From Hallerella porci (GTDB lineage: Bacteria > Fibrobacterota > Fibrobacteria > Fibrobacterales > Fibrobacteraceae), in the NCBI RefSeq assembly GCF_003148885.1, contig NZ_QGHD01000002.1, forward strand, positions 1 through 64,000: DNA of 64,000 nucleotides. The letters are read 5' to 3'. Below the pieces are notes generated by a model. The model saw only the letters and a program-made list of their open reading frames with translations, had not been told where the DNA came from and ran no database searches. Numbering within the stretch: position 1 is the stretch's first letter; each line of letters starts with the position of its first letter. A program made the translations under genes and the position numbers. Below are positions 1 to 64,000 of this stretch, in pieces.

Positions 1-820
1 GCAAAGACAGTCCTACAAGAGAACCTTGAAGAAGGTCCATCGTGACCAGCGTTTTCGCAATCACCCGAAGAACGCCAAGAAGGCGCGCAAGGCAGATCGC
101 AGGCAGAAGACAATCGCGGGACGGCTCGTCCGTGAATTAGAGCGAAATCTCGCCAGCAAGAACTTGTTGAACACGCACAAAGAAAAAATCGAGCTTTTCA
201 AAAAAGTTCTGGAGCAGAAGAGGTGCGACAAGAACAAAATCTATTCGCTACACGAACCCGAAGTAAAATGCATCGGCAAGGGCAAGGAATACAAGAAATA
301 CGAGTTCGGCAACAAGGTGTCAATCGCCCGGAGCTACAGCGGCATCATTGTCGGCGCGGTCTCGTTCAGGGACGAGTATGACGGACATACGATAGACGAT
401 ACGCTTGACCATGTCGAACAAATGCTTGGATTCAGGCCGAGCCAGGCCGCATGCGACCGAGGCTACCGCGGACAAAAGGAATCCGGAACGACAAAGATCG
501 TGATACCGGACGTCCCGAAGAAAAACGCGACTTACTACCAGAAGGAAAAGGCTCACAAGCTTTTTTGCAAGAGGGCAGGCATCGAGCCTATCAACGGCCA
601 CCTGAAAAGCGACCACCGTATGGGTAGAAATTTCTACAAGGGAATCTTTGGCGACATGCTCAATGCAAAGCTTGCAGCAGCGGCGTTCAACTTCAAGAGG
701 GCCATGAGGCGCTTTTTTGTCCTGTTGGAATGGCTATACTGTTTTTGCCTTCTGTGGAACGGAATGAACAAAAAATGCGAACGTCCTTATCTTGCGTTCG
801 CAAAGTGACCTTTTTAAGGG
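1..820 (+). mobile_element. IS5-like insertion sequence, right part
   Basis: The element enters from the left window edge and ends near position 820. The right boundary is inferred because a short-chain dehydrogenase reading frame on the minus strand loses its homology at about 820-824 and stops in the adjacent bases. The left end and its inverted repeat lie outside the window, so repeat and target duplication cannot be read. The transposase fills nearly all of the visible part, and its GC content is higher than that of the genes to its right, consistent with a foreign element. Confidence 0.75.
2..808 (+). CDS. IS5 family transposase (5' end outside window)
   Basis: DDE-type transposase that cuts and joins the ends of the insertion sequence. 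The frame is open back to the first bases (reading QRQSYKRTLKKV), so the TTG at 26 is not a real start and the N-terminus lies upstream. Visible signatures are the region around KIYSLHEPEVKCIGKG, an Asp in ACDRGYRG and a Glu in GIEPINGHLKSDHRMGRN, the order expected for the second and third catalytic acids of IS5-type enzymes; the first Asp would be near HEPEV or upstream. The C-terminus KRAMRRFFVLLEW is typical for the family. The frame shows no internal stop, so the enzyme may be active. Confidence 0.85.
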   Translation, partial: QRQSYKRTLKKVHRDQRFRNHPKNAKKARKADRRQKTIAGRLVRELERNLASKNLLNTHKEKIELFKKVLEQKRCDKNKIYSLHEPEVKCIGKGKEYKKYEFGNKVSIARSYSGIIVGAVSFRDEYDGHTIDDTLDHVEQMLGFRPSQAACDRGYRGQKESGTTKIVIPDVPKKNATYYQKEKAHKLFCKRAGIEPINGHLKSDHRMGRNFYKGIFGDMLNAKLAAAAFNFKRAMRRFFVLLEWLYCFCLLWNGMNKKCERPYLAFAK

Positions 821-1035
821 ACGACTAAATAATCGACATGCCCGTGTTTTTGAATTAGATATTCGGCAAATTGTTCAAGCGTTTCTTTTTTCGAAATATC
901 GCCGACAAAGTAATCGCCTTTTTGAATATCAATGATTTCAACCGTTGCGCCTTCTCGCTGAAAAGCGTTTGCAATGGCTTTGCCAATTCCTTGTGCGCCA
1001 CCGGTTACGACTGCGATTTTATTTTGGAAGGTCAT
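814..1035 (-). pseudogene. short-chain dehydrogenase/reductase, truncated by IS insertion
   Basis: N-terminal 73 residues of an SDR oxidoreductase (normally about 240-260 residues). The Rossmann dinucleotide-binding motif TGGAQGIGKA is present, followed by the acidic residue at the end of beta-2 (EIIDIQ), which favours NAD over NADP. The frame reaches GHVDYLV, where the family usually continues with NNAG, but here it reads two more codons and stops next to the insertion sequence. The active-site Ser-Tyr-Lys part is missing. The start at 1035 is preceded by an AAGGA-like ribosome site. The rest of the gene, if kept, would lie on the other side of the element, outside the window. Confidence 0.85.
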
Positions 1036-1197
1036 AAGATAATATTTCCTTAATGCTTGTTATTTACTAAAACATCCATAATATAATCAAGAACTGCATT
1101 GTTTTCTCGGGAAAAACATCACAGTTCATCAATATTCCACTGTTTATTATGTAGATTTCAACCCAGAAATTTCACAGGAAATCGCTTGGAGAAAATA

Positions 1198-1978
1198 ATG
1201 AAAAAAAATAGCTATTGCCTTATTTATTTTACTGCAATTTGGCTTTGCACAAGATGAATTTTCACCTTCGACTTATGATTTATATTTTTCTTCGATTCAA
1301 CTGGATTCTGCTGTAATCGAACAAATGAATTTTTGCGATTCTATAAAATCAAAAAATGGTTCTGCATTAGAATGCGCTTCGAGTGTTTCTTCAATCGAGT
1401 ACAATTCGTTAGCGGATACTTCTGTTTATATTCTCATTCAAAAAGAAAATGATTTTATGAGTGTTATGCTGACTCGAACTTCGCAAACTTGTGAAGACCC
1501 GATTCAAAATGATAAAGCGGTGGGAAATCCAGGCGTTTTAACTTTAAGCGAAGTTTTATTAACTGAACTTTTGCGATTAGAAAATTGGGGAGTTGTTAAA
1601 AGTTCAAAAGAGTCTTTAGAAAAATTTTTGCGTCAAGAAATTGAAGCGATGAAATCAAAAGGTAGTTGTGACGATATTGAAGCAACTGAATATACAGAAG
1701 GCGTTGGCGCAAATCATATTGTAGGACCCGCTTGCTGTTCTGTCATTCAAAATAAAACGGCAATTTTCCCAATTAAAATTGCTACGCCAAATTTTGGTAT
1801 TCAAAAAATTGCACAAGGAAAATTTCGCATCGAAGGTGTAAATGCAGGCGTTGAATATAAAGTTTTTGATATGAACGGAAAATTATTGCAGCAAAAAAAT
1901 CTAAATGGAAATAGCATTCAAGTGCCGCATCAATCTGTGATTTTAGAAATCAATGGAATGCGAAAAGTTTTGAAATAA
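1198..1978 (+). pseudogene. secreted protein with T9SS-like C-terminal tail, frameshifted in a poly-A tract
   Basis: An ATG at 1198 is followed by eight A residues. In the ATG frame a stop appears after about 20 codons, but skipping one A gives a clean signal peptide (MKKIAIALFILLQFGFAQDE) that runs on without interruption to the stop at 1978. The mature protein is about 235 residues and not recognised. Its last 60 residues (VFDMNGKLLQ and a final GMRKVLK) resemble the C-terminal sorting tail of type IX secretion cargo found in Fibrobacterota and Bacteroidota. The frameshift could be a true mutation, a slippage or phase-variation site, or a sequencing error. An internal ATG at 1325 would make a protein without signal peptide and is unlikely to be the real start. 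Confidence 0.65.
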
Positions 1979-2030
1979 ATTTTCCCGCTTCATTTTTTAC
2001 ACAAGCTTTATCCATTTTAGATTATCTGTT

Positions 2031-2579
2031 TTAGATAATAATTTTCCCTTTTGCTTCATCAAGAATTTTTTGAACATCGGCGCCGTCGATGTCTAAATTT
2101 TCGGCTTTGATAAGTTCAACGTTTGGAATGCCAAATTGCGTCGTGCAAAGTTCTTTAATGTAATCAAAACTAAATCGCGGATCAAAATTCCCGCCCGAAG
2201 TGACGACGTAATAAAGTTTTTTCGCTTTGCATAAACCCATCACGCCTTGCGCTCCATATTTACAAACGATTCCAATCGTATAAATATTTTCGATGTAGGT
2301 TTTCAAAAGCGCAGGGAACGAAAAATCCCAAAACGGAGCGGCGATTACAATCGTATCGGCGGCGGCAAATTCGCGCGCATATTCAAAGCATTTATCATTT
2401 AAATTTCCTTGGGCAATTTGTTCGCCTTCGTAAATGAGCGATTCGCACGAATGCGGTTTCAAATTTAACGCATCGAGTTTTCGTTCTGTAAATTCACCGC
2501 CCAATTTTTTTAGCAAATCCAAAGCGAGTTCATTGGTTCTTGAATTTTTTCGCACGCAAGCATTGATATATAAAATCAT
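2031..2579 (-). CDS. FMN-dependent NAD(P)H oxidoreductase, flavodoxin-like fold
   Basis: About 182 residues with a flavodoxin-2 fold, as in NAD(P)H quinone reductases and FMN-dependent azoreductases. The N-terminus MILYINACVRKNSRTNELA is the beta-1/phosphate-binding loop for FMN. IVIAAPFWDFSFPALLKTYI is the second FMN-contacting segment, and VTSGGNFD is the third. I chose the ATG at 2579 because it opens the fold directly and has an AAAGGA site about eight bases upstream; an earlier ATG would add eight residues with no role. It lies upstream of no other gene in its strand run. The substrate cannot be told from sequence. Confidence 0.8.
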   Translation of the reverse strand: MILYINACVRKNSRTNELALDLLKKLGGEFTERKLDALNLKPHSCESLIYEGEQIAQGNLNDKCFEYAREFAAADTIVIAAPFWDFSFPALLKTYIENIYTIGIVCKYGAQGVMGLCKAKKLYYVVTSGGNFDPRFSFDYIKELCTTQFGIPNVELIKAENLDIDGADVQKILDEAKGKIII

Positions 2580-2643
2580 TTTGAAATTCCTTTTTGAGTT
2601 CACATCAAAAATAAGAGAACTCCGTTTTTGAATTTACAAAAAT

Positions 2644-3207
2644 TTATTTGCGCAAAGTTTCCCATTCGCTTTTGAGAATTGCCCACTGCATCGTGTTTTC
2701 GTAGCGTGGAGATCCGTCGGCATTTTTGACAAAGCTTACAAATTCTTTGAACAATCCTTCAAAGCGCATACCCAATTTTTTGCAAAGATTTTGACTTGCG
2801 GTGTTGTAATCTTCGGTGTAAGCGTAAATGCGACGCGCCCCTTTTTGTGAAAAAAGATAATCGAAAAATGCGTGAGCCGCTTCAAACGCAAAGCCTTTCC
2901 CTTGATACGCTTGATTTAACATCCAGCACGGACTGAATGTATCTTTGGGGGAATCTGTATGCGGTTCACCTGATTCGGGATACGCGTCAATTTCGCCAAT
3001 GACTTTGCCCGAGTCTTTTAACACAATTGCAAAATAATATTCCGTTTCGCTCGTGCGCTTTTGCATTTCTTTTTGCGCATCTTCGAGCGAATTTAACTTC
3101 ATACTTTGAAAGCAATTTACCGCGGGCTCTTTTAAATATTCCAAAACATCGCTTGCATCGGTCAATACAAACGGGCGTAAAATCAATCGTGCAGTTTCAA
3201 GTTTCAT
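2644..3207 (-). CDS. GNAT family N-acetyltransferase, RimJ/RimL type
   Basis: 187 residues of the Acetyltransf_3 class, which transfers acetyl from acetyl-CoA to an amino group (ribosomal proteins, small molecules or antibiotics). The start METARLILRPFVLTDA-like pattern (here MKLETARLILRPFVLTDASD) is diagnostic of RimJ-like enzymes. NQAYQGKGFAFEAAHAFFDYLF matches the acetyl-CoA pyrophosphate-binding motif A, and YTEDYNTASQNLCKKLGMRFEG is motif B. It follows the flavodoxin-fold gene's strand with a 64-base gap. The target is unknown. Confidence 0.85.
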   Translation of the reverse strand: MKLETARLILRPFVLTDASDVLEYLKEPAVNCFQSMKLNSLEDAQKEMQKRTSETEYYFAIVLKDSGKVIGEIDAYPESGEPHTDSPKDTFSPCWMLNQAYQGKGFAFEAAHAFFDYLFSQKGARRIYAYTEDYNTASQNLCKKLGMRFEGLFKEFVSFVKNADGSPRYENTMQWAILKSEWETLRK

Positions 3208-3269
3208 TTTGAACGCCTTTTTGGGATGAATGAAAGAAATTAGACTTTAGAGATTTCTAGGTTCAACTT

Positions 3270-3905
3270 TTAATTTTTCAGTTCCAATTCATCGATTTCA
3301 TGGAATTCAAATTTTGCGTTTTCCATTTTAAGTTCGATGATATGTCCGCCTTTTTGTTTATCGTTTGAAATAAAATGAAAATGCCAACCGGTTGAATTTA
3401 ATGAGCTCATAAAATTCGGGCAAAAAAGTCCGACTAAATCGCCGTCTAAATTTTCATAATCAAAAATTGTTTCATCCGTTTTCATCACAACGGCTAAAGG
3501 CTTAAAAGGTTTCACTTGTTTGTATTCGCTGCGTACTTTTATTTTTGAAAATGCTCCGCTTAATTTAATCACATAAAATCGATTCATCTTGGGCGAGATG
3601 ATTTCATTTAATTTTTGAATGAGCGATTCGTAATTTTCAATTTTTGAAATTGCATACGATTTAGAATTTTCAAAAAAAGTCACATTGGCAAATGGGACTG
3701 TTTCCTTATCGTCTGCAATTTCAACAGTGCCATTTCCTTTTGCTTTATAAACGATGCCGTCAAGCACAATCATTTCGCCATCGATGGCATCAAACGTGCC
3801 AACGCCAAAGTCGCCTTTTTCCTTTAGTTGCTTTACGCTTATAAGTCCATCGTAATCGCCATCTAGCAGGCGGCTCAAAAAAGAAATTTGAAAAAGAGGG
3901 AACAT
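3270..3905 (-). CDS. budA: alpha-acetolactate decarboxylase
   Basis: 211 residues. It converts (S)-2-acetolactate to acetoin and CO2, diverting pyruvate to a neutral fermentation product. The N-terminal blocks SRLLDGDYDG and KGDFGVGTFDAIDGEMIVLDG are hallmark sequences of the family. The zinc ligands are visible as H175 and H177 in GWHFHF and H188 in KGGHIIEL. It is somewhat shorter than the usual 230-260 residues because it lacks a signal or N-terminal extension. It lies three bases downstream of the GNAT gene of a candidate toxin-antitoxin pair, so it may be transcribed with it. No acetolactate synthase is seen in the window. Confidence 0.9.
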   Translation of the reverse strand: MFPLFQISFLSRLLDGDYDGLISVKQLKEKGDFGVGTFDAIDGEMIVLDGIVYKAKGNGTVEIADDKETVPFANVTFFENSKSYAISKIENYESLIQKLNEIISPKMNRFYVIKLSGAFSKIKVRSEYKQVKPFKPLAVVMKTDETIFDYENLDGDLVGLFCPNFMSSLNSTGWHFHFISNDKQKGGHIIELKMENAKFEFHEIDELELKN

Positions 3906-3908
3906 TTT

Positions 3909-4514
3909 TTACTTCACATTATGTTTTGATGTTCGCTTAAGTAAAATTAAATCTCGATAAAGCAAGCGTGTTTGTAAAATTTTCGAATCTTCAATTTGCC
4001 TATATTTTCGTTCTTGCTCTTCGCTGCTAAAAATTGGATTTAATCCACATTTTTTATAAAATTCTAACAGCCAATTTTCATTATATGCGTCTACAATTAA
4101 ATGCCTACATCCCGATTTATTTTCATCGCCAGCAAACCACTGTGCAACAAATTCAATAATTTGAAGTCCAAGATTGTGTCCTGAAAAACGTCGATCAACT
4201 CCTAAACGTCCTAACAAAACCGCCGGGTAATTGATTTGATTTTTTGAATGATGAACTTCATAGCCTACCTTTTTTTGTCTTGAATTTGGCAATAATCGGG
4301 TAAATATGCTAGCATTTGCAACAGTAAAAGCCGCTGCAATTTGATTCAAATTATCACGCGGACTAAATAAATATGTTTTTCCAAAGAGTTCATCTTGATA
4401 TTGTAAAGCGTCATTTCTAAAAAATTCATTAATATCTTCACGTCCACAATCAAACGATTGTAAATCACAAGAATATTCCCCTAAAGTTGAAAACGAAAAA
4501 TCAGAAAGATTCAT
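3909..4514 (-). CDS. GNAT acetyltransferase, candidate toxin of a toxin-antitoxin pair
   Basis: 201 residues. The start LQSFDCGREDINEFFRNDALQYQ is characteristic of the TacT-like GNAT group, toxins that acetylate charged tRNA. LLGRLGVDRRFSGHNLGLQIIEFV is the acetyl-CoA-binding motif A, and DAYNENWLLEFYKKCGLNPI is motif B. It starts inside the end of the small gene 4511-4696 with an ATGA overlap, the usual antitoxin-toxin arrangement. The family includes toxins with DUF1778 antitoxins, but the partner here is not of that ribbon-helix-helix type. Toxicity is inference from this arrangement. Confidence 0.75.
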   Translation of the reverse strand: MNLSDFSFSTLGEYSCDLQSFDCGREDINEFFRNDALQYQDELFGKTYLFSPRDNLNQIAAAFTVANASIFTRLLPNSRQKKVGYEVHHSKNQINYPAVLLGRLGVDRRFSGHNLGLQIIEFVAQWFAGDENKSGCRHLIVDAYNENWLLEFYKKCGLNPIFSSEEQERKYRQIEDSKILQTRLLYRDLILLKRTSKHNVK

Positions 4515-4696
4515 TTTGCATTCTTTCTTTTTTCTTGATCTATTCTAGAATTTTTTATAATAGAAAGACACCACGCTTCTTTTTGAGCGCTATATTCTGA
4601 ACCCGCTAAGTGCTTTGAATTATAATTTGATTGATTAACAAAATTCTCAGCAGCATCTTCAGTTAAAATAGGGACTGTGCTAATTGCTAAAGCCAT
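4511..4696 (-). CDS. small protein upstream of GNAT gene, candidate antitoxin
   Basis: 61 residues with the N-terminus MALAISTVPILTEDAAENFV. I recall similar short proteins (AI-T-P-LTG-A--F pattern) preceding GNAT acetyltransferase genes in Bacteroidota and Fibrobacterota, but this is from memory and not checked. It overlaps the GNAT start by four bases, so translation is likely coupled. There is no helix-turn-helix or ribbon-helix-helix pattern that I can see. No clear ribosome site precedes the ATG. The role as antitoxin is inferred from position, size and coupling. Confidence 0.6.
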   Translation of the reverse strand: MALAISTVPILTEDAAENFVNQSNYNSKHLAGSEYSAQKEAWCLSIIKNSRIDQEKRKNAK

Positions 4697-4740
4697 ATTC
4701 TAAATATAAATAAAGCTTTAACATTTTTCAATAGCTACTT

Positions 4741-5157
4741 CTATTCCACATCGATGCGTTCAATTTTAAAAATCACGGGGCGCGTGCCGTCATTGCAGCA
4801 AGAAATCATGACTTTATCATCATTCATCCAGCCATGCATTATGGCACCGCCTTGCAGCGCGCTGTAAATATAGCGGCTAATCGCATCCCATGCTTCAGAA
4901 CAAAAAGGCACACCTTTTTCACCACAATGTTTTGTGCCCGGCGACTCTAAAACGCCTTCGTCTGCTTTCCCTGATTTTACAAGGGTTCCTTCGCCCATGT
5001 GCCAATAGTCATCGCGTTCATCGTTTCTGTAAAAAATGAATTCATCGCCCACATTGTAGCACGGGCATTTTCCGCTGGTGGGGTTTGCGCAATATTGCTG
5101 TTGCAATTCGGGGAATAACTTTTTATCTAAGACAGTGACTTTTACACGATGTTCCAT
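4741..5157 (-). CDS. TIGR04076 family protein
   Basis: 138 residues, cysteine-rich. The opening HRVKVTVLDKKLFPELQQQYC, then CPCYNVGDEFIF, and the later SEAWDAISRYIYSALQGG with MISCCNDGTRPVIFKIERI match the small TIGR04076 family of unknown function, found mostly in anaerobes. Conserved cysteines (CPCY, FCSEAW, ISCCNDG) suggest metal or redox chemistry, but this is only inference. An AAAGGA site sits nine bases before the ATG. It is 14 bases upstream of nothing related; the nitroreductase gene lies on the same strand upstream, so the two may share a transcript. Confidence 0.75.
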   Translation of the reverse strand: MEHRVKVTVLDKKLFPELQQQYCANPTSGKCPCYNVGDEFIFYRNDERDDYWHMGEGTLVKSGKADEGVLESPGTKHCGEKGVPFCSEAWDAISRYIYSALQGGAIMHGWMNDDKVMISCCNDGTRPVIFKIERIDVE

Positions 5158-5171
5158 TTTTAATTCCTTTT

Positions 5172-5699
5172 TTATTTCACATAAAATACGCGGTTTTCTT
5201 TTCGCTTTAATGGCTTGGGGGTATCACCTTCGATGTAGCCCAAAGCGCAGTGCCCAATGCCTTCGTATTCGTCTTCGATGCCCAAAGATTTTAAGAAATT
5301 TTTTCCCCATTCGGTTTCAAATTCTTCACGGGCGCGGTGAATCCAGCACGACCCTATTCCAAGCGAATGTGCCGCAAGCATCAAATTTCCCATGACTAAA
5401 CTTCCGTCGTAAACGCGGTTATACCAGTCTTTTTTTGCAAGCACGATGATCATACAGGGCGCTCCATAAAACGGATCAAAGCCTTCATTCCAGCCGCCAA
5501 TTTTGCGATTCATTTCAGAAATTTCATCGCGGAGTTTTTTATTCGAAACTTGAATCATAATCGTATTTTGTTTGCCTTTTCCGTTGGCAGCAAAAAGGCC
5601 TGCTTCAATAATTTGATCCAAAATTTCTTGCGGAATTGCATCCGATTTAAATTTTCGAATGCTTCTGCGTTCTTTGATTTCTTTCAAAACTTCGTTCAT
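5172..5699 (-). CDS. nitroreductase family protein
   Basis: About 175 residues. An FMN-dependent NAD(P)H oxidoreductase of the nitroreductase fold. The N-terminal motif IKERRSIRKFKSDAIPQEILDQIIEAG provides the Arg-Arg-Ser phosphate-binding site for FMN. LVMGNLMLAAHSLGIGSCWIH is the second FMN-contacting segment, and the C-terminal GHCALGYIEGDTPKPLKRKE with a terminal VFYVK is typical. I start at 5699 because the ATG has an AAGAGG site and begins the family pattern; the upstream ATG would add 14 atypical residues. The physiological substrate is unknown. Confidence 0.88.
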   Translation of the reverse strand: MNEVLKEIKERRSIRKFKSDAIPQEILDQIIEAGLFAANGKGKQNTIMIQVSNKKLRDEISEMNRKIGGWNEGFDPFYGAPCMIIVLAKKDWYNRVYDGSLVMGNLMLAAHSLGIGSCWIHRAREEFETEWGKNFLKSLGIEDEYEGIGHCALGYIEGDTPKPLKRKENRVFYVK

Positions 5700-5811
5700 A
5701 AAAACCTCTTTTTTTGTAAAAGGAATATATAAATTTATCAATTTGATAAATCGATTATTTTGAAAAAGGAAGAAGTGAATTTATTATATTAGTAAAAACA
5801 TTGGATGCTTT

Positions 5812-6291
5812 ATGATTTTATACCATGGCAGTTATTTGAAAATTGAAACGCCTAAAATTTTACGAAGCAATCGCGCTTTGGATTTTGGCGATGCATTTTA
5901 TACAACTTCTGATTTAGAACAAGCATCAAAATGGGCAAAAATTTCTGCTAATCGAAATGGAATAAATCAAGCAGTTGTTTCGGTATTTGATTTTGATGAT
6001 TCAAAACTGCAAAATTTAAAATTTCTGTATTTTGAAAATCCTAATAGCAACTGGTTAAAACTTGTTAGTTCATATCGTTCCAAAAAATTGATCGCCGATG
6101 AATTGGATTTAATTATCGGACCTGTTGCAAACGATAGAACCTTTGATGTTATTCAACTTTATTTAGCAGAAATTTACAACGAAGACGAAACGATAAAAAG
6201 ACTTCTGCCTTTTAAATTAAAAGATCAGTATGCTTTCAAAACAGAAGCCGCATTAAAATTTTTGAAATTTTCAAAAGAGATTTTATTATGA
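5812..6291 (+). CDS. DUF3990 protein, ADP-ribosyltransferase-like candidate toxin
   Basis: 159 residues. The start MILYHGSYLKIETPKILRSNRALDFGDAFYTT is the DUF3990 signature. The YHGS and FGDAFYTT blocks look like the first two conserved sites of ADP-ribosyltransferase folds, in which His and Tyr bind NAD. DLEQASKWAK follows as in the family. DUF3990 genes commonly sit with DUF3791 genes in toxin-antitoxin-like loci, and both types occur here. The gene overlaps the next by four bases (ATGA). Enzyme activity and toxicity are inferences; the catalytic Glu cannot be fixed by eye. Confidence 0.75.
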   Translation: MILYHGSYLKIETPKILRSNRALDFGDAFYTTSDLEQASKWAKISANRNGINQAVVSVFDFDDSKLQNLKFLYFENPNSNWLKLVSSYRSKKLIADELDLIIGPVANDRTFDVIQLYLAEIYNEDETIKRLLPFKLKDQYAFKTEAALKFLKFSKEILL

Positions 6292-6536
6292 GCGATCTTG
6301 TATTTCCTTATTTTTTAGAATACTACGATAAACAAGTTGTCACGATGATTTGTGAAAAATATTCGATGAATGAATTTGAAGCTCTAAGACGATTCATTAA
6401 ATCAAAAACATACGAGATGCTTTGCGACAAAAACTTTGAAATGTGGTACTACGGATACCCCGCTATTTTTAACATTTGGGAAAGCGAACAGATTACCGGT
6501 GACCCTAGAAACTCAAGCTATATTAAAGGAATCTAA
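6288..6536 (+). CDS. small protein of the DUF3990 locus
   Basis: 82 residues starting MSDLVFPYFLEYYDKQVVTMICEKY. It overlaps the DUF3990 gene by four bases and the next small gene by one base, so the three are almost certainly co-translated. The first 35 residues resemble the DUF3791 helical pattern, and the rest is unusual (a WYYGYPAIFNIWESE aromatic stretch). It is a plausible neutralising partner or a specificity subunit. No confident family assignment. Confidence 0.65.
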   Translation: MSDLVFPYFLEYYDKQVVTMICEKYSMNEFEALRRFIKSKTYEMLCDKNFEMWYYGYPAIFNIWESEQITGDPRNSSYIKGI

Positions 6537-6730
6537 TGTCAAAAGAAATGGAATACTTTATTTTTTTGCTTGAGCAATACGCCAGATATAAAAGCTCAAC
6601 CGCAAATAAAATCCTTGAAAAATGGGATGCATTAAATATTACGCAAAAAATTTTTGACAGTTATTGGCGTTATCATACCGAAGCAATCGAAAATGCTTTT
6701 GCTGAAATTGATAAGTGGAGCGAAAAATAA
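6536..6730 (+). CDS. DUF3791 family protein, candidate antitoxin
   Basis: 64 residues. MSKEMEYFIFLLEQYARYK with KILEKWDALNITQKIFDSYWRYHTE follows the DUF3791 pattern, a small helical family usually encoded beside DUF3990. Start and previous stop share one base (TAATG). It closes the three-gene locus; the expansin gene starts 15 bases later on the same strand but appears functionally unrelated. Antitoxin role is inferred from gene order only. Confidence 0.7.
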   Translation: MSKEMEYFIFLLEQYARYKSSTANKILEKWDALNITQKIFDSYWRYHTEAIENAFAEIDKWSEK

Positions 6731-6745
6731 AGTATATTCAAACGC

Positions 6746-7633
6746 ATGAAATTTTCTTGTGCCTTTATTTTATTATGCCTTTTCCTTGCCGCTTGTGGAA
6801 GCGATTCTTCAAATAATGCCACGGCAGAAATTTCATCTGAAACTTCATCAGCGAAAAATTCTTCTAGCAGTATCGTAAAAGCAGAATCATCCAATTCGCA
6901 AAGTTCATCAGACAATGGCGTTTGTACTAGCTGCGATAATTTTACGGCCGCAGATCCTGTGCTTACAAAAAATGGCGGTTACGGTTCTATCACAACATAC
7001 GGAAGCATCTCTGCAAAAGAAACAAGTTTCGGCGGCGCTTGTAATTACGGACAAACGAATATTCAATATTACGCTGCGATTCATGTGAATGTTTCGCCAG
7101 GCGATAATTTAGGACCTTGGCAAGGCGGCGCAATCTGCGGAGCTTGTGTCCGCGTAAAAGCACGAACTCCGGAAGGTTTCAAAGAAGTCACCGTGCGAAT
7201 TACAGATCGCTGTCCCGATGCAAATTGCGGAGTCGATTTGGGCGGTGCTCCTGCCTACGACATCATGGGCGAAAAAGTTGGCAGATATTCTGGCGAATGG
7301 GAATTTGTAAGTTGCGAAAATGTCAAAGGCGTGTGGGGAGATTCCACAAGTGTCTTCGTCAAAGAAGGCGCAAGCGCTTACTGGAGCATTATACAAGTGC
7401 GAAATCCAAAAGATGCCGTGAAAGAAATTTCGATTGTAAAAGCAGGCGCAAACGATTTGCCCGAAGCATTAAAATTTGCGACCGAAGCCGAAAACTTTTG
7501 GACGGTTCCAAAGTCCGTTCTTCAAAATGATAGCGATTATCTTTTGCAAATTCAATATCGAAGCGGCGCGCCGGACACCTTGAAAATCAAAGGATCCGAG
7601 CTTGCTCTTGGTAATGCAAATTATTATATCTGA
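6746..7633 (+). CDS. expansin-like lipoprotein
   Basis: 295 residues. Expansins loosen plant cell walls without hydrolysis. A lipoprotein signal peptide ends in LAAC (Cys17), followed by a serine-rich linker to about residue 60, so the protein should be anchored in the outer membrane and displayed outward. Residues 65-190 form the double-psi beta-barrel domain: GGACNYGQ, CGACVRVKARTPEG, the TDRCPDANCGVDLGGAPAYDI block with the Asp that is essential in expansins, and EWEFVSC. The rest fits the second, CBM63-like domain that binds cellulose. Three conserved cysteine pairs are likely. Context is a rumen-type fibre degrader, together with the GH74 gene later in the window. Confidence 0.85.
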   Translation: MKFSCAFILLCLFLAACGSDSSNNATAEISSETSSAKNSSSSIVKAESSNSQSSSDNGVCTSCDNFTAADPVLTKNGGYGSITTYGSISAKETSFGGACNYGQTNIQYYAAIHVNVSPGDNLGPWQGGAICGACVRVKARTPEGFKEVTVRITDRCPDANCGVDLGGAPAYDIMGEKVGRYSGEWEFVSCENVKGVWGDSTSVFVKEGASAYWSIIQVRNPKDAVKEISIVKAGANDLPEALKFATEAENFWTVPKSVLQNDSDYLLQIQYRSGAPDTLKIKGSELALGNANYYI

Positions 7634-7669
7634 TAAATTTTCCATTTTAAAGATTTTTATTTTTCCGTC

Positions 7670-8836
7670 ATGAAAGTTTTAAGCGAACGCACCAATCATT
7701 TTACCGAATCCGTTATTCGCCACATGACCCGCATTGCAAACTCTTGCGGAGCAATCAATTTATCGCAAGGATTTCCCGATTTTGACCCGCCTGCGAAATT
7801 GCAAAATCGCCTAGCAGAAGTTGCGCACGAAGGCCCTCACCAGTATGCGATTACAATTGGCGCAAAAAATTTCCGCGAAGCCGTGTGCAAAAAACAAGAA
7901 CATTTCAGCGGTTTACGTTACGACCCTGAACGTGAAATTGTGATAACTTGTGGCAGCACCGAAGCGATGATGATTACGATGATGTCGGTCTGTAATCCGG
8001 GCGACAAAGTGGTAATATTTTCTCCGTTCTATGAAAATTATACCGCGGACACAATCCTTGCTGGCGCAACACCGATTTATGTGCCGCTTTCACCGAAGGA
8101 TTTTTCGTTTGATGCCAATGTGCTCGAAGATGCGATGAAAGAGCCGGGCGTGAAAGCGCTCATTCTCTGCAATCCGTCGAACCCGAGCGGCAAAGTTTTT
8201 ACCCGCGACGAACTTAAAATAATTGCCGATCTCGCTATCAAATATGATTTGTATGTAATTACCGATGAAGTTTATGAACATATCGTTTTTGCGCCGAGCA
8301 AACATACTTATATGGCAACGCTTCCCGGTATGCGTGAGCGCACGATTGAATGCAGCAGTTTATCTAAAACGTATTCGATTACGGGCTGGCGCTTAGGTTA
8401 CATCTTAGCTGCTGAACCCATTATGGAGCGCATCAAAAAAGTTCACGATTTTACAGTTGTTGGAGCCGCATCGCCTTTGCAAGAAGTCGCAGTGACCGCA
8501 ATGAATTTTGGCGATGAATATTACCGCGATTTGCAAATGCATTACACACACATGAAAACATTATTCACCGATGGACTTCGGAATTTAGGTTTTAAATTTT
8601 CAGAACCGCAAGGCACTTACTTTGTCATGATGGACATTTCGGAATTTGCAAAAAACGGAATTATCGATGACAACAAATTCTGCATAGACATGGCACAAAA
8701 AGTGGGCGTTGCCGCAGTTCCCGGCAGCAGTTTTTTCCGCGAAAATGTCAACAACTTAATTCGTTTTCACTTTGCGAAAAAAGACGAAACTATTATCGAA
8801 GCGCTGAACCGTTTAGAAAATTTGAAAAAGAAATGA
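7670..8836 (+). CDS. PLP-dependent aminotransferase class I/II
   Basis: 388 residues, fold type I aminotransferase of the aspartate/methionine/kynurenine aminotransferase group. NLSQGFPDFDPP is the substrate-side N-terminal block. CNPSNPSGKVFTRDEL, ITDEVYEHIVF and SSLSKTYSITGWRLGY give the conserved Asn, Asp and PLP Lys (K233), and the C-terminal RFHFAKK supplies the Arg that binds the substrate carboxylate. The length is normal for the family. The GFPDFDPP form is common among methionine and kynurenine aminotransferases, so a role in methionine salvage or glutamine/aromatic transamination is possible but not provable. Confidence 0.88.
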   Translation: MKVLSERTNHFTESVIRHMTRIANSCGAINLSQGFPDFDPPAKLQNRLAEVAHEGPHQYAITIGAKNFREAVCKKQEHFSGLRYDPEREIVITCGSTEAMMITMMSVCNPGDKVVIFSPFYENYTADTILAGATPIYVPLSPKDFSFDANVLEDAMKEPGVKALILCNPSNPSGKVFTRDELKIIADLAIKYDLYVITDEVYEHIVFAPSKHTYMATLPGMRERTIECSSLSKTYSITGWRLGYILAAEPIMERIKKVHDFTVVGAASPLQEVAVTAMNFGDEYYRDLQMHYTHMKTLFTDGLRNLGFKFSEPQGTYFVMMDISEFAKNGIIDDNKFCIDMAQKVGVAAVPGSSFFRENVNNLIRFHFAKKDETIIEALNRLENLKKK

Positions 8837-8886
8837 TTTAGTTGGCGAGATTCAAAGGCAAATTTTTTTCGCATTTTCCGCTTTCT

Positions 8887-8923
8887 ATTCCGAAATTTTG
8901 TGATTTTCACAGTTTTTCGGAAT
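8887..8923. terminator. hairpin between convergent genes, possible terminator
   Basis: Nested inverted repeats: ATTCCGAAA at 8887-8895 pairs with TTTCGGAAT at 8915-8923, and inside it TGTGA (8899-8903) pairs with TCACA (8907-8911). It sits between the convergent aminotransferase and ogt-like genes, where a bidirectional terminator is expected, but there is no strong T-run after the stem on either strand. Confidence 0.45.
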
Positions 8924-8983
8924 AATATGTTCCCCAAAAACTTTTGCTCTGAGAGAATTTTTCGATTCGCAAAATAAATTGCT

Positions 8984-9484
8984 TTAAAAGATCACTTTTT
9001 CGAGTTTCAAAAGTTCAATTTTATTGGGAATGCCACCGCTGTAGCCGACGATTTTTTGATTGGAACCGATAACGCGATGACAAGGAATGATAATGCAAAT
9101 GAGATTGCTTCCGACTGCGTTCCCGACGGCGCGAGCAGACATTTTGGGAATGCGTTTTTCCTTTGCGATTTTGTCTGCGATTTCTTGATAGCTGAGAGTT
9201 TTCCCAAAGGGAATTTTGAGCATGATGTCGATGACTAATTTTCGAAACGCGGTCAAGTTTTCGATTTTAAAAGCGGGTGTAAAATTCGGCGATTTTCCGC
9301 TGAAATAAATATCTAACCAACGACAAGTTTCTTCAAAAATCGGAAGCGATTTTTCTTCGATGTTGGAATCGAATGAAATCATTTTTGAGCCTTCGAAGAA
9401 AAGTCCGGTTAAAAATTCCCCGTCGCTCGTCAAATAAATATCCGAAAAATTTTCGGGAGTTTTATAGAACCATTTGTATTTCAT
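8984..9484 (-). CDS. ogt: methylated-DNA--protein-cysteine methyltransferase
   Basis: 166 residues. It repairs O6-alkylguanine in DNA by transferring the alkyl group irreversibly to its own cysteine. The active site is C135 in IIPCHRVIG, followed by GYSGGIPNKIELLKLE. RAVGNAVGSN carries the helix with the arginine finger that flips the base. Its start overlaps the stop of the upstream glycosylase gene by four bases, so two alkylation-damage repair genes are translationally coupled. It lacks the Ada regulatory domain, so it is an Ogt-type enzyme. It is the last gene of the long minus-strand run. Confidence 0.92.
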   Translation of the reverse strand: MKYKWFYKTPENFSDIYLTSDGEFLTGLFFEGSKMISFDSNIEEKSLPIFEETCRWLDIYFSGKSPNFTPAFKIENLTAFRKLVIDIMLKIPFGKTLSYQEIADKIAKEKRIPKMSARAVGNAVGSNLICIIIPCHRVIGSNQKIVGYSGGIPNKIELLKLEKVIF

Positions 9485-10134
9485 TTGACTTTTTCAGTTT
9501 TTAATTTTTCTGCGGGATCCGTTAATTCGGGGATTGCGCCGCCTGCGATTGCCCATAAATAAAGGCTTGCCACGGTTCCATACGGTGAATATCTTTTGCG
9601 ATATTTTTCAAATTTTACTTTGTCGATTTTACGATGTCTGTAAAGCATTCGCATGCCGCGTAAAATGGCTAAGTCGCCGAAGCTTACAATGTTTGAGCGC
9701 TGCATACAAAATGTCATAATCATTTCCGCAGTCCAAACGCCGACGCCTTTTAACGAGGATAATTCTTTGACAACTTCTTCGTCGGATTTTTCGTTAATTT
9801 TTTCTAAATCAAAAATGCCGTCGTTTACTTTTTTTGCAAAATCTAAAATGTATTCCGCTTTTTTAAAAGTCATTCCAAACGATTGCAATTTTTTTGGCGA
9901 TAAATCAGAAATATTTTTTGCATTCACCATTTTGAGTGAATCGTTCAAGCGCTTCCAAATTGTCGCTTGCGCTTTCGTTGAAATTTGTTGTGCGATAATC
10001 TGATGCACAACTGCCGAAAATAAATCCGAATCCACTTCGCGTTCCACATGCCCGATTTTTTCAATCGCAAAAGCAAGGCGTTTGTCTTTTGCTTTTAAAA
10101 ATTCAATTTCTTTGTTGCCGTACTGAAAAAACAT
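9481..10134 (-). CDS. DNA-3-methyladenine glycosylase, HhH-GPD family
   Basis: About 217 residues. Excises alkylated bases from DNA. AVVHQIIAQQISTKAQATIWKRL is the N-terminal helical block, LSSLKGVGVWTAEMIMTF is the helix-hairpin-helix, and SFGDLAILRGMRMLY contains the catalytic Asp of the AlkA group; YSPYGTVASLYLWAIAGG closes the fold. There is no [4Fe-4S] cysteine cluster, which separates it from MutY and Nth. I prefer the ATG at 10134, two bases after the previous stop; a GTG at 10164 would overlap the phosphatase gene by 28 bases. Paired with the ogt-like gene, it completes direct and excision repair of methylated DNA. Confidence 0.9.
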   Translation of the reverse strand: MFFQYGNKEIEFLKAKDKRLAFAIEKIGHVEREVDSDLFSAVVHQIIAQQISTKAQATIWKRLNDSLKMVNAKNISDLSPKKLQSFGMTFKKAEYILDFAKKVNDGIFDLEKINEKSDEEVVKELSSLKGVGVWTAEMIMTFCMQRSNIVSFGDLAILRGMRMLYRHRKIDKVKFEKYRKRYSPYGTVASLYLWAIAGGAIPELTDPAEKLKTEKVK

Positions 10135-10136
10135 TT

Positions 10137-11075
10137 TCAATTTGATTTTATTTCGGGAGTCCACACAAAATTTTGGGGAGAAAGTTTTTCTTCTCCCGAA
10201 AAACGATAAGCGGTTAAAAGTCCATTTCCTTTAAACGATGCAACGCTGTAATCTAAGCAACAAATGTTTTCGCGAAATAATTGCGGTTCGCCTTCAAGCC
10301 AATAATGGCCGAAAAAATCGGGGCGTTCTTTTTCGCTATAAAAATTGCGTTTTTGAATTTCTGACGAAAGTGGCTGCGGCGGAATTTTAACTCCCGGCTG
10401 AAACGCCAAATCGCGCAGCGTTTTATTTTTCGGATCAATCCACCATTTAATACGCGCGAGAGTTCGAAGCACATCTTCGCTATCGTGATAGAAAGCGCCA
10501 TCTTGTAATTTAACTTCGGGACCTTTGACCGTATCGTCAACGGCGCGGCGAATGGCTGCATTTTCTTTTTCAAAAATGCGGCAAAGATTTTCGCGAGATT
10601 TTAATGTTTCCAAATTTTCCCGGCGAAGAATTTGAATGTTTTCTAAATCAAAACAAGCGTGCTGCGCACGGAATTGTGGCGTTTCTAAAAAAAGCGGAAG
10701 AGTTAAAAACCAATCGAGAACTTCGGAAAATTCTTTTTGCGCATAACGATACGATTCCATCGTTTTTGTGTGAATGAGAATTTTATTGATGGAATGTTCC
10801 CGCAAAAAATCGCCCGCAGAATTTTTCGTCCAAAAACAGAGCGCATTAAATTCATGATTTCCGAGAATCGCTTTCGCAGTTCCCGACTCCACCATTTTGC
10901 GAACAATGTTTACCACGCCGCGCGCATCCGGACCGCGATCAATGTAATCGCCCAAAAAGACTGCAGAACTTTCTGGATGACGATAAACGCCATGCATTTT
11001 TTCGTAGCCTAATTTGCGCAAAAGAATTTCTAATTCTTCGCGATGTCCGTGAATGTCGCCGATGAAATCGATCAA
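10137..11075 (-). CDS. calcineurin-like (PPP) metallophosphatase
   Basis: 312 residues. The motifs FIGDIHGHREEL, GDYIDRGPDARG and LGNHEFNAL are the di-metal-binding signatures of PPP phosphatases, of the bacterial branch with diadenosine tetraphosphatases (ApaH, PrpE) and serine/threonine phosphatases. HACFDLENI and FFGHYWLEG likely provide the later His ligands. Compared with ApaH (about 270-280) the protein carries an insert in the middle. It overlaps nudC by four bases, so two nucleotide-cleaving enzymes may act together, which favours a dinucleotide substrate. Substrate assignment is inference. Confidence 0.85.
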   Translation of the reverse strand: MIDFIGDIHGHREELEILLRKLGYEKMHGVYRHPESSAVFLGDYIDRGPDARGVVNIVRKMVESGTAKAILGNHEFNALCFWTKNSAGDFLREHSINKILIHTKTMESYRYAQKEFSEVLDWFLTLPLFLETPQFRAQHACFDLENIQILRRENLETLKSRENLCRIFEKENAAIRRAVDDTVKGPEVKLQDGAFYHDSEDVLRTLARIKWWIDPKNKTLRDLAFQPGVKIPPQPLSSEIQKRNFYSEKERPDFFGHYWLEGEPQLFRENICCLDYSVASFKGNGLLTAYRFSGEEKLSPQNFVWTPEIKSN

Positions 11076-11908
11076 AGAGTGCCTTCCTTGAAGCGTTTAA
11101 TCATCGTGCCCGAAATGCTTAAGCGTCCTGTGTATTCGCCGATTTCAGAACGTTCCACCCATTTGGCTTCGGAAAGTTCCGATTGCTGCATCGTAATTTC
11201 TGGAGAGCCATCTAATTCAGCGGTAAAGCCAGCGATGAGCGAATTGGAAAACGGCCACGGTTCACTTCCGATATAACGAATATTTTTAATGGAAATTCCC
11301 GTTTCTTCTTTGACTTCGCGAGCGGCAGCTTGTTCTAAAGATTCGCCCATTTCAACAAATCCCGAAATCAAATACGGTTTCGGATCTGGATTATCCAAAT
11401 TGTGCGCCATCAAAAGTTTGTCATTCCATGTAACCGAAGTGATGACGACGGGGCAAATTTTTCCGTAAACGGTGTTGCCGCATTCTTTACATACAAACGC
11501 TCTTTCGTCTGCTTTGCGCGTCATCGGTTCACCGCAATGACCGCAGAAACGATTGGATTGTTCCCAACGCGAAATGTGCGAAGCGACTGCGCCGCCAAAT
11601 GCAATCGGCAAATTTTGCATTTTCCGAAAGATGCGATCTTTTATCAATTCAAAATTTTCATTTCCCGCAGCGAAATTTCCATCGGAAGAAAAATACGCAA
11701 CTTCATCGATTGAAAATAAATAATGAAATGTTTTAGAAATACCGGGCATAATCGCTTCGGCATCTGCAACTTTGGGAATTTCATAATCGTCTGCATTTTT
11801 TTTGAGCAAGACTAAATTCCGTTTTGTGTAAATTACATAATCCGAATTTTTTGCAGACTGCACACGAAATTCAATGTGCATTACCTGCGGAGCAATTTCA
11901 TACATCAT
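11072..11908 (-). CDS. nudC: NADH pyrophosphatase / RNA decapping hydrolase
   Basis: 278 residues. Hydrolyses NADH to NMNH and AMP, and removes NAD caps from RNA. The zinc ribbon is visible as CGHCGEPM and CKECGN around residues 118-140. The Nudix box reads GFVEMGESLEQAAAREVKEETG, matching the consensus GX5EX7REUXEE with all catalytic residues; FSNSLIAGF follows, close to the NudC signature SQPWPFPxS (here SEPWPFSNSLI). Overlaps of four bases with both neighbours indicate a tight operon. Confidence 0.92.
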   Translation of the reverse strand: MMYEIAPQVMHIEFRVQSAKNSDYVIYTKRNLVLLKKNADDYEIPKVADAEAIMPGISKTFHYLFSIDEVAYFSSDGNFAAGNENFELIKDRIFRKMQNLPIAFGGAVASHISRWEQSNRFCGHCGEPMTRKADERAFVCKECGNTVYGKICPVVITSVTWNDKLLMAHNLDNPDPKPYLISGFVEMGESLEQAAAREVKEETGISIKNIRYIGSEPWPFSNSLIAGFTAELDGSPEITMQQSELSEAKWVERSEIGEYTGRLSISGTMIKRFKEGTL

Positions 11909-12972
11909 AAACGTTTATCCTTTCGATGTTCTTTGACAAAAGCGAGCGCACGACTTTTGCGGCGCGCATGTTCTTGTAAATCGACAGCGACATCAAATTC
12001 ATCGACAATTTCGCGGCCTAAAATTTCTTCAAGAACATCTTCGAGAGAAGCAAGACCTGCGATAGAACCGTATTCGTCAACGACAGCGACGATGTGCCCG
12101 CGCTGTTTTAAAAATCGGATGAGCAATTTATCCAAGCTTAAACTGTCCGGAATAAATTGAATCGGGCGCATTAAATTTTTGATGGGAACGTCGCGTTTTC
12201 CTTCGGCGAAAAGATTATACGCATCGCGGCGCATAATGAGCCCGACCCATTTTTCTTTGTCTTCGGGATCGTAAACAGGAATCCGCGAAAACGGCCAATT
12301 CGAATGTTTATCCAATTCTTCGCCAATCGTACTGTTGAGCGGAAGCGTAAACGCTACTTGATGCGGCGTCATCACTTTTCGCACCGGAATTGAATCGAGC
12401 GCTAAAATATTTTTGATCACGGCAGCTTGCTGACGATCGATAATTTCGTCTTTGAGTCCTAAATTCACAAGGCTGTTGATGTCTTCTACACTAACTTCAG
12501 GTTCTTCGTTTTTACTTTTTGTCCAATGCTTCGTAATTATTAAGCACAATTTGATGAGCCCAGTATAAGTGAGAAAAATCGTAATGTAATACATGGGCAC
12601 TGCGCAAATCGGCGCAACCGATTTTGCTTGCTTCACGCCGATTGTCTTCGGCGTAATTTCGCCAAAGAGAAGAATGAAAACAGAGAGAACGATTGGCAAA
12701 ACAATTTGCACGGTCACGCTAAAATGCGCCACCGCAACGGAAGTCGCCAAATACACGCCCAATGTATTCGAAACCGTATTGAAAATTAAAACCGATGCAA
12801 TGTAGCGATCGATATTATTTTTCACATGAGCGATGTACTTCGCAGTGAACGCGCCTTTTTTAAGAAGAACATCCACGCCAGAAGTGGGAAAACTGTAAAA
12901 TGCGGCTTCGGTAAACGAGCAAAAAGCCGAACAACCGAGGCAAAAAATTACAGCGAGAAAAAGAAAGAACAT
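11905..12972 (-). CDS. DUF21/CBS-pair membrane protein (CNNM/CorC-like)
   Basis: 355 residues. Four hydrophobic segments in the first 180 residues form the CNNM (DUF21) transmembrane domain, including SFTEAAFYSF and FGEITPKTIGVKQA. Two CBS motifs follow (about 205-325; VMTPHQVAFTLP and AVVDEYGSIAGLASLEDVLEEILGREIVDE). The C-terminal CorC_HlyC domain that usually follows is absent; only a short basic tail (EHARRKSRALAFVKEHRKDKR) remains. The family exports Mg2+ or Co2+. It overlaps nudC by four bases. Confidence 0.87.
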   Translation of the reverse strand: MFFLFLAVIFCLGCSAFCSFTEAAFYSFPTSGVDVLLKKGAFTAKYIAHVKNNIDRYIASVLIFNTVSNTLGVYLATSVAVAHFSVTVQIVLPIVLSVFILLFGEITPKTIGVKQAKSVAPICAVPMYYITIFLTYTGLIKLCLIITKHWTKSKNEEPEVSVEDINSLVNLGLKDEIIDRQQAAVIKNILALDSIPVRKVMTPHQVAFTLPLNSTIGEELDKHSNWPFSRIPVYDPEDKEKWVGLIMRRDAYNLFAEGKRDVPIKNLMRPIQFIPDSLSLDKLLIRFLKQRGHIVAVVDEYGSIAGLASLEDVLEEILGREIVDEFDVAVDLQEHARRKSRALAFVKEHRKDKRL

Positions 12973-12988
12973 AGTGATAAATTAGAAA

Positions 12989-14038
12989 TTAGGATTTCGA
13001 AAGCGAAATAATTCCACGTTCTTGTGCGATGTCTAAAACTTTTTTTCCTTGTTTTTCTGCAGAAGAAAATGTGCATTGCACGATTTCGGGAATGGAAATG
13101 GAACCGCCGAAAATTTCAGCTTCGATATTGGGAAGCGATAAATATTTTGTGCGAAGAAAAAATTTCCCGAGAAGATAGGTAAGCGGTTCAATGCGCGATG
13201 CCACAAGAATCGGAGTTTCGGCGAGATGCGCTTCGACGACAGCGGAACCAGGCCCACAAATGACAGCTGCAGCCGAGCGAAAAAGAGAATTGCGTTCTTC
13301 AGCAGAAGCGGGAGAAAGAATGATTGGAAATTTTTGATGTAATTTTTTCACAAAAAAATTTTGCAAATTTTTCCGCGATGCGACAAATTTTACTTGAAAA
13401 TTTTTAGAAGTTAATTTATATGCAATAAATGCGTATAATTTTAAATTGCGCTTCGCTTGAGAAAGACGACTTCCTGGAAAAAGCAAAATCGTTTTTGCAT
13501 TTTTTTTGACGGAAATTTTTGGCAAAGCAGAAAAGGGATGCGGAATTTTTTGTACGTGCAATCCGAATTTTTCATACGCTTGAATTTCTATCGGATAAAG
13601 CGCCCGCAATTCTACGAGTTTCCGCGCTTCGGGAGAAAGAAATTTTTGAATGCGTTTCGGTTTCCACGCCCAAATTTGCGGCGGTTCAACATAAATGACT
13701 TTTTTATTTTGCGCAATCGCTTGTTGCATCAATTTCAAATTGAATCCGGGATAATCAATTGCGACAAGACCTTGGCAATTTTCGTTTTGCAATAATGCGG
13801 ATAATTTTGCAAAATGTCTGCGCAGAATTTTAAAATGGCGCAACACATCGAAGAATCCATTGACCGGCAAATCATCAAACGGAATGACCGAAAGAAGTCC
13901 CGCTGATTGCATACGGATACCGCCGACTCCGATCGCAACAAATCCTTTTCCTAAAATTTCTTGGACAATTTCTTTTCCGAGTATATCACCCGAATCTTCG
14001 CCCGCACAAAAAAGCCAAAACGGTTTTTCTGTCATCAT
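12989..14038 (-). CDS. lpxB: lipid-A-disaccharide synthase
   Basis: About 349 residues, glycosyltransferase family 19. Joins UDP-2,3-diacylglucosamine to lipid X in lipid A synthesis, at the inner membrane. FCAGEDSGDILGKEIVQEI near the N-terminus, GVGGIRMQSAGL, VAIDYPGFNLKL, YVEPPQIWAWKPKRI and LLFPGSRLSQAKRN are the family blocks; CGPGSAVVEAHLAETPILVA binds the UDP moiety. The start at 14038 overlaps the dnaE stop by four bases (ATGA); a longer version would run far into dnaE. Its presence shows that the organism makes an LPS outer membrane. Confidence 0.92.
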   Translation of the reverse strand: MMTEKPFWLFCAGEDSGDILGKEIVQEILGKGFVAIGVGGIRMQSAGLLSVIPFDDLPVNGFFDVLRHFKILRRHFAKLSALLQNENCQGLVAIDYPGFNLKLMQQAIAQNKKVIYVEPPQIWAWKPKRIQKFLSPEARKLVELRALYPIEIQAYEKFGLHVQKIPHPFSALPKISVKKNAKTILLFPGSRLSQAKRNLKLYAFIAYKLTSKNFQVKFVASRKNLQNFFVKKLHQKFPIILSPASAEERNSLFRSAAAVICGPGSAVVEAHLAETPILVASRIEPLTYLLGKFFLRTKYLSLPNIEAEIFGGSISIPEIVQCTFSSAEKQGKKVLDIAQERGIISLSKS

Positions 14039-17000
14039 TTTACTTTGGCAGAAACCCAAACATTTTCGGCGCCAAATTCTCGTTGCAGCCATTCGAAAAA
14101 GTCTGGCGTATAAGCCACTTTGATAACTTGCGCACGCAACGTGTGAATATGTCCGGAAAGAGTTTCAACGTGGAAAACGACTTCGGCAGCGTGCTCGCCT
14201 GGGAGCGCTTGCGCCATTTCCATGCGTTCCAAAATCGCGGTCATTCGTTCATCAACAAGTTCCATCGACGAAACGGAAACGTGAATGAAGCTCACCAATT
14301 TATTGCGGACTTCATCCATGGAGAACGCACGATCGACAATTATTTGAAGCGAAGACGGATCCAAATTTTGCGGCGTTAATTTTCCGCGGACAATGACGCG
14401 GTCATCTTCTCCAAAATGATCGCGGCAACGTTCCCAAGTATCGGGCGGGAAGAAGATGGAAATTTCGCCTTGGAAATCTTGTAATGTTCCCGAGCCCATC
14501 GTTTTCGTTTCATCTTTTTTGCTCTGGAAAGAGCGCAGTTTTGTAATGATTCCGCCGACGCAAACAATGGATTTTGGATTTCTGTCCACGATTTCATTGA
14601 GTTCACTTTCCGCTAAACTATTCGTCGTAAATCCGCGTAATTCTGGGCGGCATTCGTCAAGAGGATGCGCCGAAAGATAAAGTCCGAGGACGTCGCGTTC
14701 TTTATTCAAAAGTTCCATGAGTCCCCACGGCTGCGCTTCTTCGTAAGATTCATCCATCTGCGATTCTGTGGAGTCTCCACCAAACATATCAAAGAGCGAT
14801 GTTTGTCCCGCATCTTGATCGCGGCGGTGACGGTTTGCCACTTCAATCGCTTTTTCTACACTCGCCATTAACGTGGGGCGATTCGGCGTTGTCGGCGACA
14901 TTTTATCAAATGCGCCAGCGAGCACTAAGCTTTCAATCGCTTTCCGCGAAAGCGGTGGACGTTTTTCCGGTTGCTTGGATTGATAATCGCTTACGCGTTT
15001 GCATACATCGAAAAGCGTTTTATACGGTCCGTGCAATTCACGTTCAGCGACAACATCTTCGATGACGGGGAGGCCGACATTGCGAATGCCCGCGAGTCCA
15101 TAAACAACTTGTCCTTTTGCATTTGCCGAAAATACGCCGAGCGAAGAATTGATATCCGGCGGGAGCACGGTAATTCCCATGCGTTTGCATTCTTGCACAA
15201 TCGTCACAATGTCTTCGGTCTTCCCCATTTTGGAAGTCATCGAAGCCGCCATGTATTCGGGGCCATAATGCGTTTTAAGATAAGCGGTTTGATAGGCGAC
15301 GTAAGCATACGCCGCAGCGTGACTCTTGTTGAACGCGTATCCGCAGAACGGAAGCACCGCATCCCAAACTTTTTGAATCATCGCAGGATCGTAACCTTTA
15401 TCCGTGCACTTTTTCTTAAATTCCGGTTCGAGCTTCGCCATTTTTTCGGGCATTTTCTTCGCCATGATACGGCGAATATTGTCAGCGCCGCCCAGCGTGT
15501 AGCCGCCGAGAATTTGCGCAAGCTGCATCACTTGTTCTTGGTAAACAATCACGCCATAAGTTTCACCGAGAACCGGTTCCAAATCCGGATGATAACAGTC
15601 AATTTTTTCTTTGCCTAATTTACGATTGATGAAGTGCGGAATTTGATCAATCGGGCCCGGGCGATAAAGTGCGTTCATAGCGATCAAATCGCTGATACGA
15701 GAAGGTTTTAATTCTCGCAAATATTTCTGCATGCCCGGAGATTCAAATTGGAAAACCGCTGTCGTCATTCCGCGACTGAGAAGTTCAAATGTCGCTTTAT
15801 CATCCGTCGGAATTTTATCCATGTCCACATCGATTTGGTGCGTTTTCTTCACCATATTGACAGTGTCTTGGATGATCGAAAGGTTGATAAGTCCGAGGAA
15901 GTCCATTTTCAGAAGGCCGATGTCTTCTGCATAATGTTTGTCGTACATGACGACAGGAGTATCCGCAGGATCTGCGCGATATAACGGTGCCAAATTGTAA
16001 ATCGGCGTCGGCGTAATCACCACACCGCAAGCGTGCACACCCGTTTGACGCGGCAAATCTTCGAGCTTTAACGCAATGTCCCAAAGTTCTTTGTAGGCTT
16101 CGCGACTATTGACGAAAGCGTGAAGCGGTTCGGGATTGTAATCGTCCGAAACCGGTTTTCCTTTTTTGTCTTTGCCGGTCCACGCATCGTTCAAACTAAA
16201 ATTCAAAACGCGCTGCGGAAAATTGCGGATAATCGCATCGGCTTCGCGGTGATCAATTCCAAGTACGCGAGCAACGTCCTTGATGACCGCTTTGGATTTT
16301 AACATGCCGTAAGTGATAATTTGTCCGACGCAATCCGAGCCGTATTTCTGCGTCACATAATCGATGACTCGTCCGCGATCACGGTCCGAAATATCCGTAT
16401 CGATATCGGGCATCGAGACGCGTTCCGGATTTAAGAAACGTTCAAAAAGGAGACCGAATTTTAACGGGTCAATGTTTGTGATGCCGATGATATAAGTGAC
16501 GATAGAACCTGCAGCCGATCCACGTCCCGGACCCACAGGAATTCCATGTTCCCGCGACCAGTTAATGAAATCCCAAACGATGAGCAAGTAGCCGGCAACA
16601 TTCATATTGCGGATACAATTCAATTCTTTGTAAACGCGATCGCTGACTTCAGTTCCGTGATTCGGATATTGAAATTCTTCGTCGGGATAACGGCGTTTTA
16701 AACGTTGATTTGTCAAATAAATGAGATACGCATCCGCATCGCCGCCGTGGCGACTCGTCTTCGTTTTCTCCATGATTTTTTCTACCGCAGCTTTGTCTTC
16801 GGCGGTAAAAGTTTCTACGGTTTTGCCTTCATTTTTTGCGCAGTAATCTTTCGCTGCATTTGCAAACGCGAGTGGATAACCTTTATTGTATTCGTCTTCC
16901 ATCACGCGGTAAATTTCTTTGCATTCTTCGGATTCTAAAAATTCTTTCGGAATCGCATAACGCGGCCAGAAGTCATCACCAATTCCCGTTTTGACTTCAA

Positions 17001-17844
17001 AGAAACAACGCTCCGCAATTTTATTTGAATTTTCAATCGCTTCGGGATGATCGGGAAAAAGCTCCCGCATTTCTGCTTCCGTGCGATAGTAAAATTGATC
17101 TGTCGGAAAACGTTTATCGGCGAACTCTTTAAATTTTTCGACGAGAGCAATGCAACGCAACGCTTTGTGCGCCGCTGCATCTTCGCGACGAATATAATGC
17201 ACATCGCCAACCGCGACCAATTCACGATCAAATTCTTTAGCCAGTGCCGTCGTAAAAAGATTCAGCGTCTTTTGCGCAGCAATTCCGTTATCGCAAAGAG
17301 AGAAATATAAATGTTCGCGGTCAAAAATTTTTGTGAGCGATTCCATAAATGCTTTTGCCGGAGCTTCTCTCCCCGCAGAAACATTGATGCCGTAACGGCT
17401 AAAGAAATCGCCCGCGATAGCGATAATGCCTTCTTTGTGCGCTTCGATAATTTCGAGAGGAACCGAAGGAATTTCTTCCCAACGTTTCGATTCTTCGTAG
17501 CGGTAACTCACAATGCGAAGCAGATTGTAATAACCTTTTTCGTTTTCCACTAATAATGTGAGCCGTTCATAAGTCGAAGGATCTTTGAAATTGGCGCCCG
17601 ATGTATCCACATAAATGTGGCAACCGTAAATTGTTTTAATCGGCGGGAGACCTTTTTCTTTCCGCTTTTTGTTCAACGCCTTGCCGCGCGTCTGAAATTC
17701 CAAAATGCCAAACATCGCGCCGTGATCGGTGAGCGCAATCGCTGGCGCATTATCCGCTTCTGCCGCCGAAAAAATATCGTCTAATCGTGCAGAAGATTTT
17801 AAAATGGAAAATTCAGAATGAACTTGGAGATGAACAAAACTCAT
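14035..17844 (-). CDS. dnaE: DNA polymerase III subunit alpha
   Basis: 1269 residues. The replicative polymerase of the DnaE1 type. The N-terminal PHP domain begins FVHLQVHSEFSILKSSARLDD with LTDHGAMFG. The palm is marked by GPGRGSAAGSIVTYIIGIT and MPDIDTDISDRDRGRVIDYV near residue 478, which carries two catalytic Asp residues. GVHACGVVI follows, and the helix-hairpin-helix and OB-fold (VVVGGIIT-like: SIVCVGGIITKLR) are in the last third. It has no exonuclease insertion, so it is not PolC. The gene lies between lpxB (downstream, overlapping) and the XPB-associated protein. Confidence 0.97.
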   Translation of the reverse strand: MSFVHLQVHSEFSILKSSARLDDIFSAAEADNAPAIALTDHGAMFGILEFQTRGKALNKKRKEKGLPPIKTIYGCHIYVDTSGANFKDPSTYERLTLLVENEKGYYNLLRIVSYRYEESKRWEEIPSVPLEIIEAHKEGIIAIAGDFFSRYGINVSAGREAPAKAFMESLTKIFDREHLYFSLCDNGIAAQKTLNLFTTALAKEFDRELVAVGDVHYIRREDAAAHKALRCIALVEKFKEFADKRFPTDQFYYRTEAEMRELFPDHPEAIENSNKIAERCFFEVKTGIGDDFWPRYAIPKEFLESEECKEIYRVMEDEYNKGYPLAFANAAKDYCAKNEGKTVETFTAEDKAAVEKIMEKTKTSRHGGDADAYLIYLTNQRLKRRYPDEEFQYPNHGTEVSDRVYKELNCIRNMNVAGYLLIVWDFINWSREHGIPVGPGRGSAAGSIVTYIIGITNIDPLKFGLLFERFLNPERVSMPDIDTDISDRDRGRVIDYVTQKYGSDCVGQIITYGMLKSKAVIKDVARVLGIDHREADAIIRNFPQRVLNFSLNDAWTGKDKKGKPVSDDYNPEPLHAFVNSREAYKELWDIALKLEDLPRQTGVHACGVVITPTPIYNLAPLYRADPADTPVVMYDKHYAEDIGLLKMDFLGLINLSIIQDTVNMVKKTHQIDVDMDKIPTDDKATFELLSRGMTTAVFQFESPGMQKYLRELKPSRISDLIAMNALYRPGPIDQIPHFINRKLGKEKIDCYHPDLEPVLGETYGVIVYQEQVMQLAQILGGYTLGGADNIRRIMAKKMPEKMAKLEPEFKKKCTDKGYDPAMIQKVWDAVLPFCGYAFNKSHAAAYAYVAYQTAYLKTHYGPEYMAASMTSKMGKTEDIVTIVQECKRMGITVLPPDINSSLGVFSANAKGQVVYGLAGIRNVGLPVIEDVVAERELHGPYKTLFDVCKRVSDYQSKQPEKRPPLSRKAIESLVLAGAFDKMSPTTPNRPTLMASVEKAIEVANRHRRDQDAGQTSLFDMFGGDSTESQMDESYEEAQPWGLMELLNKERDVLGLYLSAHPLDECRPELRGFTTNSLAESELNEIVDRNPKSIVCVGGIITKLRSFQSKKDETKTMGSGTLQDFQGEISIFFPPDTWERCRDHFGEDDRVIVRGKLTPQNLDPSSLQIIVDRAFSMDEVRNKLVSFIHVSVSSMELVDERMTAILERMEMAQALPGEHAAEVVFHVETLSGHIHTLRAQVIKVAYTPDFFEWLQREFGAENVWVSAKVK

Positions 17845-17854
17845 AAAGAATTCC

Positions 17855-19756
17855 TCAGGATTCGCGAGCCATTCGAAGTTGAGCTATCGATTCGAGCGGA
17901 AGATTAATCGATTTACCGCTCGGTTCTAATGTAATTTTTGCGATAAACGGCACTTTGGAAAAATGCAATTCTTCGACTTTGAAACGAATTTCTGCGGGCA
18001 ATTTCGGCGCAGCCGTTTTCTGATTTTTATCCGCGACTTTTTGCGAAATTTTCGCTTCCAAAGATCCATTGGTCGAACGCGCATAACGGAGCACTTTGAA
18101 AAGATCTGCCATTGCAAACTTCTGATAATCGCCGCCGTATTTCGTCGTGCCAAGTGCCGCAGAAACTGTATTGCCATCGCTCTCGGGTTTGAACGCGGCA
18201 TCGGGAGTTCCTTCTGCCGTCCAATGCAACCAAAATTCTTTGCTCCAATCCGTATTGCGGAATGGTTCGACTGCGGCATCATTTGTCGGATTTGCCGGTT
18301 CCAATCCGTAATGCTTTAAGAGTTCGCGAATTTTCGGCTCAAATTCCGGTTTAATGATAAAGCCGTAGCCTGGAATGGATTCGTCCACCATTTCCATAAA
18401 CGCGGGAAATTGATTCAACGCTTCGCGCACTTCGGCATTGTTCATTTTCAAAAGGCGCACCGAACTAAACGACGAATCATAATAGCACGCGGCCCATTCC
18501 TGCATCGCCCCGAGCACATTTTCCGGTGCGTTAATCCAACCTTCAAAACTTTCGGTAATTTCTCTAGAAAATCCCGTTTTTAATCCGTTCAAATACGAAT
18601 CGCGCGTAATCGCAAAACGCAAATACGGTTCATCGTTTTTGACTTCGGCTAAGCACGCCGACATAAAGAGAACGCGCGGAGCGCTCTTCACCGAAATAAT
18701 CATTTCAAAATTCGGTAACGTCGAAATTTGTGCGCCGAGCATCGGAGAAGCCGAAGCCGAAAGCCAATCCTTCGCCCATTCGCTTAAACGTACCGCGACA
18801 ATTTTTCCTGCGTTGACGGAAAATTCAACCATTCCCAAAAGCCAAAGTTCTGCAAGAGGCTTCGGTAATGTGGACCAGAAAATGTCCGCGGTTTCTTGCG
18901 GGAGTCTAAACGATGGATCTAAAGTCCACAAAATCCGCTGCGCATTCACCACCGAGAAATCGCGCTTGATGGAGAAAAGAACATGTTTGAAAAATTCTTC
19001 GTTTCCATGAAAACGGCGCTGAATCCACCATTCGAGAATTTCTGTTTTTAAACGGAATCCGTTGTGTTTTAAAAATTCAAATGTCGCCTCGGTAACGAGC
19101 AAATCCATGCCGCGTTGCTCAATCCAATTATGCGTCGACAAAAATTCGAGAATCAAATTGCATTCTTCGCGAATCGCATCGGGCGAAACTTGTTTGGCAT
19201 AAGTGAAAGCTTCTTCGCAAAATTGAAAGGAGCGCCGATGAATATTTCCTGCGCCATTCATTTTTAATTTGCCGAGACGCGCAAAAGCGAGCATTTGGCA
19301 AAGATGCCAAACCAACATATCTTCGTAACCGACGAAGCGCATTTTTTCGTCTGCGGAATTTTCAGGCGTCAAAAGAATCGTCTTCAAAAAATCGTCGAAG
19401 CCGAGATACACATAAGAACCTTTCTCAGTTCGATTGCGGAAAATGTAAAGATTCTTTGCGGCATCGAGCAAGAAAAGTTCTACTTCATCGCGTTTGTTCA
19501 CCGGCGCTGCTAAGCGAAGCTCATTCAATTCGAGTCCGCGACTTTCGCTGTGATAAATCAAAAAAATGCAAAGCCGTTTCCACGGTTCTAGCGACGTGTA
19601 AAATTTTTCAAATCGTTCGATATCTGTAAAGAATGAATTCGTTTCCGAAAGAATTTTTGCATTATTCAAAAGCCCCTGCGCGCCAAAGGCTTTCGTATGC
19701 AATTCCTTCAACTGAGGTTTCGAGAGTTCATTCAAAAAATCTTTTACAGCCAACAT
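17855..19756 (-). CDS. protein with helicase-associated (XPB/Ssl2 N-terminal-like, Helicase_C_3) domain
   Basis: 633 residues, without Walker motifs or other helicase catalytic sequences. Around residues 330-430 the pattern ISTLPNFEMIISVKSAPRVL, LRFAITRDSYLNGLKTGFSRE and FEGWINAPENVLGAMQEWA matches the domain that precedes the helicase core in XPB/Ssl2 and appears on its own in some bacteria. The N-terminal 300 residues contain winged-helix-like stretches (LCIFLIYHSESRGLELNELR). It lies between the exonuclease-DinG helicase and dnaE, ten bases upstream of dnaE, which suggests a role in replication or repair. Function is unknown. Confidence 0.75.
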   Translation of the reverse strand: MLAVKDFLNELSKPQLKELHTKAFGAQGLLNNAKILSETNSFFTDIERFEKFYTSLEPWKRLCIFLIYHSESRGLELNELRLAAPVNKRDEVELFLLDAAKNLYIFRNRTEKGSYVYLGFDDFLKTILLTPENSADEKMRFVGYEDMLVWHLCQMLAFARLGKLKMNGAGNIHRRSFQFCEEAFTYAKQVSPDAIREECNLILEFLSTHNWIEQRGMDLLVTEATFEFLKHNGFRLKTEILEWWIQRRFHGNEEFFKHVLFSIKRDFSVVNAQRILWTLDPSFRLPQETADIFWSTLPKPLAELWLLGMVEFSVNAGKIVAVRLSEWAKDWLSASASPMLGAQISTLPNFEMIISVKSAPRVLFMSACLAEVKNDEPYLRFAITRDSYLNGLKTGFSREITESFEGWINAPENVLGAMQEWAACYYDSSFSSVRLLKMNNAEVREALNQFPAFMEMVDESIPGYGFIIKPEFEPKIRELLKHYGLEPANPTNDAAVEPFRNTDWSKEFWLHWTAEGTPDAAFKPESDGNTVSAALGTTKYGGDYQKFAMADLFKVLRYARSTNGSLEAKISQKVADKNQKTAAPKLPAEIRFKVEELHFSKVPFIAKITLEPSGKSINLPLESIAQLRMARES

Positions 19757-19797
19757 AAAATCTCCACAAGAGACGCCAAAGATAGAAAATTTACCGC

Positions 19798-22524
19798 TTA
19801 CAAACCGAGAAGTTTGCGCAACTCTTCCACGCTGTGAGCCACCTCATGTTTAAAGCCCCACAAGCGTGTAAAGCTTTTGCCGTAAGGTTCGCGGACAAGT
19901 CGATTATCCAAGAAGAGAGCCGTTCCCGAGTCCGATTCACTGCGAATTAAACGCCCGAGACCTTGACGCAATTCCAAAAGTGCTTCAGGAATGTACAAGC
20001 TCTTAAACGCATTTTCGTTTTTCTCTTTTAATTTATCAGCGAGTCCTGCGATGAGCGGATTCGACGGATTGGGGAATGGAAGTTTTGGAATCACCAAAAG
20101 TTCGAGCGCACTTTCGGGCAAGTCAATTCCTTCCCAGAAAACTTGACAACCGAGCAAACACGCTTCGCGTTTTTTGCGGAACATTTCGACGAGGCTATCC
20201 ATGCCGCCATCGATTTGCTGACACAAAAGCAACTTGTTCATCTTAGCAAAAAGTGGCGCAAGCGCTTGATGCGATTTCGTCATGCTGAGAATACTCGTAA
20301 ACAAAACGAGCGCATTTTTCTTGTTCCCCGGAAGAATTTCCGAAAGCACATTTTCTACGGCAGCTTGGAAATTCGGATCATTCGGCTTCGGTAAAAAGTC
20401 TGCGATGATAATGCGACGCTTTGCGTTCACATCAAATGCCGACGGATAATTGCGCACAAACGGATGTTTGAATTTGCTCAACTTGGGCGAAAGCATTCCC
20501 ATGCGTTCTTCAAAATAGTCAAATGAATTTTGCAGAGAAAGAGTTGCCGAAGTAAATGTGGCGCTTTTAATCCACGGATAAAATTTTTCTGTCCAATTAT
20601 TTCCCGGATAAAGCGGAATGGCGCGGAGAATCGCCGTATGCGGATTTCCCGGTTCTTCCATATAAAATACCCAATCCTCTTTTCCGGCGGCGGTGATAAA
20701 TGCAAAGTCTTCGTTAAAGCGGCTGATTTCCATCGCTGCGCCTTCGAGATTGCGCGCCATTAGTGCAAACGCAGAATTATTCCGCAGTTGCGAACAAATA
20801 TCTTCGGCAATCGCTTTGACCGCATTACACGATTCAATAACCGTTTTCGGATCCGTATCATATTCCGCAAGAATTCCTTTGGTATAGCGGAATCCGTCGG
20901 CTTTATTTTTGAAAACTTTTTTGCCGAGTTTTAAGAAGAATCGATGCAACGATTTTTCACATTCCATTGTCGCTTCACGCAATTTTGCGCAAGCATCTAA
21001 AAGAGAACTTTCCGCATTAGCTTTCGTCAGTTGCGCTTCCATTTCGGCGACAAGACCTTTTTCTTGCGCTTTCGGGTGCACGAGAATTTTCGTAATGTTT
21101 CGCAAACGGAAAAAGCGAACCATTTTTCCAAAGCTCGCGTGACTCATCGCCGGGAGACGATGCGCTTCATCAAACACGATATGTTCGTATGTCGGCAGCA
21201 GCGCAAAATCGAGTGCTAAATCCGAAAGGAAAAGCGAATGATTGATGAAAAGTAAATTGGCTTTTGCCGCTTGGCGTCTTGCGTTTAAGCCGAAACATTT
21301 TTCGTAAAAGCGACATTTTTCGCCGAGACAAGTCGAAGCGTCGCTTGCAAATTTATTCCACAGCAAACGATTGCGAGAAAGATTAAAGCCCGTATTTTCG
21401 CTGCCCTCGCCCGTTTTCGTCTGTTCCACCCACGGGATGAGAGTCATAAAAGTTTCGCGTTCATCCGGAGCGAGCAAAACATCCGGCGATTTTAAGTGCT
21501 CTTCAAATTTTCTCAAGCAAATGTAATTGCCGCGGCCTTTGAGAACGAGCGGAGAAACTTTTCCTCCGAAAAGCGAAGCAATCATCGGAAAGTCGTGTTT
21601 AGAAAGTTGCTCTTCCAAAGTTCGCGTTGCCGTACTGACGACGACGCGTTCGCCCGCAGCCGCTTTTAGCGCAGCCGGAATTAAATAAGCGAGAGTTTTT
21701 CCCATTCCCGTTCCGGCTTCCAAAAGCGAGATGCCGCCTTTATACATATTGCGTTCCACGACTTCTGCAAAATCTAATTGCGAATCGCGGGCAGAAAAAT
21801 TCGGAATCACCGCAGACAATTTTCCGCCTTGTCCAAAAAATTCACGCACACGTGGCAAGCGTTCTTTTGCCGAAGAAATTTTCGGCGGCGTTACCGATTC
21901 CGGTTCTTGCGTCAAAAGTTCTTCGTGAGAAGGTGTGCAATCTTCGAAAATTTTTTCCCAAACAGTTCCGCAAGCAAATCGGGCTAAATGATGTTTTGCA
22001 AATGCATCCAATTTTTCAATTTCTGCAAGCGCCATCCAAAAAAGTTTTCCGCAAGCATCTGCATCGGGAAGCGCGCGGTGCGCGCGTTCGCGCTTGATAT
22101 TCAAATACGAAACCAAAGTTTCCAATTTGTGATTGGGCACAGAACGGTAAGCGATTCGCGAAAGCGCAAGAGTATCGAGCACCGGATTTTCTTCAATCGA
22201 AATGCCGACTTTTGCAAAAGTACTGCGCAAAAATTTGGAGTCAAATTGTGCGTTGTGTGCGACCAAAGGATAATCGCCGATGAATTGTCGAATTTGACCC
22301 GCGACTGTTGCAAAGTCCGGAGCGTCTGCTAAATCGGCGTCCGAAATTCCCGTAAGCGATGCGATGAACGGGCGCAAATTTTGTTTTGGCTTAATCAAAA
22401 AATCTTTGCTTTCTTTGGGTTCGCCATTTTCAAAGCGTTCCAAGGCGACTTCGATGATTTCGTCATGTTCAAAATCAAGACCCGTCGTTTCTAAATCAAA
22501 AGCTACATAGACATTCGGTTTCAT
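19798..22524 (-). CDS. exonuclease-helicase fusion (DEDDh exonuclease + DinG-like helicase)
   Basis: 908 residues. Residues 1-165 are a DnaQ-like 3'-5' exonuclease: FDLETTGLDFEHDEIIEVAL (DxE), AHNAQFDSKFL (Asp), and HRALPDADACGKLF (HxAxxD). From about 225 a superfamily 2 XPD/DinG helicase follows with Walker A EAGTGMGKTLAYLIPA, four FeS-cluster cysteines around CLGEKCRFYEKC plus one later or earlier, VFDEAHRLPA (DEAH box), and a C-terminal RQGLGRLIRSESDSG motif VI. Such fusions occur in Firmicutes DinG, where the exonuclease is active but the helicase has lost function; here the Walker motifs look intact. Likely acts on R-loops or damaged forks. Confidence 0.92.
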   Translation of the reverse strand: MKPNVYVAFDLETTGLDFEHDEIIEVALERFENGEPKESKDFLIKPKQNLRPFIASLTGISDADLADAPDFATVAGQIRQFIGDYPLVAHNAQFDSKFLRSTFAKVGISIEENPVLDTLALSRIAYRSVPNHKLETLVSYLNIKRERAHRALPDADACGKLFWMALAEIEKLDAFAKHHLARFACGTVWEKIFEDCTPSHEELLTQEPESVTPPKISSAKERLPRVREFFGQGGKLSAVIPNFSARDSQLDFAEVVERNMYKGGISLLEAGTGMGKTLAYLIPAALKAAAGERVVVSTATRTLEEQLSKHDFPMIASLFGGKVSPLVLKGRGNYICLRKFEEHLKSPDVLLAPDERETFMTLIPWVEQTKTGEGSENTGFNLSRNRLLWNKFASDASTCLGEKCRFYEKCFGLNARRQAAKANLLFINHSLFLSDLALDFALLPTYEHIVFDEAHRLPAMSHASFGKMVRFFRLRNITKILVHPKAQEKGLVAEMEAQLTKANAESSLLDACAKLREATMECEKSLHRFFLKLGKKVFKNKADGFRYTKGILAEYDTDPKTVIESCNAVKAIAEDICSQLRNNSAFALMARNLEGAAMEISRFNEDFAFITAAGKEDWVFYMEEPGNPHTAILRAIPLYPGNNWTEKFYPWIKSATFTSATLSLQNSFDYFEERMGMLSPKLSKFKHPFVRNYPSAFDVNAKRRIIIADFLPKPNDPNFQAAVENVLSEILPGNKKNALVLFTSILSMTKSHQALAPLFAKMNKLLLCQQIDGGMDSLVEMFRKKREACLLGCQVFWEGIDLPESALELLVIPKLPFPNPSNPLIAGLADKLKEKNENAFKSLYIPEALLELRQGLGRLIRSESDSGTALFLDNRLVREPYGKSFTRLWGFKHEVAHSVEELRKLLGL

Positions 22525-22533
22525 TTTTATCCT

Positions 22534-24333
22534 TTATTTTTCCGGAAGCTTTGGCATCCGCGAAAGTACATTTTCATCGAGAATATTTGCGCCGCGTTCA
22601 AGAACAAGTGTATCGGCCATCATGCGCCACGGCATGCCATATTCCAAATCAAAAATTTTCCCCGCAAAGGGAACATCCAACGAATCTTTTGTCCGGAAAT
22701 AATCCATCAAATATTTTCCTTCGGTGAGATCGTCGATTTTAAAATCGCCATCGGAAGAGCAACGCACCACATTAAATTTTTCTTCGCCCGCTTTCCGAAT
22801 TCGCACACGCGTATCGGATTTTCCGCCTGGAATTTTTCCCGAAAGAGTCGCAAGTTGTAATTTCGGAACCGTTTCAAATTTCACCCACTGCCGCGTTTTC
22901 ATCGTGATAATCGTATCGCGAATTCCGGTGACGCTATCCGGCGATGACAAAGTGGAATCCGCATAACGTTCCAAAAGTTCCACTTTCGCATCCGTTAAAA
23001 ACTTTTCTTCGCCAAGGACAAAGAAACGCACCGGATCTTTGCGCAAAATTTTCACCGGCAAAGTATCTTGGTTTTGCACGAGCAATAAAACCGTTCCCAA
23101 ATAATTCAAAAGCGAATCGGAAACCGGAGTATTGTAAGCGACGAGAATCGAATCTTCGGGGAAAACATTTTTTGCGCCCGAAGACGGTTCCGTTGCCGAA
23201 CGACTCGGCGGAAGCGTATCGCCTTTACGCTCTGTCCATTCGATACTAAGAGTCGCCAAGCGATGATCCAATTTGCGTCCGAGAGAATCGCGGCCGTATT
23301 TGCATTCAAATGTGTAAGATGAATCGCGATTGTAAAGAGAATCAAAATAAAATTGCATATCGTTTCCGCGCGGCATCCGGAAAATTGCCGTCGGATAAAT
23401 TCGCGAAGAATCTGGAGTAATCAAAGCGCAATTTTTGAAATCAAGAAATGCGCTGTCGATGAAAATATTTTTTGAAAATTTTGCGGTGAGCAAAGCGCGT
23501 CCCGCTTGAGAAATCGATTCCAACGAAATCGGCGTCGTATCTTGATCCGCTAAAGGAAGCCAAAGCGTATCCGAAAATTCCGGCGTTAAATTTAAATCGT
23601 AACCGTTAACGCCTGCGATTTCTACGGAAGGTTCAATTTTTTGGTTGCCGTTTTGATCCAAGAAAGCGACGACGCGGTAACGCCCCGCTTTCAATCCGCC
23701 CAAATGAAATCTGCCAAGGCTATCTGTCTGCGTCGAAAATAACGGCTGTTCTTTCACTAATTTCGGAATTGAATCCGCTTCAAGAGTTTGCGTTGAATCG
23801 CGATATTTATTCAAGTAATGATGCGAAGAACGTTCCTTAGCACCGATAAGGAAAAGGCCGACCGTCGGATATTGCTTATTACGAATCATCGTCGAAGTAA
23901 TCATCGTCCGCCCCGAAACCGAAAGCGAATCGATAATCGGTCCCGTAGAAAATGTCAAACGAAACGGATCGGCAACGGCGTTTCCGCGCAAATCTTTTAG
24001 CCCGCTTGCAATCGTCACCGTATAAGTCGTATTCGAATCTAACTGCGCCCGCGACGTAATATAAAGTTCATCGCCATCGACTTCAAATCGCAATTTCTTT
24101 TCGAGCGGTGGAGAAATCGTCACAGCGCTTCGCGGAATCGTCGGTGAAATCCATTCGTCAAATTGCAAATGAATATTCAATTCCGAAGAAATATTCACAG
24201 AACCCGGCGACGGATAAACTCCCGCAACACGCGGCGGATATTTGTCTTCGGGACCTCCGCCAGGAGCGACAGAAGTTGCGCAATTCAAAACGAAAAGCGC
24301 AAACGAAAACAAAATGACGAAGCGAAATTTCAT
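22534..24333 (-). CDS. lipoprotein with SbsA-type Ig-like domain
   Basis: 599 residues. Lipobox VLNC at Cys18. Residues 30-130 form a bacterial Ig-like domain (Big_5/SbsA): PPRVAGVYPSPGSVNISSELNIHLQFDEWI, then LDSNTTYTVTIASGLKDLRGN. Further on is a SdrD B-like or carboxypeptidase-regulatory segment (GRFHLGGLKAGRYRVVAFLDQNGNQKIE) and a similar one near the C-terminus (DGDFKIDDLTEGKYLMDYF). Proteins of this layout occur in Bacteroidota and Fibrobacterota, often beside core envelope genes, with unknown function. It lies 6 bases downstream of lepB, fitting a secreted product. Confidence 0.82.
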   Translation of the reverse strand: MKFRFVILFSFALFVLNCATSVAPGGGPEDKYPPRVAGVYPSPGSVNISSELNIHLQFDEWISPTIPRSAVTISPPLEKKLRFEVDGDELYITSRAQLDSNTTYTVTIASGLKDLRGNAVADPFRLTFSTGPIIDSLSVSGRTMITSTMIRNKQYPTVGLFLIGAKERSSHHYLNKYRDSTQTLEADSIPKLVKEQPLFSTQTDSLGRFHLGGLKAGRYRVVAFLDQNGNQKIEPSVEIAGVNGYDLNLTPEFSDTLWLPLADQDTTPISLESISQAGRALLTAKFSKNIFIDSAFLDFKNCALITPDSSRIYPTAIFRMPRGNDMQFYFDSLYNRDSSYTFECKYGRDSLGRKLDHRLATLSIEWTERKGDTLPPSRSATEPSSGAKNVFPEDSILVAYNTPVSDSLLNYLGTVLLLVQNQDTLPVKILRKDPVRFFVLGEEKFLTDAKVELLERYADSTLSSPDSVTGIRDTIITMKTRQWVKFETVPKLQLATLSGKIPGGKSDTRVRIRKAGEEKFNVVRCSSDGDFKIDDLTEGKYLMDYFRTKDSLDVPFAGKIFDLEYGMPWRMMADTLVLERGANILDENVLSRMPKLPEK

Positions 24334-24339
24334 CGCCGA

Positions 24340-25623
24340 TTATTCTCCGATCATGTGAATGATTTTACCAATTCGCGTCCACCGAATTTTGAACGGAATT
24401 TTAAACCACGAAATCGGATTGCTGAACGAAAATCCTGCATCGGAATTTTCAAAAGAAAAGTAAACAACGAAAGCTTTTGCTTTGATATTTCGCGCCGAAA
24501 CAAATCCCCAATAACGACTATCCGCTGAATTATCGCGGTTATCGCCCATCATAAAATAGACCGGATATTTCACCACATAATTTTTCACCGGCGTTCCATC
24601 GACAAGTAAATTTGCCGAAAGCGAAAGCGAAGAATCGAGCGAAACATTATACGCTAAATCGCCGAGTTGAGCGCCTTCAAAATAATCGTAACTCACCGGG
24701 CGCATAAAACCGTTATAACGTCCATTCGGATCAAACCGTGGCAAAAATCCGCTTTGCGCTAAACGTTTAAACATCAAAAATTTTGCAGGCCCCGTAATCG
24801 TATCGCCTTGCTGCAAACCTTGTCCGATAATTTGACCTTGCGAAAGAACTGCATTTAACAAAAGTCCGCGATCGTTTTCCACAGGCACGCGGAAATTTTC
24901 GAACAAGTAATCATCTACTTCAACGGAATCGCGATAGAGCGAAAGCGAAAGTTCAATTTTTTCTTCCGGATTTTCTTGCGCCATCAGCGACTTCATCCAC
25001 CAAAGTTTCGGAAGCGAAAGATTTTGCAAATCGATTGTATCGCCGACAGCGGGAATGCGCGTTGCGCTCAATTCATCGCGAGCAACTCCCGTCCGCGAAT
25101 AAGCCGTATATTTTCCTTTGCCTGGAAGTTTCTTTTGTTCCACGCCATTTTGAAAAAGTACGCCGTGATGCACTGCGATGGTATCGCCCGAAACAGCGAT
25201 GCAGCGTTTAATGAAATCTTTTGGACCGTCTGCGTAATGCACCAAATGCGGATTTCCCGGAATCGGTTTTGAATCCCAATAGAAATTTCCGAACATAAGT
25301 CCATCGGCTAAATGCGTGTAACGCTTCGCATCGTAATCGGGATAAGCAGGTTCTCCCGGATAACGGAAGATAACGATGTCGCCCGCTTTCGGATCGGTAA
25401 ATCCTGGGAACTTTGAATGCGTAAACGGAATCGGCGAACCATAAGTAAATTTCAGTCCCAAAATGAAGTCGCCCGTTAAAAGCGTATCTTCCATCGAACC
25501 GCTCGGAATTTGGAACGCTTGAATCACATATTGAATCACCACCAACGCGCACGCGATGGGAATGATAAGTTCTCGCAAAAGCATTTTGATGCCGCGAGAA
25601 ACGGAAAATTTTTTAGAATCCAT
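24340..25623 (-). CDS. lepB: signal peptidase I, enlarged
   Basis: 427 residues. Removes signal peptides at the outer face of the inner membrane. One transmembrane helix (about 17-36) precedes the catalytic Ser43 in QIPSGSMEDTL. Lys139 in DFIKRCIAVSGDTI is the general base, and MMGDNRDNSADSRYWGFV is box E. The catalytic core is interrupted by about 170 residues between the KRCIA and GDNRDNS boxes, which makes the protein much longer than the usual 170-320 residues; large inserts are known in Gram-negative LepB proteins. It is the first gene of the long minus-strand run and is divergent from mscS. Confidence 0.93.
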   Translation of the reverse strand: MDSKKFSVSRGIKMLLRELIIPIACALVVIQYVIQAFQIPSGSMEDTLLTGDFILGLKFTYGSPIPFTHSKFPGFTDPKAGDIVIFRYPGEPAYPDYDAKRYTHLADGLMFGNFYWDSKPIPGNPHLVHYADGPKDFIKRCIAVSGDTIAVHHGVLFQNGVEQKKLPGKGKYTAYSRTGVARDELSATRIPAVGDTIDLQNLSLPKLWWMKSLMAQENPEEKIELSLSLYRDSVEVDDYLFENFRVPVENDRGLLLNAVLSQGQIIGQGLQQGDTITGPAKFLMFKRLAQSGFLPRFDPNGRYNGFMRPVSYDYFEGAQLGDLAYNVSLDSSLSLSANLLVDGTPVKNYVVKYPVYFMMGDNRDNSADSRYWGFVSARNIKAKAFVVYFSFENSDAGFSFSNPISWFKIPFKIRWTRIGKIIHMIGE

Positions 25624-25707
25624 AGATTTTTACAAGATAGAAATTTTTGCATTTTCCCTTTTTAAAAAGTCTTTTCTTTAACCCCGTTATTTTCTATTTT
25701 TCGGAGC

Positions 25708-26838
25708 ATGATACAATTTTACGAAACCTATCGCGGACTCATCATCCTCGTCGCCATTTCCATTCTCGCCCTCATCATTTCCCGTCATCTGCTTTATCCA
25801 TTCTTCAAAAAAATTGCTGAAAAAAGTTCGAATAAATTCGATGATTTGTTAATTCAGCGTCGCACGATTGAACGCGCAGTTCACATTGTGCCCGCGATAA
25901 TTCTCTACGTCGGGATGCCTCATGTTTTAGCTTCGACGACCGTTCTTTTTCACACACTTTACACGCTGAATAATCTCTATTTTATCTTCATCGGATTTCT
26001 CATTTTCGATTCATTCTTACACGCTTGCGCCGACCACATTCTTTTAAATTCCAATAAGCAAGGGCTTCCGATTCAAGGCGTTCGCCAAGCGATTCTCCTC
26101 GTCGGATTTCTCGCCTGCGCCATTCTCGTGATTTCGCAAATTACTGGGAAAAGTCCCGTCATTCTTCTTTCAGGCTTAGGCGCTCTCGCTGCAGTGTTTA
26201 TGTTAATTTTCCGCGATCCGATTTTAGGATTTACTGCGGGCATTCAAATTGCGATGTTCGATCTCGTCCGCACCGGCGATTGGATTGAAGTTTCCAAAGA
26301 AGGAATTGATGGAACCGTCGATGCGGTTTCGCTTACAAGTATTCGCATTTCGAATTGGGACAATACGACAAGCGTTCTCCCGACATACAGTCTCGTTTCG
26401 ACGACTTTCAAAAACTGGCGTCAAATGCAAGACACGAGCCGTCGCCGCGTGCAACGTTCCATTTTAATCGATGCCAATTCTCTGCACACACTTTCTGCGG
26501 ATAAAATGCAAACTCTCGAAAAAAATCCGCTGTATGCGCCTGCGCTTCAAAAACTTTCCTCGCGTTTATCTGCCGGCGAATTGCCTTTAAATTTAACCGC
26601 CTTCCGTCTTTGCATTGACGCATTCCTGCGCAGCATTCCCGAAATCGATCCGAAATATACGCTGATTGTCCGCGAAAAAGAATCGAACGGCAAAGGCATT
26701 CCGCTCGAAATTTACATCTTCACTTCCATTTCGCAATGGGCAGCATACGAAGATTTTTCATCGACTTTGGTGGATCGCTTAATCGCAAAGCTCCCCGAAT
26801 TTGATTTGAAACTTTATCAATTAAGCCAAGCGGAATAA
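25708..26838 (+). CDS. MscS family mechanosensitive channel
   Basis: 376 residues, with about four hydrophobic helices in the first 150 residues. The pore helix region ILLSGLGALAAVFMLIFRDPILGFTAGIQIAMF is the MscS signature, followed by VRTGDWIEVSKEGIDGTVDAVSLTSIRI, the beta domain. Compared with E. coli YbdG/MscM (about 415 residues) it matches in length better than MscS (286). It opens under hypo-osmotic tension to release solutes. A GGAG site precedes the ATG by about four bases. It is followed by a clear hairpin terminator. Confidence 0.9.
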   Translation: MIQFYETYRGLIILVAISILALIISRHLLYPFFKKIAEKSSNKFDDLLIQRRTIERAVHIVPAIILYVGMPHVLASTTVLFHTLYTLNNLYFIFIGFLIFDSFLHACADHILLNSNKQGLPIQGVRQAILLVGFLACAILVISQITGKSPVILLSGLGALAAVFMLIFRDPILGFTAGIQIAMFDLVRTGDWIEVSKEGIDGTVDAVSLTSIRISNWDNTTSVLPTYSLVSTTFKNWRQMQDTSRRRVQRSILIDANSLHTLSADKMQTLEKNPLYAPALQKLSSRLSAGELPLNLTAFRLCIDAFLRSIPEIDPKYTLIVREKESNGKGIPLEIYIFTSISQWAAYEDFSSTLVDRLIAKLPEFDLKLYQLSQAE

Positions 26839-26867
26839 TCCGAATCGGCGAAAAAGACAAAATAAAA

Positions 26868-26896
26868 AGCAGCGTTCATGCGCTGCTATTTTTTTA
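26868..26896. terminator. bidirectional rho-independent terminator
   Basis: AGCAGCG (26868-26874) and CGCTGCT (26881-26887) form a perfect 7-bp stem with a six-base loop, followed on the plus strand by A and seven T residues. On the minus strand the stem is followed by TTTTTATTTT. It can end mscS transcripts and stop read-through of the 6S RNA gene. Confidence 0.85.
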
Positions 26897-26897
26897 T

Positions 26898-27064
26898 AAA
26901 AAAGGCATCGCATCGGTCTCTATACGCTCGAAGCTACTCTTTTAGAAAGATAGCCCACCTTCCTTTTCAGTTTTTCAGGGTCAAAGACCGAGCATAAACA
27001 TCGAAGAAAGAGATCGGAGCTGAATGAATCTTGTTAGATCGGGCATAACTACCGAAGGATGCCT
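26898..27064 (-). ncRNA. ssrS: 6S RNA
   Basis: On the minus strand the 5' end AAAGGCATC (27066-27058) pairs with the 3' end GATGCCTTT (26909-26901). The helix extends with CTTCGGT against ACCGATG, with a single mismatch, giving the long closing stem of 6S RNA. Inside, ATGCTCGGTC and CTGAAAAACTG resemble stretches of the E. coli 6S RNA, and a large open middle is flanked by pairing. The gene lies directly downstream of zapA, the same synteny as in Gammaproteobacteria. A well-formed promoter precedes it and the U-rich tail follows the stem. 6S RNA binds the housekeeping RNA polymerase holoenzyme and reduces transcription in stationary phase. Ends are approximate. Confidence 0.85.
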
Positions 27065-27069
27065 TTAAT

Positions 27070-27098
27070 AATATACTTTGGAAAATCAATTCGCGCAA
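27070..27098 (-). promoter_or_regulatory. promoter of 6S RNA
   Basis: Minus-strand -35 TTGCGC at 27098-27093, a 17-base spacer, and -10 TATATT at 27075-27070. Transcription would begin about six bases later, at the closing stem of the RNA. It overlaps the intergenic region just after zapA. Confidence 0.7.
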
Positions 27099-27113
27099 CT
27101 TTTTCTTGTCGAA

Positions 27114-27461
27114 TTATTTTCCTGAGTTCGTCATTTCTTTGTCATTTGACGAAATCTTCGCCAATTCATCTTCCAACATGGAGCATAAAACGCCAGCGAC
27201 TTTTTGACTTTCCAAGTATAATTCCTTGTAACGCGCATGACGACGGCGCATATCAAAAAGTTCCGAAGTGATGTCCATCGCCATCAGCAATAACTGCTTA
27301 CGAGCGTCCATTCGCGCATCCGAATTGACATAAAGCTGGACTTTCTTCGTCACATATTCGACGATTGCAGAAAGTTCCGCATCGGTTAAATCCGTTTGAA
27401 TTTGAAACCGATCATTGCCGATTTCAACGCGAGTGGTATGTAAAGATGAATCAGCGTCCAT
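27114..27461 (-). CDS. zapA: cell division protein ZapA
   Basis: 115 residues. Cytosolic protein that binds FtsZ and bundles its filaments at midcell. RVEIGNDRFQIQTDLTDAELSAIVEYVTKKV matches the N-terminal head domain and DARKQLLLMAMDITSELFDMRRRHARY starts the coiled-coil dimerisation helix. Length is typical (about 100-120). It is preceded upstream by a coiled-coil gene on the same strand (54-base gap) and followed by the 6S RNA gene, a synteny shared with many proteobacteria. Confidence 0.88.
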   Translation of the reverse strand: MDADSSLHTTRVEIGNDRFQIQTDLTDAELSAIVEYVTKKVQLYVNSDARMDARKQLLLMAMDITSELFDMRRRHARYKELYLESQKVAGVLCSMLEDELAKISSNDKEMTNSGK

Positions 27462-27515
27462 ATTTACCTCAATCTTTCATTCCGACGCCAAATGAATCGG
27501 TGGCTGCAAACCACC

Positions 27516-28055
27516 TTAGCCGAAAAAATCGGGCTGAGCAGACTCCCCTGCCGGTTTCTGCGAATCATCGGCGGCTGGCTGTTCTTGCGATTCTTCACCC
27601 GGCGACTGCACCGGAATTTCGGTTCCGAGTTCGTTTTCAATCGTCGAAAGCAAAGTCTGGAATTTTTCTTGCGCACTCTGAATTTCTTCGCCTTGTTCGC
27701 TCACAACGCGGTCCATATCTTCGAGCTTTGCATCCTTTTCGGCAACGGAAGCCTTTATCGATTCCAATTCCGATTCGCGTTCTGCAAGAGTCGCCTTCAG
27801 CGCATCCAATTCGGAATTCTTCGAAGCAAGTTCCGCTTTGACATTTTCAAGTTCCGCAGACTTGTTCGCAATTTCCGCTTGAGCTGCTTCAATTTGCTTT
27901 GACTTTTCTGCGACTTCCGACTGAAGAACTTCTTCGTTTGCCGCCTTGGCTGCGATTGTTTTTTCAGCAGCGAGCTTTTCGCTTTTTAACGTGCGAAGAG
28001 CTTCGAGCATCGACTGAATTTTCTGAGAGAGAGCGTCCAAATTTTCAAGATTCAT
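27516..28055 (-). CDS. coiled-coil protein, possible ZapB-like
   Basis: About 179 residues. Residues 1-125 form one long heptad coiled coil beginning MNLENLDALSQKIQSMLEAL, rich in Ala, Glu and Lys; the last 45 are acidic and proline-rich (SPGEESQEQPAADDSQKP), probably disordered. The N-terminus resembles ZapB, which is a short coiled-coil protein working with ZapA at the Z ring, but it is about twice as long. Placement immediately upstream of zapA supports a division role. The ATG at 28055 has AAGGAG about nine bases upstream. No motif gives proof. Confidence 0.65.
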   Translation of the reverse strand: MNLENLDALSQKIQSMLEALRTLKSEKLAAEKTIAAKAANEEVLQSEVAEKSKQIEAAQAEIANKSAELENVKAELASKNSELDALKATLAERESELESIKASVAEKDAKLEDMDRVVSEQGEEIQSAQEKFQTLLSTIENELGTEIPVQSPGEESQEQPAADDSQKPAGESAQPDFFG

Positions 28056-28119
28056 TTTCAAAAACTCCTTTTTCACAAATATAGTTTTTCATCGTCAATT
28101 TTCGTTTGACGCAGATCAA

Positions 28120-29019
28120 TTACCGCTGAAATTCTTCGCTTAAAATTTCTTGCAACGCTTCTAAAAAGACTTTGGCTTGTCGGCTAAAAACCGGATTCTT
28201 TTTCCACACAAAAACAAGTCCACTTTCGCATTTCGGAGAAAGCGGTTTAAAACATAAATGAGAATTTTCTCCGGTATAAGTCAATTTGTCCAAAGTCAAT
28301 GCGCAGCCGAGACCTTCATCAACCATTAGCGCTGCGTTAAAAATCAAATTATACGAAGCGATGATATTCAGCGAATCCAAACTTTTTCCAAGCCAACCCG
28401 AAAACCAGTTAGTGCGTTCTAACTGCGCCGAAGTAATGAGCGGCAAATGCAAAATATCTTTGGCGCACACGCGCGATTTTTGAGCAAGCGGATGATCTTT
28501 TCGCATTAAAATTCCCCAAATATCGCGGTCGGGCAAATTCAAAAAATCATATTTAGCGCGATCGATCGGATCGATTAAAAGTCCAAAATCTAAAAGTCCG
28601 CGATCCAATTTTTCCATCACATCTTGAGCGTTTCCGCTGAACAAATGAAAACGAATTTTCGGATAGCGAATTTGCACATCGCAAATCGCACGAATGATCA
28701 AACGCATTCCATCCGTTTCGCCCGCGCCAATGTAAATGTCGCCTGCGATTTCTTCGTCCGCAGCCGATTTCAATTCACTTTCTGTTTTATCCACTAATTC
28801 GAGAATTTCTTCAGCGCGTTTTCGAAAACGCAAACCTTCTTCGGTCAAAAGGGTGCGCTTGCCTTTGCGGTAAAAAAGTTTCACGCCAAGTTCTTCTTCT
28901 AATTCTTGCATTTGCCGAGAAAGAGTTGGCTGCGTGACAAATAAAACATTGTCGCCGGCTTTAGAAAAACTCTCTTCTTGCGCAATCGCCAAAAAATATT
29001 TCAAAGTCCGAATTTCCAC
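28120..29019 (-). CDS. LysR family transcriptional regulator
   Basis: 299 residues. The N-terminal winged helix-turn-helix reads MEIRTLKYFLAIAQEESFSKAG and FVTQPTLSRQMQELEEELGVKLFYR, an exact fit to LysR. The remaining part is the two-lobed periplasmic-binding-like effector domain (GDIYIGAGETDGMRLI, LITSAQLERTNWF). Typical length. It is divergent from the broken lipoprotein gene at 29118, with about 100 bases between. Its effector and targets are unknown; no clear T-N11-A operator was identified in the gap. Confidence 0.9.
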   Translation of the reverse strand: MEIRTLKYFLAIAQEESFSKAGDNVLFVTQPTLSRQMQELEEELGVKLFYRKGKRTLLTEEGLRFRKRAEEILELVDKTESELKSAADEEIAGDIYIGAGETDGMRLIIRAICDVQIRYPKIRFHLFSGNAQDVMEKLDRGLLDFGLLIDPIDRAKYDFLNLPDRDIWGILMRKDHPLAQKSRVCAKDILHLPLITSAQLERTNWFSGWLGKSLDSLNIIASYNLIFNAALMVDEGLGCALTLDKLTYTGENSHLCFKPLSPKCESGLVFVWKKNPVFSRQAKVFLEALQEILSEEFQR

Positions 29020-29117
29020 GAAGAAAAAATAACAATTCGAAAACTTGCGCCGTAGACTGCGTTCTCTTTATTTCACCTTTCTAATTTTTTACATTTCCAT
29101 TACACCTTGGAGATAAT

Positions 29118-29837
29118 ATAAAACTCTATTTTATTCGTTCCCTCGCTGCGATTGCTTTTGCAACCGCAGCACTTACTTTTAACGCTTGCGACGATTCGAG
29201 CAGTGCTTCGGACGACGCAGAAATCAGCAGCTCAAGCGAAGTCATCGAAGACGAAAGTTCGAGCAGTGAAAAGTCCGACCTTTCGAGCGACTCAAAAGAA
29301 AAAAGTTCTAGCTAGAAAGAAGTAAAAAGCTCTTCCAGCAACGAAAAATCAAGTTCTAGCGAAGCATCTAGTTCCAGTTCTAAAAAATTAAATTGCGGAA
29401 GTTTCGCTGGACTTTGCGTGGAAAGTGAAAAAGACCTTCCTGAATGCACAGAAAAAAATCTTTTAGATTCGGCTCATGTGATTGGAAAAGATTCTTATAA
29501 TTTCCGTTGCGATAGAAATACAGCCGGCGAATATAAATGGCTCGTCTATATGCATGTGCATGCAGGCGGAGAAGCGCCTGATGTCGGAGCATCGTCTAGC
29601 TCAGCGGCGCAAAGTTCTAGCTCTGTTTCAGAAGCTTGCGCAAAAGTCGAAGGAAATTGCCTTGATAAATTATCTGAACTTGGCGAATGCTCTGAAGAAA
29701 ATTTAGACTACAAGGTTTATGTTGTAGAAGACGGAAACACTCATACCTGTTCAAAGAAATCTTCGGGCGAATATGCTTGGTTTACAACTTGGAATGTTCA
29801 TGGATCAGGCACCACTCCCGAAGTGGGAAAAAATTAA
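29118..29837 (+). pseudogene. serine-rich lipoprotein with two tandem repeats, start codon and reading frame damaged
   Basis: In one frame the sequence reads a lipoprotein signal (KLYFIRSLAAIAFATAA then LTFNAC), an Asp/Ser-rich linker and two related modules of about 50 residues (ECTEKNLLDSAHVI..EYKWLVYMHVHAG and ECSEENLDYKVYVV..EYAWFTTWNVHGSG). The expected start codon is ATA (29118-29120) instead of ATG, correctly spaced after TTGGAG. An in-frame TAG at 29313-29315 interrupts the serine linker. Apart from these two lesions the frame is open to 29837. It seems a recently inactivated gene; expression from ATA or by suppression is less likely. Confidence 0.75.
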
Positions 29838-29867
29838 AAATGTAAAGTAAGCCTTTGGCGAAAAAAG

Positions 29868-29896
29868 GAGCTTAGATTTTTCTAAGCTCTTTTTTT
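29868..29896 (+). terminator. rho-independent terminator
   Basis: GAGCTTAGA (29868-29876), loop TTTT, TCTAAGCTC (29881-29889), then seven T. Perfect 9-bp stem that ends transcription of the lipoprotein pseudogene. Confidence 0.88.
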
Positions 29897-30222
29897 AATG
29901 ACGATTTTTCTCATTTCACTTTTCTTCGACGAGTTGAATTTTACTTAGATTAGAAATAAACCTAGGCGTTGATTTGAGTGTCTAAAATCAATACGCAGTT
30001 GAATCAAAATCAGCAAGCCTTTGAAGACTATTCTAAAATGAGATGAAAATTTATTCGTTTGCGTGTTGCATAATTTAATGCGATTTCTGCTATAAGTTTT
30101 TGTCCGCAAGACCTGTTTTAATTGAGATGATTTTCGAAGCTGTTTTAATGATTGATTTTACAGAAAGAAATTTACATGTGCCACTAATCCGCATTTTTTA
30201 TGGGAAAATTTTAAGAAAACAC
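29897..30222. other. intergenic stretch without recognised gene
   Basis: About 330 bases, AT-rich. No frame on either strand encodes a recognisable protein and no structured RNA was seen. It separates the broken lipoprotein gene from the regulatory cassette. Confidence 0.6.
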
Positions 30223-30276
30223 TTGACAAGAAAAGAAATTTATTTTAATTTTGTTAGAAATTAGCGAACATCTAAC
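30223..30276 (+). promoter_or_regulatory. promoter and operator-like element before XRE-ImmA operon
   Basis: -35 TTGACA (30223-30228), 17-base spacer, -10 TAATTT (30246-30251). A 24-base element (30253-30276) with outer arms GTTAGA and TCTAAC lies across the expected transcription start. Twenty-two of its 24 bases recur at 31755-31778 before the downstream genes. Its position suggests autorepression by the XRE protein. Confidence 0.7.
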
Positions 30277-30292
30277 TTTTATTGAGGTAACC

Positions 30293-30667
30293 ATGAGTAC
30301 TTTTGGAGATTTTGTGAGAGAGAAAAGACTTGCAAAGCACATACATCTTAGAGCACTTGCAAAAGAGATTGACATTGTTCCTGCGTATATGAGCGATATT
30401 GAAAAAAATCATCGTTACCCACCAGCAAAAGAAAAAATCTTTAAGATTGCCGAAGTTCTGCAGCTTACTGAAGATGAACGCAACGAATTATTTGACCTTG
30501 CTGGCGAAGCTAAAGAAGGTATGATTGCTCCAGATATTTCGGATTATGTAAAAAATCAAAATACAGCTCGTCTTGCATTGCGCAAGGCAAGAGATTTGAA
30601 TCTTGGCGATAGGGAATGGGTGAAAGTGATTGAAATGTTGGAAAAGGAAAAGAACAGTAAACGATGA
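30293..30667 (+). CDS. XRE family repressor
   Basis: About 124 residues. Residues 3-60 form a helix-turn-helix of the lambda-Cro/XRE type (FGDFVREKRLAKHIHLRALAKEIDIVPAYMSDIEKNHRYPP). The C-terminal part is a helical segment rather than a full LexA-like domain. It starts at the ATG at 30293, which follows TGAGG; an upstream TTG would lie within the operator. It overlaps the next gene by four bases. XRE repressors beside ImmA proteases, as ImmR-ImmA of ICEBs1, are inactivated by cleavage, which makes this a derepression switch. Confidence 0.85.
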   Translation: MSTFGDFVREKRLAKHIHLRALAKEIDIVPAYMSDIEKNHRYPPAKEKIFKIAEVLQLTEDERNELFDLAGEAKEGMIAPDISDYVKNQNTARLALRKARDLNLGDREWVKVIEMLEKEKNSKR

Positions 30668-31341
30668 AAATTGACGAGTACACTGACGAACGTTTAGATT
30701 TATTTGGCGATGAACTAAATCGCCGATTTGATGCATCACGCTTAGAAAATGCGAAAACATTAGATGTTTACGACGTTGTTGATTTTGTCGGGTGTACTCC
30801 TGACTGGAAATATTTATCTCCCGATCAATCTGTTTTTGGAATGACCGTTTTTGAAACAACAAATTTTTACGAGTGGGAAAAGCCTATTTTTACGCAAGGT
30901 GATTTACCAAGAGAAATCGTGGTAAAAAAAGGAACCATTCTTATTGATAGAACATTAAATGAAGGCTGTAAACAAAAACAACAGATGGAAAATTTTACAG
31001 TCATTCATGAATGCTTTCATTGGTTACTTCATAAGAGATATTTTGAAAATATTGTTGAAGATGGTATTCTATGTTGTTCACAATCAAGTATTTTCAAGGA
31101 AAGTGCTGTATTAAACGAAACAATTAAAATTCTAGAGCATCAAGCGAATCGCTGTGCTGCAAGTTTCTTGATGCCAAAACAGGCTGTAACGGCGGCATTT
31201 ATGGAAGCAGCGAGAATGCCGCAGAAACCGCTCCCTTTGCGCTACATGACTAAATATGTTGCTGAAACAGCGAATCTCTTTAATGTCAACTTTAACCCGA
31301 TGAAATACAGATTGCAAGATCTGGGTTTCATTCAAAAGTAG
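30664..31341 (+). CDS. ImmA/IrrE family metallo-endopeptidase
   Basis: 225 residues. Zinc protease with HECFH (H115, E116, H119) in TVIHECFHWLLHKRYF, the family's HExxH motif, and an NRCAASFLMP segment, the typical second conserved block with the third ligand region (HQANRCAASFLMPKQAV). In ICEBs1 and Deinococcus relatives cleave the cognate repressor in response to damage. It overlaps the repressor gene by four bases (ATGA). Confidence 0.88.
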   Translation: MKIDEYTDERLDLFGDELNRRFDASRLENAKTLDVYDVVDFVGCTPDWKYLSPDQSVFGMTVFETTNFYEWEKPIFTQGDLPREIVVKKGTILIDRTLNEGCKQKQQMENFTVIHECFHWLLHKRYFENIVEDGILCCSQSSIFKESAVLNETIKILEHQANRCAASFLMPKQAVTAAFMEAARMPQKPLPLRYMTKYVAETANLFNVNFNPMKYRLQDLGFIQK

Positions 31342-31350
31342 AGGAAAAAT

Positions 31351-31710
31351 ATGGAATGGATTGAAGATTTAACCCCGATGTTTATGGATGTCGCCAAAGA
31401 TGAAAAAGGGCTAGTAGGAATAGATTATGGCTATCAGTATGAACCAGAGTATGAGAATCATTTAATTCGAATTAAATTTGATCGTAACGAACAGCGCGTA
31501 CTTGATTCGTTGTTAATTGAATTGATGACTCAGTTCCACATGTATATTGGTAATGATGAAATGAGCACGATGGAAAAGGGTAATATAAAAAAAGCGATAG
31601 AAATATCTAGGAAATTCGCAGATGAAGCTACAGAATCTAAAGAGGTTTATGAAAAATTTATCCATCAGCTTGAAAATGCCGTTATGTATGATAGTGAAGT
31701 ATTCTTTTGA
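31351..31710 (+). CDS. hypothetical acidic protein of the XRE-ImmA operon
   Basis: 119 residues, acidic, starting MEWIEDLTPMFMDVAKDEKG. It follows the protease gene by nine bases with a GAGG ribosome site, so it should belong to the same transcript. The pattern contains long amphipathic helices (NIKKAIEISRKFADEATESK) and no cysteine or membrane segment. Not recognised. It may be a partner or modulator of the repressor-protease pair, which is inference from position. Confidence 0.7.
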   Translation: MEWIEDLTPMFMDVAKDEKGLVGIDYGYQYEPEYENHLIRIKFDRNEQRVLDSLLIELMTQFHMYIGNDEMSTMEKGNIKKAIEISRKFADEATESKEVYEKFIHQLENAVMYDSEVFF

Positions 31711-31720
31711 ATAATTCATA

Positions 31721-31778
31721 ATGACAAAAAATAATGCAGAATTTTATTTCAAATGTTAGAAATTAGCGAATATCAAAC
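31721..31778 (+). promoter_or_regulatory. second promoter with copy of the operator-like element
   Basis: -35-like ATGACA (31721-31726), 17-base spacer, -10 TTATTT (31744-31749), and at 31755-31778 a near-copy of the 24-base element seen at 30253-30276, with two differences. AAGGAG follows before the ATG at 31790. The arrangement implies control of the downstream genes by the same XRE repressor. Confidence 0.65.
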
Positions 31779-31789
31779 AAGGAGAAGTA

Positions 31790-32444
31790 ATGAAGATAAA
31801 TCTGTATGCAATTATTGCATCATTAGAGAAAACTTTAAAAAATAAGGGAGTTCCCTTTAAAGAAGGATTTCCTTTGGTTCCCTCACAAATGCTGGTAGAT
31901 GAAATTCCCGAAGACATCCTTCCGCATCCAAATCACTTAAAAGCGAAAAATCCTAGCAAGACTTTAATTTGCAATTTTTCACAAGATGATCTTCTTTATT
32001 TATCGCTCAAGGAACTTGATAAGCGCATTGCTATCTGGAAAAACTTTATGGGAATCTGCGGATTTGACTTTAGCGCAAGAATAGGTGATGAAGAGGTCAG
32101 CCAAGATTTATACCTCTACATCAACAAGCTCTTGGATTCTTATGTTGCTCTAAATGGCATAAAAATTCTTCCAAATTTTAGAATTGCAGGCTCAATATCA
32201 TCATTGAATGTATTGCGGATATATCCTTCAAAATCATCCTTTGCCGTTGGCACTTGGTTGTGGAGGAAATGAAGAATTAAATATCACTCTACTTCGATAT
32301 AAGCTGTTTTTTGCAAGGCCAAAGCATTTAATGATTTACGGAGAGTTAAAAGATACATATCGTGAAATTTTAGACGAATTTGGAGTTCAATACACGGTAT
32401 TTGAAGATTATAGTAAGCGTAGCCGTAAAGGCGAATTTAAGTAA
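31790..32444 (+). pseudogene. DUF4417 family protein, single-base frameshift
   Basis: The first frame (31790-32272) encodes an ordinary DUF4417 N-terminus with IWKNFMGICGFDFSARIGDE, NKLLDSYVALNGIKILPNFRI and ends SSFAVGTWLWRK. The second frame, from about 32256 to 32444, continues the family with GCGGNEELNITLLRYKLFFA, PKHLMIYGELKDTYREILDE and a C-terminal DYSKRSRKGEF. The junction is in CACTTGG at 32251-32257: removing one T gives AVGTGCGGNEEL, which is the expected family sequence. DUF4417 is common in phages and mobile elements. Either the gene is broken by a one-base insertion, or the frame changes by slippage, or the base is a sequencing error. Confidence 0.75.
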
Positions 32445-32453
32445 GGAGAATCT

Positions 32454-32876
32454 ATGGACGCAAAACGAAAATATACGCGACTAGTTGAAAAGGTTAAACA
32501 TGATCTAGAGAGCGATGAAGCCTTTTTTAAGAAAATTAAAGAAAGAAATCGTAATCAAGAAAAATACAAGGAGCTTTGGGAAAAAGTAAACATAGATGAA
32601 GTTGTTAAAAAATTTGCTCCGGGCTCCGAACCCATTATCAATGAAAACGGGAAAATCATATTCAAAACTCCCAACAGCAATATTCAGGTTGTTGCAGAAG
32701 CGACTATTGGTAGTGTTAGAATTCAAGATTTAACCATGGAAGAAGGTCGAGAGTATTTGGATTTAAATGGAAACCGAATGAATAATATTACCGAAAATGG
32801 AAAAACTCGAGGTTTACCAAAAAAAGAGTATGAGTTGAAAACTCATTTTCGAATAAAGAAACTAAACGAGATGTGA
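32454..32876 (+). CDS. hypothetical protein of the XRE-controlled cassette
   Basis: 140 residues, positively and negatively charged, no membrane segment. The C-terminal part carries YLDLNGNRMNNITENGKTRG and KTHFRIKK. It starts nine bases after the DUF4417 reading frame with an AAGGAG site and overlaps the next gene by four bases (GTGA). Gene order fits one transcript for 31790-33250. No function can be named. Confidence 0.65.
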   Translation: MDAKRKYTRLVEKVKHDLESDEAFFKKIKERNRNQEKYKELWEKVNIDEVVKKFAPGSEPIINENGKIIFKTPNSNIQVVAEATIGSVRIQDLTMEEGREYLDLNGNRMNNITENGKTRGLPKKEYELKTHFRIKKLNEM

Positions 32877-33250
32877 TACGTATGAAAGGAAGACAATATC
32901 AATATCAAAGTTTTTTACTTCAATGTCCTTATTGGAACATTGAACTTGAAAAGTACCGAAGAAAATTGCCTAAAGATATTCAGTTATTTGTTTATGAGAG
33001 GAATCTTTTTGATTTCCCAAATTATCAAAGAATGATTCCTTTAACCTATCTAGATTATAACATTGATACTCAAAGCGATTTAAATAAACTTGTTTATTCT
33101 ATGCGTGATGTTCAAGCTCTTTATATTGTCGATAATCGAGAGAAAAGCGACAGCATCTTTGTAAAGAAGCATTCCGAGGCAACGAAACAAGCCTTCATTT
33201 GGCAAATTGAAAATTTGGGAATTTCTTGCTATTTGGCTAGTATTAATTAG
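32873..33250 (+). CDS. hypothetical protein, last gene of the cassette
   Basis: 122-125 residues. The GTG at 32873 overlaps the previous stop by four bases, while an ATG at 32882 is an alternative start. The protein is basic and tyrosine-rich (MKGRQYQYQSFLLQCPYWN, PLTYLDYNID). No recognised domain. The tight coupling to the previous gene suggests that the two products work together. Confidence 0.65.
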   Translation: MIRMKGRQYQYQSFLLQCPYWNIELEKYRRKLPKDIQLFVYERNLFDFPNYQRMIPLTYLDYNIDTQSDLNKLVYSMRDVQALYIVDNREKSDSIFVKKHSEATKQAFIWQIENLGISCYLASIN

Positions 33251-33410
33251 ACCATTTCGTCAACTGTTTCGAATCAGTGCGGTCAGTTTTTCTTTTGCAA
33301 TATTGCTGCTTGAGTAATTTTCATCACCGTTTTGACATTGAGCAAAAAGATTTCGTTCTCGCCATTTTGCGTATGTCGCATGATGCTGTCTTATTGTTAA
33401 TGAAGTTTTT

Positions 33411-33435
33411 GTTCTATGCCTAAAAAGCATAGAAC
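33411..33435. other. perfect hairpin before the alpha/beta hydrolase gene
   Basis: GTTCTATGC (33411-33419) and GCATAGAAC (33427-33435), a 9-bp perfect stem with a seven-base loop. No T-run follows on either strand, so it is more likely an operator or a stabilising structure than a terminator. Within 33251-33411 the minus strand has only short open frames with no recognised product. Confidence 0.5.
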
Positions 33436-33511
33436 TCCATAAAAATAAAGTATTTGCTATTCAAACTTTCCTCTGCTATATTTTGAACAAACAAAAACAA
33501 GTGAGGAAAAA

Positions 33512-34681
33512 ATGAAAACTGAAAAAATTTTGAAAGGCGCAATTTGTGCAATCGGAGCCGTTGCGATTTCTTCTTTCTTAGCATATCATGAATCGAAAAC
33601 TCAAAATGCGGAGCAAAAAATGTCTAAAAATTCTGTCGCAGATTCGGAGAAAATAACAGCAGGCGTTGTCGAAGAAAAATTAAATCTTGTTAAAGAATGG
33701 GACAAAGTTTTTCCACAAAGCGATAAAGTCTTTCATTCAAAAATTACATTCCACAACCGCTACGGAATTACTCTTGCCGCAGACCTTTACATTCCCAAAA
33801 ATGAATCGTTAAAAGTCAACGGAAAATTCCCCGCTGTTTCTGTGAGCGGGCCTTTTGGCGCAGTAAAAGAACAGAGCTCGGGACTTTACGCACAAACTCT
33901 TGCCGAGCGCGGATTTTTAACGATTGCCTTTGACCCCAGTTTTACCGGTGAAAGTTCTGGAACGCCTCGAAATGTTGCTTCGCCCGATATTAACACCGAA
34001 GATTTTAGCGCATCGGTTGATTACCTTTCGACCCGCGAAGATGTCGATGAAAATCGCATTGGCATTTTAGGAATTTGCGGTTGGGGTGGCATTGGCATTA
34101 ACGCTGCCGCCATGGATACGCGCATCAAAGCAACTGTCGCATCGACGATGTACGACATGACGCGAGTTTCTGCAAATGGTTATAACGATGCAAACGATAA
34201 TTTTGAAGCGCGCCACAAAATGCTTGTCGCCTTAAATCATCAACGCACGAAAGATTACAAGCAAGGTTATTACGACCGCGCCGGCGCAAATTTACTTCCC
34301 GAAGAACTCACCGTTCAAACGCCGCAATTCATTAAAGATTACACCATGTATTACGAAACGAAAAGAGGATTTCTTCCGCGTTCAAATAATTCTGTCGGCG
34401 GTTGGAACAAAACTTCGACGCTTTCGTTCATCAATTTGCCATTCTTAAAACGCAGCAACGAAATTCAAAGCGCCGTTTTAATCGTGCACGGCGAAAAAGC
34501 GCACAGCCGTTATTTCAGCGAAACCGCTTTTCAAAATATGACAGAAAATGGGAAAGGAAAATTTACCGCGAATAAAGAATTGTTAATTATTCCCGGCGCA
34601 AGTCACACCGATTTATACGATAATTTAGAGAAAATTCCTTTTGATAAAATTGAAAATTTTTATCGTGAATATTTAAAGTAG
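33512..34681 (+). CDS. alpha/beta hydrolase with cysteine nucleophile, exported
   Basis: 389 residues. The N-terminal segment ILKGAICAIGAVAISSFLAY is a signal or anchor. The body is an alpha/beta hydrolase of the COG1073 / dienelactone hydrolase-like group: FPAVSVSGPFGAVKEQSS contributes the oxyanion region, GILGICGWGGIGINAAAMD has Cys189 at the nucleophile position (GxCxG in place of GxSxG), and GASHTDLYD supplies the His. The family acts on esters, lactones or peptides. A flavoprotein gene follows nine bases later, so the two are probably co-transcribed. Confidence 0.82.
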   Translation: MKTEKILKGAICAIGAVAISSFLAYHESKTQNAEQKMSKNSVADSEKITAGVVEEKLNLVKEWDKVFPQSDKVFHSKITFHNRYGITLAADLYIPKNESLKVNGKFPAVSVSGPFGAVKEQSSGLYAQTLAERGFLTIAFDPSFTGESSGTPRNVASPDINTEDFSASVDYLSTREDVDENRIGILGICGWGGIGINAAAMDTRIKATVASTMYDMTRVSANGYNDANDNFEARHKMLVALNHQRTKDYKQGYYDRAGANLLPEELTVQTPQFIKDYTMYYETKRGFLPRSNNSVGGWNKTSTLSFINLPFLKRSNEIQSAVLIVHGEKAHSRYFSETAFQNMTENGKGKFTANKELLIIPGASHTDLYDNLEKIPFDKIENFYREYLK

Positions 34682-34689
34682 AGGTTTTT

Positions 34690-35229
34690 ATGAAACGCGT
34701 TTTAGTGATTTCTTCAAGTCTTCGCAAAGGAAGCAATTCCGAAATTCTCGCCAAAGAATTTGCAAGCAGCGCAAAACTTGCCGGGAACGATGTAGAATTG
34801 ATTTCCCTTGCAAATAAACAAATCGCATTTTGCAAAGGCTGCCTCGCTTGTCAAAAGAAAGGCAAATGCGTCATCGATGACGATGCGAATGCGATTACCG
34901 AAAAAATGAAAAATGCCGAAGTCATTGCATTTGCCACGCCGATTTATTATTACGAAATGAGCGGACAATTAAAGACAATGCTTGACCGCGCCAATTCACT
35001 TTATGCAAGCGATTACCATTTCAAAGAAATTTATTTGCTCGCCTCTGCCGCCGAAGACTCTCCTTCGACTTATAAAAATGCGCAAAACGGAATTAAAGGT
35101 TGGATAGCATGTTTTGAAGGCGTCAAATTCAAAGGGACAATTTTTGCCGGCGGCATGAACTCTCCCAAAGATGTCAATTCTCATAACGACATTTTGCAAA
35201 AAGCAAGAGACGCAGGGCAGAAAGTGTAA
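34690..35229 (+). CDS. NADPH-dependent FMN reductase / flavodoxin family protein
   Basis: 179 residues. KRVLVISSSLRKGSNSEILAKEF is the FMN phosphate loop, FATPIYYYEMSGQLKTMLDRA the second flavin-contacting block. CKGCLACQKKGKCVIDDD carries a cluster of four cysteines (CX2CX2CX5C) such as those binding iron-sulfur clusters in iron-sulfur flavoproteins. It sits nine bases after the alpha/beta hydrolase and before a terminator, so the pair is an operon. A role in electron transfer or quinone reduction is inferred. Confidence 0.85.
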   Translation: MKRVLVISSSLRKGSNSEILAKEFASSAKLAGNDVELISLANKQIAFCKGCLACQKKGKCVIDDDANAITEKMKNAEVIAFATPIYYYEMSGQLKTMLDRANSLYASDYHFKEIYLLASAAEDSPSTYKNAQNGIKGWIACFEGVKFKGTIFAGGMNSPKDVNSHNDILQKARDAGQKV

Positions 35230-35255
35230 AAAAATCGCCTCAAAAAATATTACAA

Positions 35256-35283
35256 GAGTGCACTCACAGTGTGCTCTTTTTTT
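35256..35283 (+). terminator. rho-independent terminator
   Basis: GAGTGCAC (35256-35263), loop TCACA, GTGTGCTC (35269-35276), with two G-T pairs, then seven T. Ends the hydrolase-flavoprotein operon. Confidence 0.85.
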
Positions 35284-35323
35284 CATTAAAATCAACAACA
35301 ATAATTTCAAAATCAAAATGTCT

Positions 35324-35471
35324 TCAACGATTCGGTAAATTCAAATCATCCCACAATTCTTTTGGAGTGTTGTAGATTTTTGCCTTAGAATTTTTAAGCA
35401 AATTGTCGCTTTCAGCAAGCGCTTGTTTTAATTCATCGGAAGATGTTGGGAATACTATATCTAAAGAACTA
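35324..35471 (-). pseudogene. RelB-like antitoxin tail and YafQ-like toxin remnant, copy 1
   Basis: The minus frame reads ELKQALAESDNLLKNSKAK, then YNTPKELWDDLNLPNR and a stop, like the C-terminus of a RelB/DinJ antitoxin. In the next frame, overlapping the last residues, IYRIVEDILILKL resembles the end of a YafQ/RelE toxin but quickly loses homology. An almost identical copy is at 39395-39560. No start codon or N-terminal part is present, so this is a deletion remnant. Confidence 0.55.
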
Positions 35472-35803
35472 TCTAATTAAAAGCTTAGCCCATTCAGGAA
35501 TGTCATCGGTATATTTCTTAGCGATTACACCATCGGAATATCGAAACAGAAGTCTGGGCATTTCGTTTTCAACAGAATTATCGTAAATGTAAAGCCTGTC
35601 GACTAAAGAAATTGCCGCAGCGATATTAACGATAGACTTTTCATAGCGACTTATAATTGTTGAAATTGGGACTTCATGGCCGCCATTGGAATATCTTTTG
35701 GCAATTCTTAAAATATTTATTTCCGGTGAATTTGTACAAATAAAGAAAATGTTGTTTTTCCAGAACCGTTAGGACCAGCTATAATGCAAAGAGTAGGTTT
35801 CAT
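35469..35803 (-). pseudogene. zeta-toxin-like AAA protein, internal deletion and frameshift
   Basis: The frame starts MKPTLCIIAGPNGSGKTTF at 35803, a Walker A motif typical of zeta toxins (UDP-sugar kinases). After about 17 residues it stops early, but another frame begins at once with ICTNSPEINILRIAK and runs RYSNGGHEVPISTIISRYEK, IVNIAAAISLVDRLYIYDNS and IPEWAKLLIR to a stop at 35469-35471, which is the family's C-terminal half. Around 90 residues between the parts appear lost. The ATGA overlap with the upstream antitoxin is intact. Confidence 0.8.
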
Positions 35804-35979
35804 AATCTATCTCTTTTAATGTCGTCTGCAAGTTCTTGAAAATACTTTTCTTTAGCAAGTTCTGCCTTTTTAGAACTTTCGATAGACGATTCTTTGACTT
35901 GACGCATCAACTCTTCAAGCTGTTCGTCGGTCGGGTCTTCGAGCGAACTTAAACGAAAATCTTTAACAGACTTGCTCAT
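35800..35979 (-). CDS. small antitoxin gene upstream of zeta-toxin remnant
   Basis: 59 residues, starting MSKSVKDFRLSSLEDPTDEQ and ending ADDIKRDRL; highly charged and helical (ELMRQVKESSIESSKKAELAKE). It overlaps the zeta remnant by four bases, the normal antitoxin-toxin coupling. Such small proteins precede zeta-like toxin genes in many bacteria and neutralise them. The toxin half is broken, so this antitoxin, if expressed, has no local partner. It is shorter than 60 residues and easily missed. Confidence 0.75.
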   Translation of the reverse strand: MSKSVKDFRLSSLEDPTDEQLEELMRQVKESSIESSKKAELAKEKYFQELADDIKRDRL

Positions 35980-36200
35980 CGATTACATTTTACTTTCCAT
36001 AAAACCCTAGATAATACAGTATTTTAAAATTTTGAAACATAAATGCAGACCTTGATGTCTCTCTGAGTGAAACGAAAGCCTAGCACTTTTTTGCAACAAG
36101 GAACGCTCGAAAAAACGCTCAATTCAAATTTTTATAAAAGCTCTAGCCAAAACTGTTTTTTTTCTTACATTATTTTATAAAAATTAAACTAGAGTGCACT

Positions 36201-37355
36201 ATGATATTGAAAACAATAAAATTGCTTCTTTTATTCGTTATCCTCATTTTTTTTGCAATAAAAGTTATTCCGTATATAACTACTCAATTTGACTATACTA
36301 ATTTTTTTACAGAAATTCATTCTAGTTTTCCCGTTTTATATAATGGAAATACAATTCTAGATTCAAATCATATAAAGGCGGATCTTTCCACAATAAATAA
36401 TGGCGTATCTATTTTAAATCCTTTTATCGCAATTGCTGCAGCAATTGTTACAGGGCTTGCATTTTTTGTGCAGTACACAGCAAATCAGCAATTAAAAAAT
36501 GACAGTGCAAAGCAGCAAGAAGAACGACAATTTTATGAGATGCTAAAAATCCATCGAGAAAATGTTGAAAAATTTGATATTGTAAGTGCTGGGGTCGGCG
36601 CTCAATATTCAAGAATTATTCCAGATTCTAACGGAATCACAAAATTAAGAGAAATACCTGCAATTCAAGAATATGTTCATCACCACCATAAAGGGCAAAA
36701 TGCAATTCGATGCATGTTGCATGAATTTTTATTTTTGTATGCCTGTTTTCAGTCAAATGAAAAAATAAAGAATGATTCTCTTCAAGATCAAAATTTCAAA
36801 AAAGCCTATGCTGTATTTTTTGAAGGAATTGAAAGAGCTTTTTCAGCGGAAGACAAATCACAAGATGATTACAAAAATTTGAAAACAGTAAAAGACGCAA
36901 TTCATTCTCAAAATTTTAACAAATTGCAAAAAATAGAAGAATTATCAAAATTTCATCAATTAGAACAATCAATTCTATTTCAAGGACATCGGCACATTTT
37001 AAACGCATATTATCGAAATTTATTTTTAATTGTTAAATCTGTTGTAAAATCAAATATTTTTGATAAAAAAGAAAAAGAGAAATATTTAAAAATTTTACGC
37101 GCTCAAATGCCTGATGAGGAACAGACTTTACTCTTCTTTAATTGGAAATCTGGATATGGATCTGCGTGGGAAGATAAAGACAATCATTTCTTTACAAAAT
37201 GGAAAATGATTCATAATATCGAACTAAAAAATTTTGAATATTCGGAAGATGGAAAACTCTATAAAGATGAAAATGATTTATATAAGGAATTCACTAATCT
37301 AAAAGAAGCTGATAAAAAAGATTTATTTGAATTTGTATCTAGACGAAATAAATAA
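36201..37355 (+). CDS. PutAbiC-like putative phage abortive infection protein
   Basis: 384 residues. Two hydrophobic helices (about 5-25 and 72-90: IAIAAAIVTGLAFFVQYTA) precede a cytosolic domain with QQEERQFYEMLKIHRENVE, a GHRHILNAYYRNLFLIVK block and RAQMPDEEQTLLFFNWKSGYGSAWE, the pattern I know from the putative abortive infection family (PutAbiC). The reading frame is intact. It sits in a neighbourhood of toxin-antitoxin remnants and other defence-like genes. The upstream sequence shares a promoter-like block with the gene at 37956. Action against phage is inferred from family membership. Confidence 0.75.
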   Translation: MILKTIKLLLLFVILIFFAIKVIPYITTQFDYTNFFTEIHSSFPVLYNGNTILDSNHIKADLSTINNGVSILNPFIAIAAAIVTGLAFFVQYTANQQLKNDSAKQQEERQFYEMLKIHRENVEKFDIVSAGVGAQYSRIIPDSNGITKLREIPAIQEYVHHHHKGQNAIRCMLHEFLFLYACFQSNEKIKNDSLQDQNFKKAYAVFFEGIERAFSAEDKSQDDYKNLKTVKDAIHSQNFNKLQKIEELSKFHQLEQSILFQGHRHILNAYYRNLFLIVKSVVKSNIFDKKEKEKYLKILRAQMPDEEQTLLFFNWKSGYGSAWEDKDNHFFTKWKMIHNIELKNFEYSEDGKLYKDENDLYKEFTNLKEADKKDLFEFVSRRNK

Positions 37356-37403
37356 GCTAAGCATATTCGATTCATTTGTCGCGGAATTAAAGGCTTGCGA
37401 TTT

Positions 37404-37703
37404 TTAAAATCCATTCGTATAATTTTTAGGCAGTCCAATTTTCAACAAGTCGATTTTAAATCGATAGAAATCAAATAAAGTAAAAACTTCATTTTCAAAA
37501 TCTTGTTTACGATAATAATTTGAAAAATTATAATGTTCGTCAAATGGCTCAGTTTTACAAATTCTTAATGAAAAGATATTGGCAATTTGCGTCTTAAAAT
37601 AGACTTCGATAATTTCAATATATTTTCTGATAATTTGTCTTAATTGAAAATCAAAATGATAGCGTTCGTAAATTGCAAAAGAAAGACCGAGCAACTCAAA
37701 GGT
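37404..37703 (-). pseudogene. Abi_2 (AbiD/AbiF-like) family, truncated
   Basis: About 98 codons open. TFELLGLSFAIYERYHFDFQ and QLRQIIRKYIEIIEVYFKTQ match the middle of Abi_2 family proteins (normally near 300 residues). The C-terminus IDLLKIGLPKNYTNGF looks native. The N-terminal third is absent and the middle is shortened, so internal and 5' deletions are likely. There is no ATG; the frame is closed by a stop at 37704. Likely inactive. Confidence 0.7.
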
Positions 37704-37835
37704 TTACCCGGTTTGATCCCTAAATTCTTGCGAATCATAGGCAACTCTGTTATTTTTAATTTAGGTTAATGTTTTTGAAATGTCAAGGTGAATAATGTAA
37801 AATTTTTTTTTGGAGAATAGAGGGCGACAGCTCTC

Positions 37836-37877
37836 GTGTCATCCTGAACGGAGCGTAGCGAAGTGAACGGATCTAGC
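37836..37877. repeat. intergenic palindromic-type repeat element
   Basis: The stretch GTCATCCTGAACGGAGCGTA followed by GCGAAGTGAACGGATCTAG resembles a short dispersed intergenic repeat common in several bacterial genomes (pattern TCATCCTGA-GNAGCGAAG-GGATCT). Only one copy lies in this window, so identity as a repeat rests on recognition, not on internal evidence. Confidence 0.5.
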
Positions 37878-37955
37878 ATTATAAAGAAATTTCTTGACGA
37901 AATTGTTTTTTTCTTACATTATTACGTAAAAATTTTATCATGGAGTGTTAAAAAG

Positions 37956-39296
37956 ATGAAACTGTTTCATTTTGGAATAAAATCAGCAGCGGTTGCGCTT
38001 GGTGCGGCATCGCTTTTTGGGCTCAGCGCTTGCAGCGATGATTCGAGTTCCAATTCCAACGCATTGGATTTCGACGTTATCGAAACTTTAACCGAAGCGG
38101 ATTCTTGCCGCACAGAAATTGCGGGAGATTCCATTTTCGTCAAAGACGAAGCGCAAGTTTACGTTTGCAAAGACAGCGTTTGGGAAAAAGTAAATTTAGA
38201 AATTTCGTCTTCTTCGGAAAAATCTTCAAGCAGCGAAGTTTCCAGCTCCAGCGAAAAAGTAAAAAATGTCGCGACCGAAAAGGACTTGGGAAAGTGCTCT
38301 GCAAAACTTGACGGTGATGCGATTTTTGTAGAAAATTCTTCAACTTATTTTGTATGTGCCGAAAATATTTGGGTGCAGTTGAAAGAAGTCAAGGAATCAA
38401 GTTCGAGCGCTCCCAAAAGTTCGAGCAGCACAAAGTCAAGTTCTAGCATCGCGAAAAGTTCGTCTAGCGTTTCTTCGAGCTCGGAAAAGCACATCGTCGA
38501 AAATTTCGAAGATTTAGAAAAATGCTCTGACAAGAACGAAGGCTTTGCTGTTTACGTCGAAAGCGAATCGGCTTATTACGCCTGCAAAAATTCGCAGTGG
38601 GTCAAGTTCACCGAATACGTTGAAAGTTCCAGCAGCAAAATGAGTTCGAGCAGCGAACGCAAACGCATGATTGAAACGTTTGACGAAATTGACGAATGCA
38701 CCGAAGAATTGGACGGCGAAGCGGTTTATGTCAAAGACGAAATGATATACTTTATTTGCAAAGAAGACAAGTGGGTCAAATTCCAGGAATATGTCGAAAG
38801 CTCAAGTTCAAAAGAAAAATTATCATCAAGTAACAGCGAAATTGTTGCGGACACTGCTGTTGATTTAGGCTTAAGCGTGAAGTGGGCAAACATTAACATT
38901 GGGGCGGCTGAACCAACAGATTATGGTGATTATTATGCCTGTGGAGAAACCAAAACAATTGCTACTGCAAAATGGGGGGAAAAATGGAGGGTACCAACAA
39001 AAGACGAGTTTCAAGAACTTTTAAATAATTGTCGTTGGTATTGGGGATCTGAAAAAAATAGCCTCGGGATATCAATTAACGGATATTTTGTAAAAAGCAA
39101 GAAAAACAACAACATGATATTTCTTCCAGCTGCAGGATATCGAGGTTCCGTTTTGTCTTTCGCAGGCTCTGGCGGCTACTACTGGAGTTCTACTCCTGAC
39201 TACTACTCATTGTACTTCGAATCAAATAGCTATCATATGAGCGAAGGCAGCCGATGCAGCGAAGGCCAATCCATCCGACCTGTCTTAGCTGAATAG
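37956..39296 (+). CDS. serine-rich lipoprotein with FISUMP domain and four Cys-repeats
   Basis: About 446 residues. Signal peptide ending GLSAC (Cys26). Between poly-Ser linkers lie four short modules of about 32 residues (SCRTEIAGDSIFVKDE with VYVCKDSVWEKVN; then KCSAKLDGDAIF, KCSDKNEGFAVY, ECTEELDGEAVY), each with paired cysteines and an aromatic close. The C-terminal 150 residues are a Fibrobacter succinogenes major paralogous-type domain: VDLGLSVKWANINIGAAEP, YGDYYACGE, KWRVPTKDEFQELL, FLPAAGYRGS and YYWSSTP. Start at 37956 begins a clean lipoprotein signal. Likely surface-exposed. Function unknown, possibly carbohydrate binding or adhesion. Confidence 0.85.
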   Translation: MKLFHFGIKSAAVALGAASLFGLSACSDDSSSNSNALDFDVIETLTEADSCRTEIAGDSIFVKDEAQVYVCKDSVWEKVNLEISSSSEKSSSSEVSSSSEKVKNVATEKDLGKCSAKLDGDAIFVENSSTYFVCAENIWVQLKEVKESSSSAPKSSSSTKSSSSIAKSSSSVSSSSEKHIVENFEDLEKCSDKNEGFAVYVESESAYYACKNSQWVKFTEYVESSSSKMSSSSERKRMIETFDEIDECTEELDGEAVYVKDEMIYFICKEDKWVKFQEYVESSSSKEKLSSSNSEIVADTAVDLGLSVKWANINIGAAEPTDYGDYYACGETKTIATAKWGEKWRVPTKDEFQELLNNCRWYWGSEKNSLGISINGYFVKSKKNNNMIFLPAAGYRGSVLSFAGSGGYYWSSTPDYYSLYFESNSYHMSEGSRCSEGQSIRPVLAE

Positions 39297-39334
39297 CGTA
39301 GCGATTGACACTCGCTCAAACCTTATAACAACAC

Positions 39335-39376
39335 CGCCTGCGGCCCACAAAATCCGCAGGCGTTTTCAATTTTTTC
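39335..39376 (+). terminator. rho-independent terminator
   Basis: CGCCTGCGG (39335-39343) with CCGCAGGCG (39354-39362), perfect 9-bp GC-rich stem, then TTTTCAATTTTTT. Ends the FISUMP lipoprotein transcript. Confidence 0.85.
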
Positions 39377-39394
39377 AAATATTAGATTTCTCTA

Positions 39395-39466
39395 TCAAAA
39401 TAAATCCGAATGACTCCCCGTATCGACTAATTCTAGAATCAAAATTTCTTCAACGATTCGGTAAAT
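39395..39466 (-). pseudogene. YafQ/RelE-like toxin C-terminal remnant, copy 2
   Basis: The minus-strand frame IYRIVEEILILELVDTGSHS then DLF and a stop matches the C-terminus of YafQ-type mRNA endonuclease toxins, in which the GSHSDLF or GTHSDLF ending carries a catalytic residue. The rest of the toxin is missing; upstream the frame is closed by a stop. It directly overlaps the end of the antitoxin-like tail. Confidence 0.7.
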
Positions 39467-40060
39467 TTAAATCGTCCCACAATTCTTTTGGAGTGTTGTA
39501 GGTTTTGGCTTTAGAATTTTTGAGCAAGTTGTCGCTTTCGGCAAGAACTTGACTTAATTCATTTGAGAATTTTGAGTATTTTGCTTCAGTGAACAGTCCC
39601 GAATATTCGTGCGTTGAAAGTTGGTTTTGATATGCGCAATCGTTCGACTCATCAACGTAACGACATCCTTCAAATCGTTGTAATGGTCCAGGCGATTTTG
39701 GTTTACCGCAAAGCCCTTGACAAGGTAGTCTTTTAAAATTGAAGTCGCCCAGCGGCGGAATTGAACGCCCTGCTGGCTTTTGACACGGTATCCTACCGAG
39801 ATGATGACGTCTAGTGTATAAAACGCAACCGCTTGCTTGATATTATCAACACGCAAATTTTGCGTGTTGTTCTCTTTATCAAGCTCATTTTCTGCAAAAA
39901 CATTGTTAATGTGTTTACGAATCGTTTTCTCGTCGCGAGAAAATAACAAAGCCATTTGATTGGCTGTAAGCCACACTGTGTCGTTTTCGAGCTGGACATT
40001 TAATTCGATTTTGCCGTCTTCGGTTTTGTAAATTGCGATATTTGATTTTTGTGAATTCAT
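39450..40060 (-). pseudogene. RhuM-family protein, frameshifted and fused to an antitoxin tail
   Basis: Start at 40060 after GGAG; MNSQKSNIAIYKTEDGKIEL, WLTANQMALLFSRDEKTIRK, YTLDVIISVGYRVKSQQGVQ and FRRWATSILKDYLVKGFAVN follow the RhuM-type DNA-binding domain (about 340 residues when complete). After VVTLMSRTIA a frameshift near 39629 occurs; the other frame continues YQNQLSTHEYSGLF and then passes directly into TEAKYSKFSNELSQVLAESD, YNTPKELWDDLNLPNR and stop, like a RelB-type antitoxin tail. So a deletion joined RhuM to an antitoxin-toxin remnant. Confidence 0.75.
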
Positions 40061-40417
40061 AAATTCTCCATAAAAAGATAGAGGTGCCTTTTGCGGCATC
40101 TGAAAAAAATGATTTTATTATTTATTGGATGCTTTGAAAATGAATACAGGCGAGGGTCTTCCTCGGCATTACTTGGCAAAAGCCGTCGCGCAAGTCGTGT
40201 TCTTGCGAGCTATCCTATTTCACGTTCAAAAAGTTAAACGACTCGCCCGTGGATGCATACGCCTCTGTCAGCGAGATGAATGAAATCATTTTAAATATAA
40301 GAAAATAATTTTCCACACTTCATTATTTGTCACTTTTTGTCATTTGAATTTAATTATATTCATAGCGTATAATTTTTAAGCTGCGCTGTTTTTGCTTGTC
40401 AGCGCGGAGGAGTTAAC
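40061..40417. other. intergenic region with GC-richer segment and promoter-like DNA
   Basis: No protein gene recognised. At about 40150-40285 the sequence is clearly richer in GC than its surroundings; on the minus strand it holds only a 24-codon frame starting MISFISLTEAYASTGESFNF. Toward the ORF6N gene are AT-rich promoter-like bases and a hairpin GCGCTG/CAGCGC (40383-40405) directly before GGAGGAG (40406-40412). Confidence 0.5.
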
Positions 40418-41389
40418 ATGAAACAGAAAAAAGTTGCCAAATCAATTGATCACCAAGTTGCACTCATCGATGAAAATGTTCTCAAATCTCGGATTTATAC
40501 CGTTCGCGGTTTAAAAGTAATGCTCGATTCTGACTTAGCAGAAATTTATGGATACAGCACGAAAGCGTTTAATCAGCAGGTAAAAAATAATATCGAAAAA
40601 TTTGATGATGATTTTCGATTTCAACTGAATCGCGAAGAATATCGGAAAATTCTAGGGTCAAAAATTTTGACCCTAGAACAAGGCAAATATTCCAAAAGTT
40701 TGCCCTACGCTTTTACCGAGCAAGGCATTTATATGCTGATGACAGTTCTTCGGGGTGACTTGGCAATTCGGCAAAGTAAAGCTTTAATTCGCCTTTTTAA
40801 ACAGATGAAAGATTTCCTCATCGAAAATCAACCGATGCTTGGCTACGATCGTGCAAAGCTCTCTGAAATTGCGATTCAAACCGAGCGCAATTCAAATGAC
40901 ATTGCAGAAATTCGTCAAGATTTGCAAAAGGTAATGGATAATTTTGTAGATCCGACAATGCATAAACATTTTCTGATTATGAATGGGCAAAAATTAGAAG
41001 CCGATGTCGCTTACACGCAAATTTATGCGATGGCGAAAAAGTCCATTCTGATTATCGATGATTATGTAGGCGTCAAAACTTTGGATTTACTTCGTGGAAT
41101 TGCAAAAGGCATTGACGTGAAAATTTTTAGCGATGAACGCGGAGCGGAACAAATTACCGAAAATTTTCTTGCAGATTTTAATTCCGTTCGGCCAGATGTG
41201 CAAATCATCATTTCGCGAACTCGTGGAAAATTTCATGACCGCTACATTTTTCTGAATTACGATAAATCCAATGAAAAATTATTTCATTGCGGACCATCTT
41301 CAAAAGATGCCGGAAGTAAAATTGCAACGATTATGCAGATTGAATGTCCGCAAATTTATCACAAAATTTTGGAAATGCTTATGGAGTAA
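40418..41389 (+). CDS. ORF6N-domain protein with C-terminal phospholipase D-like fold
   Basis: 323 residues. Residues 18-110 match the ORF6N DNA-binding domain: SRIYTVRGLKVMLDSDLAEI, YGYSTKAFNQQVKNNIEKF, FQLNREEYRKIL and LPYAFTEQGIYMLMTVLRGD. After a coiled segment, the last 150 residues have the pattern FHDRYIFLNYDKSNEKLFHC and GPSSKDAGSKIATIMQI, similar to a single PLD/HKD-like site in which HDRY replaces HxK. The combination occurs in bacterial accessory regions. Its role may be transcriptional or nuclease-like; unproved. A hairpin lies just before the ribosome site. Confidence 0.78.
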   Translation: MKQKKVAKSIDHQVALIDENVLKSRIYTVRGLKVMLDSDLAEIYGYSTKAFNQQVKNNIEKFDDDFRFQLNREEYRKILGSKILTLEQGKYSKSLPYAFTEQGIYMLMTVLRGDLAIRQSKALIRLFKQMKDFLIENQPMLGYDRAKLSEIAIQTERNSNDIAEIRQDLQKVMDNFVDPTMHKHFLIMNGQKLEADVAYTQIYAMAKKSILIIDDYVGVKTLDLLRGIAKGIDVKIFSDERGAEQITENFLADFNSVRPDVQIIISRTRGKFHDRYIFLNYDKSNEKLFHCGPSSKDAGSKIATIMQIECPQIYHKILEMLME

Positions 41390-41423
41390 ATTTGAAGATG
41401 AAAATGATTTTTGAATTGTTCAT

Positions 41424-41540
41424 TTGAATGCGCGGCTTTGCCGCGCATCGGGGCGTTGCGGGGTGTCCCCGCTAGAAGGGGTAGCGGAAAACGCGCGGCG
41501 GAAATTTTATTTTTTCATTTTTGCCGCGCGGTTTACGCGA
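41424..41540. repeat. GC-rich intergenic repeat-like element
   Basis: GC-rich block with the hairpin GCGCGGC/GCCGCGC near 41430-41446, CGGGGTGTCCCCG, and a wider pair CGCGCGGC/GCCGCGCG. It lies in otherwise AT-rich DNA, between the ORF6N gene and the riboswitch, and is likely one of a dispersed intergenic family. It can read as a short protein frame, but this seems spurious. Only one copy is in the window. Confidence 0.55.
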
Positions 41541-41609
41541 GGGAGAGACTTCCCCCACACAAATCTTAGAGTTTTACTAAATTTGGAGCAAATTGTTTTT
41601 GTGCCCTGA

Positions 41610-41798
41610 AAAGCCGAAATCGTTGCCGAAGTTGCGTTGCAAAGTCGACGATGATTTTGAGAGAATCCGGTGAAAATCCGGAACGGTCCCGCCGCTGTAT
41701 GGGAGTACGAAACCGGTGAATTTCAAAACCAGTGAAAGGCAAATCCTTTTGCGAAGGAACCGGAAGTAGGTTTATCCCCGAGTCAGAAGAACTGCGAA
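41610..41798 (+). promoter_or_regulatory. cobalamin riboswitch
   Basis: Conserved cobalamin aptamer blocks in order: GAGAATCCGGTGAAAATCCG, GGTCCCGCCGCTGTA, CCAGTG, GCGAAGGAACCGGAAG and CCGAGTCAGAAGAACTGC. These match the core of the B12 element, including the GAGTCAG ending. It lies 36 bases before the start of the TonB-dependent receptor, so adenosylcobalamin or a relative should repress the downstream uptake genes. Outer stem ends are approximate. Confidence 0.92.
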
Positions 41799-41833
41799 AA
41801 CTTTCGTCTTTGCGAAAGCAAAGAAGAGGAACG

Positions 41834-43837
41834 ATGCGAAAGACATTGCGACTTAAAACGAGCGTGAGTTTCGTTGTTTTTGTTGTGAGTTCGTTTGCGA
41901 ACTTGTGGGCTTCTGATGTCCAAGATTTGGGCGTTTCTGAAATTTCTGCAGAGCCAGTGAGCCCCAAAAATATCGCTCCGAGTTACGAAGAAATTTTGCC
42001 GGATGCTTGGGAAGGTCGCGGGCTTTCGCCATCAGAAGTTTTGTCTGCGCTTCCGGGAATTCAAAGTTACAAGCAAGGCGGCATGGGGAGTTTTCAAACC
42101 GTGAGCATTCGCGGCGTCGCAGCGCGAAATATTTTGATTTGCATCGACGGAATTCCTTTGAATGATGCGGGCGGCGGCGCTGTAGATTTGGGCGCAATCG
42201 ATTTAAATAACATCGAAAAAATTGAAGTTTATAAAGATCGTGTTCCCGCAAAATTTGGCGGTTCAGGACTCGGCGGCGCGATTAACTTTATCACCAAAAA
42301 AGCAAAGCCCAAAACAGACGGACGCATTTTAGCCAGTTACGGAAGCCATAACGCTTTAGAAGGTTCAGCACAAATTAACCTTTCGCCTAAAGACAGCGTC
42401 AATTTTGCAGCGACAATTTCGGCGCGGCACAGCGATAACGATTACGAATTTAAGAATCGAAACGGCACGCGTTATAATACGGAAGACGATTTTACAGACA
42501 AACGAAAAAATGCAGAATTTTCGGAATATTCCGGAGATTTTAAGTATCGCATTTTGCATGCGGGCGATTATTTTTCGACATTTTCTGCAAGCGCAACTTA
42601 CACCGAAGCAGGAAATCCAGGCCACGAAAGTTCGCAAACTCAAGTCGCCAATTTTGTGGGCGAACGTTCCCAACTCGGTTATCGTTTGGAATTTCCCATT
42701 CTTTTGAACAGCGTTCTTTTGGAATCGGGAGTGACGGCGACTTTTGAAAAAAATGTTTCTGGCTCGTATTATCCGCTGGATTTTATCGGCTACACCAATC
42801 CAGATTTTATTGAATACGGACTTGCCGGTTATCGTTTAAATCCCGAAGTTTTAGCAAATATTATTTTGAATCGCTTCGAAGGAATGATTCGATTTGCTGG
42901 AAGCGCAGAAACTTGGGGCGCACGCGGAAGCATTCAAGATTTCGGTTTAACGCGTTACACAATCAGTACGTCTGCAAGCGCAGAATTTGCCGCAATGAAT
43001 TGGGCGTCAATTTTTGCCGAGGGAAATGTTTTAAAAACAATTGACGATGTCGATGGCGGAAAATTTTTAATGCCCACGGGTACTGCAATCGTCGACGACG
43101 CAGAAAATCGAAGCATCAATTTTTCGGGAATGGTGCAGTTGAAATTAGGGAAAAAAGATTCGCACTTTGGTGCAAATGCATCCATTGGACGTTATTTTCG
43201 GCAGCCGCAACTGATGGAACTTTACGGCGTTTATCACGGAGTGCTTTCGAATCCGACTTTGAAAAATGAAACCGCAATCCGATTTGAAGTCGGCGGATTT
43301 ATCGAATCGCCTTCGAAAAAATCCATTTTGCGCATCACTTATTTTAATACGCATTTAGACAACGGCATTTATTGGATTGCCAAAACAAATGCGATGAAAG
43401 CTTTTAACATCGGCGAAGCAGAAATTTACGGCGTTGAAATGGAATTGAACAGTCGCCCCATTTCGTTTTTTGAAACGACTTTACGCGGCACAATTCAAAA
43501 TCCACGCGACAAAGGAGAGCTCAAAATGTATCACGGAAAACTTTTGCCAGGCGAACCCGTGCACAGTTATTTTGTCGAAGGAAAATTATTCTTGCCGTTC
43601 CATTTTGATTTGACTTTTGATGCGACATACCGCACACGAATTTACAGCGACCGAATGAATGATACAAGACAACCCGACAATGCGCGTTATAACGCAGCCC
43701 TTGGATTTAATCCTTGGGAAAAAACGCGGTTTATTTTTGCCATCACAAATATTTCGGACGAAAATTACACCAACATTTACAGCCCATTTCCAACTCCAGG
43801 AAGAGAATTTAAAATCACACTTTTACAAAAATTTTAA
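41834..43837 (+). CDS. btuB: TonB-dependent cobalamin receptor
   Basis: 668 residues. Outer-membrane beta-barrel that imports vitamin B12. Signal peptide MRKTLRLKTSVSFVVFVVSS; plug domain with LSPSEVLSALPGIQSYKQGG, VSIRGVAARNILICIDGIPL, and FGGSGLGGAINFITK; C-terminal barrel strand FPTPGREFKITLLQKF ends in Phe, as barrels usually do. The start at 41834 follows AGAGGAACG; longer starts enter the riboswitch. The B12 riboswitch directly upstream supports the substrate. The beta-propeller lipoprotein gene follows 54 bases later. Confidence 0.88.
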   Translation: MRKTLRLKTSVSFVVFVVSSFANLWASDVQDLGVSEISAEPVSPKNIAPSYEEILPDAWEGRGLSPSEVLSALPGIQSYKQGGMGSFQTVSIRGVAARNILICIDGIPLNDAGGGAVDLGAIDLNNIEKIEVYKDRVPAKFGGSGLGGAINFITKKAKPKTDGRILASYGSHNALEGSAQINLSPKDSVNFAATISARHSDNDYEFKNRNGTRYNTEDDFTDKRKNAEFSEYSGDFKYRILHAGDYFSTFSASATYTEAGNPGHESSQTQVANFVGERSQLGYRLEFPILLNSVLLESGVTATFEKNVSGSYYPLDFIGYTNPDFIEYGLAGYRLNPEVLANIILNRFEGMIRFAGSAETWGARGSIQDFGLTRYTISTSASAEFAAMNWASIFAEGNVLKTIDDVDGGKFLMPTGTAIVDDAENRSINFSGMVQLKLGKKDSHFGANASIGRYFRQPQLMELYGVYHGVLSNPTLKNETAIRFEVGGFIESPSKKSILRITYFNTHLDNGIYWIAKTNAMKAFNIGEAEIYGVEMELNSRPISFFETTLRGTIQNPRDKGELKMYHGKLLPGEPVHSYFVEGKLFLPFHFDLTFDATYRTRIYSDRMNDTRQPDNARYNAALGFNPWEKTRFIFAITNISDENYTNIYSPFPTPGREFKITLLQKF

Positions 43838-43891
43838 CCCAAAACTGTTCTCGTTCAAACCGAGAATGTCACTTCAACAAAAGGAAAAGAC

Positions 43892-45331
43892 ATGAGTCGA
43901 AAGATTCTCCCCCTCATTTTAACCGCCGGCCTTACCGCATTCTTTGCGGCTTGCGATGACAGCAGCAGCGCAGCAAGCGTTGAATGCCTCGACGATAACT
44001 GCTTAGATAGTTCTTCGAGCGTAGAAGAAGAAATTTCTTCGAGCAGCGAAAAAGAAAATAAGTCTTCAAGCTCGGTAAAGGATGAAAAATCCTCGAGCTC
44101 TGAAAAAAGCGACAAGTCTTCAAGTTCTGTAAAAGAAGACAAATCTTCTAGCTCTACGAAAGATGAAAAGTCTTCAAGCTCGGTGAAAGATGAAAAATCC
44201 TCAAGCTCTGAAAAGAGCGACAAGTCTTCTAGCTCTGTAAAAGAAGACAAATCTTCTAGTTCTAGCGAAGATGTTTCGAGTTCTTCCGACGCACCGGAAT
44301 CTTCTTCGAGCGTTAAATATTTGAGCACAACTCCGAACTTAGCAGACCTCGAAGTTTCGGGCGATACATTGTTTGCCGTATTCCAACGCTTAAATGGTTA
44401 TTCTGCAGACCAAGTTGGTCTTTTAGCCTTGTATAACCGCAGCACCGGTGAATTGCTCGATACAATTTCTCTTGCAACCTCGACTCCGATGAAAATTCAA
44501 ATTGCAAACGGCGAAGTTTATGTTTGCACACAAGGCGCTTACGATGCAGCATACTCTTTACCTGCTGATGAAAATCGCGGCATTGAAAAAGTGAATTTGT
44601 CCAAGAAAACTTCTTCGCTTTATGTGAGCGGAACAAAACTCGGCGGCGGCGTCAATGATTTTGTCATCAATCAAAAAACGGGTAAGGCATACGCTGTTGT
44701 TACATCAACATACGGAAATTCTCCCGTTGTAGAAATTGACCTTTCTTCAAAGGCGACAAAGAAAATTGAAAGCATTAAAAATGCGCCTTATTCCATGGCA
44801 TACGATAGTAAAAACGGACTTGTTTATTTTGCAGATAACTACATCGATTATACAACATACAAAATGCACATTGGTGTATTCTCTTACGATGGCACAACTC
44901 TCACGAGCATTTCGGATAATGACCCTGAAGAAGAAGGTCGCCCTCCTTACAACATCCAAGTGTTAGATGGCGTTCCCTACGTTTTCGTTTCGGATTATAG
45001 CACGGGAAAACTTTATATCCATTATGCTGATTCCGAATCCGAAGGCGTTTCGTACTATCAAGATTCTAAACTTGCCGTGGCAAATGGGAAACTTTATTTG
45101 ATGGAACGCGATTTAGCTAACGGAACTCTTGCAGAAATCAATACTTCTACAGGAAAACCCAACTGGCAATATTCCATTGGCAAAGGCAACGCCTACGATG
45201 TCGTTCCGGCCGACGCAGGAAACCTTTGGATTGCTCTCTACAATGTCCCAGAAATTCGTAAAGTTACGACAAGCGGAAAAGTCGTGACAGATGGCGCAAT
45301 CAATACCGAAAAATTCAGCCGTCACGAATAA
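43892..45331 (+). CDS. serine-repeat lipoprotein with beta-propeller, candidate BtuG analogue
   Basis: 479 residues. Lipobox FFAAC (Cys21). Residues 40-140 are a Ser-rich stalk made of nine-residue repeats (KSSSSVKDE-like). From about 145 on, repeated blades read DLEVSGDTLFAVFQRLNGY, TGELLDTISLATST, IQIANGEVYVCTQGAYDAAY, EKVNLSKKTSSLYVSGTKLG, and NQKTGKAYAVVTSTYGNSPV, the YVTN/NHL-type beta-propeller form. In Bacteroides, BtuG is a surface beta-propeller lipoprotein that captures B12 and docks on BtuB; here the gene directly follows a riboswitch-controlled btuB. Homology with BtuG by sequence was not tested. Confidence 0.75.
   Translation: MSRKILPLILTAGLTAFFAACDDSSSAASVECLDDNCLDSSSSVEEEISSSSEKENKSSSSVKDEKSSSSEKSDKSSSSVKEDKSSSSTKDEKSSSSVKDEKSSSSEKSDKSSSSVKEDKSSSSSEDVSSSSDAPESSSSVKYLSTTPNLADLEVSGDTLFAVFQRLNGYSADQVGLLALYNRSTGELLDTISLATSTPMKIQIANGEVYVCTQGAYDAAYSLPADENRGIEKVNLSKKTSSLYVSGTKLGGGVNDFVINQKTGKAYAVVTSTYGNSPVVEIDLSSKATKKIESIKNAPYSMAYDSKNGLVYFADNYIDYTTYKMHIGVFSYDGTTLTSISDNDPEEEGRPPYNIQVLDGVPYVFVSDYSTGKLYIHYADSESEGVSYYQDSKLAVANGKLYLMERDLANGTLAEINTSTGKPNWQYSIGKGNAYDVVPADAGNLWIALYNVPEIRKVTTSGKVVTDGAINTEKFSRHE
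44060..44275 (+). repeat. 27-bp tandem repeat inside lipoprotein gene
   Basis: Eight in-frame 27-base units encode K-S-S-S-S-x-K-x-D/E. The tails run VKDE, EKSD, VKED, TKDE, VKDE, EKSD, VKED, SEDV: the set VKDE-EKSD-VKED appears twice, meaning a block duplication of units. Such minisatellites vary in copy number between strains. Confidence 0.85.
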
Positions 45332-45356
45332 GAAAATTCTAAAATTTTCAAAGTAA

Positions 45357-45388
45357 CAAAGATACCCCATCGGGGTATCTTTGTTTTT
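45357..45388 (+). terminator. rho-independent terminator
   Basis: CAAAGATACCCC (45357-45368), loop ATC, GGGGTATCTTTG (45372-45383), perfect 12-bp stem, then five T. Ends the B12 operon. Confidence 0.92.
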
Positions 45389-45407
45389 ATCGATTTGACA
45401 AGAAAAA

Positions 45408-46235
45408 TTATTTTTTCAATGCGGCGGCAAAATTTTCAAGATTCGATTCTCCCGCGAGATTCGGATACGCTTTGCGAATTTTTGCGGTCAATTCTTTTGC
45501 ATCTTTTGATTCTGCTGCTAATCTTTTTAGCGCATTCAAATATTCAATTTTAAATGTGACAGCTTCTTTCGTCGTCGAGCCGCCGTGACTGCCGACAAAT
45601 AATTCTGCACCCGAAGCAAGCGAAGATTTTGCCGCCGCAATTTCTGCATCTACCGCAGCCATGCTCGAAATTTGTAACGCCGAAGGATGCTCTTTCGCCG
45701 GAGCCCAATGCGTTAAATAAACTTTTCCGCCGATGCAAATTCCTGCCGCCGGGAAATCGGTTGCTGCGCCTTTTTCAAACCGGAATGAAATTCCTGCAAG
45801 AGTTACCGTTTCGCCGAATTTTACTTCTGTCGCTTTGCTCACATCCGGAAGGATGACTAATTTTCCCGCCCACTGTTTTTGAAATCCCTTCATCATGCCG
45901 CCGTAAATCGGGCCGACTAAAAAGGATTTCATGCCTTCGGCGACGTAAAGTTTTGAATCTTTCACCGCACCTTCGTGATAATCCGTAATGGACGCGACAA
46001 TCGGCTTTTGAAGCTTTGCCACATAAGCGTCAAATTCCTTAGCATTTTCTTGGAAAAGTGGAACTTCCAAAACGACAAGTTCTGATTTCCCTTCGACGAT
46101 AAAACTGGCATCGCCCATGACATCGCCCGAATTATAAACGTGCATTTTGAAAGCACCGAAATCGTAAGCGGTGAAATTTCCGGCTTGAGCAATCGCTGCC
46201 GAAAGAACTGTTGCTGCAATCGTTGTCTTTGTCAT
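45408..46235 (-). CDS. exported metallo-beta-lactamase-like protein with degenerate motif
   Basis: 275 residues. Signal peptide (TTIAATVLSAAIAQAGNF) directs export. The body fits a metallo-beta-lactamase-like fold: SFIVEGKSELVVLEVPLFQENA, then IVASITDYHEGAV where the HxHxDH site is expected, HWAPAKEHPSAL and LFVGSHGGSTT. Most metal-binding histidines of the first motif are replaced, so zinc hydrolase activity is doubtful. It is divergent from an HxlR regulator, which may control it. Substrate unknown. Confidence 0.7.
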   Translation of the reverse strand: MTKTTIAATVLSAAIAQAGNFTAYDFGAFKMHVYNSGDVMGDASFIVEGKSELVVLEVPLFQENAKEFDAYVAKLQKPIVASITDYHEGAVKDSKLYVAEGMKSFLVGPIYGGMMKGFQKQWAGKLVILPDVSKATEVKFGETVTLAGISFRFEKGAATDFPAAGICIGGKVYLTHWAPAKEHPSALQISSMAAVDAEIAAAKSSLASGAELFVGSHGGSTTKEAVTFKIEYLNALKRLAAESKDAKELTAKIRKAYPNLAGESNLENFAAALKK

Positions 46236-46344
46236 TGTTGACTCCTTTTTGAATGTTACTTTCTTTTAGAGAGTTACTCTCTTAAAGAATTTTTGAGACG
46301 CTTATAAGATAAGAAGAAATTTTTCAAAATACAAGAAGGCACAA

Positions 46345-46365
46345 AAAAGTGCCGTAGGCACTTTT
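46345..46365. other. hairpin in the divergent promoter region
   Basis: AAAAGTGCC (46345-46353), GTA, GGCACTTTT (46357-46365), perfect 9-bp stem with three-base loop, between two divergent genes. Nearby, repeats like ACTTTCTAAAAG and ACTTTCTTTTAGAGAG may be regulator sites. It looks like a terminator stem but lies upstream of both genes. Confidence 0.5.
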
Positions 46366-46459
46366 CGGTAACTTTTGGGAATTTAGAGTAAAATTAGAGA
46401 CTTGCTTTCTAAAAAAATTTTGATTACTTTTATAAAGTCACTTTCTAAAAGGAATCATT

Positions 46460-46828
46460 ATGGCGAAATTAGAAATTTTAGATGAAAATTTTCCCACTTG
46501 TCCGATTCGCAATGTGCTGAGCCGCATTGGCGATAAATGGTCAATTCTAATTCTCTACACGTTAAATCAAAAGCCGGCGACGCGTTTCAAAGAATTGCAC
46601 CGCAGCATTCCCGATATTTCACAAAAGATGCTCACTTCTACATTAAAAACTTTAGAAGCCGATGGACTGATTTTACGGAAAGCATTTCCCGTTGTGCCGC
46701 CACGCGTTGAATATTCCCTTTCGCATCGCGGTGAAACGTTAATGCCGATTATTCAAGAGCTCATCGATTGGGCACTGCAAAATATGAAGAAAATTGTGAA
46801 CGAGCGAAAAAAATCGCAAGTCGCTTAA
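46460..46828 (+). CDS. HxlR family transcriptional regulator
   Basis: 122 residues. CPIRNVLSRIGDKWSILILYTL with Cys in the N-terminal part, RFKELHRSIPDISQKMLTSTLK, and LEADGLILRKAF, VPPRVEYSLSHRGETLMPII are diagnostic of HxlR winged helix regulators, which often sense reactive or electrophilic compounds through the cysteine. A AAAGGA site precedes the ATG. It is divergent from the exported MBL-like gene and is probably its regulator. Confidence 0.9.
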   Translation: MAKLEILDENFPTCPIRNVLSRIGDKWSILILYTLNQKPATRFKELHRSIPDISQKMLTSTLKTLEADGLILRKAFPVVPPRVEYSLSHRGETLMPIIQELIDWALQNMKKIVNERKKSQVA

Positions 46829-46829
46829 T

Positions 46830-47459
46830 TCATTTTTCGTCGCAGAGAATCCAATTTTCATTCGGTTTTCTCTGCGCATACACATTTTCTAAAAATTGTA
46901 AAACTGAAAATTTTTCGCGGGCAATAAACCGTTTGTGACTTATCAAAAAATATTTTGCATTTAAATTTTTAAGAAATTGAATTTGCGAAAATAATTGTTG
47001 CACATTATACGCATCCGGTTTTCCGTGACCGACCATCGGATAATTTGCGTCGCCGAGAAATGCATATTCCGCAGCCATAAAAATCAATGAACCTTTTGCG
47101 TGACTATTCGGAATGGGCGCAATTTGAATATGCAATCCATCATCCAATTCAAATAAATTTTCGATTACATTTCCTGCGTGCACATGCTTCCACGTTTCTT
47201 TTCCCACATAAAGTTGATTCCAAGAAATCTGCGATAAATTGCCCGCATGATCGTGATGAAAATGAGAAAGAATGACATTCTTCGGTAAATTTTTATCCAA
47301 CGAATTGATGAAATTTACCGCTGCATCATTTGCGCCGACATCAAAAATCCACCACGCTGATTTTCCACGAATCGCATACACATCTGCGCTTAACGGCGAA
47401 GTTTCCGTTGCGTCTGCCGCGTTACAATGTAAAATCCAATCGGGAAGATGCTGTTCCAT
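46830..47459 (-). CDS. MBL-fold metallo-hydrolase
   Basis: 209 residues, cytosolic. VILSHFHHDHAGNLSQISW is the intact HxHxDH zinc motif; IPNSHAKGSLIF and AFLGDANYPMVGHG give the later His and Asp ligands. It is short compared with glyoxalase II (about 250). The gene is adjacent to an aldo/keto reductase gene on the same strand with an eight-base gap, suggesting a shared transcript for detoxification of aldehydes or thioesters; inference only. Confidence 0.85.
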   Translation of the reverse strand: MEQHLPDWILHCNAADATETSPLSADVYAIRGKSAWWIFDVGANDAAVNFINSLDKNLPKNVILSHFHHDHAGNLSQISWNQLYVGKETWKHVHAGNVIENLFELDDGLHIQIAPIPNSHAKGSLIFMAAEYAFLGDANYPMVGHGKPDAYNVQQLFSQIQFLKNLNAKYFLISHKRFIAREKFSVLQFLENVYAQRKPNENWILCDEK

Positions 47460-47467
47460 TTTTGCGA

Positions 47468-48397
47468 TTACGGAAGAGTATTCCCCACCGAAAGATAAAT
47501 TTCATACCATTCTTTTTTCGAAAGGTTGATTTCAGTCGCTTGCGCAATTTCGGCGAGGCGCTTTATTTTTGTCGTGCCGACGACCGTTTGCATTTTCGCG
47601 GGGTAGCGCAAAATCCAAGCGATTGCAACCGCAGCCGCTGTCGTCTTTTTTTCTTCGGCGATGCGATTTAACACGGCATTTAATTGCGGGAATTTTTCGG
47701 AACCGAGAAATGTTCCTTCGAAAAATCCGAATTGCAAAGACGACCAACTTTGCACTGCAATTTGATGCAGTTGACAATAATTGAGAATGCCTCCATCGCG
47801 CATGACCGCAGCGTCATTCGCTAAATTCACATTGACACCCGCTTGAATCATCGGCGTAAACGCACAACTTAGCTGCACCTGATCAGCGACAATTTCAAAA
47901 GGCAATTCCGTGCGCAACATTTCCATTTGGAACGGATTCATATTGCTTACGCCAAAATTCAACACTTTCCCTTCGCGGTGTAAAATTTCAAAAGCTTGCG
48001 CAATTTCAGCGGGCTCCATTAACGCATCGGGGCGATGCAATAGCAGCGAATCCAAATGATCCGTTTTCAAACGCGAAAGACTTGCGTTTACCGCATTTAC
48101 AATGTGCTCTTTTGATAAATCATACCATGTAAAATCCGAATCAACTCGGATGCCGCATTTACTTTGCAAAAAAACTTTTTGCCGCAATTCTGCATTTTGC
48201 GCAAAGACTTCGCCCAATACCGATTCCGCTTTTCCAAGCCCATAACAATCAGCGGTATCCAAAAAATTGATTCCGCAATCGAGAGAAGCTTTCACTAAAT
48301 CGGCGACATTTTTTGTTGTCATTTCCGACGTGCGCATCATTCCTAAAATGATTTGCGAAACTTGAGTTTTCTCTTTGCCAAAAGAAATGAACTTCAT
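47468..48397 (-). CDS. aldo/keto reductase
   Basis: 309 residues, NADPH-dependent oxidoreductase with a TIM barrel. NFLDTADCYGLGKAESVLGE gives the catalytic Asp and Tyr; VFLQSKCGIRVD the Lys; DSLLLHRPDALMEP the His; FGVSNMNPFQMEML follows, and the cofactor-binding VVGTTKIKRLAEI closes the barrel. It resembles YdhF-type enzymes. It overlaps the DUF3137 gene upstream by four bases, so the two are coupled. Confidence 0.9.
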   Translation of the reverse strand: MKFISFGKEKTQVSQIILGMMRTSEMTTKNVADLVKASLDCGINFLDTADCYGLGKAESVLGEVFAQNAELRQKVFLQSKCGIRVDSDFTWYDLSKEHIVNAVNASLSRLKTDHLDSLLLHRPDALMEPAEIAQAFEILHREGKVLNFGVSNMNPFQMEMLRTELPFEIVADQVQLSCAFTPMIQAGVNVNLANDAAVMRDGGILNYCQLHQIAVQSWSSLQFGFFEGTFLGSEKFPQLNAVLNRIAEEKKTTAAAVAIAWILRYPAKMQTVVGTTKIKRLAEIAQATEINLSKKEWYEIYLSVGNTLP

Positions 48398-50106
48398 AAC
48401 TTCCTCGTTTTTTTGCAGAAAATTCCGCGGCGATAAATTTCACCGGCTGCGATTTTATGCGATTCGCCTTTTTCTTTTACGTTTTCGCTAATTCGAATTT
48501 GCGTTGTTTTGTTAATCGGCGTATACAAAATCCAATGCACAGGAACTGCGTGAAAACGCCCGTCGCCGCCAAAAACATTGACATAATCTGTCTGCGGAAT
48601 TCCTTGAAATCCGTAAGCGGTTACCGCAATTTCGGAATCGCCATTTTCGTCATCGCTGACAAGTTCTGTTTTCAAAATACAATCGGTTGCGCATTTCGCA
48701 GGCTTAAATTTTTCTTCGCCCATATAATTAGCAATCGATTCCCATTCCCACGACGACGATTTATTTTTATCGACATCGCGATAAATTGTTTTGCGCGTAC
48801 GCATTTGCTGATAAAGTGGAATCGCTAAGAGTGGCGCCATCGCAAAGTAAACCGCGCGGAAATATTCCTGATTGATTTGCATGAAATTTTGTCTACAATG
48901 ATTAAAATCGTAATCGACAAATTGCGCTGGATTTGTATCGAGATTCGCCGCCGTTAAATGTTCGGGGAAAATCACATTGATTTTTTTCTGTTTGAAGAAT
49001 GTAAAATCATCGCCATACGAAACCGTTTTATCTTTGATGAGTGAAAGCATTTGCTGTTGCGCAAGCGCTGTAAAAAGCAAACGATATTCGACTTCATCGG
49101 TGCGGTCTTTTGTTTCGAATAAAGTTTCAAATTCATGATTGCTCATGAGAGTGTATTGCGAATCGTCTTTGAGATTTTGCGAAAATTTTTTGAGTTCTTT
49201 CAATTTTCGTTTGCGACGGAAATTTTGCATGAAACTTTCTTCGACTAATTTAGAAGGCCGCCGCGTAAATTCCAATTTCGGAGCCGCTTCGTTTCCGTAA
49301 ATGACAAATCCTACTTTGCCGTAACGCGGACAAGGCTTCGTCACCGTCGCAGTCAATATCTGTGAACGCCGCACCCGTTGCCTTTTTCCATTTGCTCCAA
49401 TCGTCCAATCGGACCAATAAATGGTGAGATGTCCCGTGTAAGTTTCCGTTCCCATTTCATAGGTTTTCGAATTCGCGATGACAAATGGGTTGCCGTTAAT
49501 TTGTCCGCTATGCGCAAATAAAATCGACGAATTTTCATTTAATGAATTATCGTATTGAAATTCATTTTGCAATTCCATTAAACGTTCACGCGTAAAGAAC
49601 GGATCAAATTCTAATTTCGGAACTGTTTGATGAATGATCTGCGCCGGAATATCCCAACCGAAAAGTTCGTTGAGCGGCTGCATAATTTTATAGGCGGCGT
49701 CTTTTTTCTCGGCGATGTTCGATTCTAAATTTTCAATGACTTCATCTAATTCTCGGATGACGCCATTTAAATAGGCGAAAATAAAAATGCCGATGCCAAC
49801 AGCAATGATTGTGCAAATAATTCCCGGCAAATTATCTTCGGTAAATCCCCAAACCGTTAGCAGTCCGCAAATCGCAATCCAACAAAAAATGCGAAGCCAT
49901 TTCCAATGCGAACGCGATGTTTCATACGAATCTTTTTCATTCGTCAAATTGAAAATTTCCAAGCACAAATCTTGATTCGCTTTTTTATCGATTTGCGAAG
50001 CTTGGCAAAGTTCTTCGAACGCATTTTTTGCATTTTGCAAAAAGAGTTCTGCGTACTCGTTTTTGAAGCGTTCGAGCGGATCGTAAACAGTTTCTTCCAT
50101 AAGCAT
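48394..50106 (-). CDS. DUF3137 membrane protein
   Basis: 570 residues. Two hydrophobic stretches near residues 73-120 (IFCWIAICGLLTVWGF and GIICTIIAVGIGIFIFAYLNGV) are followed by a cytosolic domain that matches DUF3137, with FSQNLKDDSQYTLMSNHEFE-type sequence and KTVSYGDDFTFFKQKK. DUF3137 genes commonly accompany lemA; here lemA lies immediately upstream, separated by a hairpin. The start may be 50106 or 50100 (two close ATG). Function unknown. Confidence 0.8.
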   Translation of the reverse strand: MLMEETVYDPLERFKNEYAELFLQNAKNAFEELCQASQIDKKANQDLCLEIFNLTNEKDSYETSRSHWKWLRIFCWIAICGLLTVWGFTEDNLPGIICTIIAVGIGIFIFAYLNGVIRELDEVIENLESNIAEKKDAAYKIMQPLNELFGWDIPAQIIHQTVPKLEFDPFFTRERLMELQNEFQYDNSLNENSSILFAHSGQINGNPFVIANSKTYEMGTETYTGHLTIYWSDWTIGANGKRQRVRRSQILTATVTKPCPRYGKVGFVIYGNEAAPKLEFTRRPSKLVEESFMQNFRRKRKLKELKKFSQNLKDDSQYTLMSNHEFETLFETKDRTDEVEYRLLFTALAQQQMLSLIKDKTVSYGDDFTFFKQKKINVIFPEHLTAANLDTNPAQFVDYDFNHCRQNFMQINQEYFRAVYFAMAPLLAIPLYQQMRTRKTIYRDVDKNKSSSWEWESIANYMGEEKFKPAKCATDCILKTELVSDDENGDSEIAVTAYGFQGIPQTDYVNVFGGDGRFHAVPVHWILYTPINKTTQIRISENVKEKGESHKIAAGEIYRRGIFCKKTRKL

Positions 50107-50111
50107 AAAAT

Positions 50112-50132
50112 GCGGGCAGCTTGGCTACCCGC
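50112..50132 (-). terminator. hairpin between lemA and DUF3137 gene
   Basis: On the minus strand GCGGGTAGC, CAA, GCTGCCCGC, with one mismatch in nine pairs, followed by ATTTTATG, which runs into the next start codon. A weak terminator or an attenuator that lowers expression of the downstream genes. Confidence 0.6.
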
Positions 50133-50148
50133 GTTCCGTTATTTTGAA

Positions 50149-50817
50149 TTAAAAGAATGTGCTACGAGCGCGCGCTTTTGTTTCGGCGGATGCGGTAAAT
50201 GGAATGCGAGTCGTGTAACCGGCACGAGCTGCGACAATTTGCTTTGTCGGCCACGAGAAGACATCGGTATTCCACTGATTCACGGTATCGTTGTACAAAT
50301 TTCGTGCGGCGGTAATTTCGCGCTGCAAATAATCATTCTGCTGCATCGCATCGGCAATCGCTGCGTGTGCTTTTAATTCGGGATACGCTTCGACTTGCGG
50401 GAAGAGGCGTCCGAAGCTGCGATCCAAATCACGAGAAACTTCGTTGCGAGATTCTTCGGTCAAGTGCCCGCGACCGCTGCGGAAAGCCGCCACCGATTTC
50501 ATCACATCTTTATCGAGGTCAATTGCTTTGGCGACGAGCGGTGCTACGTTCTGCAAAATTTGAACGCGCTGTTCCAAGTAATTGTCAATCGTTGAAGCGT
50601 CTGCTTGAATTTTTTGCTGCAGTTGCATGAAATAATTCTTCGCACCAATTTTCATAAACAAGAAAATAATGCCCGGAATAATTCCGCAAACCCAGAGAAG
50701 AATTTCAAATAATGTAGATCCGAAACCGACTTTCACCGGCAACTGTTTTTCGATCACATTGATATCGCGACCGGCTTCGTTGACAGGACCCGTCATTTCA
50801 TCTAATTCGTTTGCCAT
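50149..50817 (-). CDS. lemA: LemA family protein
   Basis: 222 residues. One membrane helix near residues 33-55 (TLFEILLWVCGIIPGIIFLF), then the LemA helical domain: NYFMQLQQKIQADASTIDNY, LEQRVQILQNVAPLVAKAI, FPQVEAYPELKAHAAIADAM, and QQNDYLQREITAARNLYNDTVNQ. Typical length. It is upstream of a DUF3137 gene, a standard pair. LemA proteins occur widely and their molecular role is unresolved. Confidence 0.92.
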   Translation of the reverse strand: MANELDEMTGPVNEAGRDINVIEKQLPVKVGFGSTLFEILLWVCGIIPGIIFLFMKIGAKNYFMQLQQKIQADASTIDNYLEQRVQILQNVAPLVAKAIDLDKDVMKSVAAFRSGRGHLTEESRNEVSRDLDRSFGRLFPQVEAYPELKAHAAIADAMQQNDYLQREITAARNLYNDTVNQWNTDVFSWPTKQIVAARAGYTTRIPFTASAETKARARSTFF

Positions 50818-50879
50818 AATAGCTCCTTCCTTTTGAATCTGTTTTTAAAGTAGATTTTTTTTGCTGAAAAATCCAACTT

Positions 50880-53648
50880 TTAATGCGCCTCTAACCAGTT
50901 TGCGCCAAAGCCGACCGAAGCGACGAGAGGCACGCGAAGAGTCATCGCATTTTGCATTTCGCTCTGCACAATTTTTCCGAGTTCGTTTACACGATTCCGC
51001 GGACATTCAAAGAGCAATTCATCGTGAACTTGAAGAATCATTGTGAGCGGAAGAGAATCTGCTTGAATGCGATTTGCAACGCGAATCATCGCCGTTTTAA
51101 TGAGGTCTGCGGCACTTCCTTGCACCGGCGTATTCACCGCCATCCGTTCTGCCATTTGACATTCTGTGCGATCCGCAGAATCGATGCCCGGAATTTCGCG
51201 GCGGCGACCTGTGAGAGTTTCGACGTAGCCGTGTTCGTGCGCAAATTTTTTGATTTTTTCGACGTAAGCTTCGACACCGCGATACAAATTAAAATAGCCG
51301 TCGATGAACGCTTTTGCTTCGCCCATCGGAATATGCAAATCGCGAGAAAGTCTAAACGGAGTCATGCCATAAAGAACGCCGAAGTTCACCACTTTGGCGC
51401 GGCGGCGTTCGTCCGCAGTCACCGCAGAAGGCTCTTTTCCAAAAACCGCAGCAGCGGTCAGCGCATGAATATCGGTTCCGCTGTTATACGCTTCGATCAA
51501 TTTTTCGTCTTCGCTTAAATGTGCGAGCATACGCAATTCAATTTGCGAATAATCCGCCGAAAGAATGACATTATTTTCGGGATCCGCAGGAACAAATGCT
51601 GCGCGAATTTTTTTGCCTTCATCAGAACGGACCGGAATATTTTGCAAATTCGGATCGCGACTTGAGAGGCGACCCGTCGCCGTTCCCCACTGCACAAAAT
51701 TCGTGTGAATACGATGCGTTTCTTTGTTCACCAAAGTCGGGAGAACTTCGACATAAGTATTCTGCAGTTTTTTGATTTCGCGATAATTTAAAATCGCTTG
51801 AATGAGCGCCGCGTCTGCTTCGGAAAGTTCAAATTCGTGCAGTAAACGATCCAAGACTGCGCTGTCTGTGCTGCGGCCTGTCGCCGTTTTCTTTAACACT
51901 TTTAATTTTAAATCATCGTAAAGAACTTCGGCAAGTTGCTTTGGCGAAGCGATGTTAAACGGTTTTCCGCCCGAAAGTTGATAAATCACTTCGGTGATTT
52001 TTTCCAAGCGTTCGCTAAAATCTTTTGACAATTCTTCGAGAGATTTTAATTGAATGGACGCGCCGTTTTCTTCCATATCGAAGAGGACTTTAAGAATCGG
52101 CATTTCCGTTTCATTGAAATGTTTTTCGAGTCCGCATTCGTTCAATTTTTTCTGCAACGAATCCCATAATTCAAAAGTAGCGGCTGCAGTTTTCGCAGCA
52201 TATTCGCCCGCGTCTTCTACAGCGACTCGTGAAATGGGAATTTCATTTTTGCCGCGACCGACGAGAGATTCTTTTGCTGTAATTTCAATTCCCGCATGAC
52301 GCAAGCAAAGTTCTTCGAATTCGTATTTGGATTCTCCCGGAGAAAGCAACCACGCTGCAATTTGCGCATCTAAAACGGCGGGAGGTTCTACGCGTTCGTC
52401 CATCGCCCGCGATAACACATGAAGCGCAGTCTTTGCCGAAAACATGCGCCATTTTTTTTCTGCGATGGTAAATGCCGGAACAAACCAATCCGAAAAATAT
52501 TCCGTATCGATATTGTTCAGAGGAATTCCCATGTCATCGGTATGGCCGAGCGGAACATAAAATCCTTTATCCGTTTCCGTCGCAAATGCAACGCCGACAA
52601 TTGCGGTTTCCATTTGATTTTCTCCGTCAAAGAGAACAGAAATCGCCGGCGATTCTGCGGCTTCTACCGCTGCGGTCATTTCGTTGAACGCTTTTGTTGT
52701 GCGCACCACGACCGTTTCAAACGGCTTCGCTTCGCGCTTCGGTAATGCGCCCGAAAATCCCGATTTCGACGGAACATTTTCTAAGAATCGAAGCAAACTA
52801 AAAATTTCATTGTCTTTAAAAAGTTTCGCTAATGCATCGCTTTCGAGTCCGCGGAATTCGAGTTCGTTTAATGTTCCTTTAAATCCGCGAGAAGATTGAA
52901 TCGTTACCAATTCACGAGAAAGGAATGCGTTTTCTTTTCCTTTTTCCAAATTATCGTGCAAACCTTTCTTCGTCACTTTATCCAAATTTGCATACAAATT
53001 ATCCAACGATCCAAATTCGGTTAAAAGTTGCACTGCAGTTTTCGGACCCACTTTTGCAACGCCGGGAACATTGTCCGCAGAATCGCCCATGAGCGCTAAA
53101 TAATCGCGGATTTGTTCGGGCGGAACTCCGTATTTTTCTTTGACTTCAGCGGGGCCAAAATCAATTCCGTCCGCCCCTTTTTCTAAATGAAAAAGATGAA
53201 TGCGATCGTTGACAACTTGCGAAAGGTCTTTGTCTTTTGTGATGAGAAAAATTTCTTCAAATCCTTCGCGATAAGCAACCTCGGCAGCAGCAGCCATAAC
53301 ATCGTCGGCTTCGTAACCTTTTTCGGCGAGGACAGGAATTCCGCTTACTTGAATCGCTTCGTCCAAAAGCGGCATTTGCTTTGCCATTTCTTCGGGCATC
53401 GGGCCGCGATTTGCTTTGTATTCGGGATAAAGTTCATGGCGAAATGTCGGCGCACTCACATCGCGGACAATCGCAAAATGTGTCGGTTTATGCTTTGCTA
53501 AAATGCGGAGAACGGTTCCCCAATAACCGTGCACCAATGAAACATCCAAGCCGTCTTTGTTGATGAGCGGATTTTTTGCATAAGCGTAAAACATGCGAAA
53601 CGCGAGCGCAAAAGAATCCAACAATAAAAGTTTTCTTTTTTCAGACAT
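50880..53648 (-). CDS. polA: DNA polymerase I
   Basis: 922 residues. Domain order: 5'-3' exonuclease (1-300; LLLDSFALAFRMFYAYAKNP, YLALMGDSADNVPGVAKVGP), a 3'-5' exonuclease-like domain (about 310-520), and the polymerase domain with ADYSQIELRMLAHLSEDEKL (motif A), RRRAKVVNFGVLYGMTPFRL (motif B) and LQVHDELLFECP (motif C). In the exonuclease-like domain, the Asp positions of Exo II and Exo III are not conserved (MFSAKTALHV and YAAKTAAATFEL). Its start overlaps the end of the sensor gene by eight bases. Role: Okazaki fragment processing and repair. Confidence 0.97.
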   Translation of the reverse strand: MSEKRKLLLLDSFALAFRMFYAYAKNPLINKDGLDVSLVHGYWGTVLRILAKHKPTHFAIVRDVSAPTFRHELYPEYKANRGPMPEEMAKQMPLLDEAIQVSGIPVLAEKGYEADDVMAAAAEVAYREGFEEIFLITKDKDLSQVVNDRIHLFHLEKGADGIDFGPAEVKEKYGVPPEQIRDYLALMGDSADNVPGVAKVGPKTAVQLLTEFGSLDNLYANLDKVTKKGLHDNLEKGKENAFLSRELVTIQSSRGFKGTLNELEFRGLESDALAKLFKDNEIFSLLRFLENVPSKSGFSGALPKREAKPFETVVVRTTKAFNEMTAAVEAAESPAISVLFDGENQMETAIVGVAFATETDKGFYVPLGHTDDMGIPLNNIDTEYFSDWFVPAFTIAEKKWRMFSAKTALHVLSRAMDERVEPPAVLDAQIAAWLLSPGESKYEFEELCLRHAGIEITAKESLVGRGKNEIPISRVAVEDAGEYAAKTAAATFELWDSLQKKLNECGLEKHFNETEMPILKVLFDMEENGASIQLKSLEELSKDFSERLEKITEVIYQLSGGKPFNIASPKQLAEVLYDDLKLKVLKKTATGRSTDSAVLDRLLHEFELSEADAALIQAILNYREIKKLQNTYVEVLPTLVNKETHRIHTNFVQWGTATGRLSSRDPNLQNIPVRSDEGKKIRAAFVPADPENNVILSADYSQIELRMLAHLSEDEKLIEAYNSGTDIHALTAAAVFGKEPSAVTADERRRAKVVNFGVLYGMTPFRLSRDLHIPMGEAKAFIDGYFNLYRGVEAYVEKIKKFAHEHGYVETLTGRRREIPGIDSADRTECQMAERMAVNTPVQGSAADLIKTAMIRVANRIQADSLPLTMILQVHDELLFECPRNRVNELGKIVQSEMQNAMTLRVPLVASVGFGANWLEAH

Positions 53649-54663
53649 TGACGACTCCTAAATTTTGCACCGAGAAAACTTTTTCAATGCGCAGCAAATA
53701 GCCGCTGCTTTTACCACCATAACTTACCGAAATCACTTGGCATTTATACGAATCATTTCCAAAGTGAAAATAATGCGTTGAATTTTCAGCGACCATCGTT
53801 TGCACAATCGCTTCGCGGAACGCTTTGCAGACTTCTGTTGAATCGTTGAGTTCACTGTCAATTCGACGATAATTGAGTTCAGGGAAATAGGTCTGCGCTT
53901 TTTCATTTGCGCCCACATAACGGAATGCAGACGTGATTGAAACATAAGCCACTTTCTTTTCATTCTTTTTTACTTCATCAAAAATCAGCGATGACAAATC
54001 ATAACGTTGCATCCGACAAGCCATAAAGAGAAGAATAATTTCAATAATTACATAAACTGCGGGCATCACAAGCATATCAGAGCCGAGCTTTCGCGAAACA
54101 AAAAAGGATTCGCCGCAGACAATGCCGATAATCGCAATGAACGCTAAGTTGTAAAGCGAAACTTTTTTCTTGCGGATGAAAGCGTAAAACCAAACGCCCA
54201 AACACGCAAACATATAAAACAAAATCATCAAATTAAAACAAAGATGCAGCGGTCCAAATTCCGCTTCAAAATTGCCAACGCCCATCGTCACAACATACTT
54301 GGCACTGATATAATACCACGGCAAAAATCCCGCGGTGCACGCAGTTGCAAAAACGAATAAACTCGGCAAGAAAAGTAAGGTGTAAATTTTTCGGCTCACT
54401 TTAATTTGGCAAACATCCAACACGCCGAGGAACGCGAGCATCGGGAAAAATGCTGCGCCGATATAGGCGATTTTATTTGCGAGCAAAGCTTCTTCGATAT
54501 TCGTCGAAAGCGCTAAGAAGACATGCCCGAGTTGCGCTACGATTAAAAAGTGAAAAATCGAAGTGTAATAAGCGTTCAATCGCTTTTTCGGGAAGAGAAA
54601 ATACAAGATGAATAAATTGACTACCGAAACAGCAAACATTAAAATTAAATAGGTAATAATCAT
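53641..54663 (-). CDS. 7TM sensor protein without output domain
   Basis: 340 residues. Seven hydrophobic helices in residues 1-215, of the histidine kinase N-terminal 7TM type, are followed by a PAS-like domain (VAYVSITSAFRYVGANEKAQ, RRIDSELNDSTEVCKAFREA). There is no kinase, GGDEF, EAL or HD-GYP domain, and the sequence ends at LLRIEKVFSVQNLGVVNV. It overlaps polA by eight bases, unusual for such a sensor. It may work with a separate partner, or the output part was lost. Confidence 0.75.
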   Translation of the reverse strand: MIITYLILMFAVSVVNLFILYFLFPKKRLNAYYTSIFHFLIVAQLGHVFLALSTNIEEALLANKIAYIGAAFFPMLAFLGVLDVCQIKVSRKIYTLLFLPSLFVFATACTAGFLPWYYISAKYVVTMGVGNFEAEFGPLHLCFNLMILFYMFACLGVWFYAFIRKKKVSLYNLAFIAIIGIVCGESFFVSRKLGSDMLVMPAVYVIIEIILLFMACRMQRYDLSSLIFDEVKKNEKKVAYVSITSAFRYVGANEKAQTYFPELNYRRIDSELNDSTEVCKAFREAIVQTMVAENSTHYFHFGNDSYKCQVISVSYGGKSSGYLLRIEKVFSVQNLGVVNV

Positions 54664-54675
54664 ATTTCAAAAATA

Positions 54676-54704
54676 AAAAAGCGAATGATTTTCATTCGCT
54701 TTTT
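54676..54704. terminator. bidirectional rho-independent terminator
   Basis: AAAAAGCGAATGA, TTT, TCATTCGCTTTTT: 13-bp symmetrical stem (54676-54704), with T-runs on both strands. It ends the purT transcript coming from the right. Confidence 0.88.
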
Positions 54705-54726
54705 GTGTCAAGATGACGAGAAAATT

Positions 54727-55920
54727 CTACAAATTTACCGAGAGTTTTTCGCGCATCGCTTTAACGGTTTCAATCGCTTTTTCCACAGAATTTGCGCGGG
54801 CTAAAAGAACGCCCATTCTGCGATGTCCGCCGACTTCGGGCTTTCCAAAAAGGCGAATGCTCGTATCCGGCGTTTCCAAAACTTTTGCCAAATTGCCGAA
54901 GACAACTTTGTCCGATTCGCCTTCGACGACAATCGCTTTCGATGCCGACGGACCGTGGAATGCGATATTCGGAATCGGAAGGCCGAGAATTGCCCGCGCG
55001 TGCAAAGCAAATTCCGAAAGATCTTGCGAAATTAAAGTCACCATTCCTGTATCGTGTGGACGTGGGCTCACTTCGCTAAAGAGAACTTCATCGCCGCAGA
55101 CAAACATTTCTACGCCGAAAATTCCGCGACCGCCGAGCGCATCCGTAATCTTCTTCGCAATGTCTTGCGCTTTTTCCAAAACGCTTTTCGCCATCGGCTG
55201 CGGTTGCCACGATTCTTGATAATCACCGTTCACTTGGTGATGTCCCACGGGTTCAAGGAAACTTGTTCCGCCGACATGACGCACCGTGAGAAGTGTAATT
55301 TCATAATCAAATGGCACAAATCCTTCGACGATAACGCGCGAAGCTTTTCCGGTGCGGCCTTCGTTCTGCGAAATGTTCCACGCTTTTTCAATGTCAGCTT
55401 CGGATTTAATCGTACTTTGTCCGTGACCCGATGAACTCATCACCGGTTTGACGACGCAAGGAATGCCCACCTTTTTGACAGCCGCTTTAAATTCTTCTTC
55501 GTTATCCGCAAATTGATACGGCGAAGTTTTGAGTCCGAGCTCTTCGGCGGCTAAACGGCGAATGCCTTCGCGGTTCATCGTTAAACGCGTTGCCATCGCA
55601 GTCGGAATCACATGATAGCCTTCTTTTTCAAGTTCCACGAGAGTCGGCGTTGCAATCGCTTCGACTTCGGGCACAATGTAATCGGGCTTTTCCATTTCGA
55701 TAATGCGACGCAGTTCACTTCCGTCGAGCATATTCACGACATGGCTGCGATGCGCCACTTGCATTCCCGGCGCATTTGCATAACGATCGACTGCAATCGT
55801 TTCAACGCCTAAACGCATCATCTCGATGATGACTTCTTTGCCGAGTTCTCCCGCTCCGCAAAAAAGAACGCGCGTTGCGCTTTTGCTAAGAGGAGTTCCA
55901 AGAGTTCCGAGTTCTGCCAT
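54727..55920 (-). CDS. purT: formate-dependent phosphoribosylglycinamide formyltransferase
   Basis: 397 residues, ATP-grasp enzyme. It forms formyl-GAR from GAR, formate and ATP in purine synthesis, without folate. [20 protein letters not shown] opens the pre-ATP-grasp domain; [37 protein letters not shown] (ATP loop) and [31 protein letters not shown] are signature blocks. Typical length (about 390). It follows the small exported-protein gene by 15 bases. Confidence 0.95.
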
Positions 55921-55935
55921 AATTATTCTCCGTGA

Positions 55936-56460
55936 CTATTTATTTTTGCCGTGAGTGCCTTTTTCGTAGCCGTTCAAGCAAGAAACCGCTTTGCTATCGC
56001 AAGGAGTGCCTTCGCGTGAAGTCGTTTCTCCGTCGGATTCAAAAATCGCTTTGACCATCCGCGTAAAATCATTCGATGCACCTTTGCCAATCGTGACTTG
56101 ATAATACAAATCATCATCGCGCGTAAAGACGAGAATTGTCACCGTTTCCCGCGCATTCCATTTCGTTTTCACCGAATATCCGTAAGGAACTTCTTTCACC
56201 GTAAACGCTTGAAGCGCAGGCATTTCAATTCCGAAATCTTTCCACGTGACATATTTTCCTTCGGCGCGAGCATTAAAAAATGCCGAAGAATCCGATTCAT
56301 TTAAAGCTGCCATCGTTTGATTGATTTGAAAATCATAAGTTTCTTGAAGTAGACGCAATTCCTCTTCTTGCAAAGTCAAGCGTTCTTCGGAATCCATTCC
56401 CGCAAAAAGCGGTGCGCAGAAAAAGCTGAAAATTGCTGCGACGATTTGAAATTTCTTCAT
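55936..56460 (-). CDS. exported protein of unknown function
   Basis: 174 residues with a signal peptide (KFQIVAAIFSFFCAPLFAG, likely cleaved after FAG) and no lipobox Cys. The mature part starts with a helical, Glu-rich segment (SEERLTLQEEELRLLQETY) followed by a mixed domain (VTWKDFGIEMPALQAFTVKE; ETVTILVFTRDDDLYYQVTI). Two cysteines near the end (PCDSKAVSCL) may form a disulfide. Similar short periplasmic proteins are annotated in Fibrobacter as hypothetical. It is 15 bases upstream of purT. Confidence 0.7.
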   Translation of the reverse strand: MKKFQIVAAIFSFFCAPLFAGMDSEERLTLQEEELRLLQETYDFQINQTMAALNESDSSAFFNARAEGKYVTWKDFGIEMPALQAFTVKEVPYGYSVKTKWNARETVTILVFTRDDDLYYQVTIGKGASNDFTRMVKAIFESDGETTSREGTPCDSKAVSCLNGYEKGTHGKNK

Positions 56461-56524
56461 AAAATAATTTTAAAAAATTTTAAGAATTCTGTTTTTCATT
56501 TTCTCATTTCTCCGCACTTTTTCG

Positions 56525-56559
56525 CAAAAAAAATCCCAGCGAATTCGCCGGGATTTTTT
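56525..56559 (-). terminator. rho-independent terminator
   Basis: AATCCC A GCG AATT CGC C GGGATT (56532-56555), flanked by A-rich on the left and six T on the right. On the minus strand a T-run follows the stem, so it ends the GH74 gene. Confidence 0.88.
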
Positions 56560-56577
56560 GGAGGGAACAGAGAATTT

Positions 56578-59100
56578 TTATTTGACGACAAGCGCCGTGG
56601 ACGAAAGCGTTTTCCCTTGCGATGAAACCACTTTCGCCATCCATTTGCCCGCCGGAATTTTTTCAAGCGAGACGCTAGAATTCGCGCCGACTTTTTCTTG
56701 CAAGCAGAGTTTTCCGTTAACGCCGAAAAGTTTTAGCGTGCTATTTGCCGGTGCGTTCACCATTAAATTTCTGCCGTTTAATTGCATCGCAATTGAGAAC
56801 TGCGAACGCATCGTCGTCGGAATCGGAAGTATCGAACCTTTCGGTGCGCCAACAATAAGTCCGCGTCCAACCGTGCTCATGTAAACAGCACCAAAGTGAT
56901 TGAAATCGCCCACGACGAAGTTTCCGTTTCCGGGGCCGCCGAATTGATGTTTGTCATCGTTAATGCGATCCCAAGTTTTTCCTTTATCGGTTGAACGATA
57001 AATGCCTAGCGGCTTATCTGCGCCGCCTGCGATTCCCCAAATGTAAATCGCTTCGTAATCTTCGCCTTCTTTTGCTTTGCCTAAGCCAACCGCAATCGCT
57101 GTTGAAACGCCTTCGCATTTATTCCACGATGCACCGCCATCTTCTGTGTAAGCAAGTCCATTTTCAGAGTAACCTTTGGCAAGCCAAACTTGAGCTTGAT
57201 CCATCGGCACCCACAAATGACCTTCGCGTTTGGGAACGGTGCGGATTAAACCCGAACCATTATAGTAAACGCCTGCAGACTCATTTTGTAAACGATTTGC
57301 AGCTTCGGTAAATGTTTTTCCAGCATCCGTTGAAACATACAGCCTACCCATCGAATTCATCACATAGAAAACGTCTGCATCAACAGGGTCTGCGACGATT
57401 CTTGCATATTGCGTTTGTTCACCCGTTTCAATCGTTGTCCAAGTTTTTCCGTTATCATCGGAGCGGTAAACTTGTGCACTTTGCTCCGGACGATGTAAAA
57501 TGACTTTTCCGTCAGACGATAAAACAACTAAACCTTTTGCCCCTTTCGGAGTTCCAATCGAATCCCACGTGGCGCCGAAATCATCGGAGCGATACATTTT
57601 GTTGTAATTGATCGATTCATATTGGCCGTAAACGGTGACGACTCCTGTACGCACAAGGGTTCCTGTCTGCGCTGCATAGCCCATGCTTTCGGTCGTGCCA
57701 ACCGTCGGAGAATGGCGAATAACCGGCGAATTGATGTCTGTGTAAACGCCGCCGTCGTAGTCGCCAATTGCAGTCACAAGCGGACCATCCGGAATGCTTA
57801 CGATATCCAAAGGCACCGTTTCTTCAATTCCTCTGGATTGGAATTTCCAAAGAGGAACTTTTTTCGTGATGTCGTCGGTTTGGAAAATTCCGTTACCCGA
57901 TGTGACCCAAACTTCTTTTGGATTTTGTGGGTTAAATTCCAAGGAACCTGCCCAGTGAATAGCGTTTCCTGGAATCCACAAGGTTCCGTTTTCATCGATA
58001 TTTGTGCCGTCGTCGTAATGCTGCCCGTGAATCCAAGACTTACCGCCATCGGTTGAAACATAAATGCGATCGCCGTAATTGTCTTTGCCATTTGCCGCTA
58101 AATGACGCCCAGTGTATTTTCCAAGAGTTGAAACGACGAGATGCTTTTCGTCGGTAGGGTCAATTGCAATGCCGCCATAAGAACTGTTGTCTTTTTCTGA
58201 GCCATCGCTTGGAGTAATATCTGTCCAAGTGTTGCTCGCTAAATTGAGCTTGTAAACGGCACCTTTTGTAATGCTATGAGGACCTGGGCCATCAGCAAAT
58301 GTAATGTACATATTGCCATTTACAATTTTTGCGCGGTGCGGCATTAAGCCTGCGGGGCCGCCTTTAATTGTATTCCAAGTTTTTCCGCCGTCTTGGCTGA
58401 CTTGTAAATTATCCGCCGTTTCGGATAAGCCTAAATAAATTGTTTTCGTTGAACCGTCCGCAAGTTTCCCTTGCGATGCGTCAAAAATCACAAAGCTTAC
58501 GCCGTTTACATTTGTTAACGAATTTCCCGTTGCATCGGATAACGCAACTTTGTAAAGGCTTGTCCAAGTTTTGCCGTAGTCCGTGCTTTTGTAAACGCCT
58601 TTGGTCCGCGAACCGCAAAGGATAATGTTTGGCATGTTCGGGTCAACGGCTAACTTTTCGCCGGTTTGACGTCCCATACCGTTTCCGTGCGCAAGCATTT
58701 CGACATAAGTCGTGTCCCAGTTGGCACCTTGATCGGTGGAGCGAAAAATCGCCGTGCGTCCATCGCTAAAATATCCCGTGCCCGCGAGCACATAAATGCG
58801 GGTCGGATCTGTGGGGTCAAGCGCAAACGATTCCGTTCCATATAAACCTTTATCGTTTTCGCTGATGAAATCCATCAACGGAATCCAATGCTGCGTTGAA
58901 AAATCATAGCGATAAATTCCGCCCACATCAGTGCGCGCATAAAGCAAATTTTTTGCAGTCGGATGAAAAATCACCGAGGACACAAATCCGCCGCCATCAA
59001 AGCGAACATTTCCCCATTCGTAACTTTCCACAGCAAACGCATCGGCACAAAATACGCCTAAGCCCAATGCAATCGGAACAAAAATTTTTGAAAAATGCAT
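56578..59100 (-). CDS. GH74 family xyloglucanase with C-terminal T9SS-like domain
   Basis: 840 residues. Signal peptide (FVPIALGLGVFCADAFA). Two seven-bladed beta-propellers: the opening YEWGNVRFDGGGFVSSVIFH and LLYARTDVGGIYRYD is the GH74 signature, with Asp58 as one catalytic acid, and AIGDYDGGVYTDINSP near residue 445 as the second. Repeats such as RSTDQGANWDT and KSTDYGKTWTS are the Asp-box blade turns. The last 80 residues (TLKLFGVNGKLCLQEKV, KIPAGKWMAKVVSSQG) form a sorting or attachment tail like that of type IX secretion cargo. It acts extracellularly on xyloglucan, alone in its transcript. Confidence 0.88.
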   Translation of the reverse strand: MHFSKIFVPIALGLGVFCADAFAVESYEWGNVRFDGGGFVSSVIFHPTAKNLLYARTDVGGIYRYDFSTQHWIPLMDFISENDKGLYGTESFALDPTDPTRIYVLAGTGYFSDGRTAIFRSTDQGANWDTTYVEMLAHGNGMGRQTGEKLAVDPNMPNIILCGSRTKGVYKSTDYGKTWTSLYKVALSDATGNSLTNVNGVSFVIFDASQGKLADGSTKTIYLGLSETADNLQVSQDGGKTWNTIKGGPAGLMPHRAKIVNGNMYITFADGPGPHSITKGAVYKLNLASNTWTDITPSDGSEKDNSSYGGIAIDPTDEKHLVVSTLGKYTGRHLAANGKDNYGDRIYVSTDGGKSWIHGQHYDDGTNIDENGTLWIPGNAIHWAGSLEFNPQNPKEVWVTSGNGIFQTDDITKKVPLWKFQSRGIEETVPLDIVSIPDGPLVTAIGDYDGGVYTDINSPVIRHSPTVGTTESMGYAAQTGTLVRTGVVTVYGQYESINYNKMYRSDDFGATWDSIGTPKGAKGLVVLSSDGKVILHRPEQSAQVYRSDDNGKTWTTIETGEQTQYARIVADPVDADVFYVMNSMGRLYVSTDAGKTFTEAANRLQNESAGVYYNGSGLIRTVPKREGHLWVPMDQAQVWLAKGYSENGLAYTEDGGASWNKCEGVSTAIAVGLGKAKEGEDYEAIYIWGIAGGADKPLGIYRSTDKGKTWDRINDDKHQFGGPGNGNFVVGDFNHFGAVYMSTVGRGLIVGAPKGSILPIPTTMRSQFSIAMQLNGRNLMVNAPANSTLKLFGVNGKLCLQEKVGANSSVSLEKIPAGKWMAKVVSSQGKTLSSTALVVK

Positions 59101-59234
59101 AAAAGACTCCTTTTTCTAGAAAAGTATATTCTGATTTTTCGAAACGCCGAGAATCCGCCAAGCGAAATTTTAAAACGCAAAAAAGTTTTGCAAAATAATT
59201 TGCAAAACGCAACATTTCATGAAAACTTTTTTTC

Positions 59235-59268
59235 AAAAAAATTCCCCCGTTTGCACGAGGGAATTTTT
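59235..59268 (-). terminator. rho-independent terminator
   Basis: AAATTCCC paired with GGGAATTT (with inner CGT/ACG) at 59240-59266; T-run on the minus strand after the stem. Ends rpsA transcription. Confidence 0.8.
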
Positions 59269-59285
59269 GAAATCCATTCAAAGAA

Positions 59286-61034
59286 TTACTTGGATTCTTC
59301 TTCAGACTTCTTGGACTTTTTCACGGATTCACCGATAGTGGTTCCGTTTTCGCCCGGCTTGTGAGATTCCATCCAAGCCTTGAGTTCTGCCGATTCACGG
59401 TTCTTGAAGTAGTCCACCACAGAGAGGTAAATCTTGCGGTTGGTCTGATCAATTTCAGTGACAGCAGCCGGAACTTCGTCGCCGACCTTGAAAGCATCTG
59501 CCGGAACCTTGATGTATTCCGCAGTAAGCTTCGAAACCGGAATGAAGCCTTCGAGACCATTCGGGAGTTCCACGACAACGCCGCGGTCGAGCAAGCGAAC
59601 AATCTTACCAGTCACTTCAGAGTTCACCGGATAAGTCGTTTCAACGCTATCCCACGGATCTTCGGTGAGGTGCTTCATGGAGAGAGAAATGCGACGCTTT
59701 TCTTTATCGACAGCGAGCACGACGCATTCGACCTTGTCACCCTTCTTCACCATTTCAGACGGGTGATTGATCTTCTTCGTCCAAGACATATCCGAAACGT
59801 GGATGAGGCCGTCAACGCCGTCCTTGATTTCCACGAATGCACCGAAGGATGCGAGGTTGCGGATTTCACCGACAACGCGTGCGCCCGGCGGAAGTTCCTT
59901 ATCAATCTGTTCCCACGGATCTTCTTCGAGCTGCTTCAAGCCGAGAGAAATGCGTTCTTGTTCTTCTTCGACCTTGAGAACAACCGCTTCCACTTCCTGG
60001 CCAACGGCGAGGATTTTGGACGGGTGCTTCACATGCTGAGTCCAAGACATTTCGGAAACGTGAATGAGGCCTTCGATACCGTCTTCGAGTTCCACAAATG
60101 CACCGTAATCGGTGATGGAAACAACTTTACCCTTGACGACCATGCCTTCCGGATAACGGGCAGCGATGTCTTTCCAAGGATGCGGACGGAGCTGCTTCAT
60201 GCCAAGAGAAATACGTTCCTTCTTGTCGTTGAAGTCGAGAACCATGACTTCCACTTCGTCGCCGAGCTTCACCACTTCAGACGGATGGCTGATGCGCTTG
60301 TAGCTCATATCGGTGATGTGGAGGAGGCCATCTACGCCGCCGAGGTCAATGAATGCACCGAAGTCGGTGATGTTCTTAACGATACCCTTGCGGACTTGAC
60401 CCTTTTCGAGGTTTTCGAGAACCTTATCGCGTTGGCTGTTGCGTTGTTCTTCGAGGACGACGCGACGAGACACGACGATGTTACGACGAGCCTTGTTAAC
60501 CTTGATAACCTTGAGTTCGAATTCTTGACCGATGAGGGCGTTGATATCCGGAATTTGACGGAGATCAATTTGAGAACCCGGGAGGAACGCATCGATACCG
60601 AAGAGATCGACGACCACGCCGCCCTTAATGCGCTTCGTGAGTGTGCCCTTAACGATTTCGTTGTTTTCAAATGCTTGATGAATACGTTCCCAAACGCGGA
60701 CAAAGTCAGCCTTCTGCTTCGAGAGAACGAGACGGCCGTCTTCGTCTTCGAGCTTTTCAATGTAAACTTCGATTTCGGAACCAACTTCCGGAACTTCGTC
60801 GTCTTTAAATTCATTGCGGGAAATGACGCCTTCGGACTTGAAGTTCACATCGACGAGAACTTCTTGATCGTTGACCTGGCTAATCTTACCGGTGACGACC
60901 TTGCCTGCTTCGAGGCCTTCCATGCCAGCATAAGCTTCTGCACCAGCGTCAGTGTTAATTGCACCGAGTTCCTGTTCTGCAGCGAGGATTTCTTGGAGGT
61001 CTGCGTCAGTACCGAATTTGAGTTTTTGAGACAT
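59286..61034 (-). CDS. rpsA: 30S ribosomal protein S1
   Basis: About 582 residues with six S1 (OB-fold) domains: GKISQVNDQEVLVDVNFKSE, LTKRIKGGVVVDLFGIDAFL, VKNITDFGAFIDLGGVDGLL, VVSITDYGAFVELEDGIEGL, IRNLASFGAFVEIKDGVDGL, IVRLLDRGVVVELPNGLEGF. It binds mRNA leaders on the 30S subunit. The ATG at 61034 is preferred (MSQKLKFGTDADLQ); an upstream ATG at 61061 adds nine residues. No strong ribosome site, as often seen for autoregulated rpsA. It follows cmk, as in many bacteria. Confidence 0.97.
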   Translation of the reverse strand: MSQKLKFGTDADLQEILAAEQELGAINTDAGAEAYAGMEGLEAGKVVTGKISQVNDQEVLVDVNFKSEGVISRNEFKDDEVPEVGSEIEVYIEKLEDEDGRLVLSKQKADFVRVWERIHQAFENNEIVKGTLTKRIKGGVVVDLFGIDAFLPGSQIDLRQIPDINALIGQEFELKVIKVNKARRNIVVSRRVVLEEQRNSQRDKVLENLEKGQVRKGIVKNITDFGAFIDLGGVDGLLHITDMSYKRISHPSEVVKLGDEVEVMVLDFNDKKERISLGMKQLRPHPWKDIAARYPEGMVVKGKVVSITDYGAFVELEDGIEGLIHVSEMSWTQHVKHPSKILAVGQEVEAVVLKVEEEQERISLGLKQLEEDPWEQIDKELPPGARVVGEIRNLASFGAFVEIKDGVDGLIHVSDMSWTKKINHPSEMVKKGDKVECVVLAVDKEKRRISLSMKHLTEDPWDSVETTYPVNSEVTGKIVRLLDRGVVVELPNGLEGFIPVSKLTAEYIKVPADAFKVGDEVPAAVTEIDQTNRKIYLSVVDYFKNRESAELKAWMESHKPGENGTTIGESVKKSKKSEEESK

Positions 61035-61066
61035 AATAATTTGGGGTTGCGGAAAAGTCATCGAGG

Positions 61067-61738
61067 CTACGCCACTACACCTACGCGGTCTTCGATGATC
61101 TTTACCTGTTGTTGTATTGAGAGTTGTGTAGTGTCAATTTCAAATGCATCATCCGCTTTTTTGAGCGGAGCCGTTGCGCGACACGAATCGATTCGGTCAC
61201 GTTCGGCGAGATTCTTTTCGATTTCTTCTAAAGTCATCGCAATGCCTTTTTCTTGGCATTCCAAAAAGCGGCGTTGCGCGCGGACTTTGAGATCGGTCAC
61301 GAGGAAGAATTTAAAATCGGCGTGCGGAAATACGACTGTTCCAATATCGCGGCCATCGAGAATGCAACTGCGTTCGCTTGCGATTTCGCGCTGCCATTCT
61401 GTCAAAGTTTTACGCACGGCGGGAATTGCGCTATAAGGGCTAACCGCTTCCGAGACTTGCTTGCCGCGGATTTCTTTTTCACGGTTAATGCCGTTTATCA
61501 CAATTTGATTTTGATCATCAAAACGGATGCGAGTTGACCGAAGAAGCTGGTCAATTCCCGAAGAATTTTCGGGAGCAATTCCTTTTTCCAAAGCCGCAAA
61601 TGTAATTGCGCGATACATCGCCCCGGTATCGAGATAAGTGAGACCGAGATCTTTGGCGACGATCTTTGCGGTGGTGCTTTTACCCGTTCCGCTCGGACCG
61701 TCAATCGCAACAATGATATGGGATTTTTTCGTATTCAA
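61067..61738 (-). CDS. cmk: cytidylate kinase
   Basis: 223 residues. Phosphorylates CMP and dCMP. IVAIDGPSGTGKSTTAKIVA is the P-loop; YLDTGAMYRAITFAAL binds the nucleotide; LDGRDIGTVVFPHADFKFFL and DSCRATAPLKKADDAFEIDT are family blocks. It precedes rpsA by 32 bases, an arrangement conserved in many bacteria. A lipoprotein gene lies 39 bases upstream on the same strand. Confidence 0.95.
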   Translation of the reverse strand: MNTKKSHIIVAIDGPSGTGKSTTAKIVAKDLGLTYLDTGAMYRAITFAALEKGIAPENSSGIDQLLRSTRIRFDDQNQIVINGINREKEIRGKQVSEAVSPYSAIPAVRKTLTEWQREIASERSCILDGRDIGTVVFPHADFKFFLVTDLKVRAQRRFLECQEKGIAMTLEEIEKNLAERDRIDSCRATAPLKKADDAFEIDTTQLSIQQQVKIIEDRVGVVA

Positions 61739-61777
61739 AGTTTTGCAAAGATAGTTTAATTCGAAGCGATTCGTTTT

Positions 61778-62512
61778 TTAGAAATCCGAAGTTGCTCCGT
61801 TCGAACCGTCATCCGGTCCGTAGTAACCATCTTCTTCGACTCCCGAATTTTCCGGTTCAAAAACTTGAGAGCCTTCGTCGGGGCTAGAGCTTTCATACGA
61901 AGATTCGCTGTCCGAAGTAGAATACGGATCCGAAGATTCTTCGCTCGAAGTAGAAGACGATTCGCCGTCAAATTCTTCATCAGGGCGACGCAATTCACCG
62001 GTACTTCCGTATTTGCGCTTTTCATCTTCGGTAAGCTTATTCGTGTAAACCTCGACTTCAGGTTCTTTCTGCGCTTCTTCGTCTTCGCCCGCCATAATGC
62101 GCTTACCCTTTTCGAGGGTGCGGTTAATACGATCTTGGCGCATCTGTTCCAAATTCGAACCGACATGTTTTTCGGCATCCGAGACGACATACTTTTTATT
62201 AAAGTCATCGAGAACCGGCTTAATGCCAATCAAACGTCCGCGACTATCGACCTTCCACGGCATCCGCTTCAAAGCCGAAATGCGAAGACGACTTGCCGCC
62301 AAGCGGTATTCTTCTTTCATTAAACCCGCTTCGTCGGTAATTTCGTCCGCTTCATCTGGCGTTACAAAACGCAAAGCTTCGGGCCAGTGTTCTGCTTGAG
62401 AATTCACTGTAAAACCGACCAATGCATCGTTAATCGCAGTGGGATCGTCAGGCTGCACACTGGCGCAGCCGACAAAGCATGCGAATATCAAACCCAAGAC
62501 CACCTTTTTCAT
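61778..62512 (-). CDS. serine/acid-rich lipoprotein
   Basis: 244 residues. Lipobox FVGC (Cys16). The N-terminal half is a helical domain of unknown family (DDPTAINDALVGFTVNSQAE, RLAASRLRISALKRMPWKVD). The C-terminal part is acidic and Ser-rich (SSTSSEESSDPYSTSDSESS). The start at 62512 is chosen because of an excellent GGAGG site nine bases before it and the clean lipoprotein signal; longer starts lack these. Similar Ser-rich lipoproteins recur in this window. It is divergent from the TraB gene and lies upstream of cmk. Confidence 0.82.
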   Translation of the reverse strand: MKKVVLGLIFACFVGCASVQPDDPTAINDALVGFTVNSQAEHWPEALRFVTPDEADEITDEAGLMKEEYRLAASRLRISALKRMPWKVDSRGRLIGIKPVLDDFNKKYVVSDAEKHVGSNLEQMRQDRINRTLEKGKRIMAGEDEEAQKEPEVEVYTNKLTEDEKRKYGSTGELRRPDEEFDGESSSTSSEESSDPYSTSDSESSYESSSPDEGSQVFEPENSGVEEDGYYGPDDGSNGATSDF

Positions 62513-62597
62513 CTCTATATCCTCCGAGATATATTTCGTCAAAAATATAAACAAATTTTTGTTTAACAGATTTTGGAAAAATTCTATCATTACTTCT

Positions 62598-63767
62598 ATG
62601 AGTGAAAATACAGACATTTGCCGAATTCAACGCGGAGATCAAGAATTTATTTTAGTGGGCACTGCTCACATTTCGAAGGAATCGCGGGATTTAGTCGCCC
62701 AAGCGATTGAAGAAGAACATCCCGATACCGTCTGCGTCGAATTGGACGATGGTCGTCTGAAATCGTTAGAAGATCCCGATCGTTGGAAGAAAACCGACCT
62801 CAAAAAAATTATCCGCGAACATCAACTCGGAACACTCATCGCCAATCTCGTTTTGGGCTCTTATCAAAAGCGAATGGGCCTTTCGACCGGTGTGCGTCCC
62901 GGCGCAGAACTTTACGGCGCAGTTCTTGCAGCGCGCTCTGCGTCAATTCCCGTCGTCCTCGCCGACCGCGACATCAAAGTCACTCTAAAACGGACTTGGA
63001 GTTGCACGCCTTGGTTCCGAAAATTTTCTCTCATCGCATCGCTTTTTTCGAGCCTTTTTGACAAGACCGAAGTCAGCGAAGAAGAATTGAAACGCATCCG
63101 CGAACAAGATTCATTGTCATCGATGATGCAAGAATTTGGGAAAACTTTCCCCGAAGTCAAATCGGTTTTAATTGACGAGCGCGATCAATATCTCGCCAGT
63201 CGAATTCGCAATGCTCCGGGCAAAAAAATTCTCGCCGTCGTCGGCGCAGGTCATGTCGCAGGCATCAAAAAAATTATTGAAGAAAATTTACCGCTTCCCG
63301 CCGAAGAAAAATTGTGCGAAATCAAACCGTCTTCGCCGATTTTTAAAATCCTCGGTTGGACAATTACCGCAGCGATTATCGCTTCGATTATCGGCGTCGG
63401 CATCCATTCGGGTTTGGATAAAGCGGGCGAAGTCACTCTCAACTGGTTTTTATATACAGGCGGCGGAGCAATGCTCGGAGCCATTATCGCAGGCGCACAT
63501 CCGTTCGCAATTTTAACCGCACTTGTCGCCGCTCCATTTACAGGGCTTACGCCTCTCATCGGCGTTGGATTTTTCGTCGCCCTTGTGCAAGCGTATATGC
63601 GACCGCCACGCGTTTCGGAATTTGAAACCGTGACCGAAGATATTTGGAAAGTTTCTCGTTGGTGGAAAAATCGCGTCACACGAATCATTCTCTGCTTTTT
63701 ACTTCCCGGCTTCCCCGCTATCATCGGCAAAATCATCGCCCTCGTGGGAATTTATAAAGCATTCTAA
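62598..63767 (+). CDS. TraB/PrgY family membrane protein
   Basis: 389 residues. The N-terminal cytosolic domain has FILVGTAHISKESRDLV (GTAH motif), TVCVELDDGRLKSLED (ELD) and LADRDIKVTLKRTW (DR), with a later VVGAGHVAGI (GH) box, which define the TraB family. The last 120 residues hold several transmembrane helices (GWTITAAIIASIIGVGIHSG, GAMLGAIIAGAHPFAILTAL, VTRIILCFLLPGFPAIIGKI). TraB/PrgY in enterococci limits peptide pheromone activity; the general role in bacteria is unresolved, although a metalloprotease function was proposed. Confidence 0.9.
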   Translation: MSENTDICRIQRGDQEFILVGTAHISKESRDLVAQAIEEEHPDTVCVELDDGRLKSLEDPDRWKKTDLKKIIREHQLGTLIANLVLGSYQKRMGLSTGVRPGAELYGAVLAARSASIPVVLADRDIKVTLKRTWSCTPWFRKFSLIASLFSSLFDKTEVSEEELKRIREQDSLSSMMQEFGKTFPEVKSVLIDERDQYLASRIRNAPGKKILAVVGAGHVAGIKKIIEENLPLPAEEKLCEIKPSSPIFKILGWTITAAIIASIIGVGIHSGLDKAGEVTLNWFLYTGGGAMLGAIIAGAHPFAILTALVAAPFTGLTPLIGVGFFVALVQAYMRPPRVSEFETVTEDIWKVSRWWKNRVTRIILCFLLPGFPAIIGKIIALVGIYKAF

Positions 63768-63786
63768 ATTCCCTGCACGGAGTGCG

Positions 63787-64000
63787 CTAAATTTCTCTTT
63801 GCAAATTATCTGTTAATGAAAAATCGTCTTTGCCTTCGACGATTTTTCTTTTTTCAGCGGGGCTTTTTTGTTTGATGAGCGCTTCTAAACGCAAAGCATC
63901 GTGCTTGGTTTTAAGTTCAAAAACTTTGAGAATTTTTTCTGGAGGAAAAGCGCGTGTAAATTTTGCGCCTTTGCCCGCGCAATGCGTTTCAAAACGTTTT
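63787..64000 (-). CDS. GIY-YIG nuclease superfamily protein (5' end outside window)
   Basis: The visible part is about 71 residues at the C-terminus, reading RFETHCAGKGAKFTRAFPPE, EALIKQKSPAEKRKIVEGKD. The HCxGKGAKFTR and EALIK patterns match the UPF0213/YhbQ group of GIY-YIG nucleases, in which Glu of the EAxIKK helix binds metal. The stop is at 63787. It converges with the TraB gene with a 19-base gap. Confidence 0.8.
   Translation of the reverse strand, partial: KRFETHCAGKGAKFTRAFPPEKILKVFELKTKHDALRLEALIKQKSPAEKRKIVEGKDDFSLTDNLQREI

Follow-up and report, generated by a model that had tools for sequence, protein, structure and literature searches.

The closest described systems are the BtuB-BtuG pairs of Bacteroidota, known from B. 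thetaiotaomicron as BtuB2G2, BtuB3G3 and BtuB1G1 (PMC6143338, PMC10404256). According to the literature, BtuG is exclusive to Bacteroidetes, and our literature search found no text naming BtuG together with Fibrobacter. B12 loci also encode accessory corrinoid-binding lipoproteins, such as BtuK1 (9s6c) and the DUF4465 proteins BtuH and BtuJ; the DUF4465 fold is reported to differ from a propeller. XusB from Bacteroides (9hqe, 9hqk), which binds xenosiderophores, is a surface lipoprotein propeller whose fold is similar to that of the protein studied here.

We analyzed a 64,000-nucleotide stretch of a Hallerella porci contig, further referred to as the window. It contains a cobalamin riboswitch followed by the genes of a BtuB-like TonB-dependent receptor and of a propeller lipoprotein with a Ser-rich stalk, and then by one terminator. 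The riboswitch, the TonB-dependent BtuB and the adjacent lipid-anchored seven-bladed propeller are shared with the Bacteroidota systems. The differences are that the locus belongs to another phylum, the operon consists of two genes with btuFCD or other B12 genes not directly adjacent, and the lipoprotein is circularly permuted and has a long Ser-rich stalk. This is very probably a riboswitch-controlled operon for corrinoid (B12) capture, of the BtuBG kind, with a circularly permuted propeller.

Organization of the operon

The cobalamin riboswitch aptamer (RF00174; positions 41619..41813, + strand) was identified by cmscan with a score of 78.9 bits (E 9.3e-18) against a gathering score of 31.5. 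The match spans the full model (1–189) and stops 21 bases upstream of the btuB start codon. In the whole-genome scan it was the only RF00174 match. With respect to B12 need, MetH is present in the genome and CbiC is absent.

The receptor gene (41834..43837, + strand) encodes 667 aa and starts with an ATG at 41834, with an AGAGGA-like ribosome site just before it. The mechanically assigned GTG start at 41732 falls within the riboswitch. Pfam detected the TonB plug (E 8.5e-18) and the barrel (E 4.5e-17). The top NCBIfam match is the TonB-dependent B12 receptor TIGR01779 (E 6.5e-31), far under the trusted cut-off of that model. The best relatives with solved structures are E. coli BtuB (E 3.7e-18), and the PDB matches also include the Bacteroides BtuB structures 8p97, 8bmx and 8blw. 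Identity to relatives is 30–73% in other Fibrobacteraceae loci and about 23–37% in other families, and the majority of these relatives are located behind riboswitches. Among TonB-dependent receptors, the protein thereby resembles those for B12 most closely.

The gap between the receptor and lipoprotein ORFs (54 bp) contains no gene and no convincing terminator. Folding of the intergenic RNA revealed a small stem-loop, TTCTCG-TTCAAAC-CGAGAA (43848..43866, + strand). In loci L031, L033 and L035 it is kept, CTCG/CGAG being replaced there by the likewise paired CCCG/CGGG, and in L032 it is nearly kept; it may have a role in mRNA stability or processing. The operon is closed by an intrinsic terminator (45355..45389, + strand) formed by a 14-bp hairpin and a T run. 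The hairpin (45355–45385) has a folding energy of −21.8 kcal/mol with a z-score of −5.8, and none of 200 shuffled sequences folded as well; it was missing from the output of a simple scan for terminators. Thus cmscan, Pfam, the ORFs and hairpin folding bear out all elements noticed in the initial sequence-only reading, namely the cobalamin aptamer, the TonB-dependent receptor, the stalked lipoprotein and the single terminator. No BtuK1 or DUF4465 genes were seen beside the operon.

Structure and blade order of the lipoprotein

The lipoprotein gene (43892..45331, + strand) encodes 479 aa, and its homologues adjoin btuB across the phylum. The protein begins with a lipoprotein signal peptide and a lipobox (43892..43954, + strand) with lipidated Cys21 (FFAA-CDDSSS). 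Pattern matching recognized a lipobox in 84 of the 94 distinct ORFs of homologues. In most homologues the Cys is followed by acidic residues (CDDSSS, CGDDSS, CSDNS), loosely resembling the export signal for surface display of Bacteroidota lipoproteins, although lipoprotein sorting in Fibrobacterota may follow another rule. Then follows the Ser-rich stalk (43955..44314, + strand), a 124-residue linker containing 44% Ser.

The propeller was detected by hmmsearch as two domains. The first part (44315..44974, + strand; 212 bits) comprises blades d, e, f, g and the inner strand of blade a, according to the AlphaFold2 model, and covers positions 125–329 of the family profile; blades d–g correspond to BtuG blades 4–7. 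The second part (44975..45328, + strand; 54 bits) comprises the rest of blade a followed by b and c, and covers profile positions 3–122, that is, BtuG blades 1–3. It is C-terminal here and N-terminal in the common form. The propeller domain of 338 residues was modelled by AlphaFold2 (pLDDT 88.7, pTM 0.89) with 28 strands, i.e. seven blades of four, and an unpermuted relative also has 28 strands (pLDDT 97.2). The propeller fold initially suggested from repeats is hence a predicted seven-bladed beta-propeller.

Relative to the common form, the window propeller begins at blade 4 and finishes with blade 3. The native protein matches the family profile in swapped order (about 126–329, then 3–122), whereas the rotated one yields a single domain covering positions 3–329 of 331 with 277 bits. 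The same pattern was observed in all 20 members tested. The opening of the chain lies between blades c and d in the window protein and inside blade a (blade 1) in the common form. Homology between the two forms is clear. The sequence-only reading had not mentioned the permutation.

The swapped order might be an artefact of annotation or assembly, or of blade-register slippage in a repetitive fold, given that propellers consist of repeats, so that alignments may slip by one blade, and that many source genomes are metagenome assemblies. The probability of this is negligible. Intact single ORFs are present in 23 Fibrobacteraceae loci, and several permuted loci reside on contigs longer than 100 kb from assemblies of about 10–20 contigs. 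In the rotated register, about 40% of the residues in the long segment are identical to those of the unpermuted form. Of the cuts tried, the one at residue 220 gave the highest score with a single full domain, all members are cut at the same boundary, and both blade orders fold well in AlphaFold2.

Relation to BtuG and alternative readings

Searching PDB with the window propeller as a single sequence produced nothing useful. The family profile, searched against PDB, had BtuG as the first match (E 1.5e-9), filling ranks one to nine, and another profile search gave BtuG with E about 1e-6. For the unpermuted form, the ten best Foldseek matches in PDB were all Bacteroidota BtuG (E 2e-11 to 1e-10, TM 0.72–0.76), with identity of roughly 11–12% in structure alignments. 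BtuK1 was ranked 32 and was far weaker than BtuG. YncE and the YVTN surface-layer propellers, belonging to the same general propeller class, also matched this form more weakly; we know of no B12 linkage for them. A profile built from the permuted clade did not reach BtuG in either its native or its rotated order; the link to BtuG runs through the unpermuted relatives, whose blades align to BtuG in identical order. Foldseek gave unspecific results when started from the native permuted model, which is normal for a permutant, and ranked E. coli YncE slightly above BtuG. The BtuG order is kept in most other Fibrobacterota homologues and in those of Latescibacterota, and not in the window protein, from which we infer that the latter is permuted relative to BtuG as well.

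The residues of the BtuG pocket are not conserved as such. In the family of the window protein the aromatic blade-4 stretch of BtuG is replaced; as read from the profile alignment, it lies near an invariant Gln-Arg. The invariant polar residues D8, Y9, D32, N74, Q140 and R141 (model numbering) are located on the D-A/B-C loop face of blades a–d. The hydrogen bonds of BtuG2 to cobalamin come from the corresponding blades (PMC10404256). The excess of conservation on the presumed binding face, computed over all loop positions, was weak and not significant (p about 0.12).

In the proposed mechanism, low corrinoid would let the riboswitch, as expected from its class, permit synthesis of the receptor and the lipoprotein. 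The latter, a seven-bladed BtuG homologue presumably lipid-anchored at the cell surface, would most likely bind corrinoid on one face and hand it to the receptor beneath, so that both B12 binding and docking on BtuB would be performed by the propeller. In the window clade the altered chain opening places the membrane anchor on another blade. Given the standard strand directions in propellers, the new N-terminus would exit from the opposite face, and the long Ser-rich stalk may span the way to the membrane.

The propeller could instead be a surface lipoprotein that does not bind corrinoids, its task being to shape the receptor or protect it, or to provide docking for cells or other B12 carriers; the likeness to BtuG would then be that of a generic fold. 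Seven-bladed propellers are indeed common, YncE matches the native permuted model about as well as BtuG does, and the pocket is not kept. This explanation is nevertheless improbable, as BtuG stands above every other propeller for the unpermuted relatives by both profile and fold, the invariant polar residues occupy the face of the blades that bond cobalamin in BtuG2, and the genes are tightly coupled to B12 riboswitches. It is still harder to believe that the pair imports another ligand, a siderophore in the manner of XusB or another tetrapyrrole, and is merely co-regulated by B12. XusB is among the fold matches and the receptor scores under the cut-off of the B12 receptor model. However, XusB is ranked below BtuG by fold and is absent from the profile matches, its siderophore ligand contrasts with the B12 riboswitch control of this operon, the best solved relatives of the receptor are BtuB, and the genome has one cobalamin riboswitch, which precedes these very genes. 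The BtuBG interpretation is well supported by the propeller fold, by BtuG as the top match of the unpermuted form in profile and Foldseek searches, and by conservation of the locus. It thereby withstood the two checks proposed with the sequence-only reading, on the fold and on conservation beside btuB in relatives.

Distribution of the family and repeated permutation

Among 168 Fibrobacterota genomes, 154 carry a member of the propeller family; for the high-quality genomes of this phylum the count is 87 of 89. In Latescibacterota the family is present in 53 of 64 genomes. The contig scan used one peptide pattern, and the family range is at least these two phyla. RF00174 is located 2.57–3.49 kb upstream on the same strand in 92 of 115 tallied Fibrobacterota propeller genes, a distance matching the length of the intervening btuB, and most tallied genomes contain a single RF00174 riboswitch. 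In nearly all loci read, a btuB-like ORF lies immediately upstream of the propeller gene, the gap being mostly shorter than 75 bp. Hence the gene is conserved beside btuB and the riboswitch in nearly all relatives. A 972-residue ORF in locus L133 was considered as a receptor-propeller fusion and rejected: the receptor is in another frame, and the ORF only has an overlong start.

The proposal that Fibrobacterota evolved or acquired the Bacteroides strategy is supported as to the strategy itself, and its origin can be narrowed. Since the family occurs in Fibrobacterota and Latescibacterota with the blade order of BtuG, shared descent in the FCB superphylum, or an old transfer, would fit better than independent invention. 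A BtuG-type propeller is near-universal in a second phylum, the one to which the rumen cellulose degrader Fibrobacter belongs, and is also frequent in a third. Lid-assisted B12 capture therefore seems to be ancient in the FCB superphylum and not a speciality of gut Bacteroides.

The permuted forms occupy several separate branches, at least four of them well supported, with a mostly shared cut boundary; the rearrangement of blade order has arisen several times within Fibrobacterota. The permuted clade of the window is one clade in both the receptor and the propeller trees (support 100/100 and SH-aLRT 99). Receptor and propeller identities correlate with rho 0.92, which partly reflects shared species history.

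The linker has 62–164 residues in 22 Fibrobacteraceae rows of the permuted clade with a recognized lipobox, compared to a median of 20 in unpermuted relatives. The long Ser-rich stalk noticed in the window protein is thus typical of the permuted clade and not of the whole family. The notion that permutation always needs a long stalk is ruled out by permutants of other families, G015 and G166, with linkers of 14 and 20 residues. Long stalks also occur in several unpermuted proteins, so that the stalk contrast rests on one clade.

We tentatively suggest, while considering it rather doubtful, that circular permutation has repeatedly moved the chain ends and the anchor with ligand binding kept, nearly always at the same boundary, because this boundary may set the hinge of the BtuG lid on BtuB; in the window clade the anchor would emerge on the opposite face, with a Ser stalk in place of the short hinge. 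The repeated permutations provide a natural experiment on how a substrate-capturing lid is anchored and hinged, in proteins of a few hundred residues.

Composition and conservation of the operon

A cobalamin riboswitch at 41619–41813 (plus strand; Rfam RF00174, 78.9 bits) is the only RF00174 match in the whole 2.85 Mb genome. The gene starting 21 bases past the end of this match encodes a 667-aa BtuB-like TonB-dependent receptor with both plug and barrel present (41834–43837, plus strand); among curated models TIGR01779 (B12 receptor) fits it best, with a score below the cut-off, and its closest solved structures are BtuB proteins. After a gap of 54 bases it is followed by the gene of a 479-aa lipoprotein (43892–45331, plus strand) comprising a lipobox up to Cys21, a 124-residue linker (44% Ser) and a 338-residue domain. 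The transcription unit ends with a terminator at 45355–45389 (plus strand; 14-bp hairpin, z −5.8). The riboswitch, receptor, serine-stalked lipoprotein and single terminator of the sequence-only reading were thus all found, at 41619–45389.

With the lipoprotein propeller as a query, relatives were found in 125 of 168 Fibrobacterota genomes, and with the family profile A2, in 154 of 168, including 87 of the 89 high-quality ones (completeness at least 90%, contamination at most 5%). In nearly all loci read, the propeller gene lies directly 3' of a BtuB-like receptor gene on the same strand, a conservation that the sequence-only reading had set as a test. For 92 of 115 propeller genes tallied, RF00174 is located on the same strand 2.57–3.49 kb upstream, a distance that equals the size of the receptor gene lying in between; several of the other cases are contig ends, weak riboswitches left off the list or another riboswitch class (AdoCbl-II at L034). 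Since most genomes tallied contain a single RF00174 match, we estimate the chance of random linkage to be on the order of one in a thousand per gene. These data support a BtuBG-type system, proposed earlier as a possibility outside Bacteroidota, throughout the phylum Fibrobacterota, with a circularly permuted version in the window; corrinoid binding and docking to BtuB are putative.

In Latescibacterota, the propeller gene is present in 53 of 64 genomes, with a riboswitch and a TonB receptor at most loci read. Five of these propellers (loci L160, L163, L165, L167 and L120), examined by eye, have an ordinary signal peptide without a lipobox, and four of the five carry FlgD-like or type IX sorting-domain-like C-terminal tails, the tail in L160 being different and repeat-like. 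This suggests that the same putative B12 capture module may be attached to the surface in another way.

The genome encodes a B12-dependent methionine synthase, and CbiC was looked for in it and not found; hence Hallerella porci probably depends on imported corrinoids. Two Peripla_BP_2 binding proteins encoded away from the operon are candidates for BtuF.

Several further features were observed. A small stem-loop between btuB and the lipoprotein gene (43848–43866) is conserved at the same place in four other loci (L031, L032, L033, L035), with a compensatory change. At locus L034 of genome G150, an AdoCbl-II riboswitch (RF01689, 4683–4761) precedes the same operon in place of RF00174, which is a swap of regulator class. 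Acidic residues just after the lipidated cysteine (CDDSSS, CGDDSS, CSDNS) are frequent among homologues; in Fibrobacterota they may serve to direct lipoproteins to the surface. A second lipoprotein with repeated Ser-rich segments is encoded upstream (37863–39296), and linkers of this polyserine type may be widespread in the genome. Downstream, the convergent gene 45408–46235 encodes a secreted protein resembling, by eye, a metallo-beta-lactamase-fold hydrolase, with no Pfam match above the cut-off; it and an HxlR-like regulator (46460–46828, by eye) past the terminator are outside the B12 operon.

Relation to BtuG and the presumed ligand site

The predicted model of the unpermuted form (pLDDT 97.2, pTM 0.93) was compared with PDB using Foldseek. 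The ten best matches are all BtuG (8bmy, 8okv, 3dsm, 8bai and 8bmz among them; E 2e-11 to 1e-10, TM 0.72–0.76), ranking ahead of the surface-layer protein 1l0q and XusB. Profile A3, built from more distant family members, places BtuG at ranks 1–9 (E 1.5e-9 to 3e-8), the first non-BtuG entry having E 6e-6; with profile A2, BtuG appears at E about 1e-6 and 1l0q is marginally ahead. A long aligned segment covers BtuG blades 3–7 in unchanged order. The window protein is thereby predicted to belong with BtuG by descent, via its unpermuted relatives. It is classed as a variant rather than a plain BtuG, because its blade order differs and a direct match to BtuG was not found. BtuG has been described as exclusive to Bacteroidetes, based on a search of 313 human gut genomes (PMC6143338). 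In open-licence papers we found none naming BtuG together with Fibrobacter; earlier notice elsewhere is possible.

Conserved in both forms are D8, Y9, D32, N74, D77, Q140, R141, N173, G190, Y192 and LGG 225–227 (numbering of the unpermuted model), many of them in D–A and B–C loops and several in blades a–d (blades a–g correspond to BtuG blades 1–7). In BtuG2, blades 1–4 provide the thirteen hydrogen bonds made with cobalamin (PMC10404256). A test for excess conservation over the presumed binding face as a whole was not significant (p 0.12), and BtuG has an aromatic stretch in blade 4, whereas the Fibrobacterota family has Gln-Arg near the aligned place. Given these two observations, the details of the putative corrinoid binding must, judging by the sequences, differ from those of BtuG.

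Circular permutation, its origins and the stalk

When the window protein is aligned locally with the common, unpermuted form, the matching segments come in swapped order. The family profile (331 positions, unpermuted proteins only) matches the native domain in two pieces, about 126–329 and then 3–122 (212 and 54 bits). Once the parts on either side of residue 220 had been swapped, the sequence matched as one domain, 3–329, with 277 bits; this cut was the best among those tried, and scores dropped for cuts elsewhere. All 20 of 20 members of the window-type clade, Fibrobacteraceae proteins starting at blade d and ending with blade c, behave in the same way. AlphaFold2 predicts, for the native order, the complete propeller anticipated earlier (28 strands, pLDDT 88.7, pTM 0.89). 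As read from the strands, the chain of the common form opens between strands 1 and 2 of blade a and the ring is closed by the C-terminal strand, as in BtuG, whereas the window clade has a clean opening between blades c and d. With standard propeller strand directions, this opening would place the N-terminus on the opposite face.

For tree building, the proteins were first brought into the same blade order. The window-type clade is recovered as a single group (100/100) that branches from within the unpermuted proteins of Fibrobacteraceae. Permutants opened at c/d in other families come from genomes G015 (L060/L180), G013 (L174), G026 (L175), G029 (L184), G165 (L179) and G166 (L057); each has a riboswitch upstream at roughly the length of a receptor gene, except in G166, where the contig ends too early. 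The c/d trait requires six changes on the tree. A single origin of the window clade and L060 was rejected (AU p 1.8e-26). The window clade, L060 (99/99), L174 (99/95) and L179 (100/95) have well-supported separate placements; L057, L175 and L184 are long branches of unsure placement. We consider permutation derived, because both Latescibacterota and Bacteroidota have the unpermuted order. Proteins of one genus group (G161, G163 and G162; L181, L182 and L178) are opened at the f/g boundary, before blade g, which on reading their sequences is a further permutation.

Receptors paired with window-clade propellers likewise form a single clade (SH-aLRT 99), and sequence identity among receptors correlates with that among propellers (rho 0.92, 1485 pairs). 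Since both permuted and unpermuted versions occur within genus groups g1, g6 and g11, the two genes seem to travel together as a cassette, by inheritance or exchange.

In the window clade (22 rows, some near-identical), 62–164 residues separate the lipid anchor from the propeller, against a median of about 20 in unpermuted proteins (Mann–Whitney p 1e-8, a statistic that ignores kinship). The permutants of G015 and G166, which by our reading start at strand 4 of blade c, have linkers of 14 and 20 residues; this is consistent with, and not proof of, a long stalk being needed only if the N-terminus emerges on the other side of the propeller.

In G132, two tandem unpermuted propeller genes follow one btuB receptor gene (L047, 4341–5459 and 5569–6951), and such a pair would be an intermediate to be expected if permutation arises through duplication. 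A permuted locus lies on a different contig of this assembly, whose contamination is 8%.
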